From assembly GCF_016924755.1 (NCBI RefSeq), contig NZ_JAFFJX010000001.1, forward strand, positions 62,001 to 126,000: a stretch of 64,000 nucleotides of DNA. Reading direction: 5' to 3'. Within the stretch, counting starts at the first letter, position 1, and every line of letters starts with the position of its first letter. Shown here piece by piece: positions 1 to 64,000 of the stretch. The DNA comes from Longitalea arenae. Its GTDB lineage: Bacteria; Bacteroidota; Bacteroidia; Chitinophagales; Chitinophagaceae. The position numbers were made by a program, and so were the translations under genes. The notes under the pieces are model-generated. The model saw only the letters and a program-made list of their open reading frames with translations. It was not told where the DNA came from and ran no database searches.

Positions 1-774
1 CGACTTGGGACGTTCAACATATTGTTCGTACATCATGGGAATGAGTACCTGTCCGCCACCGAAGACCAGGCTCCCGAAGCGGTAGGTATTTTCAAACAGG
101 TTCAGGGGGCGACGATTGGGCCAGTCATTTTTTCTGGCTAATTCACTCACCACCCCGGCCAGTAAAAAGATGATGGCGAATAACCAGATATTCCCCCATT
201 TTATTTTTTTTACCGGTTGCGCTTTTTCGGGAATACGTTTATCACTCAGATTGGTAACAAAGCCCCCGGCTATTAACAAGATGGGAAAGATCCACGGCGA
301 TTTGAACAGAAAGTAGGTGGTGATAGTACTTATCACCATAATAATACGGGTTATATTATTATGTATGGCCAGTTTGAAAGAGCGGGTGGCGGCAAAAGCG
401 AGAAAACCGACCGCCATGGGTTGAATAAATTTAAAGATGCCATTGCTCATGGACTTACTGTCGAAAAATTCGAGCAGAAAGGAAAACGCGCCCATCAGGA
501 TACAGGCAGGTGAGATCCAGATAAGCAATGTCAGGATGGCCAGTGGAATGCCGCCCCTTTTATAACCGATGAGGGTTAGCACTTGTGTAGAAGAAGCGCC
601 GGGCAGCAGCTGACAAAAAGAATTATATTCCAGCAGTTCCTGTTCCGTCACATCATGCCGGCGATGAACGAAGGTCTTCATCACCATACCAAAATGACCT
701 TGTGGTCCGCCAAAGGCAGAAACACTATGGATAAAGACCGCTTTCAAAAAAGGTATATGGCGAAGAAGGATCAT
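1..774 (-). CDS. chrA: Chromate transporter, CHR family (C-terminus cut by window edge)
   Basis: The gene is read leftward from an ATG at 774 that directly follows an in-frame TGA, and 258 residues are visible before the window ends. The protein is very hydrophobic. It carries the CHR-family signature [13 protein letters not shown] at about residues 19-31, and a second glycine-rich copy, [13 protein letters not shown], near residue 240. That is the two-half layout of long-chain CHR proteins. Known members export chromate or related oxyanions by proton antiport across the inner membrane. The substrate here is unproven. The gene lies 59 bp downstream of the beta-lactamase-like gene on the same strand. 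The family assignment is firm, the physiological role is inferred. Confidence 0.9.
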
Positions 775-833
775 TCAGTTGTATTCAAATCCCGGAAATT
801 TCACAATTTAGGCAAACTGCCTCATTCGACGAG

Positions 834-1724
834 TTATAAGGATGGTTTCCAGCGCGATCGCGGCTCAAAATAATTCCAGCAGAGAGCCGAAAGCCGGCGC
901 GTCAGCACCCAGGCTTCATTGGTGTTATCCCAGCTCTGGTCTTTCAGGTTTTTCGTTTCCACTGAGAATATATATGGACCATGCGGCGCCATCACCAATA
1001 ATATTTCACTGCGCGATGCATTTACACAACCATTTTTGGAAGCCACAAATATGTACGGTGGAATCTCCGCAATGGCTTGTTCATCATTATAATTTCTGCC
1101 CAGCAGGCGGATCATTTTTTCGCTGGCTTGTTTGCTGATCACTTCACCGCGGTAGATCTTTTCCATCAGGGTACCCATTTCACGCGGCGTTGTTTGTCCC
1201 CACCCGTATTGTTGCCGGTTGGTTTCGCGGCCGGGCGTTCTTGAGTTTACTCTGGTGTATTTCATTCCCAGGGAATCGAGTATTTCATTGATACGCGTAC
1301 CGGTGCCGGCCAGGCTTTGCAGCCACAGGCTGGCGGTATTGTCGCTGGTGGTAAGCATCAGCATAAGCACTTTATGCAATCCTATTTTCTCACCGTTCTT
1401 AAATGAACCCAGAATATCTTCACCAGCATAGTAGAGTGAATCTTTGTATTCAAGTTGCTGGTGATAGTCGAGCTGACCTTTGGCTATTTTATCCTGAATA
1501 CCTATTAAGATAGGCACCTTCACCATGCTGGCAGTCGGAAATAACGTATCGGCGTTGAACTGGGCAATTTTTCCGGTACGCAAGTTTTTTACATATACGC
1601 CAATGTCGCCGTGAAGATCCTTCACCAGGTGCCGGATCTTTTGCTGCAATTTGTGATCGATCGGTTGGGCTGATAAGGAAATAAAAATCACCAGGAGCCA
1701 TGAAGATATAATAATTTTTTTCAT
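834..1724 (-). CDS. Class A beta-lactamase-like serine hydrolase
   Basis: 296 residues with an N-terminal signal peptide (MKKIIISSWLLVIFISLSAQ), so the protein is periplasmic. The class A active-site motifs are in order: S66-x-x-K69 (TASMVK), S127-D128-N129, a likely omega-loop Glu at 167 (GRETN), the TTPREM segment after the omega loop, and KNG at 230-232 in place of the usual KTG/KSG. The omega loop appears shorter than in TEM-type enzymes, and the Asn of the E-x-x-L-N motif is not obvious. The fold call is strong. Real beta-lactam hydrolysis is uncertain, and a chromosomal housekeeping or weak lactamase of the Beta-lactamase2 family is equally possible. Confidence 0.85.
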   Translation of the reverse strand: MKKIIISSWLLVIFISLSAQPIDHKLQQKIRHLVKDLHGDIGVYVKNLRTGKIAQFNADTLFPTASMVKVPILIGIQDKIAKGQLDYHQQLEYKDSLYYAGEDILGSFKNGEKIGLHKVLMLMLTTSDNTASLWLQSLAGTGTRINEILDSLGMKYTRVNSRTPGRETNRQQYGWGQTTPREMGTLMEKIYRGEVISKQASEKMIRLLGRNYNDEQAIAEIPPYIFVASKNGCVNASRSEILLVMAPHGPYIFSVETKNLKDQSWDNTNEAWVLTRRLSALCWNYFEPRSRWKPSL

Positions 1725-1871
1725 AATATAAACAGGTTCAAAATTTTTCTCATGCGTTCGTTTTCAGGGTATGCAGTTCAAGACCGGCAGGATCTCAAAA
1801 TTGTAAACGGACAAGTGCCTTAGTGGATTTCTAATCGATAGAACCGTCTATAAACCAACTACGTTTATATG

Positions 1872-2444
1872 TTATCGATAGTAGTTATTTCTTTCTATTT
1901 CTTCGAGCACTTTATCAGGTACGAGGTAGCGGATTGATTTTCCCTGCCGGATATTATTGCGGATATGGGTGGCTGATATCTGCAACAGGGGCGCATCGAG
2001 AATCGTAATATTTCCTGCTGCAAAATTATTGATGACTTCATGACCTGGCCGCCGGTAGACAAAGATCGGGCAGTGCTGCAGGATGAATTCATAGTTTTTC
2101 CATTTGGAAAGGTTTTCAAAGCTGTCGCTGCCCATTATGATGGCGAACTGGTGGGTGGGATATTTTTCCTGTAAGTACGCCAGTGTATTTACTGTATAGG
2201 AAGGTTGCGGCAGGCGGAATTCGATATCGCTGGCTTTCAATTTCGGTTCTGGTTCTATGGCCAGTTGAACGAGGTTAAGACGGTTGTAGGAATTGAGTAA
2301 ACTGGACGATTGTTTAAATGGATTTTGGGGAGAAACCACCAGCCAGATCTGATCGAGATCGGTATGTTGCAACATGTAATTCGCAATGATCAAATGACCA
2401 TGATGAATAGGATTGAATGAGCCGAAATAGAGTCCAACTTTCAT
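1872..2444 (-). CDS. nadD: Nicotinate-nucleotide adenylyltransferase
   Basis: 190 residues, the normal NadD length. The nucleotidyltransferase signature FGSFNPIHHGHL lies at residues 7-18, with the HxGH core at 14-17. The C-terminal ISATHIRNNI matches the family's ISSTxIR ATP-binding motif. NadD transfers AMP from ATP to nicotinate mononucleotide in the cytoplasm to make deamido-NAD. nadA lies about 9 kb away in the same window, so two steps of NAD synthesis are close but not in one operon. The gene runs with feoA and the beta-lactamase-like gene but has large spacers on both sides. Confidence 0.95.
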   Translation of the reverse strand: MKVGLYFGSFNPIHHGHLIIANYMLQHTDLDQIWLVVSPQNPFKQSSSLLNSYNRLNLVQLAIEPEPKLKASDIEFRLPQPSYTVNTLAYLQEKYPTHQFAIIMGSDSFENLSKWKNYEFILQHCPIFVYRRPGHEVINNFAAGNITILDAPLLQISATHIRNNIRQGKSIRYLVPDKVLEEIERNNYYR

Positions 2445-2792
2445 AGTGCTAATAATTCCCCGCTTTTAAAGTTCCTGAATTAATTGGGCGTTGCGATAAT
2501 AATTTCTGCAAAGAAACAGATTCATTGCCTTAGAAAACGGGATTCGTTTTTATGAAGTCGGGATTATGAACGGGATTATTTCTTATGAAAGGAGGGAGGC
2601 TTTCGATGGAATCAAGGCGGTGGCCATGACAGGGAAAATTGCTTGTAGCCAGCGGCAAAAGAGAGAAGGAAAAATTGGAATATACAAGTCGTCTGGCGAA
2701 TGAACACCGGCAGTATTGCTGATTGAACGGAGGGCTGATAATCAGCTGGAAGGTAAACAGAGAAGCTTTAAAGGAACAGGATTGGTTTAGGG
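2445..2792. other. 348 bp spacer between feoA and nadD
   Basis: No convincing gene. A leftward 88-codon frame (2530-2796) begins with an ATG overlapping the feoA stop in an ATGA arrangement, as a coupled gene would. Its translation is Ser/Phe/Asn-rich, matches no family I recognise and is not FeoB. I treat it as chance. Confidence 0.5.
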
Positions 2793-3020
2793 TCATCCCA
2801 GTTCTTCTACAAAAATATTATCGGCCTCATTTAATCGCAAGCTCAGGTTATAACCAGCTACAATAATTGAGATGGGATCGCCGAGCGGAGCAACCTGTTC
2901 TACCTTAACCAATTCCCCCGGTACACAACCCATTTCCATGAGTTTTAAAAAGAGGTCATTATTCTCAAAAGAAAGTATCCGGGCAACGGTTCCTGTTTCT
3001 ATTTCTGATAATCGTTTCAT
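2793..3020 (-). CDS. feoA: FeoA domain protein (stand-alone)
   Basis: 75 residues covering a single SH3-like FeoA domain, with the typical LMEMGCVPGELVKVEQVAP segment and a C-terminal hydrophobic strand (ISIIVAGYNLSLR). FeoA normally assists the ferrous-iron transporter FeoB at the cytoplasmic face of the membrane. No feoB lies in the window, and the DNA downstream is non-coding. The protein therefore either works with a distant FeoB or belongs to another small SH3-domain adaptor group. The start at 3020 is preceded by a TACATTTG -7 element read leftward. Confidence 0.85.
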   Translation of the reverse strand: MKRLSEIETGTVARILSFENNDLFLKLMEMGCVPGELVKVEQVAPLGDPISIIVAGYNLSLRLNEADNIFVEELG

Positions 3021-3034
3021 AATTCTATAGACAA

Positions 3035-3048
3035 CAAATGTAGCTTTG
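3035..3048. promoter_or_regulatory. Overlapping divergent -7 elements for feoA and ybeY
   Basis: TAGCTTTG (3041-3048, plus strand, towards ybeY) and TACATTTG (reverse complement at 3035-3042, towards feoA) both match the Bacteroidota TAnnTTTG consensus and share two bases. RNA polymerase could probably occupy only one at a time. Clear -33 TTTG boxes are not visible for either. Confidence 0.55.
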
Positions 3049-3080
3049 TATTAATTAATGACAGTTACGAATTTCGAAAA

Positions 3081-3530
3081 ATGCATAATCTTAACATTCC
3101 TCCCATTCAATTTCATTTCTTAGCGACTGTATCTTTTTCTCAACGTACCCTTGTTAAGGAAGTTATCCGCGATCTCTTCAGGAAGGAGAAGACCAAACTG
3201 GAACAACTGCGATACATATTCTGTTCAGATGAATACCTATTAGAGATCAATAAACAGCACCTGCAGCACAACTATTTTACCGACATCATCACGTTTGATC
3301 TATCCGAAAAACCAAATGCTGTTATCGGCGAAATATATATAAGTGTTGATAGGGTTAAGGATAATGCTCAAACGTATAAGGTCCCTGTCAAGCAGGAACT
3401 TTTAAGAGTGATCTTTCATGGCGCCCTGCATTTATGTGGTTATAAGGACAAAACCAAAAAGGAAGAAGAGCTCATGCGGAAGGCGGAGGACAAATATCTA
3501 CAGTACTACAGCTCGAAAGCAAATAATTGA
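3081..3530 (+). CDS. ybeY: Endoribonuclease YbeY (16S rRNA maturation, ribosome quality control)
   Basis: 149 residues. The metalloprotease-like signature HGALHLCGYKD contains H113 and H117 (family HGxLHLxGYDH). The position that holds the third zinc-binding His in proteobacterial YbeY is Asp123 here (GYKDK). I recall GYKDK as usual in Bacteroidota, so this is probably a lineage variant and not a defect. YbeY trims the 16S rRNA 3' end and helps destroy defective 70S ribosomes. In related genomes ybeY often lies just before mnmG. Here the two genes keep that order but are separated by the 4.1 kb non-coding parS/satellite block. Confidence 0.93.
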   Translation: MHNLNIPPIQFHFLATVSFSQRTLVKEVIRDLFRKEKTKLEQLRYIFCSDEYLLEINKQHLQHNYFTDIITFDLSEKPNAVIGEIYISVDRVKDNAQTYKVPVKQELLRVIFHGALHLCGYKDKTKKEEELMRKAEDKYLQYYSSKANN

Positions 3531-4180
3531 TAAGCCAGATAACAGGGACTTGAGTGAGGCTGGCCGTTCCGGCCGGATTAATTGAAACACAAAAATCAGC
3601 ACACCACTCGAAACGTGTTAGCTCATCATTTGGCATGTAAGCAGTCCGCATTCCACTAGCTACCAGGCTGTTGGTAAAGGGTTTAAGTTGCTGGTTCAAC
3701 ATCTTGCCTGTCTGACCGGTCGAGCCTCCCCGGCTTATTATTTATTTTGATTTTTTCGGACAGCGAGGGGTCACCCATCAATGGTTGCAATATGGAAATT
3801 GAACAGTATGAACGCTTACAAGATGTTTAATACGAACGGCGGACAAGCGACCAATGTTCAACCGTTGCAGGCAGGAACCACGTTGAATGCCTCTGTCCTC
3901 TCCATTTCCAGCCAACTTCCTTATCGTAGCTTATGCGACTTCCCCAGCTTGCCCTACAAAATGATCTAATCTACCGGTGCAAGGCCAGAAGCTGCGGTGC
4001 GCCAGACCGCATGATACATCTCCCTGCGTCTCATGGATACTGGCCGCTTTCGGATAGCAAATAATACAGGAATACCTTTCCCCTATTGATTGATCTGCCC
4101 AATGCACCGGGTTACTTTCCGTGTATTTATACATAAAATTGTACAGTTGTAGCTATCTGTAGGCCGCCATTTCCACAGTA

Positions 4181-4196
4181 TGTTCCACGTGGAACG
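4181..4196. promoter_or_regulatory. parS: parS centromere site 1
   Basis: TGTTCCACGTGGAACG contains a perfect 14 bp palindrome, GTTCCACGTGGAAC. This is one of the well-known variants of the bacterial parS consensus TGTTTCACGTGAAACA. ParB-CTP clamps load at parS and spread to organise the origin region for segregation. The site lies in the non-coding block just before the repeat array and is matched by a second site 2.3 kb to the right. Confidence 0.88.
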
Positions 4197-4559
4197 ATGG
4201 ACTCAACACGATTAGGTAAACGGCTTTACTGAATTTCGATGATCCTATGGCTTGAATAGTACTCTAATAAAAATACCCTCATAAATCCCCGATTAGCGAA
4301 TTGAACCGAAAGCGCCTCCTCAGCCCAAGTGAAACAAAGAAGTCAGTGCACTTTAAGGTAACTGCACATGAGATTAAGTCTCTTCCGTTGGCCGGAAGCA
4401 GTATAGATAGCCGGTACTCGCTGGACTCACTAGCCTTCCAGGGAATGTTAATGCTTACTCCCTAAGCGAAATAACCTTTGACTATGAGTCTTGGCTGCGC
4501 TACGTGCATGGGGATATCAAGATAGAGATTAACGGGAGGTAGGCAAACCGGGGAAGATA

Positions 4560-5620
4560 TTCCGAGAAGTTGGCTCCATGTAAATGGATATGGTGAATTG
4601 GGGAACTTAGGAAGATAGGTGAACCCTCGTGAAAAGGCATACCGCAGCTTAGCCCCAGTGCGGCAATATGAGTTGGAAACCTGAAAGGTGCCTAATCCTT
4701 AGGAAAAGTATACTCCTAACCAGCCCCGCTATAGAGATTAGGTGATTCGGGAACAGGGGAAAGTAGGTTAAAATCCCCTGGTAAAGGGGTTAGCCTCCAG
4801 TGCGTAAATATGACGGAAATCTGGAAGGGTAGCTTAACCCTCGTGAAAGGTATACACTAATCAGCCCTGCCCGAGGGACTTGGTGATTTTAAACTTGGTA
4901 AGGTGGGTTTGACCTCTGAAAAAGCATACTGTAGGTTACACCCAGTGCGGGAATATGACTTGGAAACCTGGAAAGGTGCTCAATCCGTGGGAAAGGTATA
5001 CTCCTAACCAGCTTCGCTAAAGAGATAAGGAGATTCGGGAACATGGGAAAGTAGGTTAAATCTCTGGGAAAGGGGGGTTAGCCTCCAGAGCGTGAATATT
5101 GATGGAAACCTGGAAAGGTTGCTTAACCCTCGTGAAAGGTATACACCAATCAGCCCCGCTAAAAGGAATGGTGATTTGGTACCTGAGAAGGCAGGTTAAA
5201 CCTCTCGAAAAGGTATACCGTAGATTAGCCTCAAGTGAAGGAAGATGATTGGAACCTGCGAGAGCCAGCCTTAACCCTCTCGAAAAGGTATACTCCTAAC
5301 AGCGCGGCTGAAGGGATATGGTGACTTGGTACCTGAGAAGGCAGATTAAAACTCTGGAAAAGGCATAACGATTAGCCTCTAGTGAGAGAAGATGATTTGA
5401 ACACCTGGAAAGGTAGGCTTAACCGTCAGGGAAAAGTATACTCCAAATCAGCTTCCGCAAAATGGTCAAAGTGTTTTAGAAAGTTATTGAGCCAGCCCAA
5501 ACGCGCTGAGAAAGGTTCATACCAGGTTTACCCCTGCTACAGGCTTTAAGTGGATGGAAAACTTGAATTCTGGACGTCTGTTGTAAAGTGAGTTCAATCT
5601 TTTTCAAAAGCATTCTGACT
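4560..5620 (+). repeat. Satellite-like higher-order tandem repeat between the two parS sites
   Basis: A degenerate monomer of about 74 bp recurs about 14 times. The landmark AAAGGTATAC or a close variant occurs near 4634, 4705, 4783, 4845, 4919, 4992, 5068, 5135, 5208, 5283, 5358, 5432, 5511 and 5606. Monomers alternate: type A continues into TTAGCCTCCAGTG-like sequence, type B into CTAACCAGCCCCGCT-like sequence, giving dimers of about 148 bp (starts near 4721, 4862, 5009, 5151, 5300 and 5449). B monomers again alternate between TATACTCCTAAC and TATACACCAAT, so a tetramer period of about 287 bp is visible over 4634-5208. Copies decay at both edges. No coding frame spans the array. Some units contain small palindromes (AGGTTAAACCT, GGTATACC). 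Confidence 0.85.
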
Positions 5621-6527
5621 GTATCCGCCCCAGGCTCCTTTCTCTTTCAACTCCAAGAATAGGAAGAAGCCTCTATCCCTTGGTCCACTTAAAGAACTCG
5701 ATCCCTGCCAGGAAACCAAAACCTTTGGCTAACAGCCTTTACGGGGCTTTGTGCACCAGGATAACCGCTGAACAGTCAAGTTGTAGGAGGTAAATTAAAG
5801 AATAATTACTCCAAGGCAGTCCCCGGTTAAGAGAAAGCGATTGGAGACACATGGACTTAGAGTATCCTCGAGGAAAGAGATAGCCAGGAATCAAAGTGAT
5901 TTGGAAGCTCAGGCAGATAGGGCAATCCGTCCTGGCAGAACCTGCAGGAAAGGCCTATCTGAGGGTTTAGATAATTTATAAGCTAGCCAGATAGCTAAAC
6001 CCGATTGAAAGGTATATCCCAAGCTCACCCGGGCTAAAAGGTTGAAGTGTTTACAACTTTAGGGCGCCAGGCCACGTTATGGAGTATGAGGTAGGTAAGC
6101 CAAACCAGCCACAATTGAATAAGCACACAGTTTACCCCTGATCCTTAGAATTTTGCCACCGCCAAAACAACGTTGGATATTAGAAAAGCTTTGAAGGGGA
6201 GTAGAGAAGGGCACAATTCCCGCAAAGAATGACAAAATATCTATCAAACACATAACTAGCAAACTGAGCAGTACAATATCCCTTAATCTTACTGAACCAA
6301 ACGCCACCCATAAGGTTCAGTTCATTTAACCGCATAACGCTAACACGAAATCTTCTTATTTACCATAAACCGAGATTGCCACGAATGATCGTAGCTCCTT
6401 AATAAAGACGTCTCTTTAATCAAGTGCATCATACTCCTACAATCTCGCGAAGTGAACACATATAGGGCAAATACCTGGTAAAAGAGATTCAACATCGCGG
6501 CACGCTTAAGCAGATTGGAACACTCAT

Positions 6528-6543
6528 GGTTCCACGTGGAACA
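6528..6543. promoter_or_regulatory. parS: parS centromere site 2
   Basis: GGTTCCACGTGGAACA has the same perfect 14 bp core (GTTCCACGTGGAAC) as the site at 4181. The two cores are 2347 bp apart and bracket the satellite-like array. No other CCACGTGG core was found in the window. Confidence 0.88.
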
Positions 6544-7611
6544 TTCAGTTTCCAGAGATGCGGGTCTCACAACCGGGTCAGATCAAACAGATGAGACAAT
6601 AACGGTAAGAAGGATTATTCCATTAAAGATCTGATTCGGCTAAGCAAATTATTCGGGTGTTGCTTTATAACATCAAAATAAAGGGGAAAGGCATTAAACT
6701 AGCCAGGTTCAAACGTTGTAAATAAACACAAGTCGTCTCACATTCTCCCAATATGCAACCGGATTTGTTCGATTTGCCCACCGGACATTCCTAAACCCGA
6801 AAACATCTGATTCTTGAAAGGTGGATAGACTGCCTATAGTTTAATGACTCAACAACCTCGACCATTGGATTAACACAATTATTAAATCAACTTGCCTACC
6901 AGGATCCGACAAAAACCCATCCATTTGAGCTCTGCACCTGGAAGGAACTTATACGACACACCGGTCCGAAGTTTCCACTCATCAGGAAGCTGCCAACATT
7001 CAATTCCTTCGCTCAACCTTCAACAAATTCACAACTGTTTGAAGCCTTCATTCACCAATTGAACCCAGCCACTCAGCTTAACGACAAAATAGACCTGGTC
7101 CATGGGACAACAAATAATTTTAATGAGGTACACCTATTTTCATGACGCACCGACAGTTCGATGCAGTAACCCATGTGTTTGATGGTGGGTACCGCCAGAT
7201 TCATGAGCTAACCAATCGATCTGGTAATGTAAACCATCAGGATTATACCCTATGTGATTAGGTTAATGACAACCCACTGAGGTAATTACAACTTCAATAA
7301 GATTTATGACAGCTCCCATCAAACCGATGACCAACCTGAACGGTTAGGAACCTCCGTCATTGGGTTGGTCAGACGCCCCGGTTAAAGTAAATCACAAGTC
7401 CACTCACATTACTGACAGCACCGGCCAAAGAAAAGCCTCCGCCTTCCGAAGCATAATATTTCCCCCGCCCGGACGAATGACTTTCCAAAAGGCAACCCAT
7501 TTCTATCAGCAGAACGATCTTCCAGCTGTCATGCTTACTTTCACTCCTTATTTACCCTTACCATAACTTTTCTCTTTTTACCCCTTCCCGTCCTTCCTTT
7601 AATTTTGCACC

Positions 7612-9474
7612 ATGTTTCCAGAATACGATATTATAGTTGTAGGGGCAGGTCATGCGGGTTGCGAAGCAGCCGCAGCAGCCGCCAACCTTGGTTCAAAGGT
7701 TCTGCTAGTAACCATGAATATGCAAACCATCGCCCAAATGAGTTGTAACCCGGCCATGGGTGGTATTGCTAAAGGACAGATCGTGCGTGAGATCGATGCC
7801 ATGGGCGGATACTCCGGCATCGTCACTGACACAAGCATGATCCAGTTTCGCATGCTCAACCTTTCCAAAGGCCCGGCCATGTGGAGCCCCCGCGCACAAA
7901 ATGACCGTATGTTATTTGCCGCCACCTGGAGAGAATTATTAGAACGGACTCCTAATGTTGACTTCTATCAGGATATGGTTCGCTCCCTGATCATTAAAGA
8001 TGGCCGTGCCTGTGGTGTCGTTACCGGCCTCGGTCATGAAATAAGATCCAAAGCAGTTGTTCTTACTAACGGTACCTTCCTGAATGGTATCATTCACATC
8101 GGCGAAAAGCAATTCGGCGGCGGCCGCGTAGCTGAAAAAGCAGCCACCGGTATCACCGAACAACTGGTTGAACTCGGCTTTGAAAGTGACCGCCTTAAAA
8201 CCGGTACACCTCCCCGCATCGATGGTCGCAGCCTCGACTATTCAAAAATGGAAGAACAAAAAGGCGACGATGAGATCGTAGGTTTCTCTTTCACCGATAC
8301 TAAAAAACCGGTCGAACAAAGAAGCTGCTGGATCACTTATACCAGCCAGAAAGTACATGATATTTTAAAAACTGGTTTCGACAGGAGTCCTATGTATGCC
8401 GGTAGAATTGAAGGAACCGGTCCAAGATATTGCCCCAGCATTGAAGACAAGATCAACCGCTTTGCTGAACGCGAAAGACACCAGCTTTTTGTGGAACCCG
8501 AGGGCTGGAACACGGTTGAGATCTATGTCAATGGCTTTTCCACTTCCCTTCCCGAAGAAGTACAGATCGCTGCATTGCGGCAGGTAGCGGGATTTGAAAA
8601 CGTTCGCGTCTTTCGCCCCGGTTATGCCATCGAATACGACTATTTTCCACCAACACAATTAACTCACTCGCTGGAAACAAAACTGATCCAAAATCTATTT
8701 TTCGCCGGACAGATCAACGGTACCACCGGCTACGAAGAAGCCGCCTGCCAGGGTTTGATGGCAGGCATCAATGCGCATCAAAAAGCCAAGGAATTAGACG
8801 CGGTGGTTTTGAAAAGAAGTGATGCCTATATCGGGGTGCTTATCGATGATCTTATCAGCAAAGGAACCGAAGAACCTTACCGCATGTTCACCAGCCGCGC
8901 CGAATTCAGAACCATCCTTCGCCAGGATAACGCGGATCTTCGGCTGACCGAATTAAGCTACCGGCTTGGCCTCGCCTCCCAGGAGAGAATGGACAAAGTG
9001 ATCAGCAAAAAAGAAGGTGTTGAAAAAATAAAAGATATTCTTAAAGATATTTCGCTGGAGCCAGGTGAAGCAGATTCCTTCCTGGCTGAAAATAATTCTG
9101 CTCCATTACCCCAAAAACAAAAAGCCCTCCAGGTTTTGTTGCGTCCGAATATCACCCTCGAAGCCATGATCAAGGGTCTGCCAAAAATCAAACAGGCGCT
9201 CACCGGTTTTACTGAAGAGGTCATTGAACAAGCCGACATCCAGATCAAATACAATGTATATATAGAAAAAGAAAAAGAACTCGTAAAACGAATGAATCAA
9301 CTGGAAGATCTGTTGATCCCGGATAATTTCGATTACGATCGCATCAATTCTCTATCGGCTGAAGCTATGCAGAAATTCAAAAAGATCAAACCGCGTACGC
9401 TGGGTCAGGCCAGCCGGATCAGTGGAGTAAATCCAAGCGATGTGCAAATATTAATGGTATATATGGGAAGATAA
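7612..9474 (+). CDS. mnmG: tRNA uridine-5-carboxymethylaminomethyl modification enzyme, FAD subunit
   Basis: 620 residues, full family length. The FAD-binding motif VGAGHAGCEAA is at residues 10-20, followed by the MnmG-typical MSCNPAMGGIAKGQIVREID and RMLNLSKGPAMWSPRAQND segments and the C-terminal helical domain. With MnmE it installs the cmnm5 group on U34 of several tRNAs. mnmG (gidA) is classically located next to bacterial origins, which fits the nearby parS sites. A TAATTTTG element ends 4 bp before the ATG, so if it is the -7 box the transcript would be essentially leaderless. The start is fixed by the N-terminal FAD motif. Confidence 0.97.
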   Translation: MFPEYDIIVVGAGHAGCEAAAAAANLGSKVLLVTMNMQTIAQMSCNPAMGGIAKGQIVREIDAMGGYSGIVTDTSMIQFRMLNLSKGPAMWSPRAQNDRMLFAATWRELLERTPNVDFYQDMVRSLIIKDGRACGVVTGLGHEIRSKAVVLTNGTFLNGIIHIGEKQFGGGRVAEKAATGITEQLVELGFESDRLKTGTPPRIDGRSLDYSKMEEQKGDDEIVGFSFTDTKKPVEQRSCWITYTSQKVHDILKTGFDRSPMYAGRIEGTGPRYCPSIEDKINRFAERERHQLFVEPEGWNTVEIYVNGFSTSLPEEVQIAALRQVAGFENVRVFRPGYAIEYDYFPPTQLTHSLETKLIQNLFFAGQINGTTGYEEAACQGLMAGINAHQKAKELDAVVLKRSDAYIGVLIDDLISKGTEEPYRMFTSRAEFRTILRQDNADLRLTELSYRLGLASQERMDKVISKKEGVEKIKDILKDISLEPGEADSFLAENNSAPLPQKQKALQVLLRPNITLEAMIKGLPKIKQALTGFTEEVIEQADIQIKYNVYIEKEKELVKRMNQLEDLLIPDNFDYDRINSLSAEAMQKFKKIKPRTLGQASRISGVNPSDVQILMVYMGR

Positions 9475-9490
9475 TTTTCCACGTTATGTG

Positions 9491-9531
9491 GCGGAAATCT
9501 TTCTCTGCCTCCGGCTCTTAAAGATTTCCGC
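9491..9531. terminator. Strong hairpin after mnmG
   Basis: GCGGAAATCTTT (9491-9502) and AAAGATTTCCGC (9520-9531) form a perfect 12 bp stem with a 17-nt loop just past the mnmG stop. There is no clear U-tract, so it may be a 3'-end stabilising hairpin and not a classical terminator. The rest of the spacer to 9753 is AT-rich with nothing recognised. Confidence 0.55.
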
Positions 9532-9753
9532 TACACTTTGCGTTTCGCCAGATGTATTCTGTAAGATCCTCTTTCTATTAGCAACAAAAAATATATTAAC
9601 GATAAAATGAATAAGTTCGAGGAATAACATAGCTTCTATTTACACTAAATAATTAAAATATACCTGCTTCTTTCTTCTCACACCTTCATGTAATATACTT
9701 TTTTTCCAGCGCTTACTGAAAACAGGAATTGCCAATAAAAAGTAAAGATTATA

Positions 9754-10533
9754 CTAAACCTGTGAATAGGGGAGTGGTTCTAAAAACACCCTTCGGATAT
9801 TCGAAACCGTGTTTGCGTATTGCGGATCCGATGAAACCCGCTTCCAATCTGCATCTGCCCCAAATGCCGCCCAGTTCTTATCCCGCTCTTCCATATTCCT
9901 GAAGGTGATCATATACGTTAGGCATGGAAGATTGGGCCCCGCAATAGCTTCACCAAAAAATACTGGCGTTAGCTTTGTTTTATAAAAGATAGGGAACTCT
10001 TCATCGTTAAACATCTTGATCTTTCTTTTAACGGCATCTTCATTGTAACCTTCATAAGTTCTCAATTCGAAAATGCGTTGTTCTTTGGCGGGAACTTTCA
10101 TGACAGGCAATCCATCAAATGCAATCAATAAAGAAGTATTGAAACGATTGTAAACCGGCTTGTCTGCCGGCATCTTATCCCAGCTGGCGCTGTTCTGCCG
10201 GTAGTCATTATCTGCCTTTACTTTCTCATTGATGCTAGTGTAATCCTCAAACGAAGGATAAGCAATAAGCACATATACTTTTGGCGGCTCGGTTTTACCG
10301 GTTTCCTTAAAAACGCCTACGTGCTTTACGCCGAATTTATTAAAAGCAGGGATCAGTGCTTTTTCCAGGTAAGTATGTAAAGCACTCTGACTTCCACCAA
10401 AATGGATCTCATACTCACGCCACTCATATAATTCCTTTTTAGCTGCCTTACCAGGGAAGCCGAAAGCGAGGTTGCCGGCAGCTAATGCTGAAGTAGTCGT
10501 GGCTGCCAGTTGGATAAAGTTTCTACGTTTCAT
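9754..10533 (-). CDS. NIPSNAP family protein with Tat-like signal
   Basis: 259 residues. The start has MKRRNFIQLAATTTSALAAG, a twin-arginine-type leader, so export is likely. The mature part has two NIPSNAP-like ferredoxin-fold halves (about 33-130 beginning ELYEWREYEIHF, and about 150-257 beginning RIFELRTYEGY). These proteins are common in Bacteroidota and Planctomycetes, and their biochemical role is unknown. It is the third of three leftward genes after nadA and msrC, 21 bp from msrC, so it may be co-transcribed with it. Confidence 0.85.
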   Translation of the reverse strand: MKRRNFIQLAATTTSALAAGNLAFGFPGKAAKKELYEWREYEIHFGGSQSALHTYLEKALIPAFNKFGVKHVGVFKETGKTEPPKVYVLIAYPSFEDYTSINEKVKADNDYRQNSASWDKMPADKPVYNRFNTSLLIAFDGLPVMKVPAKEQRIFELRTYEGYNEDAVKRKIKMFNDEEFPIFYKTKLTPVFFGEAIAGPNLPCLTYMITFRNMEERDKNWAAFGADADWKRVSSDPQYANTVSNIRRVFLEPLPYSQV

Positions 10534-10554
10534 AAATGCGAAGCAATTGTTGAC

Positions 10555-11031
10555 TTATTCAAAAATGATGAGATTCACGATCTCTTCCAGGAAATGTTTA
10601 TCAGCCTCATCAAATGCGCCTAACTCTGCACTGTCTACATCCAACACTCCCATCACTTTGTTATCACGAATGATCGGTACCACAATCTCTGACCGTGACC
10701 TGCTGCTGCAGGCAATATGACCCGGGAACTTTTCTACATCGGGCACAATGATCGTTTGGGCTTTTTCCCAACTTGTTCCGCAAACCCCTCTGCCTTTCCT
10801 GATGCGGGTACAGGCTACCGGTCCCTGGAATGGCGCCAACACCAACTGGTTTTCTTTCACCAGGTAAAAACCAACCCATAGCCAGCCGAACTGTTCCATC
10901 AGCGCTGCTACGATATTGGCCAGGTTCGCCACCAGGTCGGGCTCGCCTTCGATCAATGCTTTTATTTGGGGGATTACCGACTGGTATTTTTCTTCTTTTG
11001 TGCCCTGCACAATGCTCAAATCTTCTGCCAT
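10555..11031 (-). CDS. msrC: Free methionine-(R)-sulfoxide reductase (GAF domain)
   Basis: 158 residues forming one GAF domain. The three catalytic cysteines of fRMsr are present: C74 in GPVACTRIRKGRGVC, C84 in the same segment, and C108 in HIACSSRSRSEIVVP. The enzyme reduces free methionine-R-sulfoxide in the cytoplasm using thioredoxin. The length and motif spacing match the family throughout. It lies between the NIPSNAP gene and the nadA block, all leftward, with a 250 bp spacer to nadA that contains DnaA-box-like sequences. Confidence 0.93.
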   Translation of the reverse strand: MAEDLSIVQGTKEEKYQSVIPQIKALIEGEPDLVANLANIVAALMEQFGWLWVGFYLVKENQLVLAPFQGPVACTRIRKGRGVCGTSWEKAQTIIVPDVEKFPGHIACSSRSRSEIVVPIIRDNKVMGVLDVDSAELGAFDEADKHFLEEIVNLIIFE

Positions 11032-11118
11032 GCCGCAAATATCGTTTTTTTGCTATTTCATAAAAACCTTTCCGGTCAAAAACACCGAACCTAACAGCCG
11101 TTGTTACGAAATAGCCGG

Positions 11119-11150
11119 TTATTCATAGGTTATTCACATGATAATTCACA
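11119..11150. promoter_or_regulatory. Three DnaA-box-like 9-mers upstream of msrC
   Basis: TTATTCATA (11119-11127), TTATTCACA (11130-11138, a perfect match to TTATNCACA) and TAATTCACA (11142-11150) are tandem and in the same orientation. They may be a satellite cluster of the oriC candidate at 12301-12833, or DnaA regulation of msrC. Confidence 0.55.
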
Positions 11151-11282
11151 GATTTCCGAACTATTTGCCTCACTATCAATAGCAATCCCTCCAGATACAA
11201 GCTGGCAGTAGGTATTTTGCAATCGCCAACTGCCCGTTGCAAACTGAAACAAGGGAGTGTAAGAATCCGTTAAGATGATGCT

Positions 11283-12293
11283 TTATAAACCATACTGCGC
11301 GCTGATTTCCAGCATTCTATCAATTGGCTTCTTGGCCGCAATGCGCAAATCCTCATTCATCAGGATCTCCGGTGTCTCATATTCCATGCACAGGTACAAC
11401 TTTTCCAAGGTGTTGAGTTTCATGTGTGGACAGTCATTGCAGGCACAGCTGTTATTGGGCGGCGCCGGAATGAAGGTCTTATCCGGTGAAGCCTTTTGCA
11501 TCTGGTGCAGAATACCGGTTTCAGTGGCAACAATGAATTCCTTAGCGTCGCTTTGCTGGGTGTATTTCAGCAAACCGGTGGTGGAACCGATATAATCGGC
11601 CAGCCGTAAAACCGCTTCTTCACATTCCGGGTGGGCAATGAATTTGGCGTTCGGGTGGCGGGTTTTCAGTTTGGTGATCTTTTCCAGGCTGAAGATCTCA
11701 TGTACCATACAGGCCCCATTCCACAAAACCATATCGCGGCCCGTTTTTTTCACCAGGTATGAACCCAGGTTTTTGTCGGGCGCAAAAATGATCTTTTGAT
11801 CGCGGGGCACACTTTCAACGATCTTTTCCGCATTGCTGGAAGTCACAATGATATCGCTCAGGGCCTTGATCTCGGCCGTACAATTGATGTAAGAGATCAC
11901 GATATGGTCGGGGTGCTGCTCTTTGAACTTTCTGAACAGGTCGGCCGGGGCACTGTCGGCCAGTGAACAACCCGCATTCAGGTCGGGCAGCAGGACTTTT
12001 TTACTGGGATTCAGGATCTTCGCCGTTTCGGCCATGAAATGCACACCGGCAAAAACAATGATATCAGCATCGGTTTTTTCTGCTTTCTGCGCCAAACCCA
12101 AACTATCCCCGATATAATCAGCCACATCCTGAATATCGGGCTCCTGGTAATAGTGCGCGAGCAGGATGGCATTTTTTTCTTTTTTCAAACGTTCAATTTC
12201 ATGAAACAAATCCAGGGTGGGATCAATGTCAATGTCGAGGAACCCGGCCTTCGCCACATTTTTTCTCGCATTAGCTACGTGGATATCTTCCAT
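11283..12293 (-). CDS. nadA: Quinolinate synthase
   Basis: 336 residues. Candidate [4Fe-4S] ligands are C109 (LNAGCSLAD), C195 (GACMVHE) and the C-terminal CACNDCPH cluster (C283/C285/C288). Other NadA motifs are [20 protein letters not shown] and the HPECEEAV segment. The enzyme condenses iminoaspartate with dihydroxyacetone phosphate to quinolinate in de novo NAD synthesis. nadB and nadC are not in the window. Its upstream region is the oriC candidate, so the gene points away from the proposed origin. Confidence 0.96.
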
Positions 12294-12300
12294 AGTATTT

Positions 12301-12833
12301 ATATTAATTCTATTTTTTTATAAATAACCTATTATTATTACGGCTGTGGATTCGTGGATAAAATGAAAGCCGCGAAATTTGGTAAAGTTACAACAACCTG
12401 GTTATCCACGTTTTTCCACTTTCTATCAACATTAAACAATTGTTACGGGGCAAGGGTTCTACGCAGTTTTCCACTCTGGTGGAATAAAAAGCGCCGGGAA
12501 AAATAGAACGGTGTCGGAACATAAAAAGTCTGTGAATGGAGGTCTAATAACTAAGGGTTTGTATACAGCGGGGTCTAGGGAAAACTATTCACCGAAACTT
12601 ATAGGCCAAGTATCCACTAAAATCGATGTGCAAAAACCGGGGTTACCCACATAATTTCCGGGTTATGCCCTTTTGATGTTAGCACTGTTTTCACGACACT
12701 GTTCCACGGAAAGATTGCCAGCAGTACGCAGCTGTAATATCTGAAGTGTCGTTCACCTTAATTCAGTGGTTGTTCACATCCCTGTGAACTGTTAAAACCT
12801 TTACTCGATGCTGGTTTTGAGTGGTTTTCCACA
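12301..12833. other. oriC: Candidate chromosomal replication origin (oriC)
   Basis: This gene-free region between the divergent genes nadA and ppiD has an AT-rich stretch (12301-12340). It is followed by many DnaA-box-like 9-mers: CGTGGATAA (12353-12361, inverse of TTATCCACG), TTATCCACG (12402-12410), TTTTCCACT (12412-12420 and 12467-12475), a TATCCACTA-type box near 12610, TTACCCACA (12643-12651), TTGTTCACA (12770-12778) and TTTTCCACA (12825-12833). parS-like half sites (TGTTTTCACG, TGTTCCACGG) occur near 12690-12710. The neighbourhood (mnmG, dnaN, parS) supports the call. The exact unwinding site is not determined. Confidence 0.6.
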
Positions 12834-12834
12834 G

Positions 12835-12865
12835 TTTGTTCATAAACTTTTTTCTCCTATTTTTG
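12835..12865 (+). promoter_or_regulatory. Consensus Bacteroidota promoter for the ppiD-like gene
   Basis: TTTG at 12835-12838, a 19 bp spacer, and TATTTTTG at 12858-12865 exactly match the -33 TTTG / -7 TAnnTTTG consensus. The -33 box directly abuts the last DnaA-box-like sequence (12825-12833), so DnaA binding could influence this promoter. Confidence 0.8.
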
Positions 12866-12896
12866 CCATCCTTATAAAAAGAGGTATACCTATAAT

Positions 12897-15032
12897 ATGT
12901 CAGTTATTCAAACCATCCGCGACAAAGCTGCGTGGATCATTATCGCAGCGATTGCGTTAGCCCTTATCGCCTTTATCGTACAGGATGCCCTGCAAGGAGG
13001 AGGCGGAGGTTTGTTCCGCGGTAACAATACGACCCTTGGAAAAGTAAATGGTACCAGTATCGACGTGCGCGACTTTGAGCAACGCTACAAAATGGCCGAA
13101 GAAAACTACCGTGCGCAGAACTACCCCGTAAATGACCAGCTGCGTAACCAGATCCGTGAAAGCCTGTGGAACGAATTCGTTGAGGACGCGTTGATGGCCG
13201 ACGAATACAAAAAGCTGGGCATTACCGTATCTGACAAAGAAGTGGGTGATCTATTATATGGTGCTAACCCACCCCAAATGTTAAGACAACAATTTACCGA
13301 TTCAACCGGTGTATATAATGCACAAATGGCTTACCAGGCCATCCGCTCGCTGAAAAAAAATACGCCCCAGTACAACAGCTTTTGGGGTGAATTTGTTCCG
13401 GCCCTCGAAAAGAGCCGTCAGCGCGAAAAATTTACTTCCCTGCTCGGAAAAAGCATGTACGTTCCCAAGTGGCTGCTCGAAAAGAACAATGCTGAAAACA
13501 GCCAGCGTGCTTCTATCTCCTATGTAAATGTTCCGTATTCTTCTATTCCTGATTCCACCATCAAGTTAACTGACGAGGACATCAAAGAATATGTTGAAAA
13601 ACATAAAGAGCTGTATAAACAGGAAAATGAACGCAGCCTGATGTATGTGACTTTCGATGCTGCTCCCAGCAGTGCCGACAGCCAGGCTGTATATAATAAT
13701 GTAGCCGCACAAAAAGATGCACTGGCTGCAGCCGCCACACCGGCCGACATTCAAAATGTACTGGCCACCAACTCCAGCGAAACGCCGTTCTTCGATGGGT
13801 ATGTATTGAGCAGCCGCATGCAAATGTCAAATGCCGATACCCTTCGCCGGTTGGCCGATGGCCAGGTGTTTGGTCCTTACCTCGACGGCCCTAACTATAC
13901 CCTGGCTAAAATGGTTGGCCGCCGCAATATGCCCGACAGCGTTAAATGCCGTCATATATTGATAAAGATCGCCGATCAGCAGGGTCAAACAAGAACCGAC
14001 AGTGCTGCAAAAAAACTGATCGACAGCATTGAAACTGCTATCAAAGGCGGCGCCAGCTTCGACAGCATGGTAGTTAAATACAGTGATGATGCCGGAAGTA
14101 AAGACAAACAGGGTGAATATGAATTCACTTCCATGCAGTTCTCTAACCTGAGCAAGGAATTTGCTGAAGTGATCTTCTATGGCAATCCCGGCGATAAAAA
14201 AGTTGTAAAAGTAGAAAACGCTTCCTATAGCGGTTACCATTATATAGAAGTACTGAGCCAGAAGAAATTTGAAACTGCCTATAAGATTGCTTACCTGAGC
14301 CGCCCGGTTGTTCCAAGCGATGAAACCGTAAACAGCGCAAGCGGCATGGCAGCACAGTTTGCAGCGGAAAGCCGTTCACTGAAAGCATTTGATGAAAATG
14401 CTACCAAAAGAAAACTGAATAAATTCCCGAGCGACGTTAAAGAAAGTGATTTCATGATCATGGGATTGGGTGAATCACGCGAACTGATCCGCTGGGCATT
14501 TAACGATGCTAAAAAAGGCGATGTGGCCGAGCATCCATTCCTGGTAGGTGATAAATATGTAGTACCGGCCGTTACAGCTGTTTCGGAAAAAGGAACTATG
14601 TCTGTTGAAAAAGCCCGTCCATTGGTTGAGTATAAAGTCCGTAATATTAAGAAAGCAGAAAACATTATCAAAAAGATCGGCAATGCTTCAACCCTGGAAG
14701 CTGTAGCACAAGCTACCGGCCAGCAGGTAATGAAAGCCGATAGTATTGTTTTCAACAGCAGCTTTATACCAAATGTTGGTAACGAGTTGAAAGTGTTGGG
14801 TGCCGCCTTTAATAAAGAATACCAGACAAAAGTTTCTCCGCCCATCAAAGGTGAAATTGGTGTATTCGTGATCAAAGTAGACAATGTTTCTGCTGTTCCT
14901 AATCCGAACTTCGATGCCAAAGCACAACAAGCCGCAATGCAACAGCAAATGGGTACGATGATCGGTTACAGAGCGATTGAAATAATGAAGAAATCGGCCA
15001 ATATCAAGGATAACAGGATCAAGTTTTTTTAG
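12897..15032 (+). CDS. Membrane-anchored peptidyl-prolyl isomerase, PpiD/SurA type
   Basis: 711 residues. One N-terminal transmembrane helix (about 12-30, AAWIIIAAIALALIAFIVQD) is followed by a SurA-N-like chaperone region with GKVNGTSIDVRDFEQRYK, and by a parvulin PPIase domain starting near residue 350 (VKCRHILIKI). A long C-terminal chaperone-like part follows. PpiD-type proteins sit in the inner membrane facing the periplasm and assist folding of exported proteins. The length is typical for Bacteroidota members. A consensus promoter lies 31 bp upstream and a strong terminator follows, so the gene appears monocistronic. Confidence 0.92.
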   Translation: MSVIQTIRDKAAWIIIAAIALALIAFIVQDALQGGGGGLFRGNNTTLGKVNGTSIDVRDFEQRYKMAEENYRAQNYPVNDQLRNQIRESLWNEFVEDALMADEYKKLGITVSDKEVGDLLYGANPPQMLRQQFTDSTGVYNAQMAYQAIRSLKKNTPQYNSFWGEFVPALEKSRQREKFTSLLGKSMYVPKWLLEKNNAENSQRASISYVNVPYSSIPDSTIKLTDEDIKEYVEKHKELYKQENERSLMYVTFDAAPSSADSQAVYNNVAAQKDALAAAATPADIQNVLATNSSETPFFDGYVLSSRMQMSNADTLRRLADGQVFGPYLDGPNYTLAKMVGRRNMPDSVKCRHILIKIADQQGQTRTDSAAKKLIDSIETAIKGGASFDSMVVKYSDDAGSKDKQGEYEFTSMQFSNLSKEFAEVIFYGNPGDKKVVKVENASYSGYHYIEVLSQKKFETAYKIAYLSRPVVPSDETVNSASGMAAQFAAESRSLKAFDENATKRKLNKFPSDVKESDFMIMGLGESRELIRWAFNDAKKGDVAEHPFLVGDKYVVPAVTAVSEKGTMSVEKARPLVEYKVRNIKKAENIIKKIGNASTLEAVAQATGQQVMKADSIVFNSSFIPNVGNELKVLGAAFNKEYQTKVSPPIKGEIGVFVIKVDNVSAVPNPNFDAKAQQAAMQQQMGTMIGYRAIEIMKKSANIKDNRIKFF

Positions 15033-15072
15033 TTAATAACTTGACTTTCTAAGTTAAAAATTAATAATGTCG

Positions 15073-15114
15073 ATGGGGTTGATAAGGAAACTTATCAGCC
15101 CCATTTGCTTTTTT
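15073..15114 (+). terminator. Rho-independent terminator after the ppiD-like gene
   Basis: ATGGGGTTGATAAG pairs with CTTATCAGCCCCAT around a GAAA loop, followed by TTGCTTTTTT. This is a near-perfect stem of 13-14 bp. Confidence 0.88.
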
Positions 15115-15261
15115 ACGCAGAAAAATCCTCTATCTTATTGATATGTAATATAGTCAGGGCTATTTTATCAACGAATAATCCGCGATTTTATCGGGGCAGG
15201 CGCTGCCCAGTTTTCAACTTTCCGTATTAACTTTGCTCCTGTTCAGTGAAAACGGAGTATT

Positions 15262-15768
15262 ATGAGTGAAGAAATTGTAAATAAGGTCGCACAAAGCCAA
15301 TTGGTCACCGTTGACCTTGAAACTTATTATCCTACCGAAGATTTCGCGGTCTTCGACCTGAAACCGCATTTGTTCATGGAACTGATCCTGAAGGAGAAAG
15401 AGTTTCGTACCGCCTTACAAAATTTCGATTGGAGTATTTACCAGAATAAAGTAGTAGCAGTTACCTGTACAGCAGATGCCATCATTCCCATGTGGGCTTA
15501 CATGCTGGTTGGTTCATACCTGCAGCCGGTTGCCACAAACATTATTTTTGGCGATGAAAATACAGCCCGGCAACAACTTTTTGTGCAACGCATAGAAGCC
15601 ATTGATACCGCACCATTCGTTGATAAAAGAATTGTTGTAAAAGGATGTGGCGATATCCCCATTGGTGAGTTTGCCTACCTGGCCATCACCAAAAAATTGA
15701 TGCCGGTAGCCAAAAGCATAATGTATGGCGAGCCCTGCAGTACTGTTCCTATCTTTAAAAGAAAATAA
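15262..15768 (+). CDS. DUF2480 family protein
   Basis: 168 residues, cytoplasmic, with no signal peptide. It matches the Bacteroidota-specific DUF2480 family over its full length (for example LVTVDLETYYPTEDFAVFDL near the start, KGCGDIPIGEFAYLAITKKL and a C-terminal EPCSTVPIFKRK). The function is unknown. The KGCGDIP segment has a conserved Cys that may matter for catalysis or metal binding (inference). A TAACTTTG -7 element at 15228-15235 lies just upstream, and a hairpin terminator follows the stop. It is probably transcribed alone. Confidence 0.88.
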   Translation: MSEEIVNKVAQSQLVTVDLETYYPTEDFAVFDLKPHLFMELILKEKEFRTALQNFDWSIYQNKVVAVTCTADAIIPMWAYMLVGSYLQPVATNIIFGDENTARQQLFVQRIEAIDTAPFVDKRIVVKGCGDIPIGEFAYLAITKKLMPVAKSIMYGEPCSTVPIFKRK

Positions 15769-15774
15769 TTAACG

Positions 15775-15808
15775 AAGCCGTCTTGATCATATCGGGGCGG
15801 CTTTTTTT
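15775..15808 (+). terminator. Terminator after the DUF2480 gene
   Basis: AAGCCG (15775-15780) pairs with CGGCTT (15798-15803), followed by a run of T residues. The stem is short but the U-tract is good. Confidence 0.7.
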
Positions 15809-15837
15809 AATCTGACTTATTGCCTGCCTGCTTGCCG

Positions 15838-15935
15838 GGGTGTGCCACACTTATCCCGCACATCTTAAACACCGGTATTTGTGCCAGATTTACTCAGGCC
15901 ACGATCATTCTGACTCTGGCACACTTGATTCTACT
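15838..15935. repeat. Copy of a dispersed inverted-repeat family upstream of cydA
   Basis: The region holds GTGTGCCACACTT at the left and a GTGCCAGA ... TCTGGCACAC inverted pair on the right (about 15880-15935). This resembles the elements at 28287, 33667 and 50587, which share GTGTGGCAC/GTGCCAGAC-type arms. It occupies the cydA leader region, so any transcript would carry the hairpin. Confidence 0.5.
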
Positions 15936-15956
15936 AAAGAAACTAAAACCGTCAAC

Positions 15957-17342
15957 ATGGACGTAGAAATATTAGCGCGTATACAATTCGCCTTTACCAT
16001 TGCCTTTCACTATATCTATCCGCCTTTAAGTATTGGTCTTGGTTTATTGCTCGTGATCTTTGAAGGTCTCTATCTTAAAACGGGTAATAAAATGTATGAG
16101 CAGATCACCCGTTTCTGGATCAGAATCTTTGCGCTCATCTTCGGTATTGGAGTTGCTACCGGCATTATAATGGAATTTGAATTCGGCACCAACTGGGCTA
16201 CCTATTCAAAATACGTGGGGGATATCTTTGGCAGCGCCCTGGCAGCCGAAGGTATTTTTGCTTTTGCGCTGGAATCGGGCTTTTTGGGAATACTTATTTT
16301 CGGCTGGAACCGCGTAAGCTCCAAAGTACATTTCTTTTCAACCCTGATGGTGTTCCTCGGTTCCATGTTCTCGGCCATCTGGATCGTGGTGGCCAACTCC
16401 TGGCAACAAACGCCCGCAGGTTATCATATTGTGGGAAAAGACCTGGAGGCGCGCGCCGAGATCACCGATTTCTGGGCCATGGTATTCAATCCATCCAGCG
16501 TGGATAGGCTCATACATGTATGGATAGCGGCTTTTCTGGCCGGTATTTTCCTCGTGCTGAGTGTTAATGCCTGGTATATTTTGAAGAACAAACACCTCGA
16601 AATTGCCAAACCCTCTTTTAAAATAGCACTGGTTGCAGGAACTGTATTTTCACTGCTGCAGCTCTTTGCAGGTCACCGCAGCGCCGATGTAGTGTATAAA
16701 CACCAGCCGGCCAAACTCGCTGCGCTTGAAGGACATTATGATTCCATGGCGGTGGCCGATATGTTCTTACTGGGCTATGTTAATAACAAAACACAAGAAG
16801 TAACCGGGATAAAGATACCCGGCGGACTATCGTTTTTGACGCAGGGTGATTTTAATAAACCGGTGAAAGGCCTGAATGCTTTCAAACCTGATGAAAGACC
16901 TACCCAGGTAAATGCTATATTCCAGTTCTATCACATCATGGTGGCCATCGGCATGTTCCTGATCGCCCTCACCGTATATGCATCGTGGTTGAGCTATAGA
17001 AAAAAATTATTCGAAAAGCGATGGCTGATGTGGGTTTTTGTATGGGCGGTGCTGGCGCCGCAGATCGCCAATCAAACCGGCTGGTTTGCCGCTGAAATGG
17101 GCCGCCAGCCTTGGGTGGTGTATGGATTGCTGAGAACTTCCGATGCCCTGTCGAAAACCGTGACGGCCAACCAGATCATATTTTCCCTTGTATTGTTCAC
17201 GGTCGTGTATATGTTATTATTTGTGCTGTTCCTTTATTTATTGAACAAGAAAATTGTGCATGGACCGGTTGATCATGGTACAAAAGAAGATATTGAGGAA
17301 GGCAGAAAAAGAGATAACCCCATCATGGACCACCATCAGTAA
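15957..17342 (+). CDS. cydA: Cytochrome bd ubiquinol oxidase subunit I
   Basis: 461 residues from the ATG at 15957. A longer in-frame extension to 15840 exists, but it translates the repeat element and lacks homology, so I start at [13 protein letters not shown]. Multi-spanning membrane protein with the haem-ligand His18 (AFHYIYPP), the quinol-binding region and the hallmark [18 protein letters not shown]. CydA binds haems b558, b595 and d and oxidises quinol while reducing oxygen at high affinity. The length suggests a short Q-loop. It is followed 97 bp later by cydB in the same direction. No small cydX-like subunit was recognised. Confidence 0.95.
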
Positions 17343-17412
17343 ATTTCTGATTTTTCGATGGCGCGATTTCGTGATTTAAACGCAAAATCTTAAACCCAAA
17401 ATCTCAAAATCA
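17343..17412. repeat. Short-period repeat between cydA and cydB
   Basis: Degenerate units of 7-8 bp alternate between GATTT and AAATC forms (for example TTTCTGATTTTTCG, then AAAATCTCAAAATC), forming an imperfect inverted array. The same unit type reappears after cydB. Confidence 0.6.
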
Positions 17413-17439
17413 ATTGTACACGCTGCATAAACTATAACA

Positions 17440-18474
17440 ATGGAAACATTCTTAGGTATCGATTATAACGTTTGGTGGTATCTGGTTTTTGGCGCGGTGA
17501 TCAGTGGTTATGCTATTCTCGACGGCTTCGACCTGGGCGCCGGCGCTTTACACCTCCTGTTAAATAAAGAACTCAGCCGGCGGATTGCATTGAATGCGAT
17601 CGGTCCTGTATGGGATGGCAACGAAGTGTGGCTGGTGATCGGCGGGGGCGCTTTGTTTGCCGGTTTCCCCGTGGCCTATGCCGCTATTTTCTCCGCTTTT
17701 TATGTTCCCTTCATGATCTTTCTCGTGGGTCTCATCTTTCGCGGTGTGGCTATCGAATTCAGAAGTAAGGAACCCGGTAAATTATGGCGTAAGACCTGGG
17801 ATGTAGTGTATTGCGTAGCTTCTATCACTATATCGTTATCGCTCGGACTGATGCTGGGGAATGTAGCCCTGGGCATTTCTTTGAATGAACAAAAGGAATT
17901 CAATGGCGACTGGTTATCGTTCTTCAATTTCTTTTCTATCATGGTGGCCATTACAACCCTGGCCCTGTTCATGATGCATGGCGCTATTTACCTGGTGATG
18001 AAAACAGAGAACAGGTTATATACCAAATTGTATATCCTGGCCCGCCAGTTCATCATCTTTTTTGTATTAAGTTTTGTGATCACTACTTTATACACCTTAT
18101 TATATATTCCACATCTGGGTGATTTTTTCAGAGCGCATCCATCTTCATTTATTATTCCTGTATTGATGGTACTGGCGATTGCCAATATTCCCCGGCAATT
18201 GAAAATTGGTAAATACCGTTTTGCCTTTATAAGTTCAGCCGTTACCATTGCCTTACTGTTGATAATGGTGGCCCTGGAAGTATTTCCTTATTTGTTGTAT
18301 TCGAGAGATAATCCGGCTAACAGTATTACCGTGCACAATGCGGCGGCATCGGCTAAGACCATGAAGATCTTATTGATCATTGCTTTAATAGGCACGCCGT
18401 TAGTGGCTACCTATACCTCCTTTGTATTCTGGACCTTTAAGGGCAAAGTAAAGCTGGACGAAACAAGCTACTGA
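17440..18474 (+). CDS. cydB: Cytochrome bd ubiquinol oxidase subunit II
   Basis: 344 residues with about nine transmembrane helices. Family signatures include the N-terminal WWYLVFGAVISGYAILDGFD with the GFDLG motif, and GPVWDGNEVWLV. CydB pairs with CydA in the inner membrane and gives high-affinity, cyanide-tolerant respiration. The gene follows cydA at 97 bp, with the spacer filled by a short repeat array. A terminator of the usual type is not seen. Instead a long palindromic array follows the stop and meets the convergent isomerase gene. Confidence 0.95.
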   Translation: METFLGIDYNVWWYLVFGAVISGYAILDGFDLGAGALHLLLNKELSRRIALNAIGPVWDGNEVWLVIGGGALFAGFPVAYAAIFSAFYVPFMIFLVGLIFRGVAIEFRSKEPGKLWRKTWDVVYCVASITISLSLGLMLGNVALGISLNEQKEFNGDWLSFFNFFSIMVAITTLALFMMHGAIYLVMKTENRLYTKLYILARQFIIFFVLSFVITTLYTLLYIPHLGDFFRAHPSSFIIPVLMVLAIANIPRQLKIGKYRFAFISSAVTIALLLIMVALEVFPYLLYSRDNPANSITVHNAAASAKTMKILLIIALIGTPLVATYTSFVFWTFKGKVKLDETSY

Positions 18475-18480
18475 TCGGTT

Positions 18481-18757
18481 GCTGATTTCTGATTTTGAGA
18501 TTTTATTTAATCGCAGGCTTCGCGATCATCTTCGATCCTCGTATTTTACCGATATCTCAAATGCATTATAGCGATTTCTGATTTCTTGATTTCGGGATTT
18601 TATTTAATCGCAGGCTTCGCGATCATCTTCGATCCTCGTATTTTACCAACATCTCAAATGCATTATAGCGATTGCTGATTTCTGATTTTGAGATTTAGAG
18701 ATTTAAAATCCCAAAATCTCTAAATCCCAAAATCGCAAATCTCGAAATCAGAAATCT
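18481..18757. repeat. 97 bp direct repeat plus 8 bp-unit inverted array between convergent genes
   Basis: Two copies of a 97 bp unit (18481-18577 and 18578-18674) contain the near-identical block TTTAATCGCAGGCTTCGCGA. A partial third copy then runs into an array of 8 bp units, first of the GATTTTGA type and then of the inverse AAATCTCA type, ending about 20 bp before the convergent CDS end. The array can fold into a long hairpin and probably acts as a bidirectional terminator. Confidence 0.8.
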
Positions 18758-19723
18758 CTAAATTCTTCTTCCTACCCGTTCGAGCAGGGCTTTTGTTTTT
18801 TTGATGCCTTCTTCTTCACTTAATTTTTCGCCTTCATATTCAATGCCCATATAACCTTTGAAGCCGGCGTCTTTTACCACTTTCAGCATTTTCACATAGT
18901 CTGTTTCAATGCAGTTGCCCTGTTCATCAAAATCATGGGCTTTGGCGCTTACGCCTTTGGCAAAGGGCATCATCTCGGCAACTCCTTTATAGCGGTCGTA
19001 TTCTTCTATACATTTCGCGCCCCATAACGCGCCGCCTTCCCGTTTGATACAGAAATTACCAAAATCGGGCAGCGTGCCTACGTTTTTCCGGTTAACGCCT
19101 TTCATTACATTGGCCAGCCACTCACCATTGGAGGTATAACCACCATGATTTTCTACAATGACATTGATGCCGGTTTTGGCGGCATATTCGCCCAATTGGC
19201 TTAAGCCTTCAATCGCGGCTTTTTGTACCTCTTCGGCGCTGCCTTGTCCGTACGCATTTACCCGGATGGTGGTACAGCCCAGGAATTTGGCAGCATCCAC
19301 CCACTTGTAATGATTTTCCACGGCCTGCTTTCTTTTGGCAGCATCCAGGTCGCCCAGGTCACCTTCACCATCGCACATGATCAGGTGATTTTTAACCCCA
19401 TTGTCTTTACAGCGTTTCAATAGCTCTGCCAGGTATTTTTCATCTTTTGCCTTGTCTTTGAAAAACTGGTTCACATATTCCACCACGCTGATGCCAAAAG
19501 TATTTTTGGCCATTCCTGGAAAATCGAGGTTGTCCATTTCTTTTGCCCATAACTTTTTATGCAACGACCATTGGGCAAGGGAAATCGTAAAAAATAATGG
19601 TTTGGTAGCTGGTTCAATATCCTCCTGGTCAGGAGAAATAAAAGATAAACCTGCGGAAGCAGCGCCATAACTGGCTGCCAGTCCGCCAATTTGTTTTAAG
19701 AAATGTCGGCGATTCGAGGGCAT
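18758..19723 (-). CDS. Sugar phosphate isomerase/epimerase (xylose-isomerase-like TIM barrel), Tat exported
   Basis: 321 residues. The N-terminus [18 protein letters not shown] is a twin-arginine leader, so periplasmic location is likely. The body is an AP-endonuclease-2/xylose-isomerase-like TIM barrel with metal-site segments such as [35 protein letters not shown] and [10 protein letters not shown] near the end. Such exported isomerases are abundant in Bacteroidota and act on sugars or inositols, and the substrate is unknown. The gene is convergent with cydB and has no obvious operon partner. Confidence 0.88.
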
Positions 19724-19790
19724 GTATACAAATTTTGCTGTTAAGTGGCTGAATTTACAACTTGCCAGTAATATATGGAGGGTCTAATTG

Positions 19791-20888
19791 TTAAAACCAA
19801 CCTCTTTTTCGGAAAAAATACAACATCCAGAGGGGGATCAGCAGCATTAAGCCCACGGCAATAAAAAATCCCCAACGGTTATGGATGTAGGGAATGATAT
19901 CGAAGTTCATTCCGAAGATACCGCCGATCACGGTTGCAGGCGCCAGTAAACAGGTCACAATGGCCATTACCTTCATGACCTCATTCATGCGCAGGTTCAC
20001 ATTATTTAAATAGAGATCCTGCATACTCATAATTATATCGCGGTAGTTCTCACTGAGATCATAGGCTTGTACAATATGATCATATACGTCTTTATAATAC
20101 TTGGTATGGCGGTCTTCGAGTAATTCACTTTCACTGCGGATAATGCCATTCAGCAGATCGCGTACCGGCGCAAAATTCCTTTTTAATACGATCAGTTCTT
20201 TGCGCAGCTGGTTAATGCGGGCCAGCGAGCGGGTATTGCTGCTGCGGACCACTTCCTCTTCCACGATCTCAATTTGCTCCCCGACCTTCTCCATGACGAT
20301 AAAATAGTTGTCTACGATCATATCGAGCAGCGAATAACACAGGTAATCGGCACCGCGTTGCCTTATTTTGGCATTGTTGATCTTGAGCCTTGTTCTGATA
20401 GGCGGGAAAACATCGCGGCTGGCATCTTCCTGGAAGGAAAGCACAAAATTTTTACCCAGGATTATACTGATCTGTTCCGTTTCTACTGATTTTTTCTGCT
20501 CGTTGAAATATAACATGTTTAACAGGCAGAAGAGAATATTATCCACTTCATCCATCTTCGGACGTTGGTTAATACTCAGGATATCCTCTATCACCAGCGG
20601 GTGAATGCCATAACCATTGCAAATGGTTTCCACATCATTTTTGCGGAGGCCGTCAATATTGATCCAACTCACGTAATCATTATCCTGGCAATGCAAACAC
20701 TCCAATGCGCTTTCCACCCCATATTCCTGGATGGAGCTGGCATTGTATTCATGTACAAATATTTTTACCTCCTTTGCTTCTTCGCGCTGGGGAATGACGG
20801 TAGGATTCACCTGCAAAATTTCTTTGGTTCGGTCGGTACCGAACAAAGAAGGTAACATCAGATAACGCAGGTACTTCTGTGGACTCAT
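19791..20888 (-). CDS. corA: CorA-type magnesium/cobalt transporter
   Basis: 365 residues from the ATG at 20888 (MSPQKYLRYLML). An upstream in-frame ATG would add 11 Phe-rich residues and looks wrong. The protein has a long cytoplasmic alpha/beta funnel domain, then two C-terminal transmembrane helices with the invariant YGMN-type motif (FGMNFDIIPY) at the pore mouth and a positively charged tail (FFRKRGWF). CorA forms pentameric Mg2+ channels in the inner membrane. The gene is monocistronic and leftward, 67 bp upstream of the isomerase gene. Confidence 0.94.
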   Translation of the reverse strand: MSPQKYLRYLMLPSLFGTDRTKEILQVNPTVIPQREEAKEVKIFVHEYNASSIQEYGVESALECLHCQDNDYVSWINIDGLRKNDVETICNGYGIHPLVIEDILSINQRPKMDEVDNILFCLLNMLYFNEQKKSVETEQISIILGKNFVLSFQEDASRDVFPPIRTRLKINNAKIRQRGADYLCYSLLDMIVDNYFIVMEKVGEQIEIVEEEVVRSSNTRSLARINQLRKELIVLKRNFAPVRDLLNGIIRSESELLEDRHTKYYKDVYDHIVQAYDLSENYRDIIMSMQDLYLNNVNLRMNEVMKVMAIVTCLLAPATVIGGIFGMNFDIIPYIHNRWGFFIAVGLMLLIPLWMLYFFRKRGWF

Positions 20889-20987
20889 AAAACAAAAATG
20901 ACTAAAAAAACTGAAAAACAATAGCGGCAGCCAGGTAAGTGGCTGAAAATACCTTGTTTAACTGTCAATAATCCTGCCAGTGAAAAG

Positions 20988-21050
20988 CAGTCAAAACAGT
21001 CAAAAGAGTCAAATCAGTCAAATTAGTAAAACGCGTCACAAGAGTATGCC
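20988..21050. repeat. 9 bp tandem repeat upstream of corA
   Basis: CAGTCAAAA, CAGTCAAAA, GAGTCAAAT, CAGTCAAAT, TAGTAAAAC, GCGTCACAA and GAGTATGCC follow each other directly. The period is 9 bp with gradual decay to the right, ending 10 bp before the end of the next leftward CDS. Confidence 0.8.
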
Positions 21051-21059
21051 TGATCTGGC

Positions 21060-21629
21060 TTATTCTACGGAACTGATAGCGAGGTCGGCGCCGAGGGTAT
21101 TGCCTTCTATTTTTAATAATACCGGTGATGCCGCATTGTTGAGAATCCAGAGTTTGGTAGAACCATTGGGGTTTTCGAGATAGTATGCATCTACCAATTT
21201 GCCATCGAGTTTTAGTTGCTGCTGTTCTCCGGGTTTTTTAACCGTAAATGTTTGCTGATCGAATGTTATTTTGTTTTCCTTTTGCAGGCTTTGCCATTGT
21301 GCTTTTGAGAACAGCAATACAGTTTGATCGTCTGCCATGTCCTCGGTAGCGCCCGGTGAAGGCTGGCCCCAATAACCACGGGTACCGCTTTCCAGTGATT
21401 TATTCCGCATGACCCAGGTACCGCTGCCATAACCATCCACATTCCAACCCAGTTTTACATAATCTGCCGTCATTGAATCGATGGAGAAAGACACGGTAAA
21501 GTTCTGGCCATTTATCCCGGCCGAGTAACCGAGTTTGGTACCCTGTTTAATGGCCGGTACATATTTTTCCTGCGCCTGTGATGAGATCACTGCTACGAGC
21601 AAGCTAAGGCCCAATACGATTTTTTTCAT
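21060..21629 (-). CDS. Hypothetical secreted protein
   Basis: 189 residues with a clear signal peptide (MKKIVLGLSLLVAVISSQA, cleavage after A19). The mature part is beta-rich, with many short strands and a DUF3108/lipoprotein-LprI-like feel, but I do not recognise a specific family. No catalytic motif or cysteine pattern is seen, so it is probably periplasmic or outer-membrane associated. It is flanked by a 9 bp-unit array on one side and a 7 bp-unit array on the other. Confidence 0.75.
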   Translation of the reverse strand: MKKIVLGLSLLVAVISSQAQEKYVPAIKQGTKLGYSAGINGQNFTVSFSIDSMTADYVKLGWNVDGYGSGTWVMRNKSLESGTRGYWGQPSPGATEDMADDQTVLLFSKAQWQSLQKENKITFDQQTFTVKKPGEQQQLKLDGKLVDAYYLENPNGSTKLWILNNAASPVLLKIEGNTLGADLAISSVE

Positions 21630-21886
21630 ATAAAAAGGTTTTGAGTGAATTTACGGAAAAACGTGAAACGCTCAACGCCCAACGCTGAATGCTTAACGCC
21701 AAAACGCTCAACACGCACGGCCCAACGCTCAACACCACTCGCCGAACGCCTGACGCCAAAAACGCCCAACGCTATTTCAGGGCCTGGCTCCGCTCGTGAT
21801 AATTCAACGTGACAGGTTTTGAACGTATAAAGCGGAATGTGGCAGGGACATAGCCCCCTTTAGGAAGCCGGGATGCTAATAAAAAA
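21630..21886. repeat. 7 bp-unit array upstream of the secreted protein gene (array at 21667-21772)
   Basis: Tandem degenerate 7-mers of the type AACGCTC (AACGCTC, AACGCCC, AACGCTG, AATGCTT, AACGCCA and so on) fill 21667-21772. The remainder up to the kdnB terminator contains no gene. Confidence 0.75.
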
Positions 21887-21912
21887 AACGGAGTGCAAGA
21901 TGCAGCTCCGTT
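21887..21912 (-). terminator. Terminator of the kdnB-like gene
   Basis: Read leftward, AACGGAG...GCA pairs with TGC...CTCCGTT and is followed by TTTTTTATT. This is a strong intrinsic terminator 95 bp after the stop at 22007. Confidence 0.82.
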
Positions 21913-22006
21913 CTTTTGCTGCCATTGGCAGCCAGGTTATATTATTATTAATAAAAACGTGTGGCCTATTTTTTTTGTCGCGCGGTACCTGTCAAACACC
22001 TGATAC

Positions 22007-23101
22007 TTACAGCTTCTCGTACAATGCGCGCAGTTTTTCACGGGTCATGATCTTTTCCCAATCTTTACCCAGTGCATTTTCCCAGAGGGGTTTCATGCCC
22101 AGCGACACATTGATCATGGTATCGAACTGTTCGTCGGTTAAGCCTTTACAAATTCCAACGGGAATATCGATCTTATTCTTTTCAACCATTCTTTTGAATT
22201 CAGCTACACCTTCGGGATAGTAAGGTTCCAGGTGGTTCATCACGATACAATTGCCAACACCATGTTTGGTACCCAGTAAATAGCTTAATCCATAACTCAC
22301 TGCATGGGCAACGCCTACCTGTGAATAAGCGATGCTCATACCGCCGGCATAGGAAGCCATCATCAGTTTATCGTCGCATTCTTCGTCCCACTTGTCTTTA
22401 TCGAGGAATATATACTGGCAAAGATTCAATGCTTTTTCACCATATGATTTGCTGAACTCATTCAGGTAAGTGCCCTGCAAACTTTCTATGCAATGGATAT
22501 AACAATCCATACCCGTATAAAAACGCTGGTTAACGGGTGCATTGGCTATTAATTCAGGATCCAGAACGATCTGGTCGAAAGGGGTGAAGTCAGAATTCAT
22601 ACCCAGTTTGCGGGTAGGGCCGGTTAATACCGTTGTTCGCGAAACTTCGGCTCCGGTTCCACTGAGGGTAGGAATGCCGGCTTTATATACGCCGGGGAAT
22701 TTTACCAGGTCCCAGCCCTGGTAATCGGCTGAAGAACCGGGGTTATTCATCATCAAAGAAACGGCCTTGGCCAGGTCGAGGGTAGAACCGCCGCCAATAC
22801 CAATAATACCGCTCACCGTTCCAAACTCATCTTTTAATTGTTTAGCGAGTTTATCTACCTGGGTGGTTTTTGGTTCGTAGGTAACATCGGCAAAAATGAT
22901 CTTGTCTTTACCGCGCAGGGGAATACGGTTCACCAACGGTTTGCCGTCGCCGGTAGCGGCGCCTTTTTCAAAAAAATGATCTACTAAAAAGATCATCGGC
23001 GCATCGCCTTTTCTATGTGGAGCTAAAATTTCATCGAGCTGGTTAAAACTGCCTCGGCCATAAATAACAAAGCTGACCATTTTAAAGTTTCTGAACTTCA
23101 T
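22007..23101 (-). CDS. kdnB: KdnB-like iron-containing alcohol dehydrogenase (Kdo 8-oxidase)
   Basis: 364 residues. It is close to Shewanella KdnB in memory: it begins MKFRNFKMVSFVIYGRGSFN and contains IGIGGGSTLDLAKA, YQGWDLVK, LSGTGAEVSRT, FYTGMDCYIHCIESLQGT and an NEFSKSYGEKAL segment. Fe(II) ligands fit the HC and H residues around 197-281. KdnB oxidises the C8 hydroxyl of Kdo so that KdnA can aminate it to 8-amino-Kdo. No kdnA-like aminotransferase is next to it. kdsB is 5 kb away and kdsD is at 62.5 kb. If kdnA is absent from the genome the enzyme may have another substrate. Confidence 0.82.
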   Translation of the reverse strand: MKFRNFKMVSFVIYGRGSFNQLDEILAPHRKGDAPMIFLVDHFFEKGAATGDGKPLVNRIPLRGKDKIIFADVTYEPKTTQVDKLAKQLKDEFGTVSGIIGIGGGSTLDLAKAVSLMMNNPGSSADYQGWDLVKFPGVYKAGIPTLSGTGAEVSRTTVLTGPTRKLGMNSDFTPFDQIVLDPELIANAPVNQRFYTGMDCYIHCIESLQGTYLNEFSKSYGEKALNLCQYIFLDKDKWDEECDDKLMMASYAGGMSIAYSQVGVAHAVSYGLSYLLGTKHGVGNCIVMNHLEPYYPEGVAEFKRMVEKNKIDIPVGICKGLTDEQFDTMINVSLGMKPLWENALGKDWEKIMTREKLRALYEKL

Positions 23102-23333
23102 ATGCTTACGCTAAACGATTTTTAAAAGATACTGTGATTTAGCCGTGCGAAGGTCGGAATCAATTGGCAATAGGCAATTGACAATTACCAAAATTTTCCC
23201 GCCGGAACGGCTAATGGCCGGTAGCAGGTAGCTAACAGGCCGTTATTATGGAACGCCCGGTATAAGCAGAATATTGCCGGTGACAGCCAGCGACCTGGCG
23301 AATTCGCTTTCTTCACTCGGCACAAACCACTCG

Positions 23334-24848
23334 CTATTTCCAGGCCGAACGCAATGGCCAGCATTTCGCCGTAGTAACCAGGGCGCCACCTTTTTCGCTG
23401 AAAAATTGGATCCCGTTTGCGGCGGGATCAGGAAACAGCTGGGCTGTTAACACCGTGGCGCCTTCATTGGCAAATACCTCTACAATACTTTTGTCGAAAA
23501 GTATGTGTAAGCGCAATCTGCCATCTTGCAAGGGCACCCGGGCCGCCGCGTAATGTACGGCAGCAAACTGCTTATTGAACGAGGTGTCGCCAGCTTTTGA
23601 CCGGTCAATGTAGAGTCTTTGCAGGTCCACATCGTAGCCAATCACCAGTGATCTTCCGCCATCGGCAGCCAGCCGGATGCCACAAATGTCGTTTTTGGCA
23701 GGCACCAGTTCTGCCTCCAGTTCAATCACCTGGCCTTTGGCGGGAAAAACCATCTGCCCCGAAAGGGGCTGATTTTTCCATTCAATGAGCTGTCCGCGTA
23801 AGGCCTGCAATTTTCTCACCGGTTCCTGCAGCAGCGACCAGGTATTGCCGGTTTTTTTTAGTTGCAAAGAGCGGGGCAGTGAAAAAGCGCTTCGCCAGGG
23901 AGAAGTAGGGATCGATTCGCCGTATTTCCAGCTGTTTGCCCAGCCTATGAGAACCGGATCATGACCGGCAGGTAAATTATTATAAGTGATACCGGCATAA
24001 AAATCGGGTCCATAATCAGGGCGCAGGATAGTGTCGGCTGGGGTTTCGTTGAGAAAACGGGTGCCGTCGAATTCACCCACGAAGTATTGCATGGTGTACT
24101 GTTGCGAATTGATGAGCACCCATTTGCTTTTGCCGGCTTGCCCGGCAATGGGTACCTGTAAGAGATCGGGGCATTCCCAAATGCCATTGGTATCGCCGGC
24201 CGGACCGAAATCGCTCAAATGCGACCAGGACTTCAGGTCGGCAGAACTATGGAACTGAACTATATGTTCTTGCGGCAAAACAGTGGCCATGATCCATTTT
24301 TTAGTAGGTACATGCCAGAACACTTTGGGGTCGCGAAAATCTTTTTTATTCAGGTCGAGCACCGGATTGCCTTCATATTTTGTCCAGCTATGGCCATCAT
24401 CCAGGCTATAGGCCAGATGCTGGTTTTGCAGGTAGTCGTCGCGTTTTGACGTATCGCGAATGATATGGGCTGTATAAATGGCAACCAGGGGAATTTGACC
24501 CGCTTTTTTCCGGAAGCCGCTGGTATTGTTCTTATCCACTACACAACTGCCGGAAAAGATCATGTTTTTATCATCTTCCGCAATGGCAACTGGAAGATGT
24601 TGCCAGTGCACCAGGTCTGAACTAACGGCATGTCCCCAACTCATATGTCCCCAGGTATTTCCCATCGGATTATATTGATAGAACAAATGGTATTCGCCTT
24701 TGTGATATACAAGGCCATTGGGATCGTTCATCCAGTTTTGCCGGGGTGTAAAATGAAATTGCGGCCTGTAGGGTTCTTTGTAACCTGGCTGCTGCGCCAG
24801 CAGGGTAAAAGGCATTAAGCCGGTCAACAGTACCATTAAGGGTTTCAT
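23334..24848 (-). CDS. Glycoside hydrolase family 32 (fructan/sucrose hydrolase)
   Basis: 504 residues from the ATG at 24848 (MKPLMVLLTGLMPFTLLAQ, a signal peptide). The GH32 catalytic triad is visible: nucleophile D42 in NWMNDPNG, transition-state D173 in DFRDPKVFW, and acid/base E225 in WECPDLL. A five-bladed propeller domain is followed by a beta-sandwich with IVEVFANEG near the end. The enzyme removes beta-fructosyl units from levan, inulin or sucrose outside the cytoplasm. No SusC/SusD pair or fructokinase operon surrounds it, although a ROK kinase lies 3 kb away. The spacer 23102-23333 holds a short AATTG-type repeat only. Confidence 0.93.
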   Translation of the reverse strand: MKPLMVLLTGLMPFTLLAQQPGYKEPYRPQFHFTPRQNWMNDPNGLVYHKGEYHLFYQYNPMGNTWGHMSWGHAVSSDLVHWQHLPVAIAEDDKNMIFSGSCVVDKNNTSGFRKKAGQIPLVAIYTAHIIRDTSKRDDYLQNQHLAYSLDDGHSWTKYEGNPVLDLNKKDFRDPKVFWHVPTKKWIMATVLPQEHIVQFHSSADLKSWSHLSDFGPAGDTNGIWECPDLLQVPIAGQAGKSKWVLINSQQYTMQYFVGEFDGTRFLNETPADTILRPDYGPDFYAGITYNNLPAGHDPVLIGWANSWKYGESIPTSPWRSAFSLPRSLQLKKTGNTWSLLQEPVRKLQALRGQLIEWKNQPLSGQMVFPAKGQVIELEAELVPAKNDICGIRLAADGGRSLVIGYDVDLQRLYIDRSKAGDTSFNKQFAAVHYAAARVPLQDGRLRLHILFDKSIVEVFANEGATVLTAQLFPDPAANGIQFFSEKGGALVTTAKCWPLRSAWK

Positions 24849-24965
24849 AAGCAATCGTGTTTTGGTATATATGTGTTGGGCTTCTTTAAATCTAATTATT
24901 TTTTTTTCGATATACAGGAAAGAAAGGCCTTTTGTAACTTAAGTTTGAAAAAGTAAAACTTATCA

Positions 24966-25709
24966 ATGAAAATAGCGTTAGCCCAAACAAGACCGGCCCG
25001 CGGCGATATGCCATATAATATCACCCGGCATACACAGTTTATTGAACAGGCCGCGGCAAATGGGGCCGGGCTGATTGTTTTCCCCGAATTATCGCTGACG
25101 GGGTATGAACCTTCATTATGCAAACAACTGGCAACGGATGCAACAGATAGCCGCCTTGCCATTTTTCAACAACTCAGCAATGAGAAGCAGTTGATCATTG
25201 GTGCCGGACTGCCCACGAAAGGTGAGCAAGGGATTCACATTAGTATGGTATTATTTCAACCAGGCCATCCGCCGCAGGTAAATTCAAAAATGTATTTGCA
25301 TGCTGATGAAGATCCCTTCTTTATTCCCGGCATTAATTTGCCCGGTTTAATTATCAACAATACTCATATTGCTTTGGCCATTTGTTATGAGATATCTGTT
25401 CCCGAACATGCAGAAAAAGCCGGCAATACCGGCGCAGATCTTTACCTCGCCAGTGTGGCTAAAACCGCTAAAGGTGTTGAAAAGGCAGCAGCGCGATTAA
25501 GCGAAGTGGCGCATACTTACGGGATGACGGTTTTAATGGTGAATAGTGTGGGTATATGCGAAGATGGTGAATGCGCTGGTAATTCAGCGGTATGGGACGA
25601 AAAGGGCTCTCAAATTGCCCGGTTAGAAAACGACAGCGAAGGCATTTTGCTATATGATACGGTTACACAAGCGGCGACGACAGTGACCGTAATGAATCAG
25701 CAAAGCTGA
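24966..25709 (+). CDS. Carbon-nitrogen hydrolase (nitrilase superfamily amidase)
   Basis: 247 residues, cytoplasmic. The Glu-Lys-Cys triad is E41 (VFPELSLTGYEP), K108 (NSKMYLHADED) and C140 (LAICYEIS). The family hydrolyses amides or condenses acyl groups, and the exact substrate cannot be read from the sequence. The gene is divergent from the GH32 gene and followed by a 265 bp spacer before ahpC that contains a few 7-mers of the TGCAGAA type (25850-25875). Confidence 0.9.
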   Translation: MKIALAQTRPARGDMPYNITRHTQFIEQAAANGAGLIVFPELSLTGYEPSLCKQLATDATDSRLAIFQQLSNEKQLIIGAGLPTKGEQGIHISMVLFQPGHPPQVNSKMYLHADEDPFFIPGINLPGLIINNTHIALAICYEISVPEHAEKAGNTGADLYLASVAKTAKGVEKAAARLSEVAHTYGMTVLMVNSVGICEDGECAGNSAVWDEKGSQIARLENDSEGILLYDTVTQAATTVTVMNQQS

Positions 25710-25974
25710 CACTTCACCTACATAGATAAAATCTATCACTTTATAGAATAATCCTATAAAAATCTATAAGATTTTTTCGGCAATTTCGCGGTCCAAACCA
25801 ACGCCCCCTTGCGGGCATCGATTGCTTCCCAGCCAAATAAAACTTAATGCAGAACGCTTAGTGCGGAATGCAAACCCACGTTATAGCGGTGGTATACATT
25901 TTTATTGAGCCCGGTGGGCGGTTGCCCCTGGTAGTTGAGGATTAATCAAAAATTGTAAAAAATCAATTCAAAAT

Positions 25975-26544
25975 ATGAGTAATAAAGTGTTGTCAATTGG
26001 AACCCAGTTCCCAGCATTTAAGAAGAAAGCGGTAGTATCTATTGAGAAAGGCAAAGAGTTTATCGATATCACCAATGAGTACGCTACTGCAAAAGGTAAA
26101 TGGACAGTAATGTTCTGGTGGCCCAAAGATTTCACTTTCGTGTGTCCTACGGAGATTGCAGAATTCAACAAAAAACACAGTGAGTTCACCGACAGGGATG
26201 CTATTTTGATCGGTGCTTCAACCGATTCAGAATTTGTGCATGCTGCCTGGAGAAGGGATCACGCTGACCTGCGCGATCTGAAATTCCCCATGCTGGCCGA
26301 TACTTCAAAATCACTGGCAGAAGAACTGGGTATTTTAGATAACGACGAGAAGATCGCTTACCGCGCTACCTTCATCATCGACCCACAGGGCATTGTGCGT
26401 TGGGTAAGTGTGTATGACCTGAATGTAGGCCGTAATGTACAGGAAGTGGTTCGGGTGCTGGATGCTTTGCAAACAGACGAACTTTGCCCCTGTAACTGGC
26501 AGAAAGGTCAGGAAACCCTGACTACGCAATTAAGCATGAACTGA
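25975..26544 (+). CDS. ahpC: Peroxiredoxin, AhpC type
   Basis: 189 residues. The peroxidatic Cys57 lies in FTFVCPTEIAEF, and a C-terminal CPC motif (C171/C173, DELCPCNWQKG) supplies the resolving thiol. It reduces hydrogen peroxide and organic peroxides in the cytoplasm. An AhpD-like protein gene follows 88 bp later in the same direction and ahpF is absent, so the pair probably replaces AhpF by an AhpD-type disulfide relay, as known in actinobacteria (inference). Confidence 0.94.
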   Translation: MSNKVLSIGTQFPAFKKKAVVSIEKGKEFIDITNEYATAKGKWTVMFWWPKDFTFVCPTEIAEFNKKHSEFTDRDAILIGASTDSEFVHAAWRRDHADLRDLKFPMLADTSKSLAEELGILDNDEKIAYRATFIIDPQGIVRWVSVYDLNVGRNVQEVVRVLDALQTDELCPCNWQKGQETLTTQLSMN

Positions 26545-26632
26545 TTTTTCAGCGTATTTGCTAAACGCAATGGGGCCGGCTAAACGGATGCGATGTTTGG
26601 CCGGTCCCTTACTTTAAAACAAAAGGAAAAAT

Positions 26633-27229
26633 ATGAGCCAGGTAGTAATACAGAATGAGACCTTCACCAATATGTTGAATGATCTGCAAATACCCGACTA
26701 TAGTCCTTCTGCTACTGCGCAACAACTGTTGCAGGTAGAATCGAAATATATCAAGGATCTGAAGATCAATGTGAGCAATGTGCTGAACAATACGCAATAC
26801 CTGAACAAAAAGGAAGCGTTGTTGCTGGCATATTCCGTAGCCGTGAATGAAAAGTTTGATCTGCTGAAAGAAGCATTCCGTGCACAGGCCCAGGAAGCAG
26901 GTGCTACAGAAGCTGAACTGGCCGAGATCGTTTCGTGCACATCCCTGATGAACGCAAACAATATTTTCTACCGGTTCCGTCACTTCACGAAGAAAGATTA
27001 TTATACCAATACCCCGGCTGGTATCAAAATGAGCATCATGATGAACCCGGTGCTGGGCAAAGAATTCTTTGAACTGGTAAGCCTGGTGATCTCATCGATC
27101 AATGGGTGTGAAATGTGCATTACTTCCCATGAGCAGTCAATCTTACAACATGGAGGTTCTGAAAGCCGCATCCTCGAAGGGGTAAAGCTCGGCGCCATTA
27201 TCAAGTCGTTGATCACGGTGTTGGCTTAA
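26633..27229 (+). CDS. AhpD-like carboxymuconolactone decarboxylase family protein
   Basis: 198 residues, all-helical. The CxxC redox motif is C159-E-M-C162 in INGCEMCITSHEQ, with the conserved His of AhpD-type proteins two residues on. It is most likely a peroxidase or the thiol donor for the AhpC encoded just upstream. The pair ends at a strong bidirectional terminator. A stretch of GGCATAAA-like 7-8-mers lies at 27232-27285 just after the stop. Confidence 0.9.
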   Translation: MSQVVIQNETFTNMLNDLQIPDYSPSATAQQLLQVESKYIKDLKINVSNVLNNTQYLNKKEALLLAYSVAVNEKFDLLKEAFRAQAQEAGATEAELAEIVSCTSLMNANNIFYRFRHFTKKDYYTNTPAGIKMSIMMNPVLGKEFFELVSLVISSINGCEMCITSHEQSILQHGGSESRILEGVKLGAIIKSLITVLA

Positions 27230-27316
27230 AGAGAGGGATAGAGGCATAAAGGCAATAGGCAGCAGGGAAAGGCAAAGAGGGAATATCGATCATTCAGGAA
27301 ATGAGTTTATAAAAAA

Positions 27317-27340
27317 AGCGCCCGGATCATCCGGGCGCTT
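27317..27340. terminator. Bidirectional terminator between ahpD-like and ROK genes
   Basis: AGCGCCCGGAT and ATCCGGGCGCT form a perfect 11 bp stem, preceded by seven A residues and followed by TTTATAATTT. It serves both convergent genes. Confidence 0.9.
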
Positions 27341-27351
27341 TATAATTTAGG

Positions 27352-28263
27352 CTAGGCTACCAATGCCGCGGCGCCAAATACGCCGGCGCTGTCGCCCAGG
27401 CTCGGTTTTAAAATTTGCACATCGATGCGGTTATTGAAGATGAATTTTTTCAGCGCTTCCACCCCGGATGTGTAAATGCTGTCGATATTTCCGACCCCGC
27501 CACCTACTACAATGACATCGGGATCGAGCATATTGGTAATAACGGAAACGGCCTTTCCAAAAAAATGGTTCAGCCGGTCGATCGTCTTAACAGCAGCCGC
27601 ATCATTACCCTGCAGGGCATGCGCCAGGATATCCTTTAAGGAAAGCATCGACCCGGTAATACTTTTATAATACCGCTGCAGACCTGGGCCCGACAATACC
27701 GTTTCCACGCAACCGGTCTTGCCGCAATAACAGGCACCGCCGGATTCATCGAGAAAATTATGGCCCCATTCACCACCAATGCCGTGTTTACCATTCCAAA
27801 CCTGTCCATTCATCACAATACCACCGCCAACACCGGTTCCCATAATGATGCCGAATACCATCCGGGCATCGGGTGCTTTTTCTTTTACCACCCCCCAATG
27901 CGTTTCAGCGAGGGCAAAACAATTGGCGTCATTGGCCAGCACACAGGGAAGTCCCAGTTTTGCTTCCAGGTCTTTTTGCAGGGGCTGACCGTTCAGGGCC
28001 GTGCTGTTGCAATTTTTCATGGTTTGCAGGATCGGGTCCAGCACACCGGGTGTGCCCAGCCCGATCCGGGTTGGTTCCAAACCCGATTGCTGCTTCATCA
28101 TTTGAACCAGTTTATCTATCTGGCCAACGATGTGATCGTATCCTTTATGGCCTTCTGTATCGATGCGGGTCCTGAGAATAGGCTTGGGATTATCCAGGGA
28201 AGGAACGATCGCGCCTTCAATCTTGGTTCCGCCCAGGTCAATGCCCCATAATGGTTGCGTCAT
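27352..28263 (-). CDS. ROK family sugar kinase (glucokinase-like)
   Basis: 303 residues. The ATP-binding loop is WGIDLGGTKIEGAI (residues 6-19), and a second phosphate loop and catalytic Asp lie in VLANDANCFALAE. The ROK zinc motif is CYCGKTGCVETVLSG. There is no N-terminal helix-turn-helix, so it is an enzyme and not a repressor. Likely substrates are glucose, fructose or N-acetyl sugars. Fructokinase activity would fit the nearby GH32 (inference). The gene runs leftward and ends at the shared terminator. Confidence 0.92.
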   Translation of the reverse strand: MTQPLWGIDLGGTKIEGAIVPSLDNPKPILRTRIDTEGHKGYDHIVGQIDKLVQMMKQQSGLEPTRIGLGTPGVLDPILQTMKNCNSTALNGQPLQKDLEAKLGLPCVLANDANCFALAETHWGVVKEKAPDARMVFGIIMGTGVGGGIVMNGQVWNGKHGIGGEWGHNFLDESGGACYCGKTGCVETVLSGPGLQRYYKSITGSMLSLKDILAHALQGNDAAAVKTIDRLNHFFGKAVSVITNMLDPDVIVVGGGVGNIDSIYTSGVEALKKFIFNNRIDVQILKPSLGDSAGVFGAAALVA

Positions 28264-28286
28264 GTTGTAGGTTAAATTTAGTTAGA

Positions 28287-28332
28287 AGGTGTGGCACACT
28301 TTCTCTTGCTTAATATGCGAAGTGCCAGACCT
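28287..28332. repeat. Dispersed inverted-repeat element (best copy)
   Basis: 46 bp from AGGTGTGGCAC to GTGCCAGACCT. The ends are inverted repeats with one mismatch in 11. The centre contains TTCTCTTGCTTAATATG. It sits in the 75 bp between the kdsB stop and the ROK start. Related copies are at 50587 (shares the centre), 33667 (shares both ends) and 15838. Confidence 0.65.
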
Positions 28333-28338
28333 CTATAA

Positions 28339-29067
28339 TCATTTTAGCAGCCTTGCCGCTCTTTCGAGGTCTTCCGGGGTGTCTATTTCAACACCCATAT
28401 ATTCCGTTACTACCATTTTCAATGGTATGCCATTTTCAAGGTAGCGGAGGCATTCGATTTTTTCAGCGGCTTCCAGCGGGGTCATCGGCCAGGTAGTAAA
28501 GCTCATCAGCGCTTCTTTACGGAAAGCATATACACCAATATGTTCATAATAGGTGATCACCGCTTCATTATTGCGGGGATAAGGAATGATACTTCTGCTG
28601 AAGAAGAGGGAGTTCATGTTTTTATCAACCGCCACTTTCACATAATTGGGATCGGCAATGAATTGTGGTTCTTTCAATACCTGCATCAATGATGCCACCT
28701 GAACCTTTTGGCCGGCCTCCCCTTCAAATACCTTTAATAGTTTTTGCAGCGGTTCTTTTTTTACAAATGGCTCATCGCCCTGTACATTCACCACGATATC
28801 TGTTTCGATATCAGCGACTGCTTCGGCTATGCGGTCACTGCCGCTTTCATGCTGCTGACGGCTCATGCAGGCCTTGCCGCCGTTAGAAACGATTTCATTA
28901 TAAATAATTTCACTATCAGTGACCACCCATACTTCATCAAACAAACCGGTGGCTACCGTATTGTCATAGGTGTGCCGGATAACTGTCTTATTCCCGAGTA
29001 ACTGCATCAATTTGGCAGGAAACCGGGTTGCCGCATAGCGGGCCGGGATCATTGCAATTTTTTTCAT
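28339..29067 (-). CDS. kdsB: 3-deoxy-manno-octulosonate cytidylyltransferase (CMP-Kdo synthetase)
   Basis: 242 residues. N-terminal IPARYAATRFPAKLM is the CTP-binding signature, followed by VVTDSEIIYNEI, VNVQGDEPF and YEHIGVYAFRKEAL. KdsB activates Kdo for transfer to lipid A in the cytoplasm. The window also carries kdsD (arabinose-5-phosphate isomerase) and a KdnB-like Kdo oxidase, but no kdsA, kdsC or waaA. The upstream spacer is filled by a heptamer array. Confidence 0.95.
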   Translation of the reverse strand: MKKIAMIPARYAATRFPAKLMQLLGNKTVIRHTYDNTVATGLFDEVWVVTDSEIIYNEIVSNGGKACMSRQQHESGSDRIAEAVADIETDIVVNVQGDEPFVKKEPLQKLLKVFEGEAGQKVQVASLMQVLKEPQFIADPNYVKVAVDKNMNSLFFSRSIIPYPRNNEAVITYYEHIGVYAFRKEALMSFTTWPMTPLEAAEKIECLRYLENGIPLKMVVTEYMGVEIDTPEDLERAARLLK

Positions 29068-29084
29068 CGGAATAAAGATAATTA

Positions 29085-29265
29085 GTTTATGGTTTATGGT
29101 CTATGGTTTGTTGTTTGTGATTCTTTTATTGCAGGGGGGTGCCTATAAATAATGAGTTTGTGGTTTATGGGTTGTGGTTTGTGGTTCTTTTATTGCAGCA
29201 GCCCGCCATTACTCGGGCGGTCCGAATCTTAAGCAACCACAAACGACAAACTACAAACCACAAAC
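29085..29265. repeat. 7 bp-unit inverted array upstream of kdsB
   Basis: 29085-29119 holds five tandem 7-mers (GTTTATG, GTTTATG, GTCTATG, GTTTGTT, GTTTGTG) followed by TTCTTTTATTGCAG. A second block with the same order, ending in the same 14-mer, lies at about 29155-29198. Inverse units (CCACAAA, CGACAAA, CTACAAA, CCACAAA) lie at 29237-29264. The whole can fold into a long stem. It abuts the stop of the hydroxylase gene. Confidence 0.82.
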
Positions 29266-29269
29266 CCGT

Positions 29270-30097
29270 TCAATAGTCTGTTTTCACATTCTTATTGAAG
29301 GGTAACTTAAGTTGATAGGAAAGACTTTCATCTGTTTTGTCATCTAAGACATCGAGCCCGTACTTTAGTTGTTTCGGGTCGGTATAGGCAAAAGTGCCAA
29401 AGAGGCGGTCCCATAAGGAAAAGATATTCGCGTAGTTGGTATCTGTGTAGGGACGTTTATAATGGTGGTGCACCTTGTGCATATTGGGCGATACAAAGAT
29501 CCAGCTGATGGGTTTATCGAGCCAGAGAGGCACCCGGATATTGGCGTGGTTGAAATGTGTAAAAATGGCCGACATACTCCGGTACAGGAAATACATGCCG
29601 ATGGAAAGCCCGATCAAATACACCCCAATGATCGTAAAACATTCCCGGAAGATCCATTCGCCAGGATGATGCCGCGTGCCGGTGGTAACATCTACCTTGG
29701 TATCGCTGTGATGGATCATATGGAACTTCCACATGAATTTGACCTTATGCATCATATAGTGCGGTGCATACTGCGCAAAGAAGTCCATAAACAGCAGCGC
29801 CAAAATAATATCGACCCATAGCGGCAGCTCGATGATATTCAATAAGCCAAAATCATGGTCGGTAACCCATTTACAGGCTACGATCGTAATAGCCCCTAAA
29901 ATGATATTGAGTATAACGGTGGTTGCCAGAAAGACGAGGTTTACCGCGGCATGTTTATATCGTTTCCAGGAAAATGTAAAGAGGGGATAGTAGCCTTCGA
30001 TCAGCCAGAAAAAGATCATTCCGCCCATCAGGATGGCCATCCGTTGCCAGGGGGCAATATTCTCCCAAAATTGCATGAAAGCGTCCATGGCAGACAT
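29270..30097 (-). CDS. Sterol desaturase / fatty acid hydroxylase superfamily membrane protein
   Basis: 275 residues with several transmembrane helices. The histidine-rich di-iron motifs are present: HYMMH, FHMIHHSD with TGTRHHPGEW, and MHKVHHHY. The family inserts hydroxyls or double bonds into lipids. In Bacteroidota, members act on fatty acids, carotenoids or ether lipids, and the substrate here is unknown. The gene is transcribed leftward towards kdsB with the heptamer array between them. Upstream is the AT-rich repeat region, so it probably has its own promoter there. Confidence 0.9.
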   Translation of the reverse strand: MSAMDAFMQFWENIAPWQRMAILMGGMIFFWLIEGYYPLFTFSWKRYKHAAVNLVFLATTVILNIILGAITIVACKWVTDHDFGLLNIIELPLWVDIILALLFMDFFAQYAPHYMMHKVKFMWKFHMIHHSDTKVDVTTGTRHHPGEWIFRECFTIIGVYLIGLSIGMYFLYRSMSAIFTHFNHANIRVPLWLDKPISWIFVSPNMHKVHHHYKRPYTDTNYANIFSLWDRLFGTFAYTDPKQLKYGLDVLDDKTDESLSYQLKLPFNKNVKTDY

Positions 30098-30690
30098 CGT
30101 TTTGTACCATCAATTTACATAGAAAATCCCGCTTGCGGCGCCGGTGAAATTTTTCAACAGCCTGTTTTAACGCTTCCCGCGCATATATAAATTTTAGCCA
30201 TCGTATAACTAATTAAATACTTGGAAAAATGAATGGATCAGCCCTTTTTGTTTTTTTCAGAAGTATTTTATCCATTTTTTCGGACCGAAAGCTTTCTGCA
30301 GGTACCCGTCAACATTTTTCAGGACCATTTTACTTTTTTTCATATCATCTAATTCTTAAAATGGCTCAGCTAAAAAGTTTTCAGGCCATGGAAAATTTAG
30401 ATCGTCACAAAAAACACTTTGTTACCGGGTTAATTTTTTTCCGGCTCAGAAAATCCTTTTTTGATCATGTGACCGCATTAAATGGGTCACAAAAAAATTT
30501 TTGCCGTCAAAAACCTATAAATTGGGCCAGAAAAAATGTTTTGAGGCCTGTAGTGAAATTAAATGGCTGGCAAAAAACTTTTAAGGCAACGCTACTTTTT
30601 CGCCGACCGGTTTAATTATTAATCGATCCAGAAAAAAAGTTTTAGGGTAGCGCGGTCTTTTAAATGATGCATTAATTTTTTGCCATGCTA
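30098..30690. repeat. AT-rich spacer with phased A-tract/T-tract repeats
   Basis: From about 30350 to 30690 a degenerate motif of the type AAATGGCTCAGAAAAAATTTT recurs at irregular intervals of about 40-65 bp (near 30359, 30440, 30480, 30524, 30562 and 30625). Each copy has an A-run followed by a T-run. A rightward 128-codon frame (30229-30615) crosses it, but its Phe/Lys-rich translation only reflects the A/T runs and it is not accepted as a gene. Phased A-tracts suggest intrinsically bent DNA. Confidence 0.55.
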
Positions 30691-30698
30691 AAAAGAAA

Positions 30699-30719
30699 AA
30701 CCCGGCCATTCGCCGGGTT
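30699..30719 (-). terminator. dnaN terminator
   Basis: Read leftward, AACCCGGC-GAATG-GCCGGGTT is followed by TTTCTTTTTA. It is an excellent intrinsic terminator 40 bp after the dnaN stop. Confidence 0.9.
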
Positions 30720-30758
30720 CTTGCTGTATGTAATAATAACAATATATAAAAATAGCGA

Positions 30759-31874
30759 TCAGGTGTTCAACATTAATGGCATCACCAACATAAGTAATTC
30801 TTCATTCTCCTCCTGGTCTCCTGGTCTTATGATACCAGCTTTGGTAGAAGTGGATAACTCGACGGTTACATCTTCTGTATCGGTAGCACCCAGCATTTCG
30901 ATCAGGAATTTGGCATTAAAGGCGATCTGCAGATCTTCTCCATTGTACTGACATTTCATGCGCTCATTACCCTCAAATGAAAAGTCAATATCCTGGGCCG
31001 TTAACTGCAACTGGCTGCCGCTAATGCTCAATACCACCTGGTTGGTACTTTTATTACTGAAGATACCCACCCGGCGTAAAGCACCCTGAAAATCGGTGCG
31101 GTTAACCGTTAATTTATAAGGATTATCAGAAGGAATAACTACTTTATAATCGGGGAAGCGAGCATCGATGAGCCGGCAGCTTAACTGTGTTGTACCATGG
31201 GTTACAAACAGGTGATTGCTGTTATAACTGATGGTAAGCTCATCTTCATTTACCGGCATGGCCGCCTTTAACAAGGTAAGCGGTTTTTTCGGAACGATCA
31301 GTGAATCGGTTTTCGGACAGCTAACATCTACGCGTTTATACCGCACCAGCCGGTGGGCATCGGTGGCAACGAATTGAAGTCCTTTTTTATCCATTTCAAA
31401 AAATACCCCGGTCATCGCGGGACGCAGGTCATCGTTACTAACGGCAAAAAGCGTTTTGTTGATAGCGGTTACCAGAGCAGCCGAGGTAATAGTAAACGAA
31501 TTCGTATCATCGGCTACCGGATCTTTCGGGAAGTTATCGGGGTTTTCACCCATTACTTTATACTTACCGTTATCGCTGGTTATTTCAACCGCATAATTCT
31601 TGTCGATATTAAAAGTAAGTGGTTGCTCGGGAATGTTCTTTAAAGAATCCATCAGTATTTTAGCGGGAATACAAACACGGCCGCTTTCTTTCGCCTCTAC
31701 TTCCAGTTGAATTTTCATTACCGTTTCCAGATCGGTGGCTACAACCGACAGTTGATTTTTTTGTACATCAAACAAAAAATCTTCCAGGATCGGCAGCACC
31801 GTATTGGCATTGATCACCCCACTAATCTGTTGTAATTGTTTCAATAAAGCCGAAGATGAAACGATAAACTTCAT
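30759..31874 (-). CDS. dnaN: DNA polymerase III sliding clamp (beta subunit)
   Basis: 371 residues, full length, with three repeated clamp domains (about 1-120, 125-250, 255-371). Recognisable segments include MKFIVSSSALLKQLQQISGV, LQFVATDAHRLV in domain 2 and a C-terminal LLMLVMPLML that matches the family's peptide-binding end (LxPMR type, here MPLML). The dimer encircles DNA and tethers polymerase. dnaN is often near oriC. Here it is monocistronic and leftward with its own promoter and terminator, not in a dnaA operon. Confidence 0.97.
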   Translation of the reverse strand: MKFIVSSSALLKQLQQISGVINANTVLPILEDFLFDVQKNQLSVVATDLETVMKIQLEVEAKESGRVCIPAKILMDSLKNIPEQPLTFNIDKNYAVEITSDNGKYKVMGENPDNFPKDPVADDTNSFTITSAALVTAINKTLFAVSNDDLRPAMTGVFFEMDKKGLQFVATDAHRLVRYKRVDVSCPKTDSLIVPKKPLTLLKAAMPVNEDELTISYNSNHLFVTHGTTQLSCRLIDARFPDYKVVIPSDNPYKLTVNRTDFQGALRRVGIFSNKSTNQVVLSISGSQLQLTAQDIDFSFEGNERMKCQYNGEDLQIAFNAKFLIEMLGATDTEDVTVELSTSTKAGIIRPGDQEENEELLMLVMPLMLNT

Positions 31875-31894
31875 ATAACTGATTAAGATTTGAG

Positions 31895-31902
31895 CAAATA
31901 TA
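31895..31902 (-). promoter_or_regulatory. Putative -7 element of dnaN
   Basis: TATATTTG on the minus strand, 21 bp before the dnaN ATG, matches TAnnTTTG. No clear -33 TTTG is present. Confidence 0.5.
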
Positions 31903-32343
31903 GGGTTCTGACTGAATAAATTACCCGCTTTTTTTAAAACACGAAATCCACAAATATCCTAACTTGCCTGCCAACGGTATCGAAAAACCGGTCCCTGAAA
32001 TGTGTATCTGGTGCTGGTTTCAATGGTACCGCTTTTCAAACCGTAGAGAATTATCAGGCAGGCTGCTGCGACCGTTTTGCCACAAAACGGGAAATGTCAG
32101 GAGGAATGTAACAGCCGTGTGGTTAAGGCAGTTTTCCCATATAATACTTATACTTATAATGGTGATGCTTTCGTTAAAGCAGAACGCCCTATGCAAAACG
32201 CTGAAGGCTAAAGGCGGAAGGTAAGGCCACAGCGAAAAACGCCTTCCTTCGGGTGGCCGCCGTAAAATGCGGAATGCCGCATTAAGCCTTAAACCTTAAG
32301 CTTTTAGCGTTATACAGTAACCTTAAAAACAATAAAACCTTAT
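31903..32343. repeat. Spacer upstream of dnaN with 7 bp-unit arrays (32177-32320)
   Basis: The first 270 bp show nothing recognisable. From 32177, 7-mers follow in register (AAAGCAG, AACGCCC, TATGCAA, AACGCTG, AAGGCTA, AAGGCGG, AAGGTAA). A partly inverse set follows from 32269 (AATGCGG, AATGCCG, CATTAAG, CCTTAAA, CCTTAAG, CTTTTAG). This matches the architecture of the other arrays. A rightward frame at 31964-32224 is not credible. Confidence 0.65.
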
Positions 32344-33657
32344 ATGTTCGACAAGCTTTTCGGACGTGGTAGAAAGAAACCGGAGAACCCGGATATCTCT
32401 TTTGGCCGCTATTCCGATAATAACAAAACGGTAGAAAAAGTGCGCCGTTGGACCGATGCCGACAACCTCTTTAAACAACAGTCCTATTCAGATAGTATTG
32501 CGGCATTTTTTGATTACCTGGCCGACGATAAAAAGGGCAATGTGATCCTGAACCGAAATAATGACGGCGGCACCTTCCAGCTTTACCAGGGATCCAAGAT
32601 CGTTCGCGGCGAATTTGACAGGGAAAGTTTAAAGGCTGAAATAACCCTGGCCAGGATGCCGCAACCCAGCGTGCCCGTTATGCGCCGGCTCCTCGAAATG
32701 AATTTTACCCTTTACTACAGCCGCTATGCCCTCGACAACGACCGCTTGTGTATGCGTTTCGACAGTGACATAAAAGCCGCCAATCCCAATAAACTCTATT
32801 ATGGGCTGAAAGAACTGGCCATCAAAGCGGATAAACTCGACGACCTGCTGGTACAGGAATTTGCCGCCCTGCAAACCGTAGATACGGAACATATTATTCC
32901 CCTTCCTGAAGCAGAGAAAGAAGTGAAATACAATTTCATGATGAACTGGATCAGGGAAACACTTGATTATATTGTCACTTTAGACGCCGATAAGTTCTCA
33001 GGCGGCATTGCGTACCTGCTCTTATCACTGGCATTCCGCATCGATTACCTGATCTGTCCGGATGGTAAACTGCTGAACGAACTGGAAAAGATCGTAGAGA
33101 TCTATTACCGCAAAGATGAAAAGCAAACCACTGAGCGTAACCTGGGCATGATCGAAGGCTTTAAGAAACTGGCCGCCAAGACCAAAGAGGAAGTATATCC
33201 CTTCCTGTTCCGCTCCAAACATACATTCGCGATCGTTGTTCCGCAGCACCACCAAACGGTAGTAGATGCCATCAACGGCGCGGCGCAGAATGTGGTCTGG
33301 TACCGCGATAATAATTATCCGAACATTGCCAATAATGTAATGGAGTACGCGCTTTCTTTCAGCCAGTATTCCTACAGTTTACCCAAACCGCTGAGCGACC
33401 TGATCTTATTATATATGCAGATCAACTATCGGGCATATTTCGAAGCGCTTGGGTTTAGCGTACCGTATTACGATGCACAGCAGAATCAATTTAACCCCGA
33501 AGCTATTCGCGAAAGGATTGAAGAGATCATAAGCGCCTGGCAACCCAAATATCCCAAGCTGTTGTTCAGGATGGATACCCTGAAATTCAACAGCCTGGTA
33601 AGCTTCAACAGCAGCTTTAGTACGGAGATCACTTTCCTAAATTTCGATTCAAACTAA
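32344..33657 (+). CDS. Uncharacterised 437 aa protein, probable partner of the downstream protease
   Basis: No signal peptide or membrane segment. I do not recognise a named family. The N-terminal third has a strand-rich segment (FQLYQGSKIVRGEF ... LLEMNFTLYYSRYALDNDRL, about residues 75-140) that looks like a YbjN/CesT-type chaperone fold. It resembles the C-terminal domain of the protease encoded 76 bp downstream (shared pattern GS-KI, L-R-P or L-Q-L-P, LLE-N, long amphipathic end). The C-terminal half is helical. The start has MFDKLFGRGRKKPEN, a basic amphipathic leader common in cytosolic proteins of this type. Co-transcription with the protease is likely. Confidence 0.7.
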   Translation: MFDKLFGRGRKKPENPDISFGRYSDNNKTVEKVRRWTDADNLFKQQSYSDSIAAFFDYLADDKKGNVILNRNNDGGTFQLYQGSKIVRGEFDRESLKAEITLARMPQPSVPVMRRLLEMNFTLYYSRYALDNDRLCMRFDSDIKAANPNKLYYGLKELAIKADKLDDLLVQEFAALQTVDTEHIIPLPEAEKEVKYNFMMNWIRETLDYIVTLDADKFSGGIAYLLLSLAFRIDYLICPDGKLLNELEKIVEIYYRKDEKQTTERNLGMIEGFKKLAAKTKEEVYPFLFRSKHTFAIVVPQHHQTVVDAINGAAQNVVWYRDNNYPNIANNVMEYALSFSQYSYSLPKPLSDLILLYMQINYRAYFEALGFSVPYYDAQQNQFNPEAIRERIEEIISAWQPKYPKLLFRMDTLKFNSLVSFNSSFSTEITFLNFDSN

Positions 33658-33666
33658 TTCTACTTT

Positions 33667-33713
33667 AGGTGTGCCTCACTTTCGCTGGCCTCAGGCCGAC
33701 ATATGACAGACCT
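33667..33713. repeat. Dispersed inverted-repeat element between the 437 aa gene and the protease gene
   Basis: 47 bp starting AGGTGTG and ending CAGACCT, the same ends and length as the element at 28287, but with a different centre (TTCGCTGGCCTCAGGCC). It lies 20 bp before the protease start. Confidence 0.5.
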
Positions 33714-33733
33714 AAGGGTATAAAAAATATACA

Positions 33734-34831
33734 ATGGTTCAGGATATAATAGGGCAGTTTCATCCCGCCATCATTCAAATAGCTACACAAACCGGTACCG
33801 GAACCGGCTTTTATGTAAAGGAATATGATGTGATCGTAACCAATGATCACGTGGTGCAGGACAATGCCGAAGTAACAATCGCCGGAAAATCATTCGACAA
33901 GACATTATCTCGTGTATGGTATACCGACCGCAAACACGACCTGGCTTTTTTACAAAGTCCGGCCAATGTCGACATCCCCGCCATCCGCCTCGGCACTTAT
34001 GAAGCGCTGAAAGACGGTGATGAGGTGGTTGCCATCGGTCACCCTTATGGGTTTAATTACTCTGCTACGCAGGGGGTGATCTCGAAAGTTGACCGCATTC
34101 GCGACGGCCTTAAATTCATTCAGATAGATGCTGCTATCAATCCCGGTAACAGCGGTGGCCCGCTGGTAAATACGAGTGGCGAGGTCATTGGTGTAAACTC
34201 CTTCAAGGTACAGGGTGGCGATAACCTGGGTTTCGCCTTACCGGTAAATTACCTGCGCCAGGCCCTGCAGTTATATGCACCGCATAAAGGGGTGAGCAGC
34301 ACCCGCTGCCATAGTTGCGACTACCTGGTCTTACCTGAGAATATTGATTCAGAAAAATACTGTCCAGCCTGTGGCACCGAGGTTAAATTGCCTCAAATGC
34401 CCGAGCAGGAAGTAGTGCCTACTGGCGCTGCCAAGACCATTGAAGATATTTTAAAGGAGCTGGGAAAAGACATTAAGCTGGCCCGCGATGGCGTGAACCG
34501 TTGGGAAGTGCGGGAAGGCAGTGCCAAGATCAAGATCAGTTACAATGCCGAAAACTTCTTTGTGGTAGGCGATGCTTATTTATGCCAGCTGCCACAGGAT
34601 GCGCTGAAAATAAAACCGCTTTACCAGTTCCTGTTGCAGGAAAACTATCGTACGAACAGCCTGGTGTTGAGCTGCCAGAACCAGAACATTGTGCTGTCGT
34701 GCATTATGTATGACCTGGATATTACCCGGGAAGGAGGCGTAAAGGTATTCGACAACCTGTTCAAAAAGGCAGATTTTTACGATGATCTGCTGAAGAATGA
34801 GTATGGGTGTTTAGATAGGATAGAAGAATGA
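33734..34831 (+). CDS. Trypsin-like serine protease with zinc ribbon and C-terminal YbjN/CesT-like domain
   Basis: 365 residues without a signal peptide, so probably cytoplasmic, unlike classical DegP. The protease domain (1-185) has the complete triad H39 (VTNDHVVQ), D69 (RKHDLAFL) and S140 (INPGNSGGPLV). There is no PDZ domain. A zinc ribbon follows (C192-x2-C195, C210-x2-C213), then a C-terminal domain (about 235-365) with WEVREGSAKIKISY and LLQENYRTNSLVLSCQNQNIVL that resembles the upstream protein. The combination suggests a regulated protease whose chaperone-like domain recognises a partner or substrate (inference). Confidence 0.85.
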   Translation: MVQDIIGQFHPAIIQIATQTGTGTGFYVKEYDVIVTNDHVVQDNAEVTIAGKSFDKTLSRVWYTDRKHDLAFLQSPANVDIPAIRLGTYEALKDGDEVVAIGHPYGFNYSATQGVISKVDRIRDGLKFIQIDAAINPGNSGGPLVNTSGEVIGVNSFKVQGGDNLGFALPVNYLRQALQLYAPHKGVSSTRCHSCDYLVLPENIDSEKYCPACGTEVKLPQMPEQEVVPTGAAKTIEDILKELGKDIKLARDGVNRWEVREGSAKIKISYNAENFFVVGDAYLCQLPQDALKIKPLYQFLLQENYRTNSLVLSCQNQNIVLSCIMYDLDITREGGVKVFDNLFKKADFYDDLLKNEYGCLDRIEE

Positions 34832-34853
34832 TCTTATAGATCACAAACTAAGT

Positions 34854-35025
34854 GTTACAGGTTACCAGTTACCAGTTACCAGTACCGGTTACCGTTTACC
34901 AGTTACCAGGCAATACAAGTTGAAGTTAGCATACAATAATAAAACCCGGCAACTGGAAACTGGCAACCGGTAACTTTTGAATTGCCGGCTGACCATTGAC
35001 CATTCACCATTGACCATTCACCATG
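34854..35025. repeat. Two 7 bp-unit arrays running into the recX start codon
   Basis: 34854-34908 holds GTTACCA-type units (GTTACAG, then GTTACCA three times, decaying copies, GTTACCA). The inverse GCAACTG, GAAACTG, GCAACCG, GTAACTT lies at 34949-34976. A second unit type, GACCATT/CACCATT, occupies 34991-35025 (GACCATT twice, CACCATT, GACCATT, CACCATG). The recX ATG (35023) is the end of the last unit. Confidence 0.85.
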
Positions 35026-35505
35026 CTCCAGCGAAAGCAACAATTAACTAAAGAACAAGCATTACAAAAGCTCCGGCATTATTGTGCCTACCAGGAGCGC
35101 TGTCATGCGGAGGCGAAAGAAAAGCTGTATTCATTTGGCTTACGCAAGCAAATGGTAGAAGAATCGCTCGCGCAGTTGATCGAAGAAGATTATCTGAACG
35201 AAGAGCGGTTTGCCATTCAATTTGCCGGCGGAAAGTTTCGCATGAAGCAATGGGGCCGCGTAAAGATCATTCATGCCCTGAAGCAAAAGCAGGTAAGTAC
35301 TTATTGTATAAATAGGGCCATGAAAGAAATAGATGCGGCAGACTATGAGAAAACCCTGCACAAGCTGGCCGAACAAAAATGGAAATCGGTGACCGGCCAA
35401 GGTGTGAACCTGTTCGTAAAAATGGCCAAAACCACCGACTTCCTCTTGCAGAAAGGCTATGAACCGGAACTTATTAAACAGGTAATTGCCCGATTAAAGG
35501 AATAA
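35023..35505 (+). CDS. recX: Regulatory protein RecX
   Basis: 160 residues with the three-helix repeats of RecX. The N-terminal half has LRHYCAYQERCHAEAKEKLY and LIEEDYLNEERFAIQFAGGKFRMKQWG, a strong family signature. The C-terminal repeats end with FLLQKGYEPELIKQVI. RecX binds RecA filaments and limits their activity. recA is not nearby. The start codon is formed by the last heptamer of the repeat array, so repeat expansion or contraction would change the 5' leader directly. No Shine-Dalgarno is visible. Confidence 0.92.
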   Translation: MLQRKQQLTKEQALQKLRHYCAYQERCHAEAKEKLYSFGLRKQMVEESLAQLIEEDYLNEERFAIQFAGGKFRMKQWGRVKIIHALKQKQVSTYCINRAMKEIDAADYEKTLHKLAEQKWKSVTGQGVNLFVKMAKTTDFLLQKGYEPELIKQVIARLKE

Positions 35506-35568
35506 CAAAAGAGAAAGACAGTGATGAAAGTATGCAATAGTGCGTAGCGGGCACAGATTCTCCCCTGG

Positions 35569-37128
35569 TTATTTAGTACCGCCTGCTGCTTTATCCCAGC
35601 TGTCTGTACTTCTTTTCTTAATGGTAAAATAAAAGCTGCTTCCCTCACCAGGCGTCGACTCAACCCAGATACGGCCATTATGCAATTCAGCTATCTTTTT
35701 ACAATGCGCCAGGCCAATGCCGGTGCCCTCATATTCATTTTTCGTGTGTAGGCGCTGGAAGATAATGAAAATGCGGTCCCAGTACTTTTCATCAATACCA
35801 ATCCCATTGTCACTCACCATGAACTGCCAGTGATCTTCTTTAGGTGTTGCGGCTATCCTGATAAGGGCTGGTTCGCCCGGTTTTCTGAATTTAATAGAGT
35901 TGCTGATCAGGTTTTGAAAAAGTTGTTTCATTTCGGTGGCATAACCCGAAATAACGGGAAGCGGATCAACATGAATTACCGCCTGGCTTTCCTGGATAGC
36001 AATAGTAAGGTCGCTCAACACTTCCTGCACTACCTGGTTGCAGTTGATCGGTTCCAAAATGCGTTCACGGCCCAGGCGGGAATAATCCAGCAGGTCCTGC
36101 ACCAGGCGCCGCATCCGGTCAGAAGCATCTGTGATGTAGTTAATATACTTTGCTACATTTTCATCGGTATGATCTTTATAGTGCCGCTTCAGCAGCTCTA
36201 CAAAACCTGAAACGGTGCGCAGCGGTTCCTGCAGGTCGTGAGATGCCACATAGGCAAATTGTTCCAGCTCAATGTTCTTGCGTTTAAGGTCCTCCGCATA
36301 TTCTTTTTGCCTTTGTTCCGCCTCCTTTCGTTCGGTAATGTCGCGGATGAACGCACAAAAGAAATCCTTGTCCTGCTGGCGCATTGGGATTATTGTTAGT
36401 TCAACAGGAAATTCTTTGCCCTGGCGGTTCAGCGCTGTTACTTCTATAAGTTGGTTCAAGACCTTATGCTGGCCGGTGGATAAATACCGTTTCATTCCGG
36501 CTTCGTGTAAAGCACGGTATTGAATTGGAATAATGGTCTCAGACAAACGGCTGCCTTTTACCTCGCTTTCCTTCCAGCCAAATGTTTTTTCAGCCTGCGG
36601 ATTCCATACGGTGATGCAGCCCTCCGTGTCAATACATACAATGGCATCGAGGGCAGAGTTCATAATGAGCCGCGTGGTTTCTTCGCTCGATCGCAGGATG
36701 GCTTCCGCTTTTTTTCTTTCCGTTACATCGGTGATAAAGGCAACAGCCATTTTTTTATCGCCCAGTTTATAATAACCTAAACTGATCTCTACCTGGAAGG
36801 TGCGGCCGTTCTTATCGCGGGCGAAAAGGTCTTTTCCCAGCCCCATGGGCCGGGCTTTGGGCGCTTTGAAGTACTGCTGGCGGTATTGCCGGTGAATATC
36901 TTTTAAGGGTTCGGGAATGAGTATTTCAATGGACTGGCCGCTCAGTTCTTCCTTGCTATACCCAAATAATTTTTCGGCATTGGGATTTACCAGGATAATA
37001 TCGCCGTTTTCATCGGTTACAAGAATACTGATAGTAGCATGTTCAAATAGAGATTTGAAAGCTTTTTCGTTTTCCAGCAATATTTCATTGGGATCTTTCA
37101 TAGCAACGATCGAACTGCGGTTAAGCAT
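35569..37128 (-). CDS. PAS-domain sensor histidine kinase
   Basis: 519 residues, soluble. Two PAS domains (about 18-140 and 145-270, each ending in the PAC-type TDVTERKKAE / RDITERKEAE), then HisKA with phospho-acceptor H297 (YVASHDLQEPLRTVSGF), and an HATPase domain with NLISNSIKF, DNGIGI and GTGIGLAHCKKI. The start at 37128 lies inside the response-regulator gene, in the sequence ATGCTTAA, so translation is probably coupled. An internal start at 37101 (MKDPNEIL) is an alternative. The cognate regulator is the single-domain protein encoded upstream. Confidence 0.92.
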   Translation of the reverse strand: MLNRSSIVAMKDPNEILLENEKAFKSLFEHATISILVTDENGDIILVNPNAEKLFGYSKEELSGQSIEILIPEPLKDIHRQYRQQYFKAPKARPMGLGKDLFARDKNGRTFQVEISLGYYKLGDKKMAVAFITDVTERKKAEAILRSSEETTRLIMNSALDAIVCIDTEGCITVWNPQAEKTFGWKESEVKGSRLSETIIPIQYRALHEAGMKRYLSTGQHKVLNQLIEVTALNRQGKEFPVELTIIPMRQQDKDFFCAFIRDITERKEAEQRQKEYAEDLKRKNIELEQFAYVASHDLQEPLRTVSGFVELLKRHYKDHTDENVAKYINYITDASDRMRRLVQDLLDYSRLGRERILEPINCNQVVQEVLSDLTIAIQESQAVIHVDPLPVISGYATEMKQLFQNLISNSIKFRKPGEPALIRIAATPKEDHWQFMVSDNGIGIDEKYWDRIFIIFQRLHTKNEYEGTGIGLAHCKKIAELHNGRIWVESTPGEGSSFYFTIKKRSTDSWDKAAGGTK

Positions 37129-37549
37129 TTTCCGGAAAATACCGGCTTAATATTTTTTGGATCATCTCCGGTTGTAATGGTTTATTTTCAAAGCCGGCGA
37201 TCTCAATGTTCTCCTGGGCTGCTTTTTCATCGTCAGGGTTTAAAGAGGTGGTAAGCATGACCATCACGATATTCGCCTTTTGATGAGAAGGCAGTTTTTC
37301 ATAATGTTGCAGGAACTCCCAGCCATCCATACCGGGCATGTTGATATCCAGGAAGATCAGGTCGGGCCGGGGATGTTCTTTGCCATTGCCGAAGGAACCT
37401 GTACCGGTTAAGTATTCCAAAGCTTCAGTTCCACTGGAGACAACCTCTACGTGATGGGCGCAATTCATTTCTTCAACCAGTAATTTGTTTAAGAAATTGG
37501 TGGGTTCATCATCATCGATGAACAGAATGCACATTAGCTTTTGTTTCAT
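37121..37549 (-). CDS. Single-domain response regulator
   Basis: 142 residues from the ATG at 37549 (MKQKLMCILFIDDDEPTNFL). A longer frame reaches 37684, but the added N-terminus has no receiver homology. Receiver residues are D12/D13, phospho-acceptor D68 (IFLDINMPGMDGW), T100 and K123 (FENKPL). There is no output domain (CheY-like, Rcp1 subgroup with the PxxD insert GKEHPRPDL). It overlaps the start of the PAS kinase by 8 bp, so the two form a signalling pair. Confidence 0.92.
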   Translation of the reverse strand: MKQKLMCILFIDDDEPTNFLNKLLVEEMNCAHHVEVVSSGTEALEYLTGTGSFGNGKEHPRPDLIFLDINMPGMDGWEFLQHYEKLPSHQKANIVMVMLTTSLNPDDEKAAQENIEIAGFENKPLQPEMIQKILSRYFPENA

Positions 37550-37773
37550 GTAATAGTTAGCTGTTGATTCAATTAAAGCGAAACAAACTGACGGGTACTT
37601 CTCAGCATATTCAGAACCTAACCAATACATTACATTGTTGCGCGGGAAAATCTCCACTGCATGGGGTTTAGGACTGGTTCCCAACCCTCATGTATAAGTA
37701 AAAATAAGCATATTTCGGCTAAGAAACACGGTTTTGTGCGCTCGCAGGTAAAAAAGAAAACCCCGCAAAATGC

Positions 37774-37801
37774 AATGGTCAATGGTGAATGGTCAATGGC
37801 T
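37774..37801. repeat. Four 7 bp units, exact inverse of the recX array
   Basis: AATGGTC, AATGGTG, AATGGTC, AATGGCT. These are reverse complements of the GACCATT/CACCATT units at 34991-35025, so inverted copies flank recX, the kinase and the response regulator at a distance of 2.8 kb. Confidence 0.8.
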
Positions 37802-37966
37802 CGCGGCATTTAAGTATCACATGACCGGCACCTGCTAACGCAAGACCGGTGGTGGACGAGCATTCGCCGCACAGCCATTTTTGTTTTGACTACACACCTT
37901 GCCATTTTGTCTATTTTATGCGGTTATTAGCACCTTATCAAGATAGGAAGTTGGCGCCGGCCTGCA

Positions 37967-40195
37967 TTAGCTGGTGGCTTCTTTTAATTGCAGACTCGAT
38001 TTTTTGATATCGGCTGTAACGTCGTGAATGATCCTGAATTCATCGGTAAGCGATTTCACTTCCAGCAGCAATCTGCGGGTGTCGGTATCTGTTAATCCCT
38101 GTTGTAATTCTTTCTGGCGATTCAACATGAGCGTGGTCACCCGCTTATCGATCTGCTGCCAGTTCGCGGGCCTCGCCGATTCACCGGAAATTTCTTCCCC
38201 ACTTATAAGCGCTTTGGCAGCGTTCAATTCCGTTTCAATATAATTGATCACCGGTATAAAATCTTTGGTGGCATTGATGGCTGCGAACTGCTGACCGAAA
38301 TGCGAAAGCGTGGCTATATGGGAAGTAAGCAGGTGGTTAAACACCACAAACTGATGAACCAGGGTCATATTCTTTTGTTGCCATTTTGGCTCGGCCAGCA
38401 TGCGGGTAAAAGCATCTGATAAATTACCCAGGGCAACAAATGCTTCTTTACGGCTTACGCGGTATTCTGTAGGTAATACCGGTTTGCCCATAAAATTGGC
38501 GACTACGGTCTTAAACCAGGCGGTGTTCTTCTCAATAGCGGTGGCAATATAACCGGAGATCTGTTCGTGCTCCCAAACCGGCACCAGCAGTAAATTGGCA
38601 ATAAAGGCAATGGCCGAGCCAATACTGGTATCGAGCAGGCGGTCGGTAAGCACATTCTTGATGGGGGTATTATAAAGCAACTGAAAGATGAGCAGCACAT
38701 AAGGCGTCATAAATATAACGCTAAGCATATAATTGGTTCGCAACAGGCTATAGGTTCCCAGCGCCAGCAGCAGCATGATCACGAATAGCACCGTTTTATC
38801 TTTTATAAAGTAGAGAATGATCAATCCGGCCACGGCCCCGGCGATGGTCCCGAACAACCTTTCGAAATTCCGTTTTTTAGTGAGGCTGTAGTTGGGTTTT
38901 AAGATTACAATGATGGTAAGTAATATCCAGTAGTTGTGCCCCACCTGCAGGTATTGTGAAATAATATAGCCGGCCAGCGTGGCCAGGCTTACCCGCAGAG
39001 AATGCCTGAAATAGTTTGATTGAAGGCTCAGGTTATCGGTAAGCACTTTGAAGCTGAAGTCCTGCCGCTGTACAAACTTATCGTAGTCATCGGGTTCAGT
39101 AACCGTAGCAGCCTTATGGCGGTAGGAAGTATATAAATGCAGACTGTGAATGCGGTTGGCTATATCTTCTATATTGCTCAGGATATTCCGCAGGGCAATA
39201 AAGTATTCCAGGGTCTCGGGCGTTCTTTTTTTATTCCGCATTTCAATATAATAGCGGCGCGTTTCTTTGATGGCATTGGCCAGGGTACTGGTCTCGCGAG
39301 ACCGGCGGCCGCTTTTTACGGCAATACTGATGTCGTCGAGTTCGGCAGCCAGGAGCATTATAAGTTCCCGGTAGCGGCTCAAGATCTCGGTATCGGCAAA
39401 TTTTTCGTGCAGTTCCTTGTAGTCGTCGTGGTAGGTGGTTATTATCTTTTCGAACAGATCTACCAGGCTTCTGAAAAGGATCAGCAGGGTGCGGCCGGTA
39501 TTGGTAGATTCCTTTACGATATAACGGCTTTTAAATAATAGTTCGCGCACCAGTTCCTGTTCCTGGTGAACGATTACCTGCTGCTCGATCATTTGCCGGT
39601 AGGCTTTATCGAAGTCGGATGTATTGTCATAAAAGAGCGCGCGAATGCGAACGTAATTGGCGGTAGCCGCTATACATTCGCCCAGGGCTTGCTGCGCCAG
39701 GCGATAAGGGGCGAACCGGTGAAGCAATAAACTTAAACCCGTATACCATAAGCCGCCCAGTAAAATGTAGGCTGCCTGAATAAGCACATCCCTGCCCTGG
39801 CCAGGATGCCCGATCTGCAATACCATGATCAGCAGGGCCGACACTCCGATGGAAATAGCACGGCTGCCATATACCCCGATCATAGAAAAAACAAAACAAA
39901 AAACGGTGATGAGAATACCCAGCATAACAGGGTAGGAGGCGGCCAAACTGGTCAAAGAAGCTACTACCACCAGAAACAACAGGCAAATGAGCATTCCATT
40001 GCGGCGGTGGTGAATGGGGCCGGGATTGTCAGTGCCGCTTACACACATGGCACCAAGCGATACTGCCACACCATGGGCCAGCATATCGAAAAAACTGAAA
40101 ACGACCGCAGGCAGGATCACCCCTGCGGTAATACGTACCCCGGAACTTAAATAGTAACTGTACAGAAAGCTTTTATACTTCTTCAGATAGTCCAT
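37967..40195 (-). CDS. FUSC/YccS-family inner membrane protein
   Basis: 742 residues. Two groups of about five to six transmembrane helices (about 20-165 and 395-525) are separated and followed by large helical cytoplasmic parts, the typical layout of YccS/YhfK/aromatic-acid exporter-like proteins. The second membrane block contains HNYWILLTIIVILKPNYSLT and RLFGTIAGAVAGL, strong FUSC signatures. The role is probably export of toxic aromatic or weak acids, and the substrate is unknown. It is monocistronic. The spacer to the response-regulator gene holds the short heptamer array. Confidence 0.9.
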   Translation of the reverse strand: MDYLKKYKSFLYSYYLSSGVRITAGVILPAVVFSFFDMLAHGVAVSLGAMCVSGTDNPGPIHHRRNGMLICLLFLVVVASLTSLAASYPVMLGILITVFCFVFSMIGVYGSRAISIGVSALLIMVLQIGHPGQGRDVLIQAAYILLGGLWYTGLSLLLHRFAPYRLAQQALGECIAATANYVRIRALFYDNTSDFDKAYRQMIEQQVIVHQEQELVRELLFKSRYIVKESTNTGRTLLILFRSLVDLFEKIITTYHDDYKELHEKFADTEILSRYRELIMLLAAELDDISIAVKSGRRSRETSTLANAIKETRRYYIEMRNKKRTPETLEYFIALRNILSNIEDIANRIHSLHLYTSYRHKAATVTEPDDYDKFVQRQDFSFKVLTDNLSLQSNYFRHSLRVSLATLAGYIISQYLQVGHNYWILLTIIVILKPNYSLTKKRNFERLFGTIAGAVAGLIILYFIKDKTVLFVIMLLLALGTYSLLRTNYMLSVIFMTPYVLLIFQLLYNTPIKNVLTDRLLDTSIGSAIAFIANLLLVPVWEHEQISGYIATAIEKNTAWFKTVVANFMGKPVLPTEYRVSRKEAFVALGNLSDAFTRMLAEPKWQQKNMTLVHQFVVFNHLLTSHIATLSHFGQQFAAINATKDFIPVINYIETELNAAKALISGEEISGESARPANWQQIDKRVTTLMLNRQKELQQGLTDTDTRRLLLEVKSLTDEFRIIHDVTADIKKSSLQLKEATS

Positions 40196-40841
40196 GGTTG
40201 ATTAAAGTACGTATTTTTTAACGGGTGTAATGGGCAAAAAGTTGAAATTAAACGATCTGGTAATGGCAATAGTATACGCTTCTCTTTTAAACACATAGCC
40301 GCCCGAATTGATTTTTGATAAATTCTTGGGTCCCTTTTAAAAGTTAGTACAGGCCTGATGCTTTTTTAAACTGCAAAGTTGTAACTTTAAAACGCCAGGA
40401 TCATCCGCATGACGCGGACACTGCTCTCCCCAACAATTTTTTATCAGTATATACCTGCTATAATTTTTAAAGCAAATCCGTACGCTTCCATATATACATT
40501 GCTGCAAACGTATGTTCGTATGTTACCCACCTTATTCGCTAAATCCTTTCCCTTATATGTACAACATATGCCACGTTTTTGCATGTGTGCGAAAAAATTG
40601 GTGCATTTTTTTATGGTTTTAGACGGTAGCAAACTGGCATTATTATTTTAGCCAATTTAAAAACGTAAGCGTACATCATTTTTTAAGACCCTTCCCAGAC
40701 CTGCCCAGATAACAACCTAACCACTCCCTCCTGACCGTGCAAGCCAGATTCGGATATTGATGACATATATAACGGTAATGTAGCAGGCCCTCACCAACTA
40801 TGAAAATGAAAATCATTTGGTCATGTTTAAAATTCAAAACT
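40196..40841. other. 646 bp gene-free spacer
   Basis: AT-rich. It contains one 14 bp inverted repeat, AAAGTTGTAACTTT (40375-40388), that could be an operator for the FUSC gene. Small frames here have no family-like sequence, and nothing else was recognised. Confidence 0.5.
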
Positions 40842-41093
40842 ATGGAGCTGGAAGAACCTGTTTTAAAAATTCTACGCAAGAAGTACCAACCCTCTTCATT
40901 CATTGAAACGCATTGCAATCACTACGACCTGGCATTTAAAACCGACAGAGAGGGGGATGCCATTGTATTGCTGCTTGGCCGGAAGGATAATACCGGCCAG
41001 ATCAAAGGCGAACGCTTTACAAGGCGGCTCCGGCAAATGTCAGATGGCAGGATTGTGAAAGAGTATTGGGAACACAAGGGCAAAGCAAGCTGA
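40842..41093 (+). CDS. Small conserved-looking hypothetical protein
   Basis: 83 residues from the ATG at 40842 (MELEEPVLKILRKKYQP). A start at 40800 would add 14 residues and is less likely. The protein is basic and soluble, with an even strand/helix composition (DLAFKTDREGDAIVLLLGRK, then GERFTRRL and a KGKAS tail). No family is known to me, although similar short proteins ending in KGKAS occur in related bacteria as far as I recall. No operon partner is seen. Confidence 0.6.
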   Translation: MELEEPVLKILRKKYQPSSFIETHCNHYDLAFKTDREGDAIVLLLGRKDNTGQIKGERFTRRLRQMSDGRIVKEYWEHKGKAS

Positions 41094-41344
41094 GCAGGAT
41101 GGGCCTTATTTTAGAAAGGCAAATTCTACACGATCCGTACCCTTCCTTTTATTTAAAAGCCATGATGTTTTAATTGTAGGATCCACATCTCATTTTATTT
41201 CAACCACTCATAAAAACTACCACCAGTTAGTTTTCTTTTATTCAACAACGGCCCATTCTTTGTACGGATAGTGACAACATGTTATCCGTATAAACGCATT
41301 CTGCTATATAAGCCAGGGGCGTTCCTTTTGAAAAATAATATACA

Positions 41345-42157
41345 ATGAAATTCTGTTTTGGCCTGTTTATGCTGGTTATTGTAGCCTGCAAAGTTCCTGC
41401 ACCAGCACCCTTACCCGAAACAACCGATAGTGGTTTTTCCCGCGATACCCCATTTACAACAACTGTTATTGAAAGCGAGGAACAGGACACGCCTACGTCC
41501 TTTGTTCCGGGTTATTATACCGGAATAATACCCTGTGCCGATTGCCGTAATATCAGTCGCAGGGCGCTTTTTTTAGCGGATTTTAGCTTTCATTTGAAAG
41601 ATGAATTCCTTGGAAAAGAGGCCGCTCCAGTGGAGATCGAAGGTCGCTGGTTAACCACTAACGATCAGTTGCAATTGCTGGTGAACAATGTGGTTATGAA
41701 GCGATTTGCGGTGACCAGTAAAGGCTTACATGAATTAAGTAATAGCGGCGCCCCGCTGGCGTTGTACCAAAACAGTTATCTTAACCGGAAGATGATCGGC
41801 GCTGATAATATAGCCTGGATGGAAAAGAAGGCGGAAGGCATTGATTTTTTTGCCCTGGGGAATGAACCCTTCTGGTTAATGGAGATGGATAAAGAAAAAG
41901 ACATCAGCTTTTTACAGGTAGATAGTAGTCAACCTGCCGTATTTCCCTATGTGGAGGCGCAGCAACAAAACGGGCAATATATTATCAACACTTTACGCGG
42001 TACCGATTCCCTGGAAATAGCTATTACTCCACAATTCTGCAGCGACGGCATGAGCGATAACTGGTATGAATACAAGGTGGCGTTGAAGTATAATGGCAAA
42101 GCTTACAGTGGCTGTGGCGTGAGGTTGAATGGGTTGCCAGGCCCCAAGGCCCCTTAG
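41345..42157 (+). CDS. NlpE-like lipoprotein with YajI/COG3650-like C-terminal domain
   Basis: 270 residues. The lipobox IVAC places the lipidated Cys at residue 15. The first domain (about 50-145) is of NlpE-N type with GYYTGIIPCADCRN, whose CxxC can bind metal or redox partners. The second (about 160-265) starts with FFALGNEPFWLMEMD, like the NEPFW motif of YajI/COG3650 proteins. Outer-membrane NlpE-type proteins sense envelope or copper stress. In Bacteroidota the fusion is common, and its function is not established. Confidence 0.82.
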   Translation: MKFCFGLFMLVIVACKVPAPAPLPETTDSGFSRDTPFTTTVIESEEQDTPTSFVPGYYTGIIPCADCRNISRRALFLADFSFHLKDEFLGKEAAPVEIEGRWLTTNDQLQLLVNNVVMKRFAVTSKGLHELSNSGAPLALYQNSYLNRKMIGADNIAWMEKKAEGIDFFALGNEPFWLMEMDKEKDISFLQVDSSQPAVFPYVEAQQQNGQYIINTLRGTDSLEIAITPQFCSDGMSDNWYEYKVALKYNGKAYSGCGVRLNGLPGPKAP

Positions 42158-42183
42158 TGACTTATAAACTGCATATGTAGTTG

Positions 42184-42465
42184 TTACAACGGCCGGCTTT
42201 CGCCGGGGTCTTCCCGTTCATGCAAATGCGCCACATCTTTAAGAATGGTCATTTCATCTTCAGGCGTTGGATCACCCCCACGTAAGGAACGGTAATATGC
42301 CTGGCCGGCTGCTATGGCCGCTTCGCGGTCATCGCCTGCCAGGGCTGCATCATATTTATCTCTTAGCAGTTTTAATGCATCGCTTTTATTTAAATAGCCA
42401 ACGGAGATGAAAATAATAAGCAGCAATCCAAACGACAGAAACAATATTTTCTCTGTAAGGCTCAT
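42184..42465 (-). CDS. Small single-pass membrane protein, unknown
   Basis: 93 residues with one N-terminal transmembrane helix (KILFLSFGLLLIIFISVGYL) and a charged cytoplasmic or periplasmic helical tail containing DKYDAALAGDDREAAI and GDPTPEDEM. No family is recognised. It lies 90 bp downstream of PBP1A on the same strand, but beyond the PBP1A terminator, so it is transcribed mainly by read-through or from its own promoter. Confidence 0.65.
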   Translation of the reverse strand: MSLTEKILFLSFGLLLIIFISVGYLNKSDALKLLRDKYDAALAGDDREAAIAAGQAYYRSLRGGDPTPEDEMTILKDVAHLHEREDPGESRPL

Positions 42466-42505
42466 CCGTGCGGGTTGTTTTGATAAAGGTACTGGGTAAA
42501 AAGAA

Positions 42506-42535
42506 AGGGCCGACTAAAAATCGTTAGTCGGCCCT
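42506..42535 (-). terminator. PBP1A terminator
   Basis: AGGGCCGACTAA and TTAGTCGGCCCT form a 12 bp stem (loop AAATCG or similar), followed leftward by TTCTTTTT. Confidence 0.9.
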
Positions 42536-42555
42536 CACACACTTTTTATTAGCTG

Positions 42556-44793
42556 TTAATATTCACTTGCTTTAGAAGCATCCACCTGTTCAACACTGTC
42601 TTCGGCATTGGCCGGCCGCATTTTGGTCCAGTCGGGTAATGAATCGGTGACCACACCGTCTGGTTTCACAAAGGCCATCCTGCTATCGAGCCCGAGGGTT
42701 TTGTCTTTTACACAACTTGCATAAAATAATGCCCAAACGGGTAAGGCCAACGAAGAACCCTGGCCCACTGCCGTGCTGCTGAAGCGAATGAAACGGTCAT
42801 CGCATCCCGTCCATACCCCACACAATAATTGGGGTGTATAACCCATAAACCAGGCATCACTGTTATCGTTGGTGGTACCTGTTTTACCGGCAACATTCGA
42901 AATGTTTATGCCGTAGCTGGCAGCGCGCCGGCCGGTACCGAATTTCATAACGCCCTGCATCATGTTAATAACGTTATAAGAGGTCACTGCGCTGATCACT
43001 TCTTTGCGTTCGGCCGTAAATGATTGCAAAATGTTACCATTCTTATCTTCAATACGGGTGATATACATTGGTTTTACCGAAAAACCGCCGGAGGGGAACA
43101 TGCTGTATGCATGCATCATTTCATACAGCGAAGTTTCACCACTACCCAGGCAAATGGCTGGTACCGGTTCAATATTTGTTTGCACGCCAACATTCTTCAG
43201 GAATTCAACAAAGCGTACGGCTGCATCATTGCCCTTATTGCCTAATTGCTTCATGATATAGGCGGTAGCACAGTTGCGCGATTGGGCCAGGGCCTCTGCC
43301 ATGGGCACGGTTTGATTAGAGCAGGAAGCGGTTGTGGCGGGTACATTCCCAAATCCTTCAAAATGCTGCTGTACATCTTCCACCGGCGTGTTGGGGGTAA
43401 AGCCACCGTTCTCAATGGCCAGTCCATACAATAAGGGTTTGATCGTACTGCCTACCTGGCGTTTGGTATTGAGGTTTACGTGATCGAATTTAAATGTCTT
43501 GAAATCGATACCGCCCACCCATGCTTTAATGGCGCCGGTTTGCGGATCCATGGCCATGAAACCGGCCTGCAAGATGGCGCGGCTATATTTAATACTGTCA
43601 TAAGGCGTCATTACCGTATCAATCTCCCGCTTTTCGTTCCACGCAAAAACGCTCATGTCGGTTTTTACAAAAAATGATTTGCGGATCTCATCATCACTGA
43701 TGCCTTCTTTTTTCATGTTCTTCCAGCGATCGCTTTGTTTCATCGCTGCTTCCAGCACATTTTCATGTTCCTTCCATACGGCGCCGCTCTTAACGTTCTT
43801 TTGCGCCACCAGTATCTTCTGCATCTTGCTGATGTGTTTGGCCACGGCTTCTTCAGCATACTGTTGCATGCGGGGATTGATGGTGGTATAAATTTTCAAT
43901 CCATCTTTATATAAATTATAAGGCTTGCCTGTAGCGGGGTTCTCATGCTCTTTGCACCATTTCTTTAATTCTTCGCCCAAAACGCCGCGGAAATAAGGCG
44001 CCAGGCCGGTATTTTCGTTCAGTTTTCTATAATTCAATTTAATCGGCTCTTTACCCAATGCAGCGGCTTCTGCAGGAGTGAGGTAGCCATTGCGAACCAT
44101 TTGCTGCAGCACCACATTCCTTCTTTCTTTTGATCTTTCAGGGTGCTTACGCGGATTGTATATCTGGTTGCCTTTTAACATACCCACAAGTACAGCTGCT
44201 TCTGAAGTAGAAAGCTCACCTGGCGCTTTTTGAAAAAATGTATAGGCTGCATTCCTGATGCCATACACATTATCGCTGAAGGCAACGGTATTTAAATACA
44301 GGGTTATGATCTCTTCCTTTGAAAAATTGCGTTCGAGTTTAACCGCAATGATAGCTTCCTTCAGCTTTTGCGTCATGCGGGTGAAAATACTGCTCGTACT
44401 CCAGTCTTCGGTAAAGAGGTTCTTGGCCGTTTGCATCGTGATGGTACTGGCGCCACCGCTGGTTCCAAATGATGCCAGCGACCGCATCAGCGACCGTCCG
44501 TCGATGCCATTGTGTTTAAAAAAACGTTCATCCTCGGTGGCCACGAGGGCATTCATCACCTGTGGACTGATCTCCTTATATTCAACATTAATACGGTCTT
44601 CGATCAGGTATTTACCAATGAGGCTGCCGTCTTCGGCATATACCTGGCTGGCAATAAGCGCAGTGGGATTTGATAACTCTTTAATGGAAGGCATTTTGCC
44701 CAATAAACCGATGTTGGCAGAAACAATAAGCAGAACACCTAATAGCAGTCCGCTGAAAAAGACCCACCAGAAGATTTTTATTCCTTTTTTCAT
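42556..44793 (-). CDS. Bifunctional penicillin-binding protein 1A (class A PBP)
   Basis: 745 residues with an N-terminal transmembrane anchor (8-30). The glycosyltransferase domain (GT51) has catalytic E87 in TEDERFFKHNGID. The transpeptidase domain has S449-T-I-K452 (GSTIKPLLYG), S505-R-N507 (SRNCATA) and K637-T-G (GKTGTTNDNSD). It polymerises glycan strands and cross-links peptidoglycan in the periplasm. All catalytic motifs are intact. It is transcribed alone with a strong terminator. Confidence 0.95.
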   Translation of the reverse strand: MKKGIKIFWWVFFSGLLLGVLLIVSANIGLLGKMPSIKELSNPTALIASQVYAEDGSLIGKYLIEDRINVEYKEISPQVMNALVATEDERFFKHNGIDGRSLMRSLASFGTSGGASTITMQTAKNLFTEDWSTSSIFTRMTQKLKEAIIAVKLERNFSKEEIITLYLNTVAFSDNVYGIRNAAYTFFQKAPGELSTSEAAVLVGMLKGNQIYNPRKHPERSKERRNVVLQQMVRNGYLTPAEAAALGKEPIKLNYRKLNENTGLAPYFRGVLGEELKKWCKEHENPATGKPYNLYKDGLKIYTTINPRMQQYAEEAVAKHISKMQKILVAQKNVKSGAVWKEHENVLEAAMKQSDRWKNMKKEGISDDEIRKSFFVKTDMSVFAWNEKREIDTVMTPYDSIKYSRAILQAGFMAMDPQTGAIKAWVGGIDFKTFKFDHVNLNTKRQVGSTIKPLLYGLAIENGGFTPNTPVEDVQQHFEGFGNVPATTASCSNQTVPMAEALAQSRNCATAYIMKQLGNKGNDAAVRFVEFLKNVGVQTNIEPVPAICLGSGETSLYEMMHAYSMFPSGGFSVKPMYITRIEDKNGNILQSFTAERKEVISAVTSYNVINMMQGVMKFGTGRRAASYGINISNVAGKTGTTNDNSDAWFMGYTPQLLCGVWTGCDDRFIRFSSTAVGQGSSLALPVWALFYASCVKDKTLGLDSRMAFVKPDGVVTDSLPDWTKMRPANAEDSVEQVDASKASEY

Positions 44794-44949
44794 AGATCAG
44801 AGATTAATAATTGGCCGGCACTGGTTGAATGTTAAAAAAGCTAATATATGGTACAGCGATAAAAATAGTAATAAGCCCTATTATTTTCAAATTATACCAT
44901 TCAGCAGGAGGCATTGGCTGATGGAATTAACATTTATAATAAACGAAAA

Positions 44950-44988
44950 CCGGCAGGCTGCTTCCTGTAGAAGAGCGACCTGCCGGCT
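44950..44988 (-). terminator. Inverted repeat downstream of the EamA gene
   Basis: CCGGCAGG and CCTGCCGG form a perfect 8 bp stem with a long loop of about 22 nt, 66 bp past the EamA stop. A U-tract is weak, so the terminator role is tentative. Confidence 0.45.
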
Positions 44989-45054
44989 GCATATTTATAA
45001 CCAATCTTTTAGCTATGGTTCTTTGGCGGTGTGCGTCCCTGACTTTTTTTGCGT

Positions 45055-46059
45055 TTAAGCGTTTACCGTTTTTTGTCTCGATGACATCAGCGCTTTGTTT
45101 TTTACAGCAGCAGATGCATCCGTCGCCGATCCTTGTTCTTTGCGGTATTTAGCCAGGTTTATCAGCAATACGCTTAAGAGGATCACTGCCAGCCCGGCTA
45201 TTTGTAGAATGGTCATGTGTTCACCGGCGAAAAAGACGCCTAAGAGAACAGCCACTACCGGGTTTACATAAGCATAGGTACTTACCTGTGTGGCGGGGCG
45301 CACCTGCAATAACCATACATAAGCACTGAAGCCTGCCAGTGAACCCATGGTGATGAGGTATATCAGCGAAAACCAGGAACTGGCTGTAACTTCCTGCAAT
45401 TGAAAGCCACTCCACTCGTCATTTAGAAAGCTACCGGGCAAAAACGCCAAACCCGCCGCCAGCATTTGCCAGGCCGTATTAACGGTTGCTGAAGTAGATG
45501 TTGATTTGTACTTGCTATATAGTGAACCGCCGGCCCAGCTCATGGCGCCGATGATCAGTACGATCAAACCGATGACCTCATGGCCTTTACCTGCGCCCAG
45601 GGCTTTGCTGGCCTGTTCGCTGAACAGGAGGATCACGCCAATAAATCCTACGATCAATCCGATGATCGTGGGGCGGCTGGTAAGGTTCTCCTTCCATTTG
45701 GGTTTATCCAGCACAACGAACCAGATGGGGGCCGATGAAACGAGTACGGCTACCAGTGAGCTGGCGAGTGACTGTTCGGCCCAGATAACGGCGCCATTGC
45801 CAATGAATAACATCAGAAAGCCGCTGACCAAGGCCGGTTTTATGTGCGACCAGTTAAATAACTTTTCTCCCCGTAAAGCGCCCCAGCCCAGTAATAATCC
45901 ACCCGCAATAATGAAACGGATAGCACCCAGGATAAAAGGCGGAAAATGTTCAATGGCGCGTTGTATGAAAAAATACGTTGAGCCCCACACGAGGTATACC
46001 GTGGCAAAGGCAATTACGACCATTACAGGAGAAGCGTTTTTCTTTGCAGGAATCGACAT
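45055..46059 (-). CDS. EamA/DMT-family exporter
   Basis: 334 residues, ten predicted transmembrane helices in two EamA halves (about 15-150 and 160-295). N-terminal YLVWGSTYFFIQRAIEHFPP and the second-half YLITMGSLAGFSAYVWLLQ are typical of RhaT/YedA-like drug/metabolite transporters. The gene starts 5 bp after the stop of the Lrp/AsnC regulator gene and must be co-transcribed. Together this suggests a regulated amino-acid exporter (inference from known LrpA-EamA pairs). Confidence 0.93.
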   Translation of the reverse strand: MSIPAKKNASPVMVVIAFATVYLVWGSTYFFIQRAIEHFPPFILGAIRFIIAGGLLLGWGALRGEKLFNWSHIKPALVSGFLMLFIGNGAVIWAEQSLASSLVAVLVSSAPIWFVVLDKPKWKENLTSRPTIIGLIVGFIGVILLFSEQASKALGAGKGHEVIGLIVLIIGAMSWAGGSLYSKYKSTSTSATVNTAWQMLAAGLAFLPGSFLNDEWSGFQLQEVTASSWFSLIYLITMGSLAGFSAYVWLLQVRPATQVSTYAYVNPVVAVLLGVFFAGEHMTILQIAGLAVILLSVLLINLAKYRKEQGSATDASAAVKNKALMSSRQKTVNA

Positions 46060-46063
46060 ACAC

Positions 46064-46534
46064 TTAAATTTTAGGAATCACCAATTGTTGTTGCTCTTTC
46101 ACGGTTTCCAGCACGATGGTTGTCTTCGTGGATGCTATGTTAGGGATCTTTTGCAGCTGGTTGCGCATAAGGGTCATCAGCGAGGAAGAATCAGCGGTAC
46201 GAACTTTAATTAGGTAACAATCTTCACCGGCAATATGATGTACTTCCTGCACTTCAGGAATAGCCGCTAATGCCTGGGCGGTATTGCTGCTGCAGGTAAA
46301 ACCTTCCGAAGAACGGATAAAAATAAATGCCAGCAATTTTTGCTGAATAGTGGCTGGATTGATCTGGGTCGTGTACCCCTGGATCACTTTTTTCTGCTCC
46401 AGCTTTTTTACCCGCTCTAACACGGCAGAAGGAGCCATGTTTAATTCGCGGGCCAGATCGGCATTTGAAATGCGGGCATTGGCCTGCATGCGATCAAGGA
46501 TCTGTAAGTCGGTATTATCTAAAACAACATCCAT
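46064..46534 (-). CDS. Lrp/AsnC family transcriptional regulator
   Basis: 156 residues from the ATG at 46534 (MDVVLDNTDLQILDRMQ). A longer frame to 46588 adds a non-homologous Tyr/Phe-rich piece. The helix-turn-helix lies at about 15-55 (ARISNADLARELNMAPSAVLERVKKLE), and the RAM effector domain at about 65-150 (LLAFIFIRSS, VQEVHHIAGEDCYLIKVR). It probably senses an amino acid and controls the EamA exporter downstream, with which it forms a two-gene operon. Confidence 0.94.
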   Translation of the reverse strand: MDVVLDNTDLQILDRMQANARISNADLARELNMAPSAVLERVKKLEQKKVIQGYTTQINPATIQQKLLAFIFIRSSEGFTCSSNTAQALAAIPEVQEVHHIAGEDCYLIKVRTADSSSLMTLMRNQLQKIPNIASTKTTIVLETVKEQQQLVIPKI

Positions 46535-46950
46535 TCCGATGAATTTTCTGTAAAAGTAGTGTATTTCTGAATAAAATTCTGACAACACGAATGTTTTAAG
46601 AAATTTATCGTAAATTTGCTCGGTGTTACCGAATATTTGTCGGCAAAAGGTTGTTATTAACTGAGTTACAAATGATTATGGAATAACGGGCGTTAATAAG
46701 CGCATACGAAGGGATTTGTGTGTCGGCGGTTTTCGGTGGCGTTTTACGTTATCAGTAAAGATGTGGCCATGAAAAAAGGGAAAGTCATCTGTTGCAGGAT
46801 GACTTTTTGTTTTATAAAATATTCCTAATTCTGCTTCATGCAGTTGCGGCAGATACGTTTTATAGTAAACATTTCGTTATATTGAACACTTCCTGAGGCG
46901 GAATTCGATTTTCTGCAGCTTTTGTAACTTTACAGATTAAAATTGAATTT
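46535..46950. other. Spacer with an orphan terminator
   Basis: No gene of normal size. At 46781-46806 AAAGTCATC and GATGACTTT form a stem followed by TTGTTTTAT, a good rightward terminator. No CDS lies upstream of it on that strand (the neighbour is the leftward lrp gene). A small RNA of up to about 150 nt ending here, or an attenuator for the basic 50 aa protein downstream, is possible. Confidence 0.5.
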
Positions 46951-47103
46951 ATGTCACTGTTTAACACGAATAAGAATAAAGACAAAAAGAAAGGCAACCC
47001 TGCTACAGGCAAACAATCTCCCATTCCCAGCAAAGGAAAAAGTAACAGTAAAGGCGCTGCTAAATCAACAAGGGTGGCCGGTCGTGCCCAGCGCGGTTCC
47101 TAA
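46951..47103 (+). CDS. Short basic protein (50 aa)
   Basis: ATG at 46951, TAA at 47101. The product is 50 residues, MSLFNTNKNKDKKKG at the start and VAGRAQRGS at the end, with about one third Lys/Arg and many Ser/Gly/Asn and no hydrophobic core. It is likely disordered and may bind nucleic acid or the ribosome. No family is recognised. Support is the clean start-stop frame with coding-like composition between a terminator and a plain spacer. Confidence 0.5.
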   Translation: MSLFNTNKNKDKKKGNPATGKQSPIPSKGKSNSKGAAKSTRVAGRAQRGS

Positions 47104-47287
47104 TTAATTTTCACATATGGTTATCAATGTACCCGGCTTCCTGGGGCCTAAGGGTTAATGCATTTATCTTGAACCTTTTCTGGTAAATGTGAAAAAGTAC
47201 GGTTTTATGGCCTGGCAAACGAGGGCCATTCCGGCATAGTTGTTGGGAAATTACCGTATTCATTACATTTAAAAGGAGGGTTCAATA

Positions 47288-47557
47288 ATGAAAGCCAAAA
47301 AGCATGCAACGAGAACCGAGGAGTTTGAAATGGTGGTAGATGAAATTCCGTTTTTTGTAAAAGCCACTTCATTTCAAACCTACACAAGCGAAACACAATA
47401 CCGGGTAAGTGTAAATGGAAGTCCTGTGTACATTTTTGGATGGCATCCGGTACAGAAACGATTAACTGCCATTGACCGGGGTGCTGCCGCTTATACGATT
47501 CCGCCACATGTAGCTGAAGCTATTGGCGACCAGATCCATCACCGAATGGCAGCCTGA
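47288..47557 (+). CDS. Hypothetical small protein
   Basis: 89 residues, soluble. It has a strand-rich middle (EIPFFVKATSFQTYTSETQY, VSVNGSPVYIFGW) and ends in a helical PPHVAEAIGDQIHHRMAA. No family is recognised. The upstream AAAGGAGGG (about 47270-47279) is an unusually good Shine-Dalgarno for this phylum. A terminator follows 29 bp after the stop, so it forms its own transcription unit. Confidence 0.65.
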   Translation: MKAKKHATRTEEFEMVVDEIPFFVKATSFQTYTSETQYRVSVNGSPVYIFGWHPVQKRLTAIDRGAAAYTIPPHVAEAIGDQIHHRMAA

Positions 47558-47585
47558 ACGAAAATTATAATTAAAAAAACAATTG

Positions 47586-47616
47586 AAGTCCCGATTTAAG
47601 ATCGGGGCTTTTTTTA
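47586..47616 (+). terminator. Terminator after the 89 aa protein gene
   Basis: AGTCCCGAT pairs with ATCGGGGCT around TTAAG, followed by seven T residues. Confidence 0.85.
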
Positions 47617-47806
47617 TTGCAGGAATTAATTAACTTTCCGAATAATATATTACTCCGGAATATAACGGTATGGGGTATAGTACAATCTTTCTGCAACCGG
47701 GTATATTCCAAAGAGCCGCATCCGAATTAGACCCTTCGACTGAAACGGTTGTTATTTCAATCTATTAGTAAAATACAATTATGCAAACATAATTGACATT
47801 TAATCT

Positions 47807-48295
47807 ATGCAGTCCTATATTAACCATCTTCTTTCGGATATTGCCGAAGCGTGCCGGGAAGAACAAACTTACTCAGCTGCATCGGGTGAAAATGATCTGG
47901 AAGCCATTGAGCGCTATTTTGAGGAAGTAGAACGCTGGCTGGAAAATGAACCTGAGCATGATTTCAGCTACTATTGCGGTTTGCAGAAAGAGCAATTTCC
48001 CCCGGTGGAAAAATTAACTCCGGTGCAAATGGAGGCCCTGAGCCTGGCTTTTGAAAAGTTGTTATTCACCTGGAATATTGGGGTAGAAATGCCCGATAAA
48101 TTACCCATTCCCCAAAAATACAGCCTGCTGATCAGTGTGCTCGAGAAGAAAGTAGCCATTGTAGAAAACGGTTTCGAGACCATTGAATTCTGCTCATACG
48201 ACCCGCCTTCCTGCCCCTTTAATGAATGGTGCACCTGTAAAGAACTGGGGCTTAAAGACCACTACGATGATGATGATGGAGAAGATGACTGTTAA
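47807..48295 (+). CDS. Hypothetical acidic protein with cysteine-rich tail
   Basis: 162 residues, soluble, strongly acidic. The N-terminal half is helical (DLEAIERYFEEVERWLENEP). The C-terminus has a Cys cluster (CSYDPPSCPFNEWCTC) followed by an Asp-rich tail (DHYDDDDGEDDC), which suggests metal binding. No family is recognised. It lies 77 bp before the DUF3127 gene in the same direction, and possible co-transcription is the only context clue. Confidence 0.65.
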   Translation: MQSYINHLLSDIAEACREEQTYSAASGENDLEAIERYFEEVERWLENEPEHDFSYYCGLQKEQFPPVEKLTPVQMEALSLAFEKLLFTWNIGVEMPDKLPIPQKYSLLISVLEKKVAIVENGFETIEFCSYDPPSCPFNEWCTCKELGLKDHYDDDDGEDDC

Positions 48296-48372
48296 AAAAT
48301 TGTGTAGTAACATTTTTAGAAAATGACAATGGTAAACATACCTTTGATGACGACAATAAGAAAATATTAATT

Positions 48373-48735
48373 ATGGATATCAGCGGCAAAATTGTGCAAT
48401 TTTTACCGGTTCAATCTGGCCAGGGAAAAAACGGAACCTGGAAAAAGCAGGAGTTTATCCTGGAAACCGGCGACACTTATCCTAAAAAAGTATGTATCGC
48501 TGTGTGGGGCGATAAAATAGATATGGGAAGTTTTAAACCCGGCGATCTGGTGGATGTTTCCTTTGATGTGGAAAGCCGCGAATATAATGGCCGTTGGTAC
48601 ACGGATGTAAAAGCCTGGAAAATGGTTGCTAAAAAAGCGGGTGGCGCAGTGCCCGATAATAACGGTTATAATAACAATCTGCCCGGAACATTTGAAACAA
48701 CGACTTCGGCCGGCGACGACGATCTGCCATTTTAA
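48373..48735 (+). CDS. DUF3127 OB-fold protein with an SSB-like C-terminal tip
   Basis: 120 residues. The first about 90 form the DUF3127 domain (MDISGKIVQFLPVQSGQG, CIAVWGDKIDMGSFKPGDLV, YNGRWYTDVKAWKM), an OB-fold family of Bacteroidota. A flexible Asn/Gly/Thr linker then leads to GDDDLPF, very close to the acidic DDDIPF tip with which SSB recruits replication and repair proteins. A TACCTTTG -7 element lies 27 bp upstream (48339-48346). A role in single-strand DNA binding near replication is inferred, not shown. Confidence 0.82.
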   Translation: MDISGKIVQFLPVQSGQGKNGTWKKQEFILETGDTYPKKVCIAVWGDKIDMGSFKPGDLVDVSFDVESREYNGRWYTDVKAWKMVAKKAGGAVPDNNGYNNNLPGTFETTTSAGDDDLPF

Positions 48736-48754
48736 ATTATCGTTATAAAAGATC

Positions 48755-48790
48755 AGCGGAGACAGTTCAATAACTATCTCCGCTTTTTTT
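48755..48790. terminator. Terminator after the DUF3127 gene
   Basis: AGCGGAGACAGTT pairs with AACTATCTCCGCT with one mismatch, followed by TTTTTTT. It may also serve the convergent VWA gene. Confidence 0.88.
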
Positions 48791-48813
48791 ATACTGAGAA
48801 CCGTCCTTGCTGA

Positions 48814-49974
48814 TTACTGAATAACGAGGTTGTATTTCTTAGCCTGTTGCCTGATTATTTTTTCAATTTCACTTTCTAGTGTCGGCTCATGGCCCTTTGT
48901 TGTGCTGCGTGTTTTTTCAGTGGCAATAAAAGCCTCTCTTTTTGCTGAAACCGTGGCGATCTCTTTTTGAATGGCCGTGCGTTCCTGGCTTTTCGTTGTT
49001 ACGATCTGTTTTATTTCAGCACGGCTTTTTGTTTTCAACGAATCGGGCAGGGTAGCCAGTTCCACTTTCTCCAGAATGGCCGGGTCGCTCTGACTGGCAT
49101 CCACCAGGTCCCAACTGGAATTATTATACAATTGTTTTTTCCCTTTTACAGCAACCCGTTTGGCCGCCGCCGATTTATTCATGCTGTAATTCAGGTTGTC
49201 AACCTCAGCCTGTTTTGAAGAAGCTTCTTTTCCTGAACGGCCATAGCCAATATAAGTACTGTTCAACCGGTTGTTCAACGCAAACAATTCATTGTCGTAC
49301 GGAGTAGGAATATCAACCATTTCTGCGTTCTGATTGATATTGGTAAAGCTGCCGCCGCCACACTCACCACCGAGGTTCCAGTGTTCGCGAATGCCCTGGT
49401 TTCTGTCGCCACAATAAATGGTGTTAATGATCACCCCTTTCTTTTTGGCTTCTGCACAGGCTTTTGTATAAGAGATATCGCCCTGTAAAAAATCTTCATT
49501 ACCGGCAATAAAGATCACTTTATAGTTATCCGGATTGCTGTCCCACTCGAGGTTCGTGAGGGACGTATACATTACATGCCCGCAGTATTCATCGCCGCCA
49601 TTGGTGGTTAACCTGAACAAATTGCGTGAAACTTCATCGAGGTCCTTCGTGAAATAATTGATCTGTTTCACATAACCGGTGCGTGCATCATTGGCGGGCC
49701 GGCCATATTCATACAAGGCAAGTTCAATCTCGGGGGCAGCATCATTACAGGTGGCTTTTCCCAATACGCTGACCATATTCCATAATTGGGCCTTTGCCTG
49801 GCCAATAAGTCCGTCCATGCTATTGCTTACATCCAGCAAGACGGCAACCTGTATTTTCTTAGGGGCAAAAGCCGTTGGCGACCTTGTAACTTCAACCGGT
49901 TTTTTAGAGTACATGAAAGTCGTGGCGCCCAAAATCAACAGGCAGCTGCCAAACAGCTTGTTCAGGGTGTTCAT
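48814..49974 (-). CDS. Secreted von Willebrand factor A domain protein
   Basis: 386 residues. An N-terminal membrane anchor or signal (about 5-21) is followed by a VWA domain beginning at about 41 with the MIDAS motif D48-x-S50-x-S52 (LLDVSNSMDGL) and TNGGDEYCGHV further on. The C-terminal 120 residues are a charged coiled region (SQERTAIQKEIATVSAKREA). Bacteroidota use such VWA proteins in surface or periplasmic complexes. No MoxR ATPase or partner is adjacent, so the function is open. Confidence 0.88.
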   Translation of the reverse strand: MNTLNKLFGSCLLILGATTFMYSKKPVEVTRSPTAFAPKKIQVAVLLDVSNSMDGLIGQAKAQLWNMVSVLGKATCNDAAPEIELALYEYGRPANDARTGYVKQINYFTKDLDEVSRNLFRLTTNGGDEYCGHVMYTSLTNLEWDSNPDNYKVIFIAGNEDFLQGDISYTKACAEAKKKGVIINTIYCGDRNQGIREHWNLGGECGGGSFTNINQNAEMVDIPTPYDNELFALNNRLNSTYIGYGRSGKEASSKQAEVDNLNYSMNKSAAAKRVAVKGKKQLYNNSSWDLVDASQSDPAILEKVELATLPDSLKTKSRAEIKQIVTTKSQERTAIQKEIATVSAKREAFIATEKTRSTTKGHEPTLESEIEKIIRQQAKKYNLVIQ

Positions 49975-50118
49975 AAAGAGTTGTTTTATACAGGATGCGT
50001 TCTCATTTTCATTTGCATAAGTGGAAGGTGAGCAGCCGGCTGTTTTTAGATTATTTTAACAAATGCAGCTGAACGGTGGAGCGCCTGTGATATTGGGTAG
50101 TTTGCTTACTTTAGCGGG

Positions 50119-50586
50119 GTGACTGATATACACAAAATAGCTTTCAAGAATACGCTGAAACTGGCTGCTCAACAACTCATTGAGCAACGTATAGCGGCTG
50201 CCAAAACCATTATTGATAATGCCCAGGAAGCGGCGAATAATGAGGATAAAAGTTCTGCAGGAGATAAATACGAAACAGCGAGGGCGATGAACCAGCTGGA
50301 AAAAGAGATGCATTCAAAACAACTGGCCCAGCAATTAAAGGAATTGGCTTTGTTGCATGAGGTTAAGACAGATATTGTTTATACCGCGGCTGTTACAGGC
50401 GCTTGTATCGAATGCAAGGATCTGATCTTTTTCCTTGGAGCCGGTTTAGGCAAACAAATAATAGATGGCAGGCCGGTGATCTTTCTTTCACCCATGGCCC
50501 CGCTGGCAAAGCTGCTGCTTAACAAAAGGGCAGGCGACCGTTTTGTTTTTAATGGAAATGAAACTGTCATAGAAACCGTTTATTGA
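50119..50586 (+). CDS. GreA/GreB C-terminal-domain-like protein
   Basis: 155 residues from a GTG at 50119. The N-terminal half is helical (LAAQQLIEQRIAAAKTIIDN), like a Gre coiled coil but without the conserved acidic tip loop that I would expect. The C-terminal half (VYTAAVTGACIECKD ... VIFLSPMAPLAKLLLNKRAG) fits the FKBP-like GreA/GreB domain, with SPMAPLAKLLLNKRAGD matching the family's SPxxxAL-GKxxGD. Many database entries call such proteins 3-oxoacyl-ACP synthase, which I consider wrong. It probably binds the RNA polymerase secondary channel region (inference). Confidence 0.72.
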   Translation: MTDIHKIAFKNTLKLAAQQLIEQRIAAAKTIIDNAQEAANNEDKSSAGDKYETARAMNQLEKEMHSKQLAQQLKELALLHEVKTDIVYTAAVTGACIECKDLIFFLGAGLGKQIIDGRPVIFLSPMAPLAKLLLNKRAGDRFVFNGNETVIETVY

Positions 50587-50633
50587 GTTGTGGCACAGTT
50601 CTCTTGCATTATATGGGAAGTGCGCATTCTACA
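50587..50633. repeat. Dispersed inverted-repeat element
   Basis: GTTGTGGCACAGTTCTCTTG begins a copy of the 28287-type element. It shares TTCTCTTGC, TATATG/AATATG and GAAGTGC with it but has lost the exact right end. It lies directly after the Gre-like stop codon. Confidence 0.55.
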
Positions 50634-50690
50634 CATCTTTCCCGGGTAATCTTTTTCCTTTTATATTGCGGTCAAATTCATTTGTAAATA

Positions 50691-50915
50691 ATGGCAACAA
50701 CTAAGATTACAGTCAACAGCAATGGTTCATTACGGGTAGAAGGTGATTTTGAGATCGTAGATAAAAATGGAAATGTGTACGACCTCGGCGGCCGCGAAGT
50801 AATTTCAATTTGCCGTTGTGGTATGTCGCAAAATAAACCATTTTGCGATGGTTCTCATAAAGGTCATTTCGAACATGAAGCGGTAGCTTTTAGTTTACCA
50901 CCGAAAAAAATGTAG
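50691..50915 (+). CDS. CDGSH iron-sulfur domain protein
   Basis: 74 residues, one CDGSH domain: C41-x-C43 (ICRCGMS), C52 and H56 (PFCDGSHKGHF) bind a [2Fe-2S] cluster with the typical 3Cys-1His ligation. The preceding strands (KITVNSNGSLRVEGDFEIVD) complete the fold. The role is electron transfer or iron-sulfur handling in the cytoplasm. The gene stands alone between a dispersed repeat and the convergent asparaginase-like gene. Confidence 0.93.
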   Translation: MATTKITVNSNGSLRVEGDFEIVDKNGNVYDLGGREVISICRCGMSQNKPFCDGSHKGHFEHEAVAFSLPPKKM

Positions 50916-50981
50916 GAGATCTGTTTTGAAACAGGAAGGTGAAAGTGCATGTAAGGACACTACTTCAAAAGCCATGCACGG

Positions 50982-51491
50982 CTAGTCTGCGCTCGTACTA
51001 ACCTGTTTCAACTCTTCAAAAATACCGGTCTGGCGGTTTTTGCGTACGTTATCCCAGTTAAAATACCGGCCATTCATGGCAACATACACGCCGGGTGGCA
51101 GGGATTGAACAAAGGCCAGCGCGCTGCCCAGGTTAAACAGACCGTCGGAGCTACCGAATTTAATAGGGATCATGGCGCCGGTCAACACGATGGTCTTGCC
51201 GGTAACTTTTTTGGCCAGTACACGGGCGGTCTCAGCCATGGTATCTGTGCCGTGCGTAATAACGATCTTATCTTCATTGCATAACTGGCATTCTTCTGCA
51301 ATATAGTTGCGGTGTTCAGCAGTCATTTCAAGGCTATCGATCATCATGAGGGTCTTGATGTTAACTGCCAGGCGGCTTCTTCCCAATGTAAGCAGTTCAT
51401 TCATGTGGGTGTCCTTAAAATACAACTCCCCGTTCAGCTCATTGTATTCCTTATCGAAAGTACCCCCAGTAATTAAGATGCGGATTGCCAT
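50982..51491 (-). CDS. Single-domain asparaginase-like protein
   Basis: 169 residues corresponding only to the N-terminal domain of L-asparaginase. T11 in the TGGTFDKEYNE motif and T82-D83 in ITHGTDTMAETA match the two catalytic threonine regions, and the LTGAMIPIKFGSSDG segment holds the Lys. Full asparaginases have about 330 residues and build the active site with help of the C-terminal domain of a neighbour. This short form occurs as its own family in several bacteria, so it is not an obvious truncation. Activity is uncertain. Confidence 0.85.
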   Translation of the reverse strand: MAIRILITGGTFDKEYNELNGELYFKDTHMNELLTLGRSRLAVNIKTLMMIDSLEMTAEHRNYIAEECQLCNEDKIVITHGTDTMAETARVLAKKVTGKTIVLTGAMIPIKFGSSDGLFNLGSALAFVQSLPPGVYVAMNGRYFNWDNVRKNRQTGIFEELKQVSTSAD

Positions 51492-51716
51492 GTTGCCTTG
51501 ATTGATGATACAAAGATATTAGGTATAATCAACTATAACCCTATTAAAACCAGTGATTCACAAGAAATTGAATATGTAAATCTTCGTTCGAGAATCCTTA
51601 AAAAACATTCACCGTTACGGTAAAAGCCGTGGATATTATTTAATGGGATGCTTCATTCGAAAATGTTATAATCGGCCGGAAATCGCAGGTTTTTACCGGT
51701 TTTCAAGCTTCGTGGT

Positions 51717-51724
51717 TATTTTTG
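51717..51724 (+). promoter_or_regulatory. Putative -7 element of the response regulator/kinase operon
   Basis: TATTTTTG, 21 bp before the ATG at 51746, matches TAnnTTTG. A T-run is present in place of a clear -33 TTTG. Confidence 0.5.
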
Positions 51725-51745
51725 CTGCACCCAAATACATTCTGG

Positions 51746-52435
51746 ATGAAGATTCTAATCGTTGAGGACGAGGCTGCATTGGCAAGTATGCTTAATAAGG
51801 GACTGAAAGAGGCTGGAAATGAGGTTACAGTGGCGCCGGATGGGCTGATTGGTCATGAAATGGCGACGAAGAACCAGTTCGACGTGATCATTCTCGACAT
51901 TATGCTGCCAGGCCTGAATGGCATGCAATTATGCAAACAATTGCGCCGTCAGCAGATCGACACCCCCATCCTGATGCTGACTGCCCTTGGCACAACAGAG
52001 AACATTGTGGCCGGCCTCGACAGTGGCGCCGATGACTACCTGGTAAAACCATTTCATTTTGCCGAGCTGGAAGCACGCATCAGAACATTGGTGCGGCGAA
52101 AGACCCCGGGCAATAATGGCCAGAGTGATCTGCTGCAAATAGGAAATCTTACGCTGAATACCAGTACCCGCGCGGCCACTTTAAATGGCGAACCGGTGAA
52201 CCTTACCGCTACTGAGTACCGCCTGCTCGAATTTATGTTATTGAATCGCGGACGGGTACTGACCCGCATGGAGCTGCTCGAAAATGTGTGGGGAATAGAT
52301 TTTAACATGAGCACCAATGTAGTGGATGTTTATGTGAATTACCTGCGCAAGAAAATAGATTCCAATCCTTCGCAGAAACTGATCCATACCATGATAGGCA
52401 TGGGTTACATTCTTAAAGAAGATAAAAAAAGCTAA
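51746..52435 (+). CDS. OmpR-family response regulator
   Basis: 229 residues from the ATG at 51746. A TTG start at 51722 would add eight non-conserved residues. Receiver domain with D8/D51 (ILIVEDEAAL, IILDIMLPGLNG), T and K (LMLTALG, LVKPFHF), then a winged-helix DNA-binding domain (LTATEYRLLEFMLLNRGRVLTRMELL, VYVNYLRKKID). It is followed 5 bp later by its kinase. It resembles the CusR/ArlR-type regulators that often control metal or envelope stress genes. The targets are unknown. Confidence 0.95.
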   Translation: MKILIVEDEAALASMLNKGLKEAGNEVTVAPDGLIGHEMATKNQFDVIILDIMLPGLNGMQLCKQLRRQQIDTPILMLTALGTTENIVAGLDSGADDYLVKPFHFAELEARIRTLVRRKTPGNNGQSDLLQIGNLTLNTSTRAATLNGEPVNLTATEYRLLEFMLLNRGRVLTRMELLENVWGIDFNMSTNVVDVYVNYLRKKIDSNPSQKLIHTMIGMGYILKEDKKS

Positions 52436-52440
52436 TACCG

Positions 52441-53811
52441 TTGAAGATCCAAACACAAACCGCATTGCTTTTTACCGTGCTCACCGCCTTGCTGATCCTT
52501 TTCCTGAGCTTTACCACCTATTATTTCGTAAGCCGGTTTGCATCTAACGATTTCCTTAAACGCCTTGAACTGCGGGTAAGGGTAGCTGCCAAGCTGCGTT
52601 TTGAACAGAATAAAGTATCTACGGCCACTTACCATGAATTGCGGCGCCAGTACCTCGAGGTGCTGCCCAAAGAACAGGAATACCTGCTCACCTGGGATTC
52701 AGCTGCCAATACCATTGAACCTAAAGTGACCGGACTGCCGCAATCATTTTACTGGCGCGTAATAGAAGGGCAGGGGAAGACCATATACATAGAAAAGAAC
52801 AAGGTGCATTATGCAGGTATCTTATATCATGACGATGGCAAAAAATACCTGGTGATAAAATCAGCCGTAAACGAATATGCGAACCGGTTATTATATACCC
52901 TGGCCCGGGCGAAGGTAGCCACCTTTATCGTGGGGGTCTTACTGGTATTCACCGTGGGCATTTTCTTCAGCCGTAAAACCTTTCAACCATTGCGCCAGCT
53001 GATCATGAAAGTGCAGGACATCAGTGCACATAACCTGCACCTGCGGCTGGAAACGAATAAGGGAAAGGATGAAATGACGGAGCTGGCGCATACATTCAAT
53101 ACCATGCTCGACCGCCTTCAAACGGCTTTTGAAACCCAGAACAATTTTGTAAGCAACGCGTCGCATGAATTACGCACACCGCTTACCACTATTATGGGCG
53201 AAGCCGACATTGCGCTGAAAAAAGCCCGCACCAACGAAGAATACCGGCAAAGCTTACAGGTGATCCTGAACGAAGCGGGTAAACTCGATCACCTTACCAG
53301 CAGCCTGCTCGCGCTTGCCCAAAGCGGTTTCGATGGCAAGAAACAACGCCGCAGCCTGGTTAGAATGGATGAATTATTATGTGAAGTAAAACAGGCAGTA
53401 GATGAGCTGGATCCCAAAAACCAGGTTCAATTACATTTTGGCGAACTGCCCCTCAACGAACAGGAGCTTTCAGTGGAAGGCAATTACCATTTATTGAAAC
53501 TGGCCGTTACCAATATTGTCATGAACGCCTGTAAGTATAGCAATGACCGCCCCGTACAACTTTCCCTGCAGGCTGTAAAGCAAAAGATCAGGATAGGAAT
53601 AGTAGACCAGGGCATTGGTATTCCCGCCTCTGAACTTAAATATGTGTTCGATCCTTTTTACCGGGCCTCCAATACAAACCGTTTCGAGGGTTATGGCATC
53701 GGACTGCCCCTGGCACGTAATATAGTACGGCTGCATAAGGGTGAGTTGGTAATAAAGTCGGAAGAAGGAAGGGGAACCACTGTGGAGATCATGCTAAATG
53801 CAGGGAGCTAA
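52441..53811 (+). CDS. Membrane sensor histidine kinase
   Basis: 456 residues from a TTG start at 52441, 5 bp after the regulator stop. No in-frame ATG exists before the first membrane helix. Transmembrane helices at about 8-30 and 160-177 enclose a periplasmic sensor of about 130 residues. HAMP follows (178-230), then HisKA with phospho-acceptor H242 (SNASHELRTPLTTIMGEAD) and HATPase (NIVMNACKYS, DQGIGIP, GYGIGLPLARNI). It is the partner of the OmpR-type regulator. The signal is unknown. Confidence 0.94.
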   Translation: MKIQTQTALLFTVLTALLILFLSFTTYYFVSRFASNDFLKRLELRVRVAAKLRFEQNKVSTATYHELRRQYLEVLPKEQEYLLTWDSAANTIEPKVTGLPQSFYWRVIEGQGKTIYIEKNKVHYAGILYHDDGKKYLVIKSAVNEYANRLLYTLARAKVATFIVGVLLVFTVGIFFSRKTFQPLRQLIMKVQDISAHNLHLRLETNKGKDEMTELAHTFNTMLDRLQTAFETQNNFVSNASHELRTPLTTIMGEADIALKKARTNEEYRQSLQVILNEAGKLDHLTSSLLALAQSGFDGKKQRRSLVRMDELLCEVKQAVDELDPKNQVQLHFGELPLNEQELSVEGNYHLLKLAVTNIVMNACKYSNDRPVQLSLQAVKQKIRIGIVDQGIGIPASELKYVFDPFYRASNTNRFEGYGIGLPLARNIVRLHKGELVIKSEEGRGTTVEIMLNAGS

Positions 53812-53932
53812 TATTTTCTAATCCGATTCTTATTTCCTTTTTAATGCATTCTTAAGTACCTCTTAGGAGCTTCTAATACTATTGTGCAAGCTTTGTATCT
53901 GTAAACTTCATTGTTAATTTAATGATTACAGT

Positions 53933-54442
53933 ATGCGCAATGTATTGGTACCCACCGATTTCTCACCTGCCTCATTTGATCTTGCAGAAAAGGCCATTCA
54001 TACCATGGGCGAGCAGGTTTTAAATATCACCATGTTCCACGCTTTTCAGATGCCTTTTTTTGTGAACGACCTGATAAGAAAACAGCGGCAGCCATACCAT
54101 GATCTGTTAACAGATGCTTTCAGAAACAACTGCAAACAATTGAAACAGCAATATCCAAAGCAGGTGAACAGCATTGTTTTCAAACATTTATATGGAAACA
54201 CACCGGCTGTGTTCAGAAATTTCGTAGATGCAAATGATATTGATCTTATTGTATATCCCGATCAATATGACTTCAGGCAGGTGCATCCCGATAGTGTAAA
54301 CCCCGACCTCATGTTCAAAAAAAGCCGGGTTCCTCTCTTAAGACAATTCAAGTCAAAACGCCGCATTGTTACCCTGCCCGAAATAACAGCAGTAGAAGAA
54401 GAAGCAATCGCGCTGTTGAAATTGCTGAATGCAACAAGTTGA
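53933..54442 (+). CDS. Universal stress protein family
   Basis: 169 residues, one UspA-like domain. It begins NVLVPTDFSPASFDLAEKA, the classic Usp strand-loop, and has DANDIDLIVYPD in place of the usual DLIVMG-type strand. The ATP-binding G-x2-G-x9-G-S/T motif is not clear, so it may be a non-ATP-binding member. The C-terminal helix (TAVEEEAIALLKLLN) is longer than usual. Cytoplasmic, probably induced by stress or growth arrest. Confidence 0.85.
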   Translation: MRNVLVPTDFSPASFDLAEKAIHTMGEQVLNITMFHAFQMPFFVNDLIRKQRQPYHDLLTDAFRNNCKQLKQQYPKQVNSIVFKHLYGNTPAVFRNFVDANDIDLIVYPDQYDFRQVHPDSVNPDLMFKKSRVPLLRQFKSKRRIVTLPEITAVEEEAIALLKLLNATS

Positions 54443-54540
54443 TCTAAGAACAACGACCACATGCTGCGGGGAACACAATTATTATAATGACTGGCTAAAT
54501 AACAACTGTAGTTTAATTCAGAACGCTAAATGAACATTTG

Positions 54541-55452
54541 ATGTTACTAAAAAAGAATATACCGATTGGCTATGTGTTTGGAAAAGTTAAGGTAGAACTG
54601 ATCTTTATACTGTTGTATAGTTTGTCTATTGCCATTATACATGAACTGTTCCTGGTGGTGCCCATCAGTATACCATTGGCGGTGCCGGCTATATTAGGTA
54701 CGGTCATTTCATTACTGCTGGGTTTCAGAAGTAACCAGGCATATGATCGCTGGTGGGAGGCACGGCAAGTATGGGGCGCCATTGTGAACGATTCGCGTAC
54801 CCTTGCACGGCAGATACTCAGTTTTACTGAAAGTCAATATGAAGAAGATGAAGTGCATCAACTGCGGCAACGCATGATCCGCAGGCAGATCGCGTGGAAT
54901 TACGCCCTGGGACAAAGCCTTCGCCGTTTGAATGCAACGGCCGGACTGGAGAAATTCCTCAGCCGTAAAGACCTGGAACATTGCAGCCGCTTCAGTAATG
55001 TACCTATGGCTTTGATCGATCAGCAGGCGCGTGACATGCGCCGTGCCCTGGAAGAGGGGTATATAAACCGTTACCAGCAGATCGAGATCGACCGTACCCT
55101 CACCCGTTTTTGCGATAACATGGGAAAATGTGAACGCATAAAGAATACCGTATTCCCGGCTACATATAGTTTATATATCCATTTTTCATTGATGTTATTT
55201 ATCAGCATGCTTCCTTTTGGCGTGATCGATTATTTCGGTTTCCTGGAAGTGCCTTTGGTAGTAGCCATCAGCGCTTGTTTCTTACTGATAGAAAAGATGG
55301 CGATCCACTTACAGGATCCATTTGAGAATAAACCAACTGATACCCCGATGACGGCCATTGCAAGGACGATAGAAAAAGATCTGAAGCAACTGCTGCACGA
55401 TCAGGATCTGCCCGAAGACAAGCGCCAGGAGAATTATTATTATATAATGTAA
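54541..55452 (+). CDS. Bestrophin-family chloride channel-like membrane protein
   Basis: 303 residues from the ATG at 54541. About four transmembrane helices with the bestrophin/UPF0187 signatures (LLGFRSNQAYDRWWEARQVW and ARQIL near residue 80, IYPSTYSLYIHF-like VFPATYSLYIHF near 205), then a helical C-terminal cytosolic part with LEVPLVVAISACFLLIEKMA and LQDPFENKPTDTPM. Bacterial bestrophins are pentameric anion or cation channels. It is monocistronic, 98 bp after the stress-protein gene. Confidence 0.93.
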   Translation: MLLKKNIPIGYVFGKVKVELIFILLYSLSIAIIHELFLVVPISIPLAVPAILGTVISLLLGFRSNQAYDRWWEARQVWGAIVNDSRTLARQILSFTESQYEEDEVHQLRQRMIRRQIAWNYALGQSLRRLNATAGLEKFLSRKDLEHCSRFSNVPMALIDQQARDMRRALEEGYINRYQQIEIDRTLTRFCDNMGKCERIKNTVFPATYSLYIHFSLMLFISMLPFGVIDYFGFLEVPLVVAISACFLLIEKMAIHLQDPFENKPTDTPMTAIARTIEKDLKQLLHDQDLPEDKRQENYYYIM

Positions 55453-55531
55453 GCTGAGAGTAAAATTGAGTTTGTTGTTTTGTAAAAAAAGAAAATATTC
55501 ATCGATGTTTTTTTGTTATCAATATTCTTAC

Positions 55532-55539
55532 TAGCTTTG
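55532..55539 (+). promoter_or_regulatory. -7 element of the leader-peptide/tRNA unit
   Basis: TAGCTTTG matches TAnnTTTG. A T-run ending in TTTG (55512-55515) lies 16 bp upstream. Transcription would start close to the ATG of the leader peptide at 55544. Confidence 0.65.
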
Positions 55540-55543
55540 CTCT

Positions 55544-55636
55544 ATGATTCGCACTACCTCATATTTACTGTCATTATCACTCAGTTGCTATAGCAACGAG
55601 CTGAAGGGCAGTTATGTTCCTGCGAATAAGAGTTAA
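55544..55636 (+). CDS. Putative leader peptide in front of a tRNA cluster
   Basis: 30 codons: MIRTTSYLLSLSLSCYSNEL followed by KGSYVPANKS. Codons 6-17 are almost only Ser (TCA, AGT, AGC), Leu (TTA, CTG, CTC) and Tyr (TAT). Within the frame lie a 14 bp palindrome, GTTGCTATAGCAAC (55584-55597), and CTGAAGGGC (55601-55609), which is exactly complementary to the left arm of the terminator hairpin 55 nt downstream. This is the design of ribosome-mediated attenuation. The downstream genes are tRNAs that include Ser(GCU) and Tyr(GUA), which read AGT/AGC and TAT. Confidence 0.6.
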   Translation: MIRTTSYLLSLSLSCYSNELKGSYVPANKS

Positions 55637-55661
55637 GAAATAATTACACTTATATACGCAT

Positions 55662-55694
55662 AAGCCCTTCAGGTAAACACTTGAAGGGCTTTTT
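55662..55694 (+). terminator. Attenuator terminator before the tRNA genes
   Basis: AAGCCCTTCA and TTGAAGGGCTT form a 10 bp stem followed by TTTTGTTTTT, ending right at the first tRNA (55701). CTGAAGGGC inside the leader peptide frame can pair with GCCCTTCAG of the left arm as an antiterminator. Confidence 0.85.
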
Positions 55695-55700
55695 GTTTTT

Positions 55701-55773
55701 AGCCCCTTAGCCCAATGGGAGAGGCTGCTGTCTTAGAAACAGTATAGTGTGAGTTCGAGTCTCACAGGGGCTA
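55701..55773 (+). tRNA. tRNA with anticodon UAG (class I, short variable loop)
   Basis: 73 nt. Acceptor AGCCCCT/AGGGGCT with discriminator A, D-arm GCCC...GGC, anticodon stem GCTGT/ACAGT with loop CTTAGAA (anticodon TAG), a 5-nt variable loop, and T-arm GTGAG-TTCGAGT-CTCAC. Anticodon UAG reads Leu CUA, but bacterial tRNA-Leu normally has a long variable arm, which this gene lacks. Identity is therefore uncertain. No CCA is encoded. Confidence 0.75.
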
Positions 55774-55806
55774 CTGCTATGCCTGGCCGTGTGGTTTCAA
55801 CAGGAA

Positions 55807-55897
55807 GGAGAGTAGGCAGATATTGGTTTGCTGCGGCATCCTGCTAAGATGTTTCTCATTTAACGATGGGATGAAGGTTCGATTCCTTTGCTCTCCG
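55807..55897 (+). tRNA. tRNA-Ser(GCU)
   Basis: 91 nt. Acceptor GGAGAGT/GCTCTCC (one G-U), D-stem GCAG/CTGC, anticodon stem GCATC/GATGT with loop CTGCTAA (anticodon GCT), long variable arm TCTCAT...ATGGGA typical of class II, T-arm GAAGG-TTCGATT-CCTTT, discriminator G as required for serine. It reads AGT and AGC. Confidence 0.9.
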
Positions 55898-55905
55898 CAA
55901 GAAAT

Positions 55906-55932
55906 GCTGCATCCGCAACTGGCGGATACAGC
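55906..55932. repeat. CCGCC/GGCGG-type hairpin between tRNA genes
   Basis: GCTGCATCCGC and GCGGATACAGC pair around AACTG, possibly a processing or pausing hairpin. It is related in sequence to the TATCCGCC-GGCGGA hairpins around tRNA-Phe at 58.4-58.9 kb. Confidence 0.55.
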
Positions 55933-55954
55933 GTAAAACAAATTGATATTTCAT

Positions 55955-56040
55955 GGGGCGTCGGTAACGATGGCGGCGTTACACCAGACTGTAAATCTGG
56001 TACATCCGAAACACAGGGAGTTCGAATCTCTCACGCCCTA
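55955..56040 (+). tRNA. tRNA-Tyr(GUA)
   Basis: 86 nt. Acceptor GGGGCGT/ACGCCCT with discriminator A, D-stem GTAA/TTAC, anticodon stem CCAGA/TCTGG with loop CTGTAAA (anticodon GTA), extended variable arm of about 14 nt, T-arm GGGAG-TTCGAAT-CTCTC. All features fit bacterial tRNA-Tyr. Confidence 0.92.
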
Positions 56041-56113
56041 CTTTTTAAATGATGCTAATAGTAGCTTATTACTTGCGGAACATCGCTTTGCTGAAGCTGC
56101 TTGAGTAATCAAC

Positions 56114-56145
56114 AAAAAGGCGATTACAACTATCGTTAAATCGCC
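56114..56145 (-). terminator. Terminator of the beta-helix gene
   Basis: Read leftward, GGCGATTT and AATCGCC pair around a 12-nt loop and are followed by TTTTTGTTG, 64 bp after the CDS stop. It may also end the tRNA transcript on the other strand. Confidence 0.6.
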
Positions 56146-56208
56146 AGGCAGTTTATTTCAGCGTATGGATATGGCCTATTTAAGCAACTGCTTTCTATTA
56201 GCCATGCA

Positions 56209-58143
56209 TTATTTTGTAAAGCGGGTGCTTTGTGACCTGCCGGTTTTATGATCTATCAGTTTGAGAATATAAGCCCCTTGAGAGAGCTTGCTTACGTTCA
56301 GCCTCACCTGGCTGCCGGCTTCCTGTAACCTTTCTTTTTTTATAACCATACCGGCCATGTTAAGCAGCACCAACTCTTTATCAAGAAGATCATTGCCGGG
56401 TGCTTTGACGAATACATAATCGCGGGCAGGGTTGGGGGAAGCAAGTATTTGATCTGGGGAAGCACTGGTCTTTATACTGATGATCCTGGAATACAGGGCT
56501 GCATTACCGGGTACAACTGCTTTGATACGGTAATGCTGTATTTCATTGGTGACCTCGTTATCAGTGAACTGGTAGATAACGGATGCTGCACCGGAAGTCG
56601 TTTTATGCGGGATCTTCGCAATGGTCTTAAAATTATTTCCTCCGGTGTTCTTTTCAATGTCAAAGTGATCGGCGGAAGCACTGGTAGTTTCCCATTCTAT
56701 CATGTTTCCATGAGCGTTTTTCCAGCCGCGGCAGGATAAGATCTTCAGAGGAAGAACAATGGCAATACTTTCTGCAATGCCGGCATCGGGAGCGCCGCCC
56801 AAGGGAACCGCCTGGCCAAAGAAGTCTTTATGAATGCCCGTGTGCTGGCCGAAATTGATGGCCGTAGCCGTTGGTTGCAGGTTGTAATCCCATAACAAAG
56901 GATTGCCTGAAGAACTGATGTCTGTGAACAATGCCAGGGCGGGATTGAGATGTTGTTCTGTAGCATCCAGGGTATAACCAAGGCTGCCCCCGTTCATGTG
57001 GAACAGGTTATTTTGGTGGATGAGCTGAGGTCCGTTAAAGGGCTGTGTTACCGGATCGGTAATGTTGGAAGAAGTTTTGATCCAGAAAATATTGTTCTTC
57101 ATGGTGAGCACATTCGCAACCGAAGGTGTTGACATAATGCCTATTAGGTTCCTGATATCTGCAATGCGGGGCGCATGGGTTTCTACAATATTGTTATTGA
57201 AGAATTCCAGATTGCGAACATCGAGGCTATATACATGGCTAGAGTTGATCCAGAATACATGGCCATTGTTGACTAATAAATTGTAACCAACAAGATTATT
57301 GAGCGCTTGTCCGCCAGAACCGCTGCCGAATTCCATAAATCCCAGGTTTTCACTGGCGGTATTGTATAATATCTTGTTGTTGCATACCGGGCCATACATT
57401 TCGATGGCACCGCCATCGATCTGGTAATCATAGCTGTTGCTCCAGCAATCATGAATTTGATTGTGGGTGATGGTATTATCTGAACCGCCAACCATTATGC
57501 CCATGGCGCCGAAATCATCCCACATGATATCGGGTGTATTGAGGATCATCCGCAAATTGCGGATGGAGCAATCGGTGATTGTATTATGACTTCCGCCATC
57601 GATACATACGCCCGAGCCTAAGCGCGATATGGTAAGGTTTTTAATAAGGTTATTCGAACCGTTATTGCCAGCTCCCTTATAGATGTACACCCCATAACCA
57701 ACATTGGCGGTTACATGGTGGTCGGTTTCAGGAATAGTAACGTCTGTAAGTTCAAAACCATCAATCACTATATGATTCACCTGGTTCAGCCGGATGATAA
57801 CGCGGTTGTAGACCAGGGGCTCGGTGTTATTGACCATGTTGTATTGGAAAACGGGGGCATGACCTGTGCCATAGGGCATGAACACGATAGGAGCGCCGGC
57901 GCTGCCAGAGCTGTTGATAGAAAGTGTGCCCGTGTATTGCTGTCCACGTTTGAAAAAAACGGTGTCACCAGGGGAGAAGTAATTAATGGCCCAGGGAATA
58001 TCATCAATAGATCTCCAGGGATTTGTAAATGTTCCCTGGTTGGCACCAGCGGAAGAGGGGTCTACAAAATAATTTGTAGCAGAGGCGGTCATACTGACTG
58101 CTACAAATAAACAGACAAGGGTACAGGATATTACGGATTTCAT
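56209..58143 (-). CDS. Secreted right-handed beta-helix protein with T9SS sorting domain
   Basis: 644 residues. Signal peptide at 1-22 (LVCLFVAVSMTASA). A right-handed parallel beta-helix (pectate-lyase-like, about 60-400) shows repeated N-x-I/L-x2-N turns (NNLIKNLTISRLGS, NTITDCSIRNLRM, NTITHNQIHDCWS). A fibronectin-like region follows, and the C-terminal about 75 residues form the type IX secretion sorting domain (SPNPARDYVFVKAPG, then LSQGAYILKLIDHKTG and a basic end FTK). The protein is secreted to the surface or medium, probably to bind or cleave a polysaccharide. No catalytic residues are evident. Confidence 0.88.
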   Translation of the reverse strand: MKSVISCTLVCLFVAVSMTASATNYFVDPSSAGANQGTFTNPWRSIDDIPWAINYFSPGDTVFFKRGQQYTGTLSINSSGSAGAPIVFMPYGTGHAPVFQYNMVNNTEPLVYNRVIIRLNQVNHIVIDGFELTDVTIPETDHHVTANVGYGVYIYKGAGNNGSNNLIKNLTISRLGSGVCIDGGSHNTITDCSIRNLRMILNTPDIMWDDFGAMGIMVGGSDNTITHNQIHDCWSNSYDYQIDGGAIEMYGPVCNNKILYNTASENLGFMEFGSGSGGQALNNLVGYNLLVNNGHVFWINSSHVYSLDVRNLEFFNNNIVETHAPRIADIRNLIGIMSTPSVANVLTMKNNIFWIKTSSNITDPVTQPFNGPQLIHQNNLFHMNGGSLGYTLDATEQHLNPALALFTDISSSGNPLLWDYNLQPTATAINFGQHTGIHKDFFGQAVPLGGAPDAGIAESIAIVLPLKILSCRGWKNAHGNMIEWETTSASADHFDIEKNTGGNNFKTIAKIPHKTTSGAASVIYQFTDNEVTNEIQHYRIKAVVPGNAALYSRIISIKTSASPDQILASPNPARDYVFVKAPGNDLLDKELVLLNMAGMVIKKERLQEAGSQVRLNVSKLSQGAYILKLIDHKTGRSQSTRFTK

Positions 58144-58390
58144 CGCATTTTGAACGTAGATGCGACACTTAATAACAAAATATCAGAAAGAGGAAATCGC
58201 GAAATAAGGGAAAACAAGTATCCTGATACACAGGTGTACACATAGGTGGCTGTCGGGGCTGTAGATATTGTTGGAACACGAAAAAAGCGTCATGAACGGC
58301 CCTGGAAGCCGGGCTTTGTGGAGGCCTGGAGAGATGGAATTGCGATACCTATCAATTCTAAAAACCGCTGATGATTTTTATAGATTAAAT

Positions 58391-58418
58391 AAAAAAGCCT
58401 CTGATTGTCATCAGAGGC
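58391..58418 (-). terminator. Terminator of the altered tRNA-Phe copy
   Basis: GCCTCTGAT and ATCAGAGGC form a 9 bp stem followed leftward by TTTTTTATTTAAT. An identical terminator follows the intact tRNA-Phe at 58758-58785, as part of an 87 bp duplication. Confidence 0.85.
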
Positions 58419-58423
58419 CTTCG

Positions 58424-58494
58424 TGGTGTGGGGCGGGATCGAACCGCCGACACAAGGATTTTCAATCCTTTTCCGCCGCGGCGGATACCGCACC
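58424..58494 (-). pseudogene. tRNA-Phe copy with D-arm replaced by a GC hairpin
   Basis: 71 nt on the minus strand. From the anticodon arm onward it equals tRNA-Phe (stem AAGGA/TCCTT, loop TTGAAAA with anticodon GAA, T-arm GGCGG-TTCGATC-CCGCC, discriminator A). It also begins GGTGCGGTA like the intact gene. But the D-arm is replaced by TCCGCCGCGGCGGAA, a perfect small hairpin. Length is almost preserved. It is unlikely to fold as a normal tRNA. Confidence 0.85.
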
Positions 58495-58752
58495 CGGTAG
58501 ATTTAAATATGTGGCCACATAAAGTTTTACTTCTTCTCTTCCTCTTCCGGTATTTAAAAATTTTTCTCTTGTCCTGGCTTCCTGTTTACTTGAATATTGT
58601 TCTGTTCGAATAAGCGTCCAGGGTCTGTATCGAAGAGTAAATCCAGAAGATTCAGTGACATTATGTTCGTGAAGGCGTCTTTCGACGTTGTTGGAATAGC
58701 CAACGTACGTTTTTCCTGAGGAAACAGAATAGAGGATGTATACGAAATACAT
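58462..58752 (-). CDS. GIY-YIG nuclease domain protein, located between two tRNA-Phe copies
   Basis: 96 residues from the ATG at 58752. The small GIY-YIG domain is complete: MYFVYILYSVSSGKTYVGYS (YIL and YVG motifs), R26-type Arg in NNVERRLHEHN, and the ARTREKFLNTGRGREEVK end. It belongs to the UPF0213/YhbQ-like group of short GIY-YIG proteins. Its ATG lies at the edge of the 87 bp duplication, and its stop is in the anticodon loop of the altered tRNA copy, so the C-terminal 15 residues are encoded by tRNA-derived sequence. A longer frame reading through tRNA-Phe is an artefact. Confidence 0.85.
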   Translation of the reverse strand: MYFVYILYSVSSGKTYVGYSNNVERRLHEHNVTESSGFTLRYRPWTLIRTEQYSSKQEARTREKFLNTGRGREEVKLYVATYLNLPGAVSAAAEKD

Positions 58753-58757
58753 TAAAT

Positions 58758-58785
58758 AAAAAAGCCTCTGATTGTCATCAGAGGC
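58758..58785 (-). terminator. Terminator of tRNA-Phe
   Basis: Same GCCTCTGAT...ATCAGAGGC stem and T-run as at 58391. It separates tRNA-Phe from the GIY-YIG gene. Confidence 0.85.
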
Positions 58786-58790
58786 CTTCG

Positions 58791-58863
58791 TGGTGTGGGG
58801 CGGGATCGAACCGCCGACACAAGGATTTTCAGTCCTTTGCTCTACCGACTGAGCTACCGCACC
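58791..58863 (-). tRNA. tRNA-Phe(GAA)
   Basis: 73 nt. Acceptor GGTGCGG/CCACACC with discriminator A, D-arm GCTC...GAGC, anticodon stem AAGGA/TCCTT with loop CTGAAAA (anticodon GAA), T-arm GGCGG-TTCGATC-CCGCC. Position 5-68 is a C-A mismatch, which a GGTGTGG start would repair. The GGTGCGGTA start is shared with the hairpin repeats next to it. Confidence 0.9.
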
Positions 58864-58867
58864 ATTT

Positions 58868-58947
58868 ATTTTCAGTCCTTTTCCGCCGCTGGCGGATACC
58901 GCACTGTTTCGATTTTCATTCCTTTTTCGCCGTGGCGGATACCGCAC
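58868..58947 (-). repeat. Two tRNA-Phe-derived hairpin repeats upstream of tRNA-Phe
   Basis: 37 bp copies at 58868-58904 and 58911-58947. Each reads (minus strand) GTGCGGTA, then TCCGCC..GGCGGA (with small variations), then AAAGGA and TGAAAAT. They match the altered tRNA-Phe copy from acceptor to anticodon loop and then stop. Confidence 0.8.
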
Positions 58948-59134
58948 TATTAAATCGGGCAGCAAAAATAGGGGATATTCCTAACAAAATGGCAAAAACT
59001 TGTAAAAGAAATTCCTTTTCCGCCATTTATTTTACAAAAAAAAGCAACCGCCCGCTGGCGGCTGCTATCGGCTTATTCATTATTCATGCCCTTATTGCAG
59101 TTTCTTTATTGTTGATTTGTCTTAACTGTTCAAA

Positions 59135-59578
59135 CTATATCACTTCCACAGGAATTTGTTTTCCGGCAGCACTGTCAGGTTCTAATTCCAGTATCAGCTG
59201 TTTTATTTCAGGTGTTGGCGCGGTAAGATTTTCCTCGCCCTGGGGCGCTGTTTTTATAGTTTCCGGATCGGCCCTGGTCTGCGGAGCCAGGTCAACCTCG
59301 CTATCTGTGATCAGGTCTGATTCAGCCGCCTTTTCAAAAAGAGGATCATCGATCCAGTGGCTATCGTCGAGGGTATTTGAAGCAGACGTTTTATGCTCAG
59401 CGATATCAGTAGGTAAGACCTTGGTTTTATTATCCCTGTCTTCCGTGTCAATGGGCGAAACGGCTCCATTGCTCTGGTTGAAGGATAATGCGTTGCTGAC
59501 TGCTTGCTCCTTATTCATCACACCATACACGCCCACCAGCAACAGGCATGAAATGCCCATAAGTACGATGGTTTTCAT
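59135..59578 (-). CDS. Hypothetical exported protein, acidic and probably disordered
   Basis: 147 residues. An N-terminal hydrophobic segment (MKTIVLMGISCLLLVGVYGV) acts as signal or anchor. The rest is acidic and rich in Asp, Thr, Ser and Pro with no predicted fold. No family is recognised. A 226-codon frame on the opposite strand overlaps it and looks less protein-like. A terminator-like stem is not evident. Confidence 0.6.
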   Translation of the reverse strand: MKTIVLMGISCLLLVGVYGVMNKEQAVSNALSFNQSNGAVSPIDTEDRDNKTKVLPTDIAEHKTSASNTLDDSHWIDDPLFEKAAESDLITDSEVDLAPQTRADPETIKTAPQGEENLTAPTPEIKQLILELEPDSAAGKQIPVEVI

Positions 59579-59740
59579 CAGGATTAAATTTACCGTTCAG
59601 GGGTTATATTAAATAACTCAATCCTAAACGGGGATTACATAGCTCAAAGTATTAAATAGTAGCTAAATATGCCTTTTATTTCGATTAAATGCCGCCAATG
59701 TTCGATGAATGGTCATTGCCTGGGCAGGCCATAAAATAAA

Positions 59741-59775
59741 AAATGTATGCTACCGCTATGAACGGGCATACATTT
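59741..59775 (-). terminator. recQ terminator
   Basis: AAATGTATGC and GCATACATTT form a 10 bp stem followed leftward by TTTTATTTTA, 25 bp after the recQ stop. Confidence 0.85.
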
Positions 59776-59799
59776 CAATATGATTAAGACAGCACTGTT

Positions 59800-62091
59800 C
59801 TACATGCCGTACTGGGCCAGGAATTTGATCCGCATGATCTTCAACTGTTCCCAGGTAAAACTGTGCTCCGACAGTTCTTCCAAAGCCACCTGCAGCGACG
59901 AGGTTTCGCAGCCTTTGAAATACTCAATGATTTCTTCCTGCTCATTCTCGTCCAACATTTCTGCAATGGCGTAATCAAGGTTCAGCTTGGTGCCGCTGGC
60001 TGCAATGGTTTCCATTTCTTCCAGCATTTCATCCATGCGCCATCCTTTGTTCTTGGCAATTACTTCCAGCGGGATCTTTTTATCTGTCTGCTGAATGATA
60101 TATACTTTATTGCCGCTCTTGTTTACCACACTCTTCATCACAAAATCATCGGGACGCACAATGTTGTTCTCGGCAACATAGCGGGCTACCAGTTCTATAA
60201 AGGGTTTGCCATAACGAATGGCTTTGCCTTTACTTACACCCTGGCATTTTTCCAGTTCTTCCAGTGTAGTAGGATACAGGGTTGCCATATCCTGCAATGA
60301 GGTTTCGAGAAAGATCACGAATGGGGGCAGCGATTTCCGTTTGGCCTCTTTCTGACGAAGTTCTTTCAGCATTTCAAACAGCTTTTCATCAGCTGCTGCG
60401 CCGGTGGCTGCTTCGGATCCTTCATCATCATCGGCATTGGCCTCTTCGTACAAATTGTTCAATACGATCTTGAACGATTTGGGCTTTTTGCCAAAGGCAT
60501 CGCCGGCCTTCGTTATTTTCAGTACACCGTAATCTTCAATATCCTTGCTCAACAAATTTTCGAGCAACATTTGCCTGATCAGCGAATTCCAGTAATGGTC
60601 TGGCTGATCATTGCCAATGCCGAACTCAGCAAGGCCTTCATGGCGGTACATGGCGATATTGGGCGTTAACCGTCCAATTATAATATTCACCACATAGTCA
60701 GAGGCAAAACGTTCGTCCAGCGCTTTGATCACTTTCAATACCTTCACCACATTGTCTTTGGCTTCTACCTGCTCTTTGGGATGTAAGCAGTTATCGCATT
60801 GTCCGCAATTCTTCTCTGTATATTCTTCCCCAAAATAGCTCATGAGGATCTTCCGGCGGCATACGCCGCTTTCGGCGTAGGCTACGGTTTCGCTGATAAG
60901 CTGTGCGCCCACCTCACGTTCGCTGAGGGGCTTGTCGCGCATCAAATGCTCAAGCTTCGATACGTCTTTATGGGAATAATACAGGATACATTTTCCCTCC
61001 AGGCCATCACGGCCGGCACGGCCGGTTTCCTGGTAATAATTCTCGATGCTTTTTGGAATATTGAAGTGAATTACAAAACGGATATCCGGTTTGTCGATTC
61101 CCATTCCAAAGGCGATCGTCGCCACGATCACCTGAACATCTTCATTCAGGAAAAGGTCCTGGCGCTCTGCACGCAGCTTGCTGTCGAGACCGGCGTGATA
61201 AGCAACGGCTTTAATGCCATTGGCCATCAGCATGTCGGCCAGCTCTTCGGTGGTCTTGCGGTTCAATGTATAAATGATACCGCTTTTGCCTTTCATTTGT
61301 ACAATGAAACGCACTATATTTTTGATAGTTTGATCTTTCTTGATCTTGGGCTGTATTTCGTAATACAGGTTGGGGCGGTTAAAAGAAGAAATGAAGATCT
61401 CCGGTTCTTTCAATCCCAGGTTCTTGATGATATCGCTTTGCACTTTAGGCGTAGCGGTGGCAGTTAATGCAATAACGGGTATATCCGGATTGATCTGCGT
61501 CATCATCTCCCGCAATCTTCTGTATTCAGGGCGGAAATCATGTCCCCACTCCGAAATACAATGCGCTTCGTCAACAGCAAAAAAAGAAAGTTTCAGATCA
61601 GAGAAGAATTCCAGGTTTTCCTGCTTGGTGAGGGTCTCGGGCGCAACATATAACATTTTGGTGCGACCGCTCAGCAGATCATCATGTACTTCGCGAATTT
61701 CTTTTTTTGTTAAGGTGGAGTTAAGAAAATGCGCTACATCATCTTTGCTGCTATAACTGCGTACCAGGTCGACCTGGTTTTTCATCAACGCAATCAATGG
61801 GCTGATAATGATCGCCACACCCTCGCTGATGATGGCTGGCAGCTGATAACACAAGCTTTTACCACCACCGGTAGGCTTTATTACAAACGTATCTTTTCCT
61901 GATAATAAACTTTTAATGATGGCTTCCTGGTTGCCTTTAAATGAGTCGAATCCAAATTGCTCCTGGAGAGCTTGATGTAAAGAAGCGCTGGAAATAGTAG
62001 AAGAAGAGTTTGCTGCTTTTTTCTTTGCTACTGAATTGTCTTTCTGAACTTTTGCCGTTTTTGACGGTATTTTTTTAGATGTGGTTGACAT
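59800..62091 (-). CDS. recQ: ATP-dependent DNA helicase RecQ
   Basis: 763 residues, slightly longer than E. coli RecQ because of a basic, disordered N-terminus (1-38, many Lys/Ser). Helicase motifs: Walker A with K78 (PTGGGKSLCYQLP), DEAH 174-177 (AVDEAHCISEWGHDFRP), motif VI QETGRAGRDG. The RQC zinc site is CRRKILMSYFGE...NCGQCDNC, and an HRDC domain lies near 570-650 (KSLPPFVIFLETSLQDMA, CQGVSKGKAIRYG). An extra C-terminal region of about 110 residues follows. RecQ unwinds recombination and stalled-fork structures. Confidence 0.95.
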   Translation of the reverse strand: MSTTSKKIPSKTAKVQKDNSVAKKKAANSSSTISSASLHQALQEQFGFDSFKGNQEAIIKSLLSGKDTFVIKPTGGGKSLCYQLPAIISEGVAIIISPLIALMKNQVDLVRSYSSKDDVAHFLNSTLTKKEIREVHDDLLSGRTKMLYVAPETLTKQENLEFFSDLKLSFFAVDEAHCISEWGHDFRPEYRRLREMMTQINPDIPVIALTATATPKVQSDIIKNLGLKEPEIFISSFNRPNLYYEIQPKIKKDQTIKNIVRFIVQMKGKSGIIYTLNRKTTEELADMLMANGIKAVAYHAGLDSKLRAERQDLFLNEDVQVIVATIAFGMGIDKPDIRFVIHFNIPKSIENYYQETGRAGRDGLEGKCILYYSHKDVSKLEHLMRDKPLSEREVGAQLISETVAYAESGVCRRKILMSYFGEEYTEKNCGQCDNCLHPKEQVEAKDNVVKVLKVIKALDERFASDYVVNIIIGRLTPNIAMYRHEGLAEFGIGNDQPDHYWNSLIRQMLLENLLSKDIEDYGVLKITKAGDAFGKKPKSFKIVLNNLYEEANADDDEGSEAATGAAADEKLFEMLKELRQKEAKRKSLPPFVIFLETSLQDMATLYPTTLEELEKCQGVSKGKAIRYGKPFIELVARYVAENNIVRPDDFVMKSVVNKSGNKVYIIQQTDKKIPLEVIAKNKGWRMDEMLEEMETIAASGTKLNLDYAIAEMLDENEQEEIIEYFKGCETSSLQVALEELSEHSFTWEQLKIMRIKFLAQYGM

Positions 62092-62543
62092 TGCTCAAAG
62101 TGTTTCCTTCGCACAGATTGTTTCAGAATTTAATTACCTGCCTGCTTATTGCCGTGTTGAAACAGCAATAATGGTTAAAGTTGCCCTTTAGCAAATCGTC
62201 AGTTGAATGGGTTTAAATCAGGCCATTAGGATAAAGATGTAACAGGCATCTTGTAAAGGGATGCGAATTTAATTCATTTTTGTTGTTATGCCAACCTTTT
62301 AATGCCCAATTCATCATATTTAAAAACCTGTTTAAGTGTTATACAGCCTGCATTTTGGCCGGTGCTTATAGTAAACCAGGGCAACACATAAACTGCCTGA
62401 CTGAATAAACGTAAAATTGTTAATGTTTGTATAAGCTTCTGATAAATAATGTCTCTTGCGTTAGTGATCAGCGGATCGAAAGTTGATGGTAAGCCTTTCT
62501 TAACTATTTTAACAAACGTATGTTACTTGAAAAGGCATAAAGC
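62092..62543. other. Divergent spacer between recQ and kdsD
   Basis: About 450 bp with no gene. No repeat array was recognised. It must hold the recQ promoter, but no clear TAnnTTTG was identified on the minus strand. Confidence 0.5.
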
Positions 62544-62574
62544 TTTGTGTAATTAACATTTTCAAGTAGGTTTG
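62544..62574 (+). promoter_or_regulatory. Consensus promoter of kdsD
   Basis: TTTG at 62544-62547, 19 bp spacer, TAGGTTTG at 62567-62574. It is a perfect match to the Bacteroidota consensus. The ATG follows 9 bp later, so the mRNA is nearly leaderless. Confidence 0.82.
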
Positions 62575-62583
62575 CGCCTTAAT

Positions 62584-63561
62584 ATGTCTACAGTGTCTGC
62601 CATTGATATTAAATCTGTTGCGCTTCGAACCATAGGGTTGGAAGCGGAGGCGATTGCATCGTTGCAAACCATGGTGAACGACGATTTCGAGAAGGCTGTG
62701 AAAGCTATCTATGAAACTAAGGGGCGATTGGTGATCAGTGGCATTGGAAAGAGCGCTTTGATTGCGCAGAAGCTGGTAGCTACATTAAACTCCACCGGTA
62801 CACCAGCTGTTTTTCTACATGCAGCCGATGCCATCCATGGCGACCTGGGTATGATCCAGCAGGAAGACGTTGTAATGATCATCAGCAAAAGTGGCGAAAG
62901 CCCTGAAATAAAAGTTTTGGTGCCGCTGGTCAGGAATTTCGGGAATATTCTGATCGGTATGGTAGGTAATACCGCATCCTTTCTGGCACGCCAGTCGGGC
63001 ATCGTATTAAACACCACCGTGTCGCAGGAGGCTTGTCCAAACAACCTGGCCCCTACATCCAGCACGACGGCTCAATTGGTAATGGGCGATGCCATTGCGG
63101 TGTCCCTGATGGAATTGAAAGGCTTTACTTCTGAAGATTTTGCCCGCTTCCATCCCGGTGGCACGCTTGGTAAAAAATTGTACCTGCATGTTTCCGACCT
63201 TTATGTAAACAACGAAAAACCCCATGTGGCAGCTTCGGCCTCTTTGAAAGAGGTGATTGTCGAGATCTCAAAAAAGCGACTGGGCACAACAGCCGTAACT
63301 GATGATAACAATCGCCTGCTGGGCATCATTACCGACGGTGACCTGCGGCGTATGCTCGAAAAGAACATCCCGCTGGACAGTGTAACTGCCAAAGAAATAA
63401 TGACGCTTAATCCGAAAACGATCACCGCCGATGCGCTGGCTGTAGAAGCACTTGATCGTTTGCGCAAGTTTGATATTAACCAGCTGGTGGTTGTTACCGG
63501 CGATGGAGCATACCTCGGGTTTATCCATTTGCATGACCTGATCAGGGAAGGGCTCATTTAG
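62584..63561 (+). CDS. kdsD: Arabinose-5-phosphate isomerase
   Basis: 325 residues from the ATG at 62584. A TTG at 62572 adds four residues but falls inside the -7 promoter element, so it is rejected. An N-terminal SIS domain (about 30-180) with ISGIGKSALIAQKLVATLNS and SKSGESPEIKVLVP is followed by two CBS domains (about 205-325, VTDDNNRLLGIITDGDLRR and FIHLHDLIREG). It converts ribulose-5-phosphate to arabinose-5-phosphate, the first step of Kdo synthesis. It is followed 127 bp later by manC. Confidence 0.95.
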   Translation: MSTVSAIDIKSVALRTIGLEAEAIASLQTMVNDDFEKAVKAIYETKGRLVISGIGKSALIAQKLVATLNSTGTPAVFLHAADAIHGDLGMIQQEDVVMIISKSGESPEIKVLVPLVRNFGNILIGMVGNTASFLARQSGIVLNTTVSQEACPNNLAPTSSTTAQLVMGDAIAVSLMELKGFTSEDFARFHPGGTLGKKLYLHVSDLYVNNEKPHVAASASLKEVIVEISKKRLGTTAVTDDNNRLLGIITDGDLRRMLEKNIPLDSVTAKEIMTLNPKTITADALAVEALDRLRKFDINQLVVVTGDGAYLGFIHLHDLIREGLI

Positions 63562-63688
63562 AATAGTAATTTAGCCAGATTGTAACTTTATCGATAATAT
63601 TGTCAATCTTTCGTTATCGAAAGCGTTGGTCACATCAAGCATTAAACGAACATCACTCCTGGCTTAGCCGAAGGATAATTTTTAGAAA

Positions 63689-64000
63689 ATGAACAAACAT
63701 ACTTACGTAGCTATTATGGCGGGTGGAATAGGCAGTCGTTTCTGGCCTATGAGCCGTACAAATTACCCAAAACAGTTCCTGGATATACTGAATACCGGTA
63801 AAACACTGATCCAGGCTACGTATGACCGGTTTGCTGCCTTTATTCCGGCTGAAAATATTTATGTAGTTACCTCCAATGAGTATATTAACATTGTAAAAAA
63901 GCAATTGCCCCAATTGCCATTACAAAATATCCTGGGCGAGCCTTCCCGCAAGAATACAGCGCCCTGTATTGCTTATATCTCCTATAAACTGCATGAGCTC
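63689..64000 (+). CDS. manC: Mannose-1-phosphate guanylyltransferase (cut by window edge)
   Basis: The first 104 residues are visible. The nucleotidyltransferase signature is MAGGIGSRFWPMSRTNYPKQFL (residues 9-30 in part), followed by LIQATYDRF, VVTSNEYI and GEPSRKNTAPCIAY. It makes GDP-mannose for surface polysaccharides or LPS. The C-terminal part lies outside the window. The neighbouring kdsD suggests an envelope-sugar supply region, although operon structure is unproven. Confidence 0.93.
   Translation, partial: MNKHTYVAIMAGGIGSRFWPMSRTNYPKQFLDILNTGKTLIQATYDRFAAFIPAENIYVVTSNEYINIVKKQLPQLPLQNILGEPSRKNTAPCIAYISYKLHEL

Follow-up and report, generated by a model that had tools for sequence, protein, structure and literature searches.

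Satellite-like DNA turnover in the spacer of a candidate ParABS centromere in Longitalea arenae and its relatives

Chromosomal ParABS centromeres consist of parS palindromes beside the replication origin in genomes that encode parA and parB. The F plasmid carries at sopC a partition site with tandem ParB boxes. In eukaryotes, alpha-satellite centromeres are composed of nested tandem repeats at the segregation locus, where the sequence is replaced while the locus stays. ParB spreading is described as CTP-dependent sliding that is blocked by bound proteins (excerpts of PMC7053999 and PMC5815017). It can be stopped by RNA polymerase or bound proteins (PMC7053999, in part), and passage of ParB past roadblocks is described in vitro (PMC9242446, in part). 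In gut bacteria, parS clusters have been linked to the origin by Hi-C, and dnaA is not always an origin marker (excerpt of PMC10197239).

The locus described here, the gap between ybeY and mnmG in Longitalea arenae, shares with chromosomal ParABS centromeres the parS palindromes beside the origin and the encoded parA and parB, but differs from them by a kilobase-scale, promoter-poor and rapidly replaced spacer with satellite-like arrays. Whereas the parS sites of Caulobacter are located inside genes (PMC5815017, in part), those of our locus lie in or around a non-coding spacer. Tandem repeats at a partition site are also found in sopC; there, however, each unit contains a ParB site, while the units here are devoid of parS. 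The likeness to alpha-satellite lies in nested repeats at a segregation locus whose sequence is replaced between species. In contrast to alpha-satellite, the array spans about 1 kb, its tetramer level has about two copies, some species have no array at all, and short fixed motifs specify the site. Long-unit, non-coding and species-particular tandem repeats are described for other prokaryotes in PMC6749651 and PMC8161180; the statement in the initial annotation that no bacterial counterpart is known was therefore too broad with regard to the non-coding satellites of PMC6749651. Word searches of these two papers found 'centromer' in neither and 'parS' not in PMC8161180. Among the matches listed for the open-licence literature, no paper dealt with chromosomal parS loci whose DNA is satellite-like or changes fast. 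More interesting than the array itself is the wider pattern of a centromeric spacer that is poor in promoters and rapidly replaced.

The ybeY-mnmG gap and the replication origin

The window (the whole stretch of DNA analysed, 64,000 nucleotides) is part of the 7.28-Mb draft genome of L. arenae. The locus comprises the following features.

3081–3530, + strand: ybeY, left border of the spacer (Pfam YbeY, E 4e-28)
3531–7611: candidate centromeric spacer, 4,081 bp, non-coding here (ORF scan; no alignment to the nearest relative, G071, over 3509–7553)
4181–4196: parS1 (TGTTCCACGTGGAACG), parS-like palindrome with one mismatch
6528–6543: parS2 (GGTTCCACGTGGAACA), parS-like palindrome with one mismatch
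7544–7611, + strand: conserved mnmG leader with a -7 promoter box (TAATTTTG), from gap alignments
7612–9474, + strand: mnmG/gidA, right border of the spacer (Pfam GIDA, E 2e-162)
12353–12833: probable oriC, four DnaA-box-like sites with one mismatch each, the densest cluster in the window

The two parS-like palindromes compare with 0.02 expected by chance in the window, and they are the only one-mismatch sites in the genome; allowing two mismatches adds two sites elsewhere, compared with three for a reversed control pattern. The genome contains one match to ParB_N (E 1.5e-32), and the ORF adjoining this parB gene is ParA-like as judged by eye. The -7 box consensus for Bacteroidota is given in an excerpt of PMC6847099.

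The position of the origin was derived from the GC skew of the congener G253 and of G330 and G114. In G253, a single contig of 9,033,684 bases, the skew changes sign at 7.83–7.85 Mb with mnmG at 7.832 Mb (40 samples, of which two near-zero ones had the wrong sign). The skew near the locus is similar in G330 and G114. In the window, the cluster of DnaA-box-like sites is located about 5 kb from the spacer and about 4.7 kb past the mnmG start, between nadA and a SurA-like/PPIase gene, and has a matching place in G071 and G253. Its assignment as oriC is only probable, since G253 contains a second cluster of four such sites 32 kb away and the total of DnaA boxes across the window is at chance level. 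DnaA boxes with up to one mismatch are absent from the gap of the window, and an oriC inside the array was rejected for this reason.

With parS clustered above chance, the origin nearby and both ParA and ParB encoded, the gap is best read from its sequence as a candidate chromosomal ParABS centromere, at which ParB is predicted to bind and spread.

The nested tandem array

Between parS1 and parS2, inside the ybeY-mnmG gap, lies a tandem array with three levels of repetition.

4558–5581, + strand: tandem array, 14 hand-cut segments of about 74 bp (TRF, autocorrelation, identity matrix)
4631–5206, + strand: 288-bp tetramer in two copies (4631–4917 and 4918–5206; lag-4 identities 0.82, 0.88, 0.83 and 0.75)
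5133–5429, + strand: dimer of about 150 bp, a separate duplication (lag-2 identities 0.81 and 0.75; TRF period 150)

The initial annotation had described this region as a satellite with periods of 74, 148 and 287 bp. The nested periodicity is real: autocorrelation of 4520–5640 gave peaks at 289 (109), 145 (66) and 74 (32), compared with a maximum of 20 across 100 dinucleotide shuffles. TRF reported units of 288 bp (x1.9, 4625–5177), 150 bp (x2.2, 5122–5452) and 75 bp (x3.1, 5135–5367). About 14 monomers had been proposed. We cut fourteen segments of 68–79 bp by hand at an anchor box; the unit of about 74 bp stands, but only twelve to thirteen monomers (4571–5506) were confirmed. The core twelve cover 4631–5508 and the outer two are weak. 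A profile of the core twelve yielded one additional match at 4571–4628 (E 0.002), and traces at 5807–6042 were at chance level (E 0.5–0.65).

Within the core twelve, neighbouring monomers have a mean identity of 0.57 (lag 1), and the means for lags 2, 3 and 4 are 0.68, 0.59 and 0.75 (shuffled monomer pairs, n = 200: 0.49, sd 0.03). The higher value at lag 2 than at lag 1 agrees with the proposed A-B alternation of the monomers. Lag-4 identity is the highest, as the proposed tetrameric unit of about 287 bp implies, but the period is 288–289 bp and this level comprises only about two copies; the dimer duplication sits to the right of them. The outermost segments are the most diverged, in agreement with the degeneration towards the edges noted earlier.

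The array was also rightly described as non-coding and placed between two parS sites (4181 and 6528). The longest ORF in the gap measures 76 amino acids and three small ORFs have no Pfam match, so a decayed repeat-protein gene was rejected here as well. The parS scan of the window found no parS in the array units, and the genome contains no copies of the array elsewhere. These data support a nested tandem repeat that does not code for protein and that arose through one tandem duplication after another. Another ORF-free stretch of the window (18479–18763) contains a 97-bp repeat (2.3 copies, 91% match) beside short AAATC-rich repeats.

Turnover and composition of the spacer

We compared ten genomes of the genus, one per species, so that turnover is observed between species. 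Nine gaps including that of the window are complete; L023 (1,076 bases, without a full gap) was left out. All nine are bordered on the left by ybeY and retain a length of 2.7–4.5 kb. The parS core is conserved in each of them, with two sites per gap in eight and three in one. The first parS is found 3–4 bp past ybeY in seven gaps, at 651 in the window's gap and at 1,359 in that of L021. The strongest 7–9-mers shared by the nine gaps belong to parS, followed by the mnmG leader. BLAST between gaps recovered the same elements: about 65 bp before mnmG, which align in eight of nine gaps (the exception is L024), and parS with short flanks. The 9-mer TAATTTTGC of the leader occurs in all nine. The remainder of the spacers gave a few weak matches of 29–96 bp, one of them inside an ORF common to L021 and L024.

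These two ORFs (L021:5937–6731 and L024:6052–6822, minus strand, 264 and 256 amino acids) lie between parS sites and are related, fast-evolving (35% identity) and without a Pfam match. With an ORF of 256–264 amino acids in two of nine cases, the spacer is thus not always gene-free.

Most of the window aligns to its nearest relative, G071, at about 85% identity (matching stretches mostly 81–89%), with long runs that extend through most of the intergenic DNA, and 3509–7553 gave no alignment. Among 20 other ORF-free stretches of at least 150 bp, 13 aligned to G071 fully, six partially and one (55450–56211) not at all. The spacer therefore changes faster than nearly all of its neighbours. A family search with 3900–7100 returned, apart from the window itself, a single 40-bp match (E 1e-4, G278), which corresponds to about 6646–6685 and lies outside the array.

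Tandem arrays are present in six of the nine gaps, each with its own sequence and period: besides the window, L016 (128 and 183 bp), L017 (106 bp), L018 (167 bp), L019 (193 bp) and L021 (213 bp). L020, L022 and L024 have no tandem array above threshold. Arrays of different species have no sequence in common apart from a single 22-bp match, which links arrays from two genera other than this one. In 59 other gaps no relative of the window monomer was found beyond one 33-bp match (E 0.007); the repeat is thus not a family that the lineage shares. The gap table covers gaps of at least 300 bp with ybeY. Arrays cover 3,829 of 31,891 bases in the genus spacers (six of nine spacers), compared with 1,327 of the 43,439 bases of control ORF-free runs at least 400 bp long (four of 73 runs). 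Control DNA of the genus (1,194,500 bp) has a longest ORF-free run of 1,615 bp, which is exceeded inside six of the nine spacers (L129, L130 and L185 hold the locus and were left out of this control).

The -7 box TAnnTTTG is depleted about four-fold: the nine spacers contain 8 boxes, none on the + strand, compared with 30.2 ± 5.1 expected from a second-order model (rerun 30.9). The last 100 bp of each spacer, where the mnmG promoter lies, were left out of these counts. Without the two ORF-bearing spacers the count is 6 versus 22.5 expected. In 35 spacers elsewhere (all of 51 without an ORF of at least 130 amino acids) it is 15 versus 36.7 (0.41), compared with observed/expected ratios of 0.65 in ORF-covered DNA, 1.02 in ORF-free control DNA and 0.83 in convergent gaps. 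TTGACA, TATAAT and TTTG are near expectation in the genus spacers, and the full two-box promoter (2 seen, 1.6 expected) is too rare for a judgement. Scans for sigma-70-type promoters and terminators remained at shuffle level.

All nine spacers of the genus have an AT skew between +0.11 and +0.24; control runs of G253 gave means of -0.010 and -0.016 (50 and 49 runs, maximum 0.22). In most species it increases along the gap from about 0 beside ybeY to 0.2–0.5 nearer mnmG. Its sign follows the side of the origin, being positive in 9/9 spacers of this genus (g1) and in 3/3 of g16, and negative in 6/6 of g7, a genus with the origin on the opposite side (origin side placed from one genome in each of the three genera). 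An interpretation as a sign of transcription was dropped on these grounds; the skew points to replication-linked mutation in weakly constrained DNA. The GC skew of the spacers is less regular (L159).

Beyond the genus, 57 of 80 named Bacteroidota loci have a parS-like site with at most two mismatches in the 1.3 kb upstream of mnmG, although some of these loci end before 1.3 kb; 8 of 740 control windows contain such a site. The exact 14-mer parS core is present in 114 of 294 family genomes and absent from 180; of the 40 genomes among the matches listed, 23 also have a listed mnmG position, and in 23 of 23 the core lies at most 3.5 kb upstream of mnmG, as judged by eye. In many other Bacteroidota the gap that contains parS measures about 100 bp, and in many other genera a shorter gap contains at least two parS sites. 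In 49 family members, chosen by kinship and parS content and not at random, the gap ranges from 63 bp to 4.5 kb and tends to be longer in larger genomes (Spearman 0.65, n = 49; 0.59 over 17 genera).

Tandem arrays of unrelated sequence occur at this locus in several genera (L161, L164, L165 and L182). The array of L182 (G051) is nested as well, with periods of 106, 203 and 309 bp and about 8 copies at gap positions 72–946, adjoining parS; its autocorrelation is higher at the three-unit lag (307) than at the two-unit lag (212). The gap upstream of mnmG in Flavobacterium sp. MC2016-06 (L083) is of the sopC type, with a 117-bp unit that contains a parS-like site in each copy and 11 such sites altogether. 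Large arrays with a 153-bp period (13.7 and 5.6 copies) are located several kb upstream of mnmG in L040 and L048.

A proposed role for the spacer

On balance we favour, with a modest degree of confidence, the reading that the locus is a ParABS centromere that stays long, empty and poor in promoters, while tandem duplication and decay replace its sequence. ParB clamps would load at parS and then slide across the spacer. Being kept long and nearly without promoters and genes, the spacer would hold RNA polymerase and bound proteins out of the way of ParB. Selection would thus act on length, emptiness and parS, leaving the base sequence unselected. As an unconstrained stretch near the origin, the spacer would gain tandem duplications, stacked here as nested arrays of 74, 148 and 288 bp, and their subsequent decay would leave every species either with a satellite of its own or without one. 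What we infer from these patterns is that turnover works through duplication and decay and, perhaps, that the spacer is a sliding track. A long promoter-poor stretch at parS would suit ParB sliding; the ORF in two of nine spacers, the gaps of about 100 bp in many relatives, the passage of ParB past roadblocks in vitro and the second ORF-free stretch that fails to align to G071 (55450–56211) are counterpoints. Possibly, though we put this more tentatively, such a locus is a bacterial 'regional' centromere, with fixed loading sites and, around them, a spacer that works through being long and empty and not through its sequence.

According to a neutral view, which we consider rather unlikely, the gap is free to become long, with no function attached to its length, and the arrays and the skew are purely mutational. 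The missing sequence constraint, the skew that follows the origin side and the range of 63 bp to 4.5 kb in the family agree with neutral expansion, but the nine genus gaps all stay within 2.7–4.5 kb despite their replaced sequence, -7 boxes are rarer than in either convergent gaps or DNA covered by ORFs, and the first parS keeps its place 3–4 bp past ybeY in 7/9.

It is improbable that the satellite itself is functional, with its unit of about 74 bp binding a segregation or nucleoid protein through an AAAGGYATA box in an iteron-like manner. The + strand of the window's gap contains this box 8 times, where 0.03 are expected, and L016 contains the shorter AAGGYATA 4 times, yet AAGGYATA is found on neither strand in five of the eight other genus gaps, three of the nine gaps have no array, and the 59 other gaps contain no relative of the monomer beyond the 33-bp match. 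A motif general to the arrays of different species was likewise rejected, since parS and the mnmG leader stand out and AAAGGYATA is not general. What persists across the genus is parS together with a long spacer poor in promoters. The claim of a satellite at a centromere is supported in part: a nested repeat is present at an origin-side ParABS locus and satellite-like turnover at the centromere holds, but a function of the window's repeat as the working part is not supported, given a tetramer of about two copies, arrays missing in 3/9 genus gaps and no counterpart in the 8 other genus gaps or in 51 further gaps.

Origins often contain repeats, and the array lies where the GC skew changes sign in the complete congener, but a role as part of the replication origin or as the source of a non-coding RNA is highly improbable in view of the absence of DnaA boxes (at most one mismatch) from the window's gap, fold z-scores of -0.03 and 0.26, and a sole Rfam match far below its threshold; the array as an RNA was rejected for lack of a fold signal and of an Rfam match over threshold.

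The fast evolution of eukaryotic centromeres is often attributed to competition in female meiosis. If the reading as a 'regional' centromere is true, the locus would present, in the absence of meiosis, the eukaryotic centromere paradox of a function that persists although the satellite DNA beneath it is quickly replaced. A bacterial centromere that carries satellites and exchanges its DNA from one species to the next would demonstrate that meiotic drive is not required for such turnover, and the locus would serve as a natural test of ParB's need for a promoter-free track.
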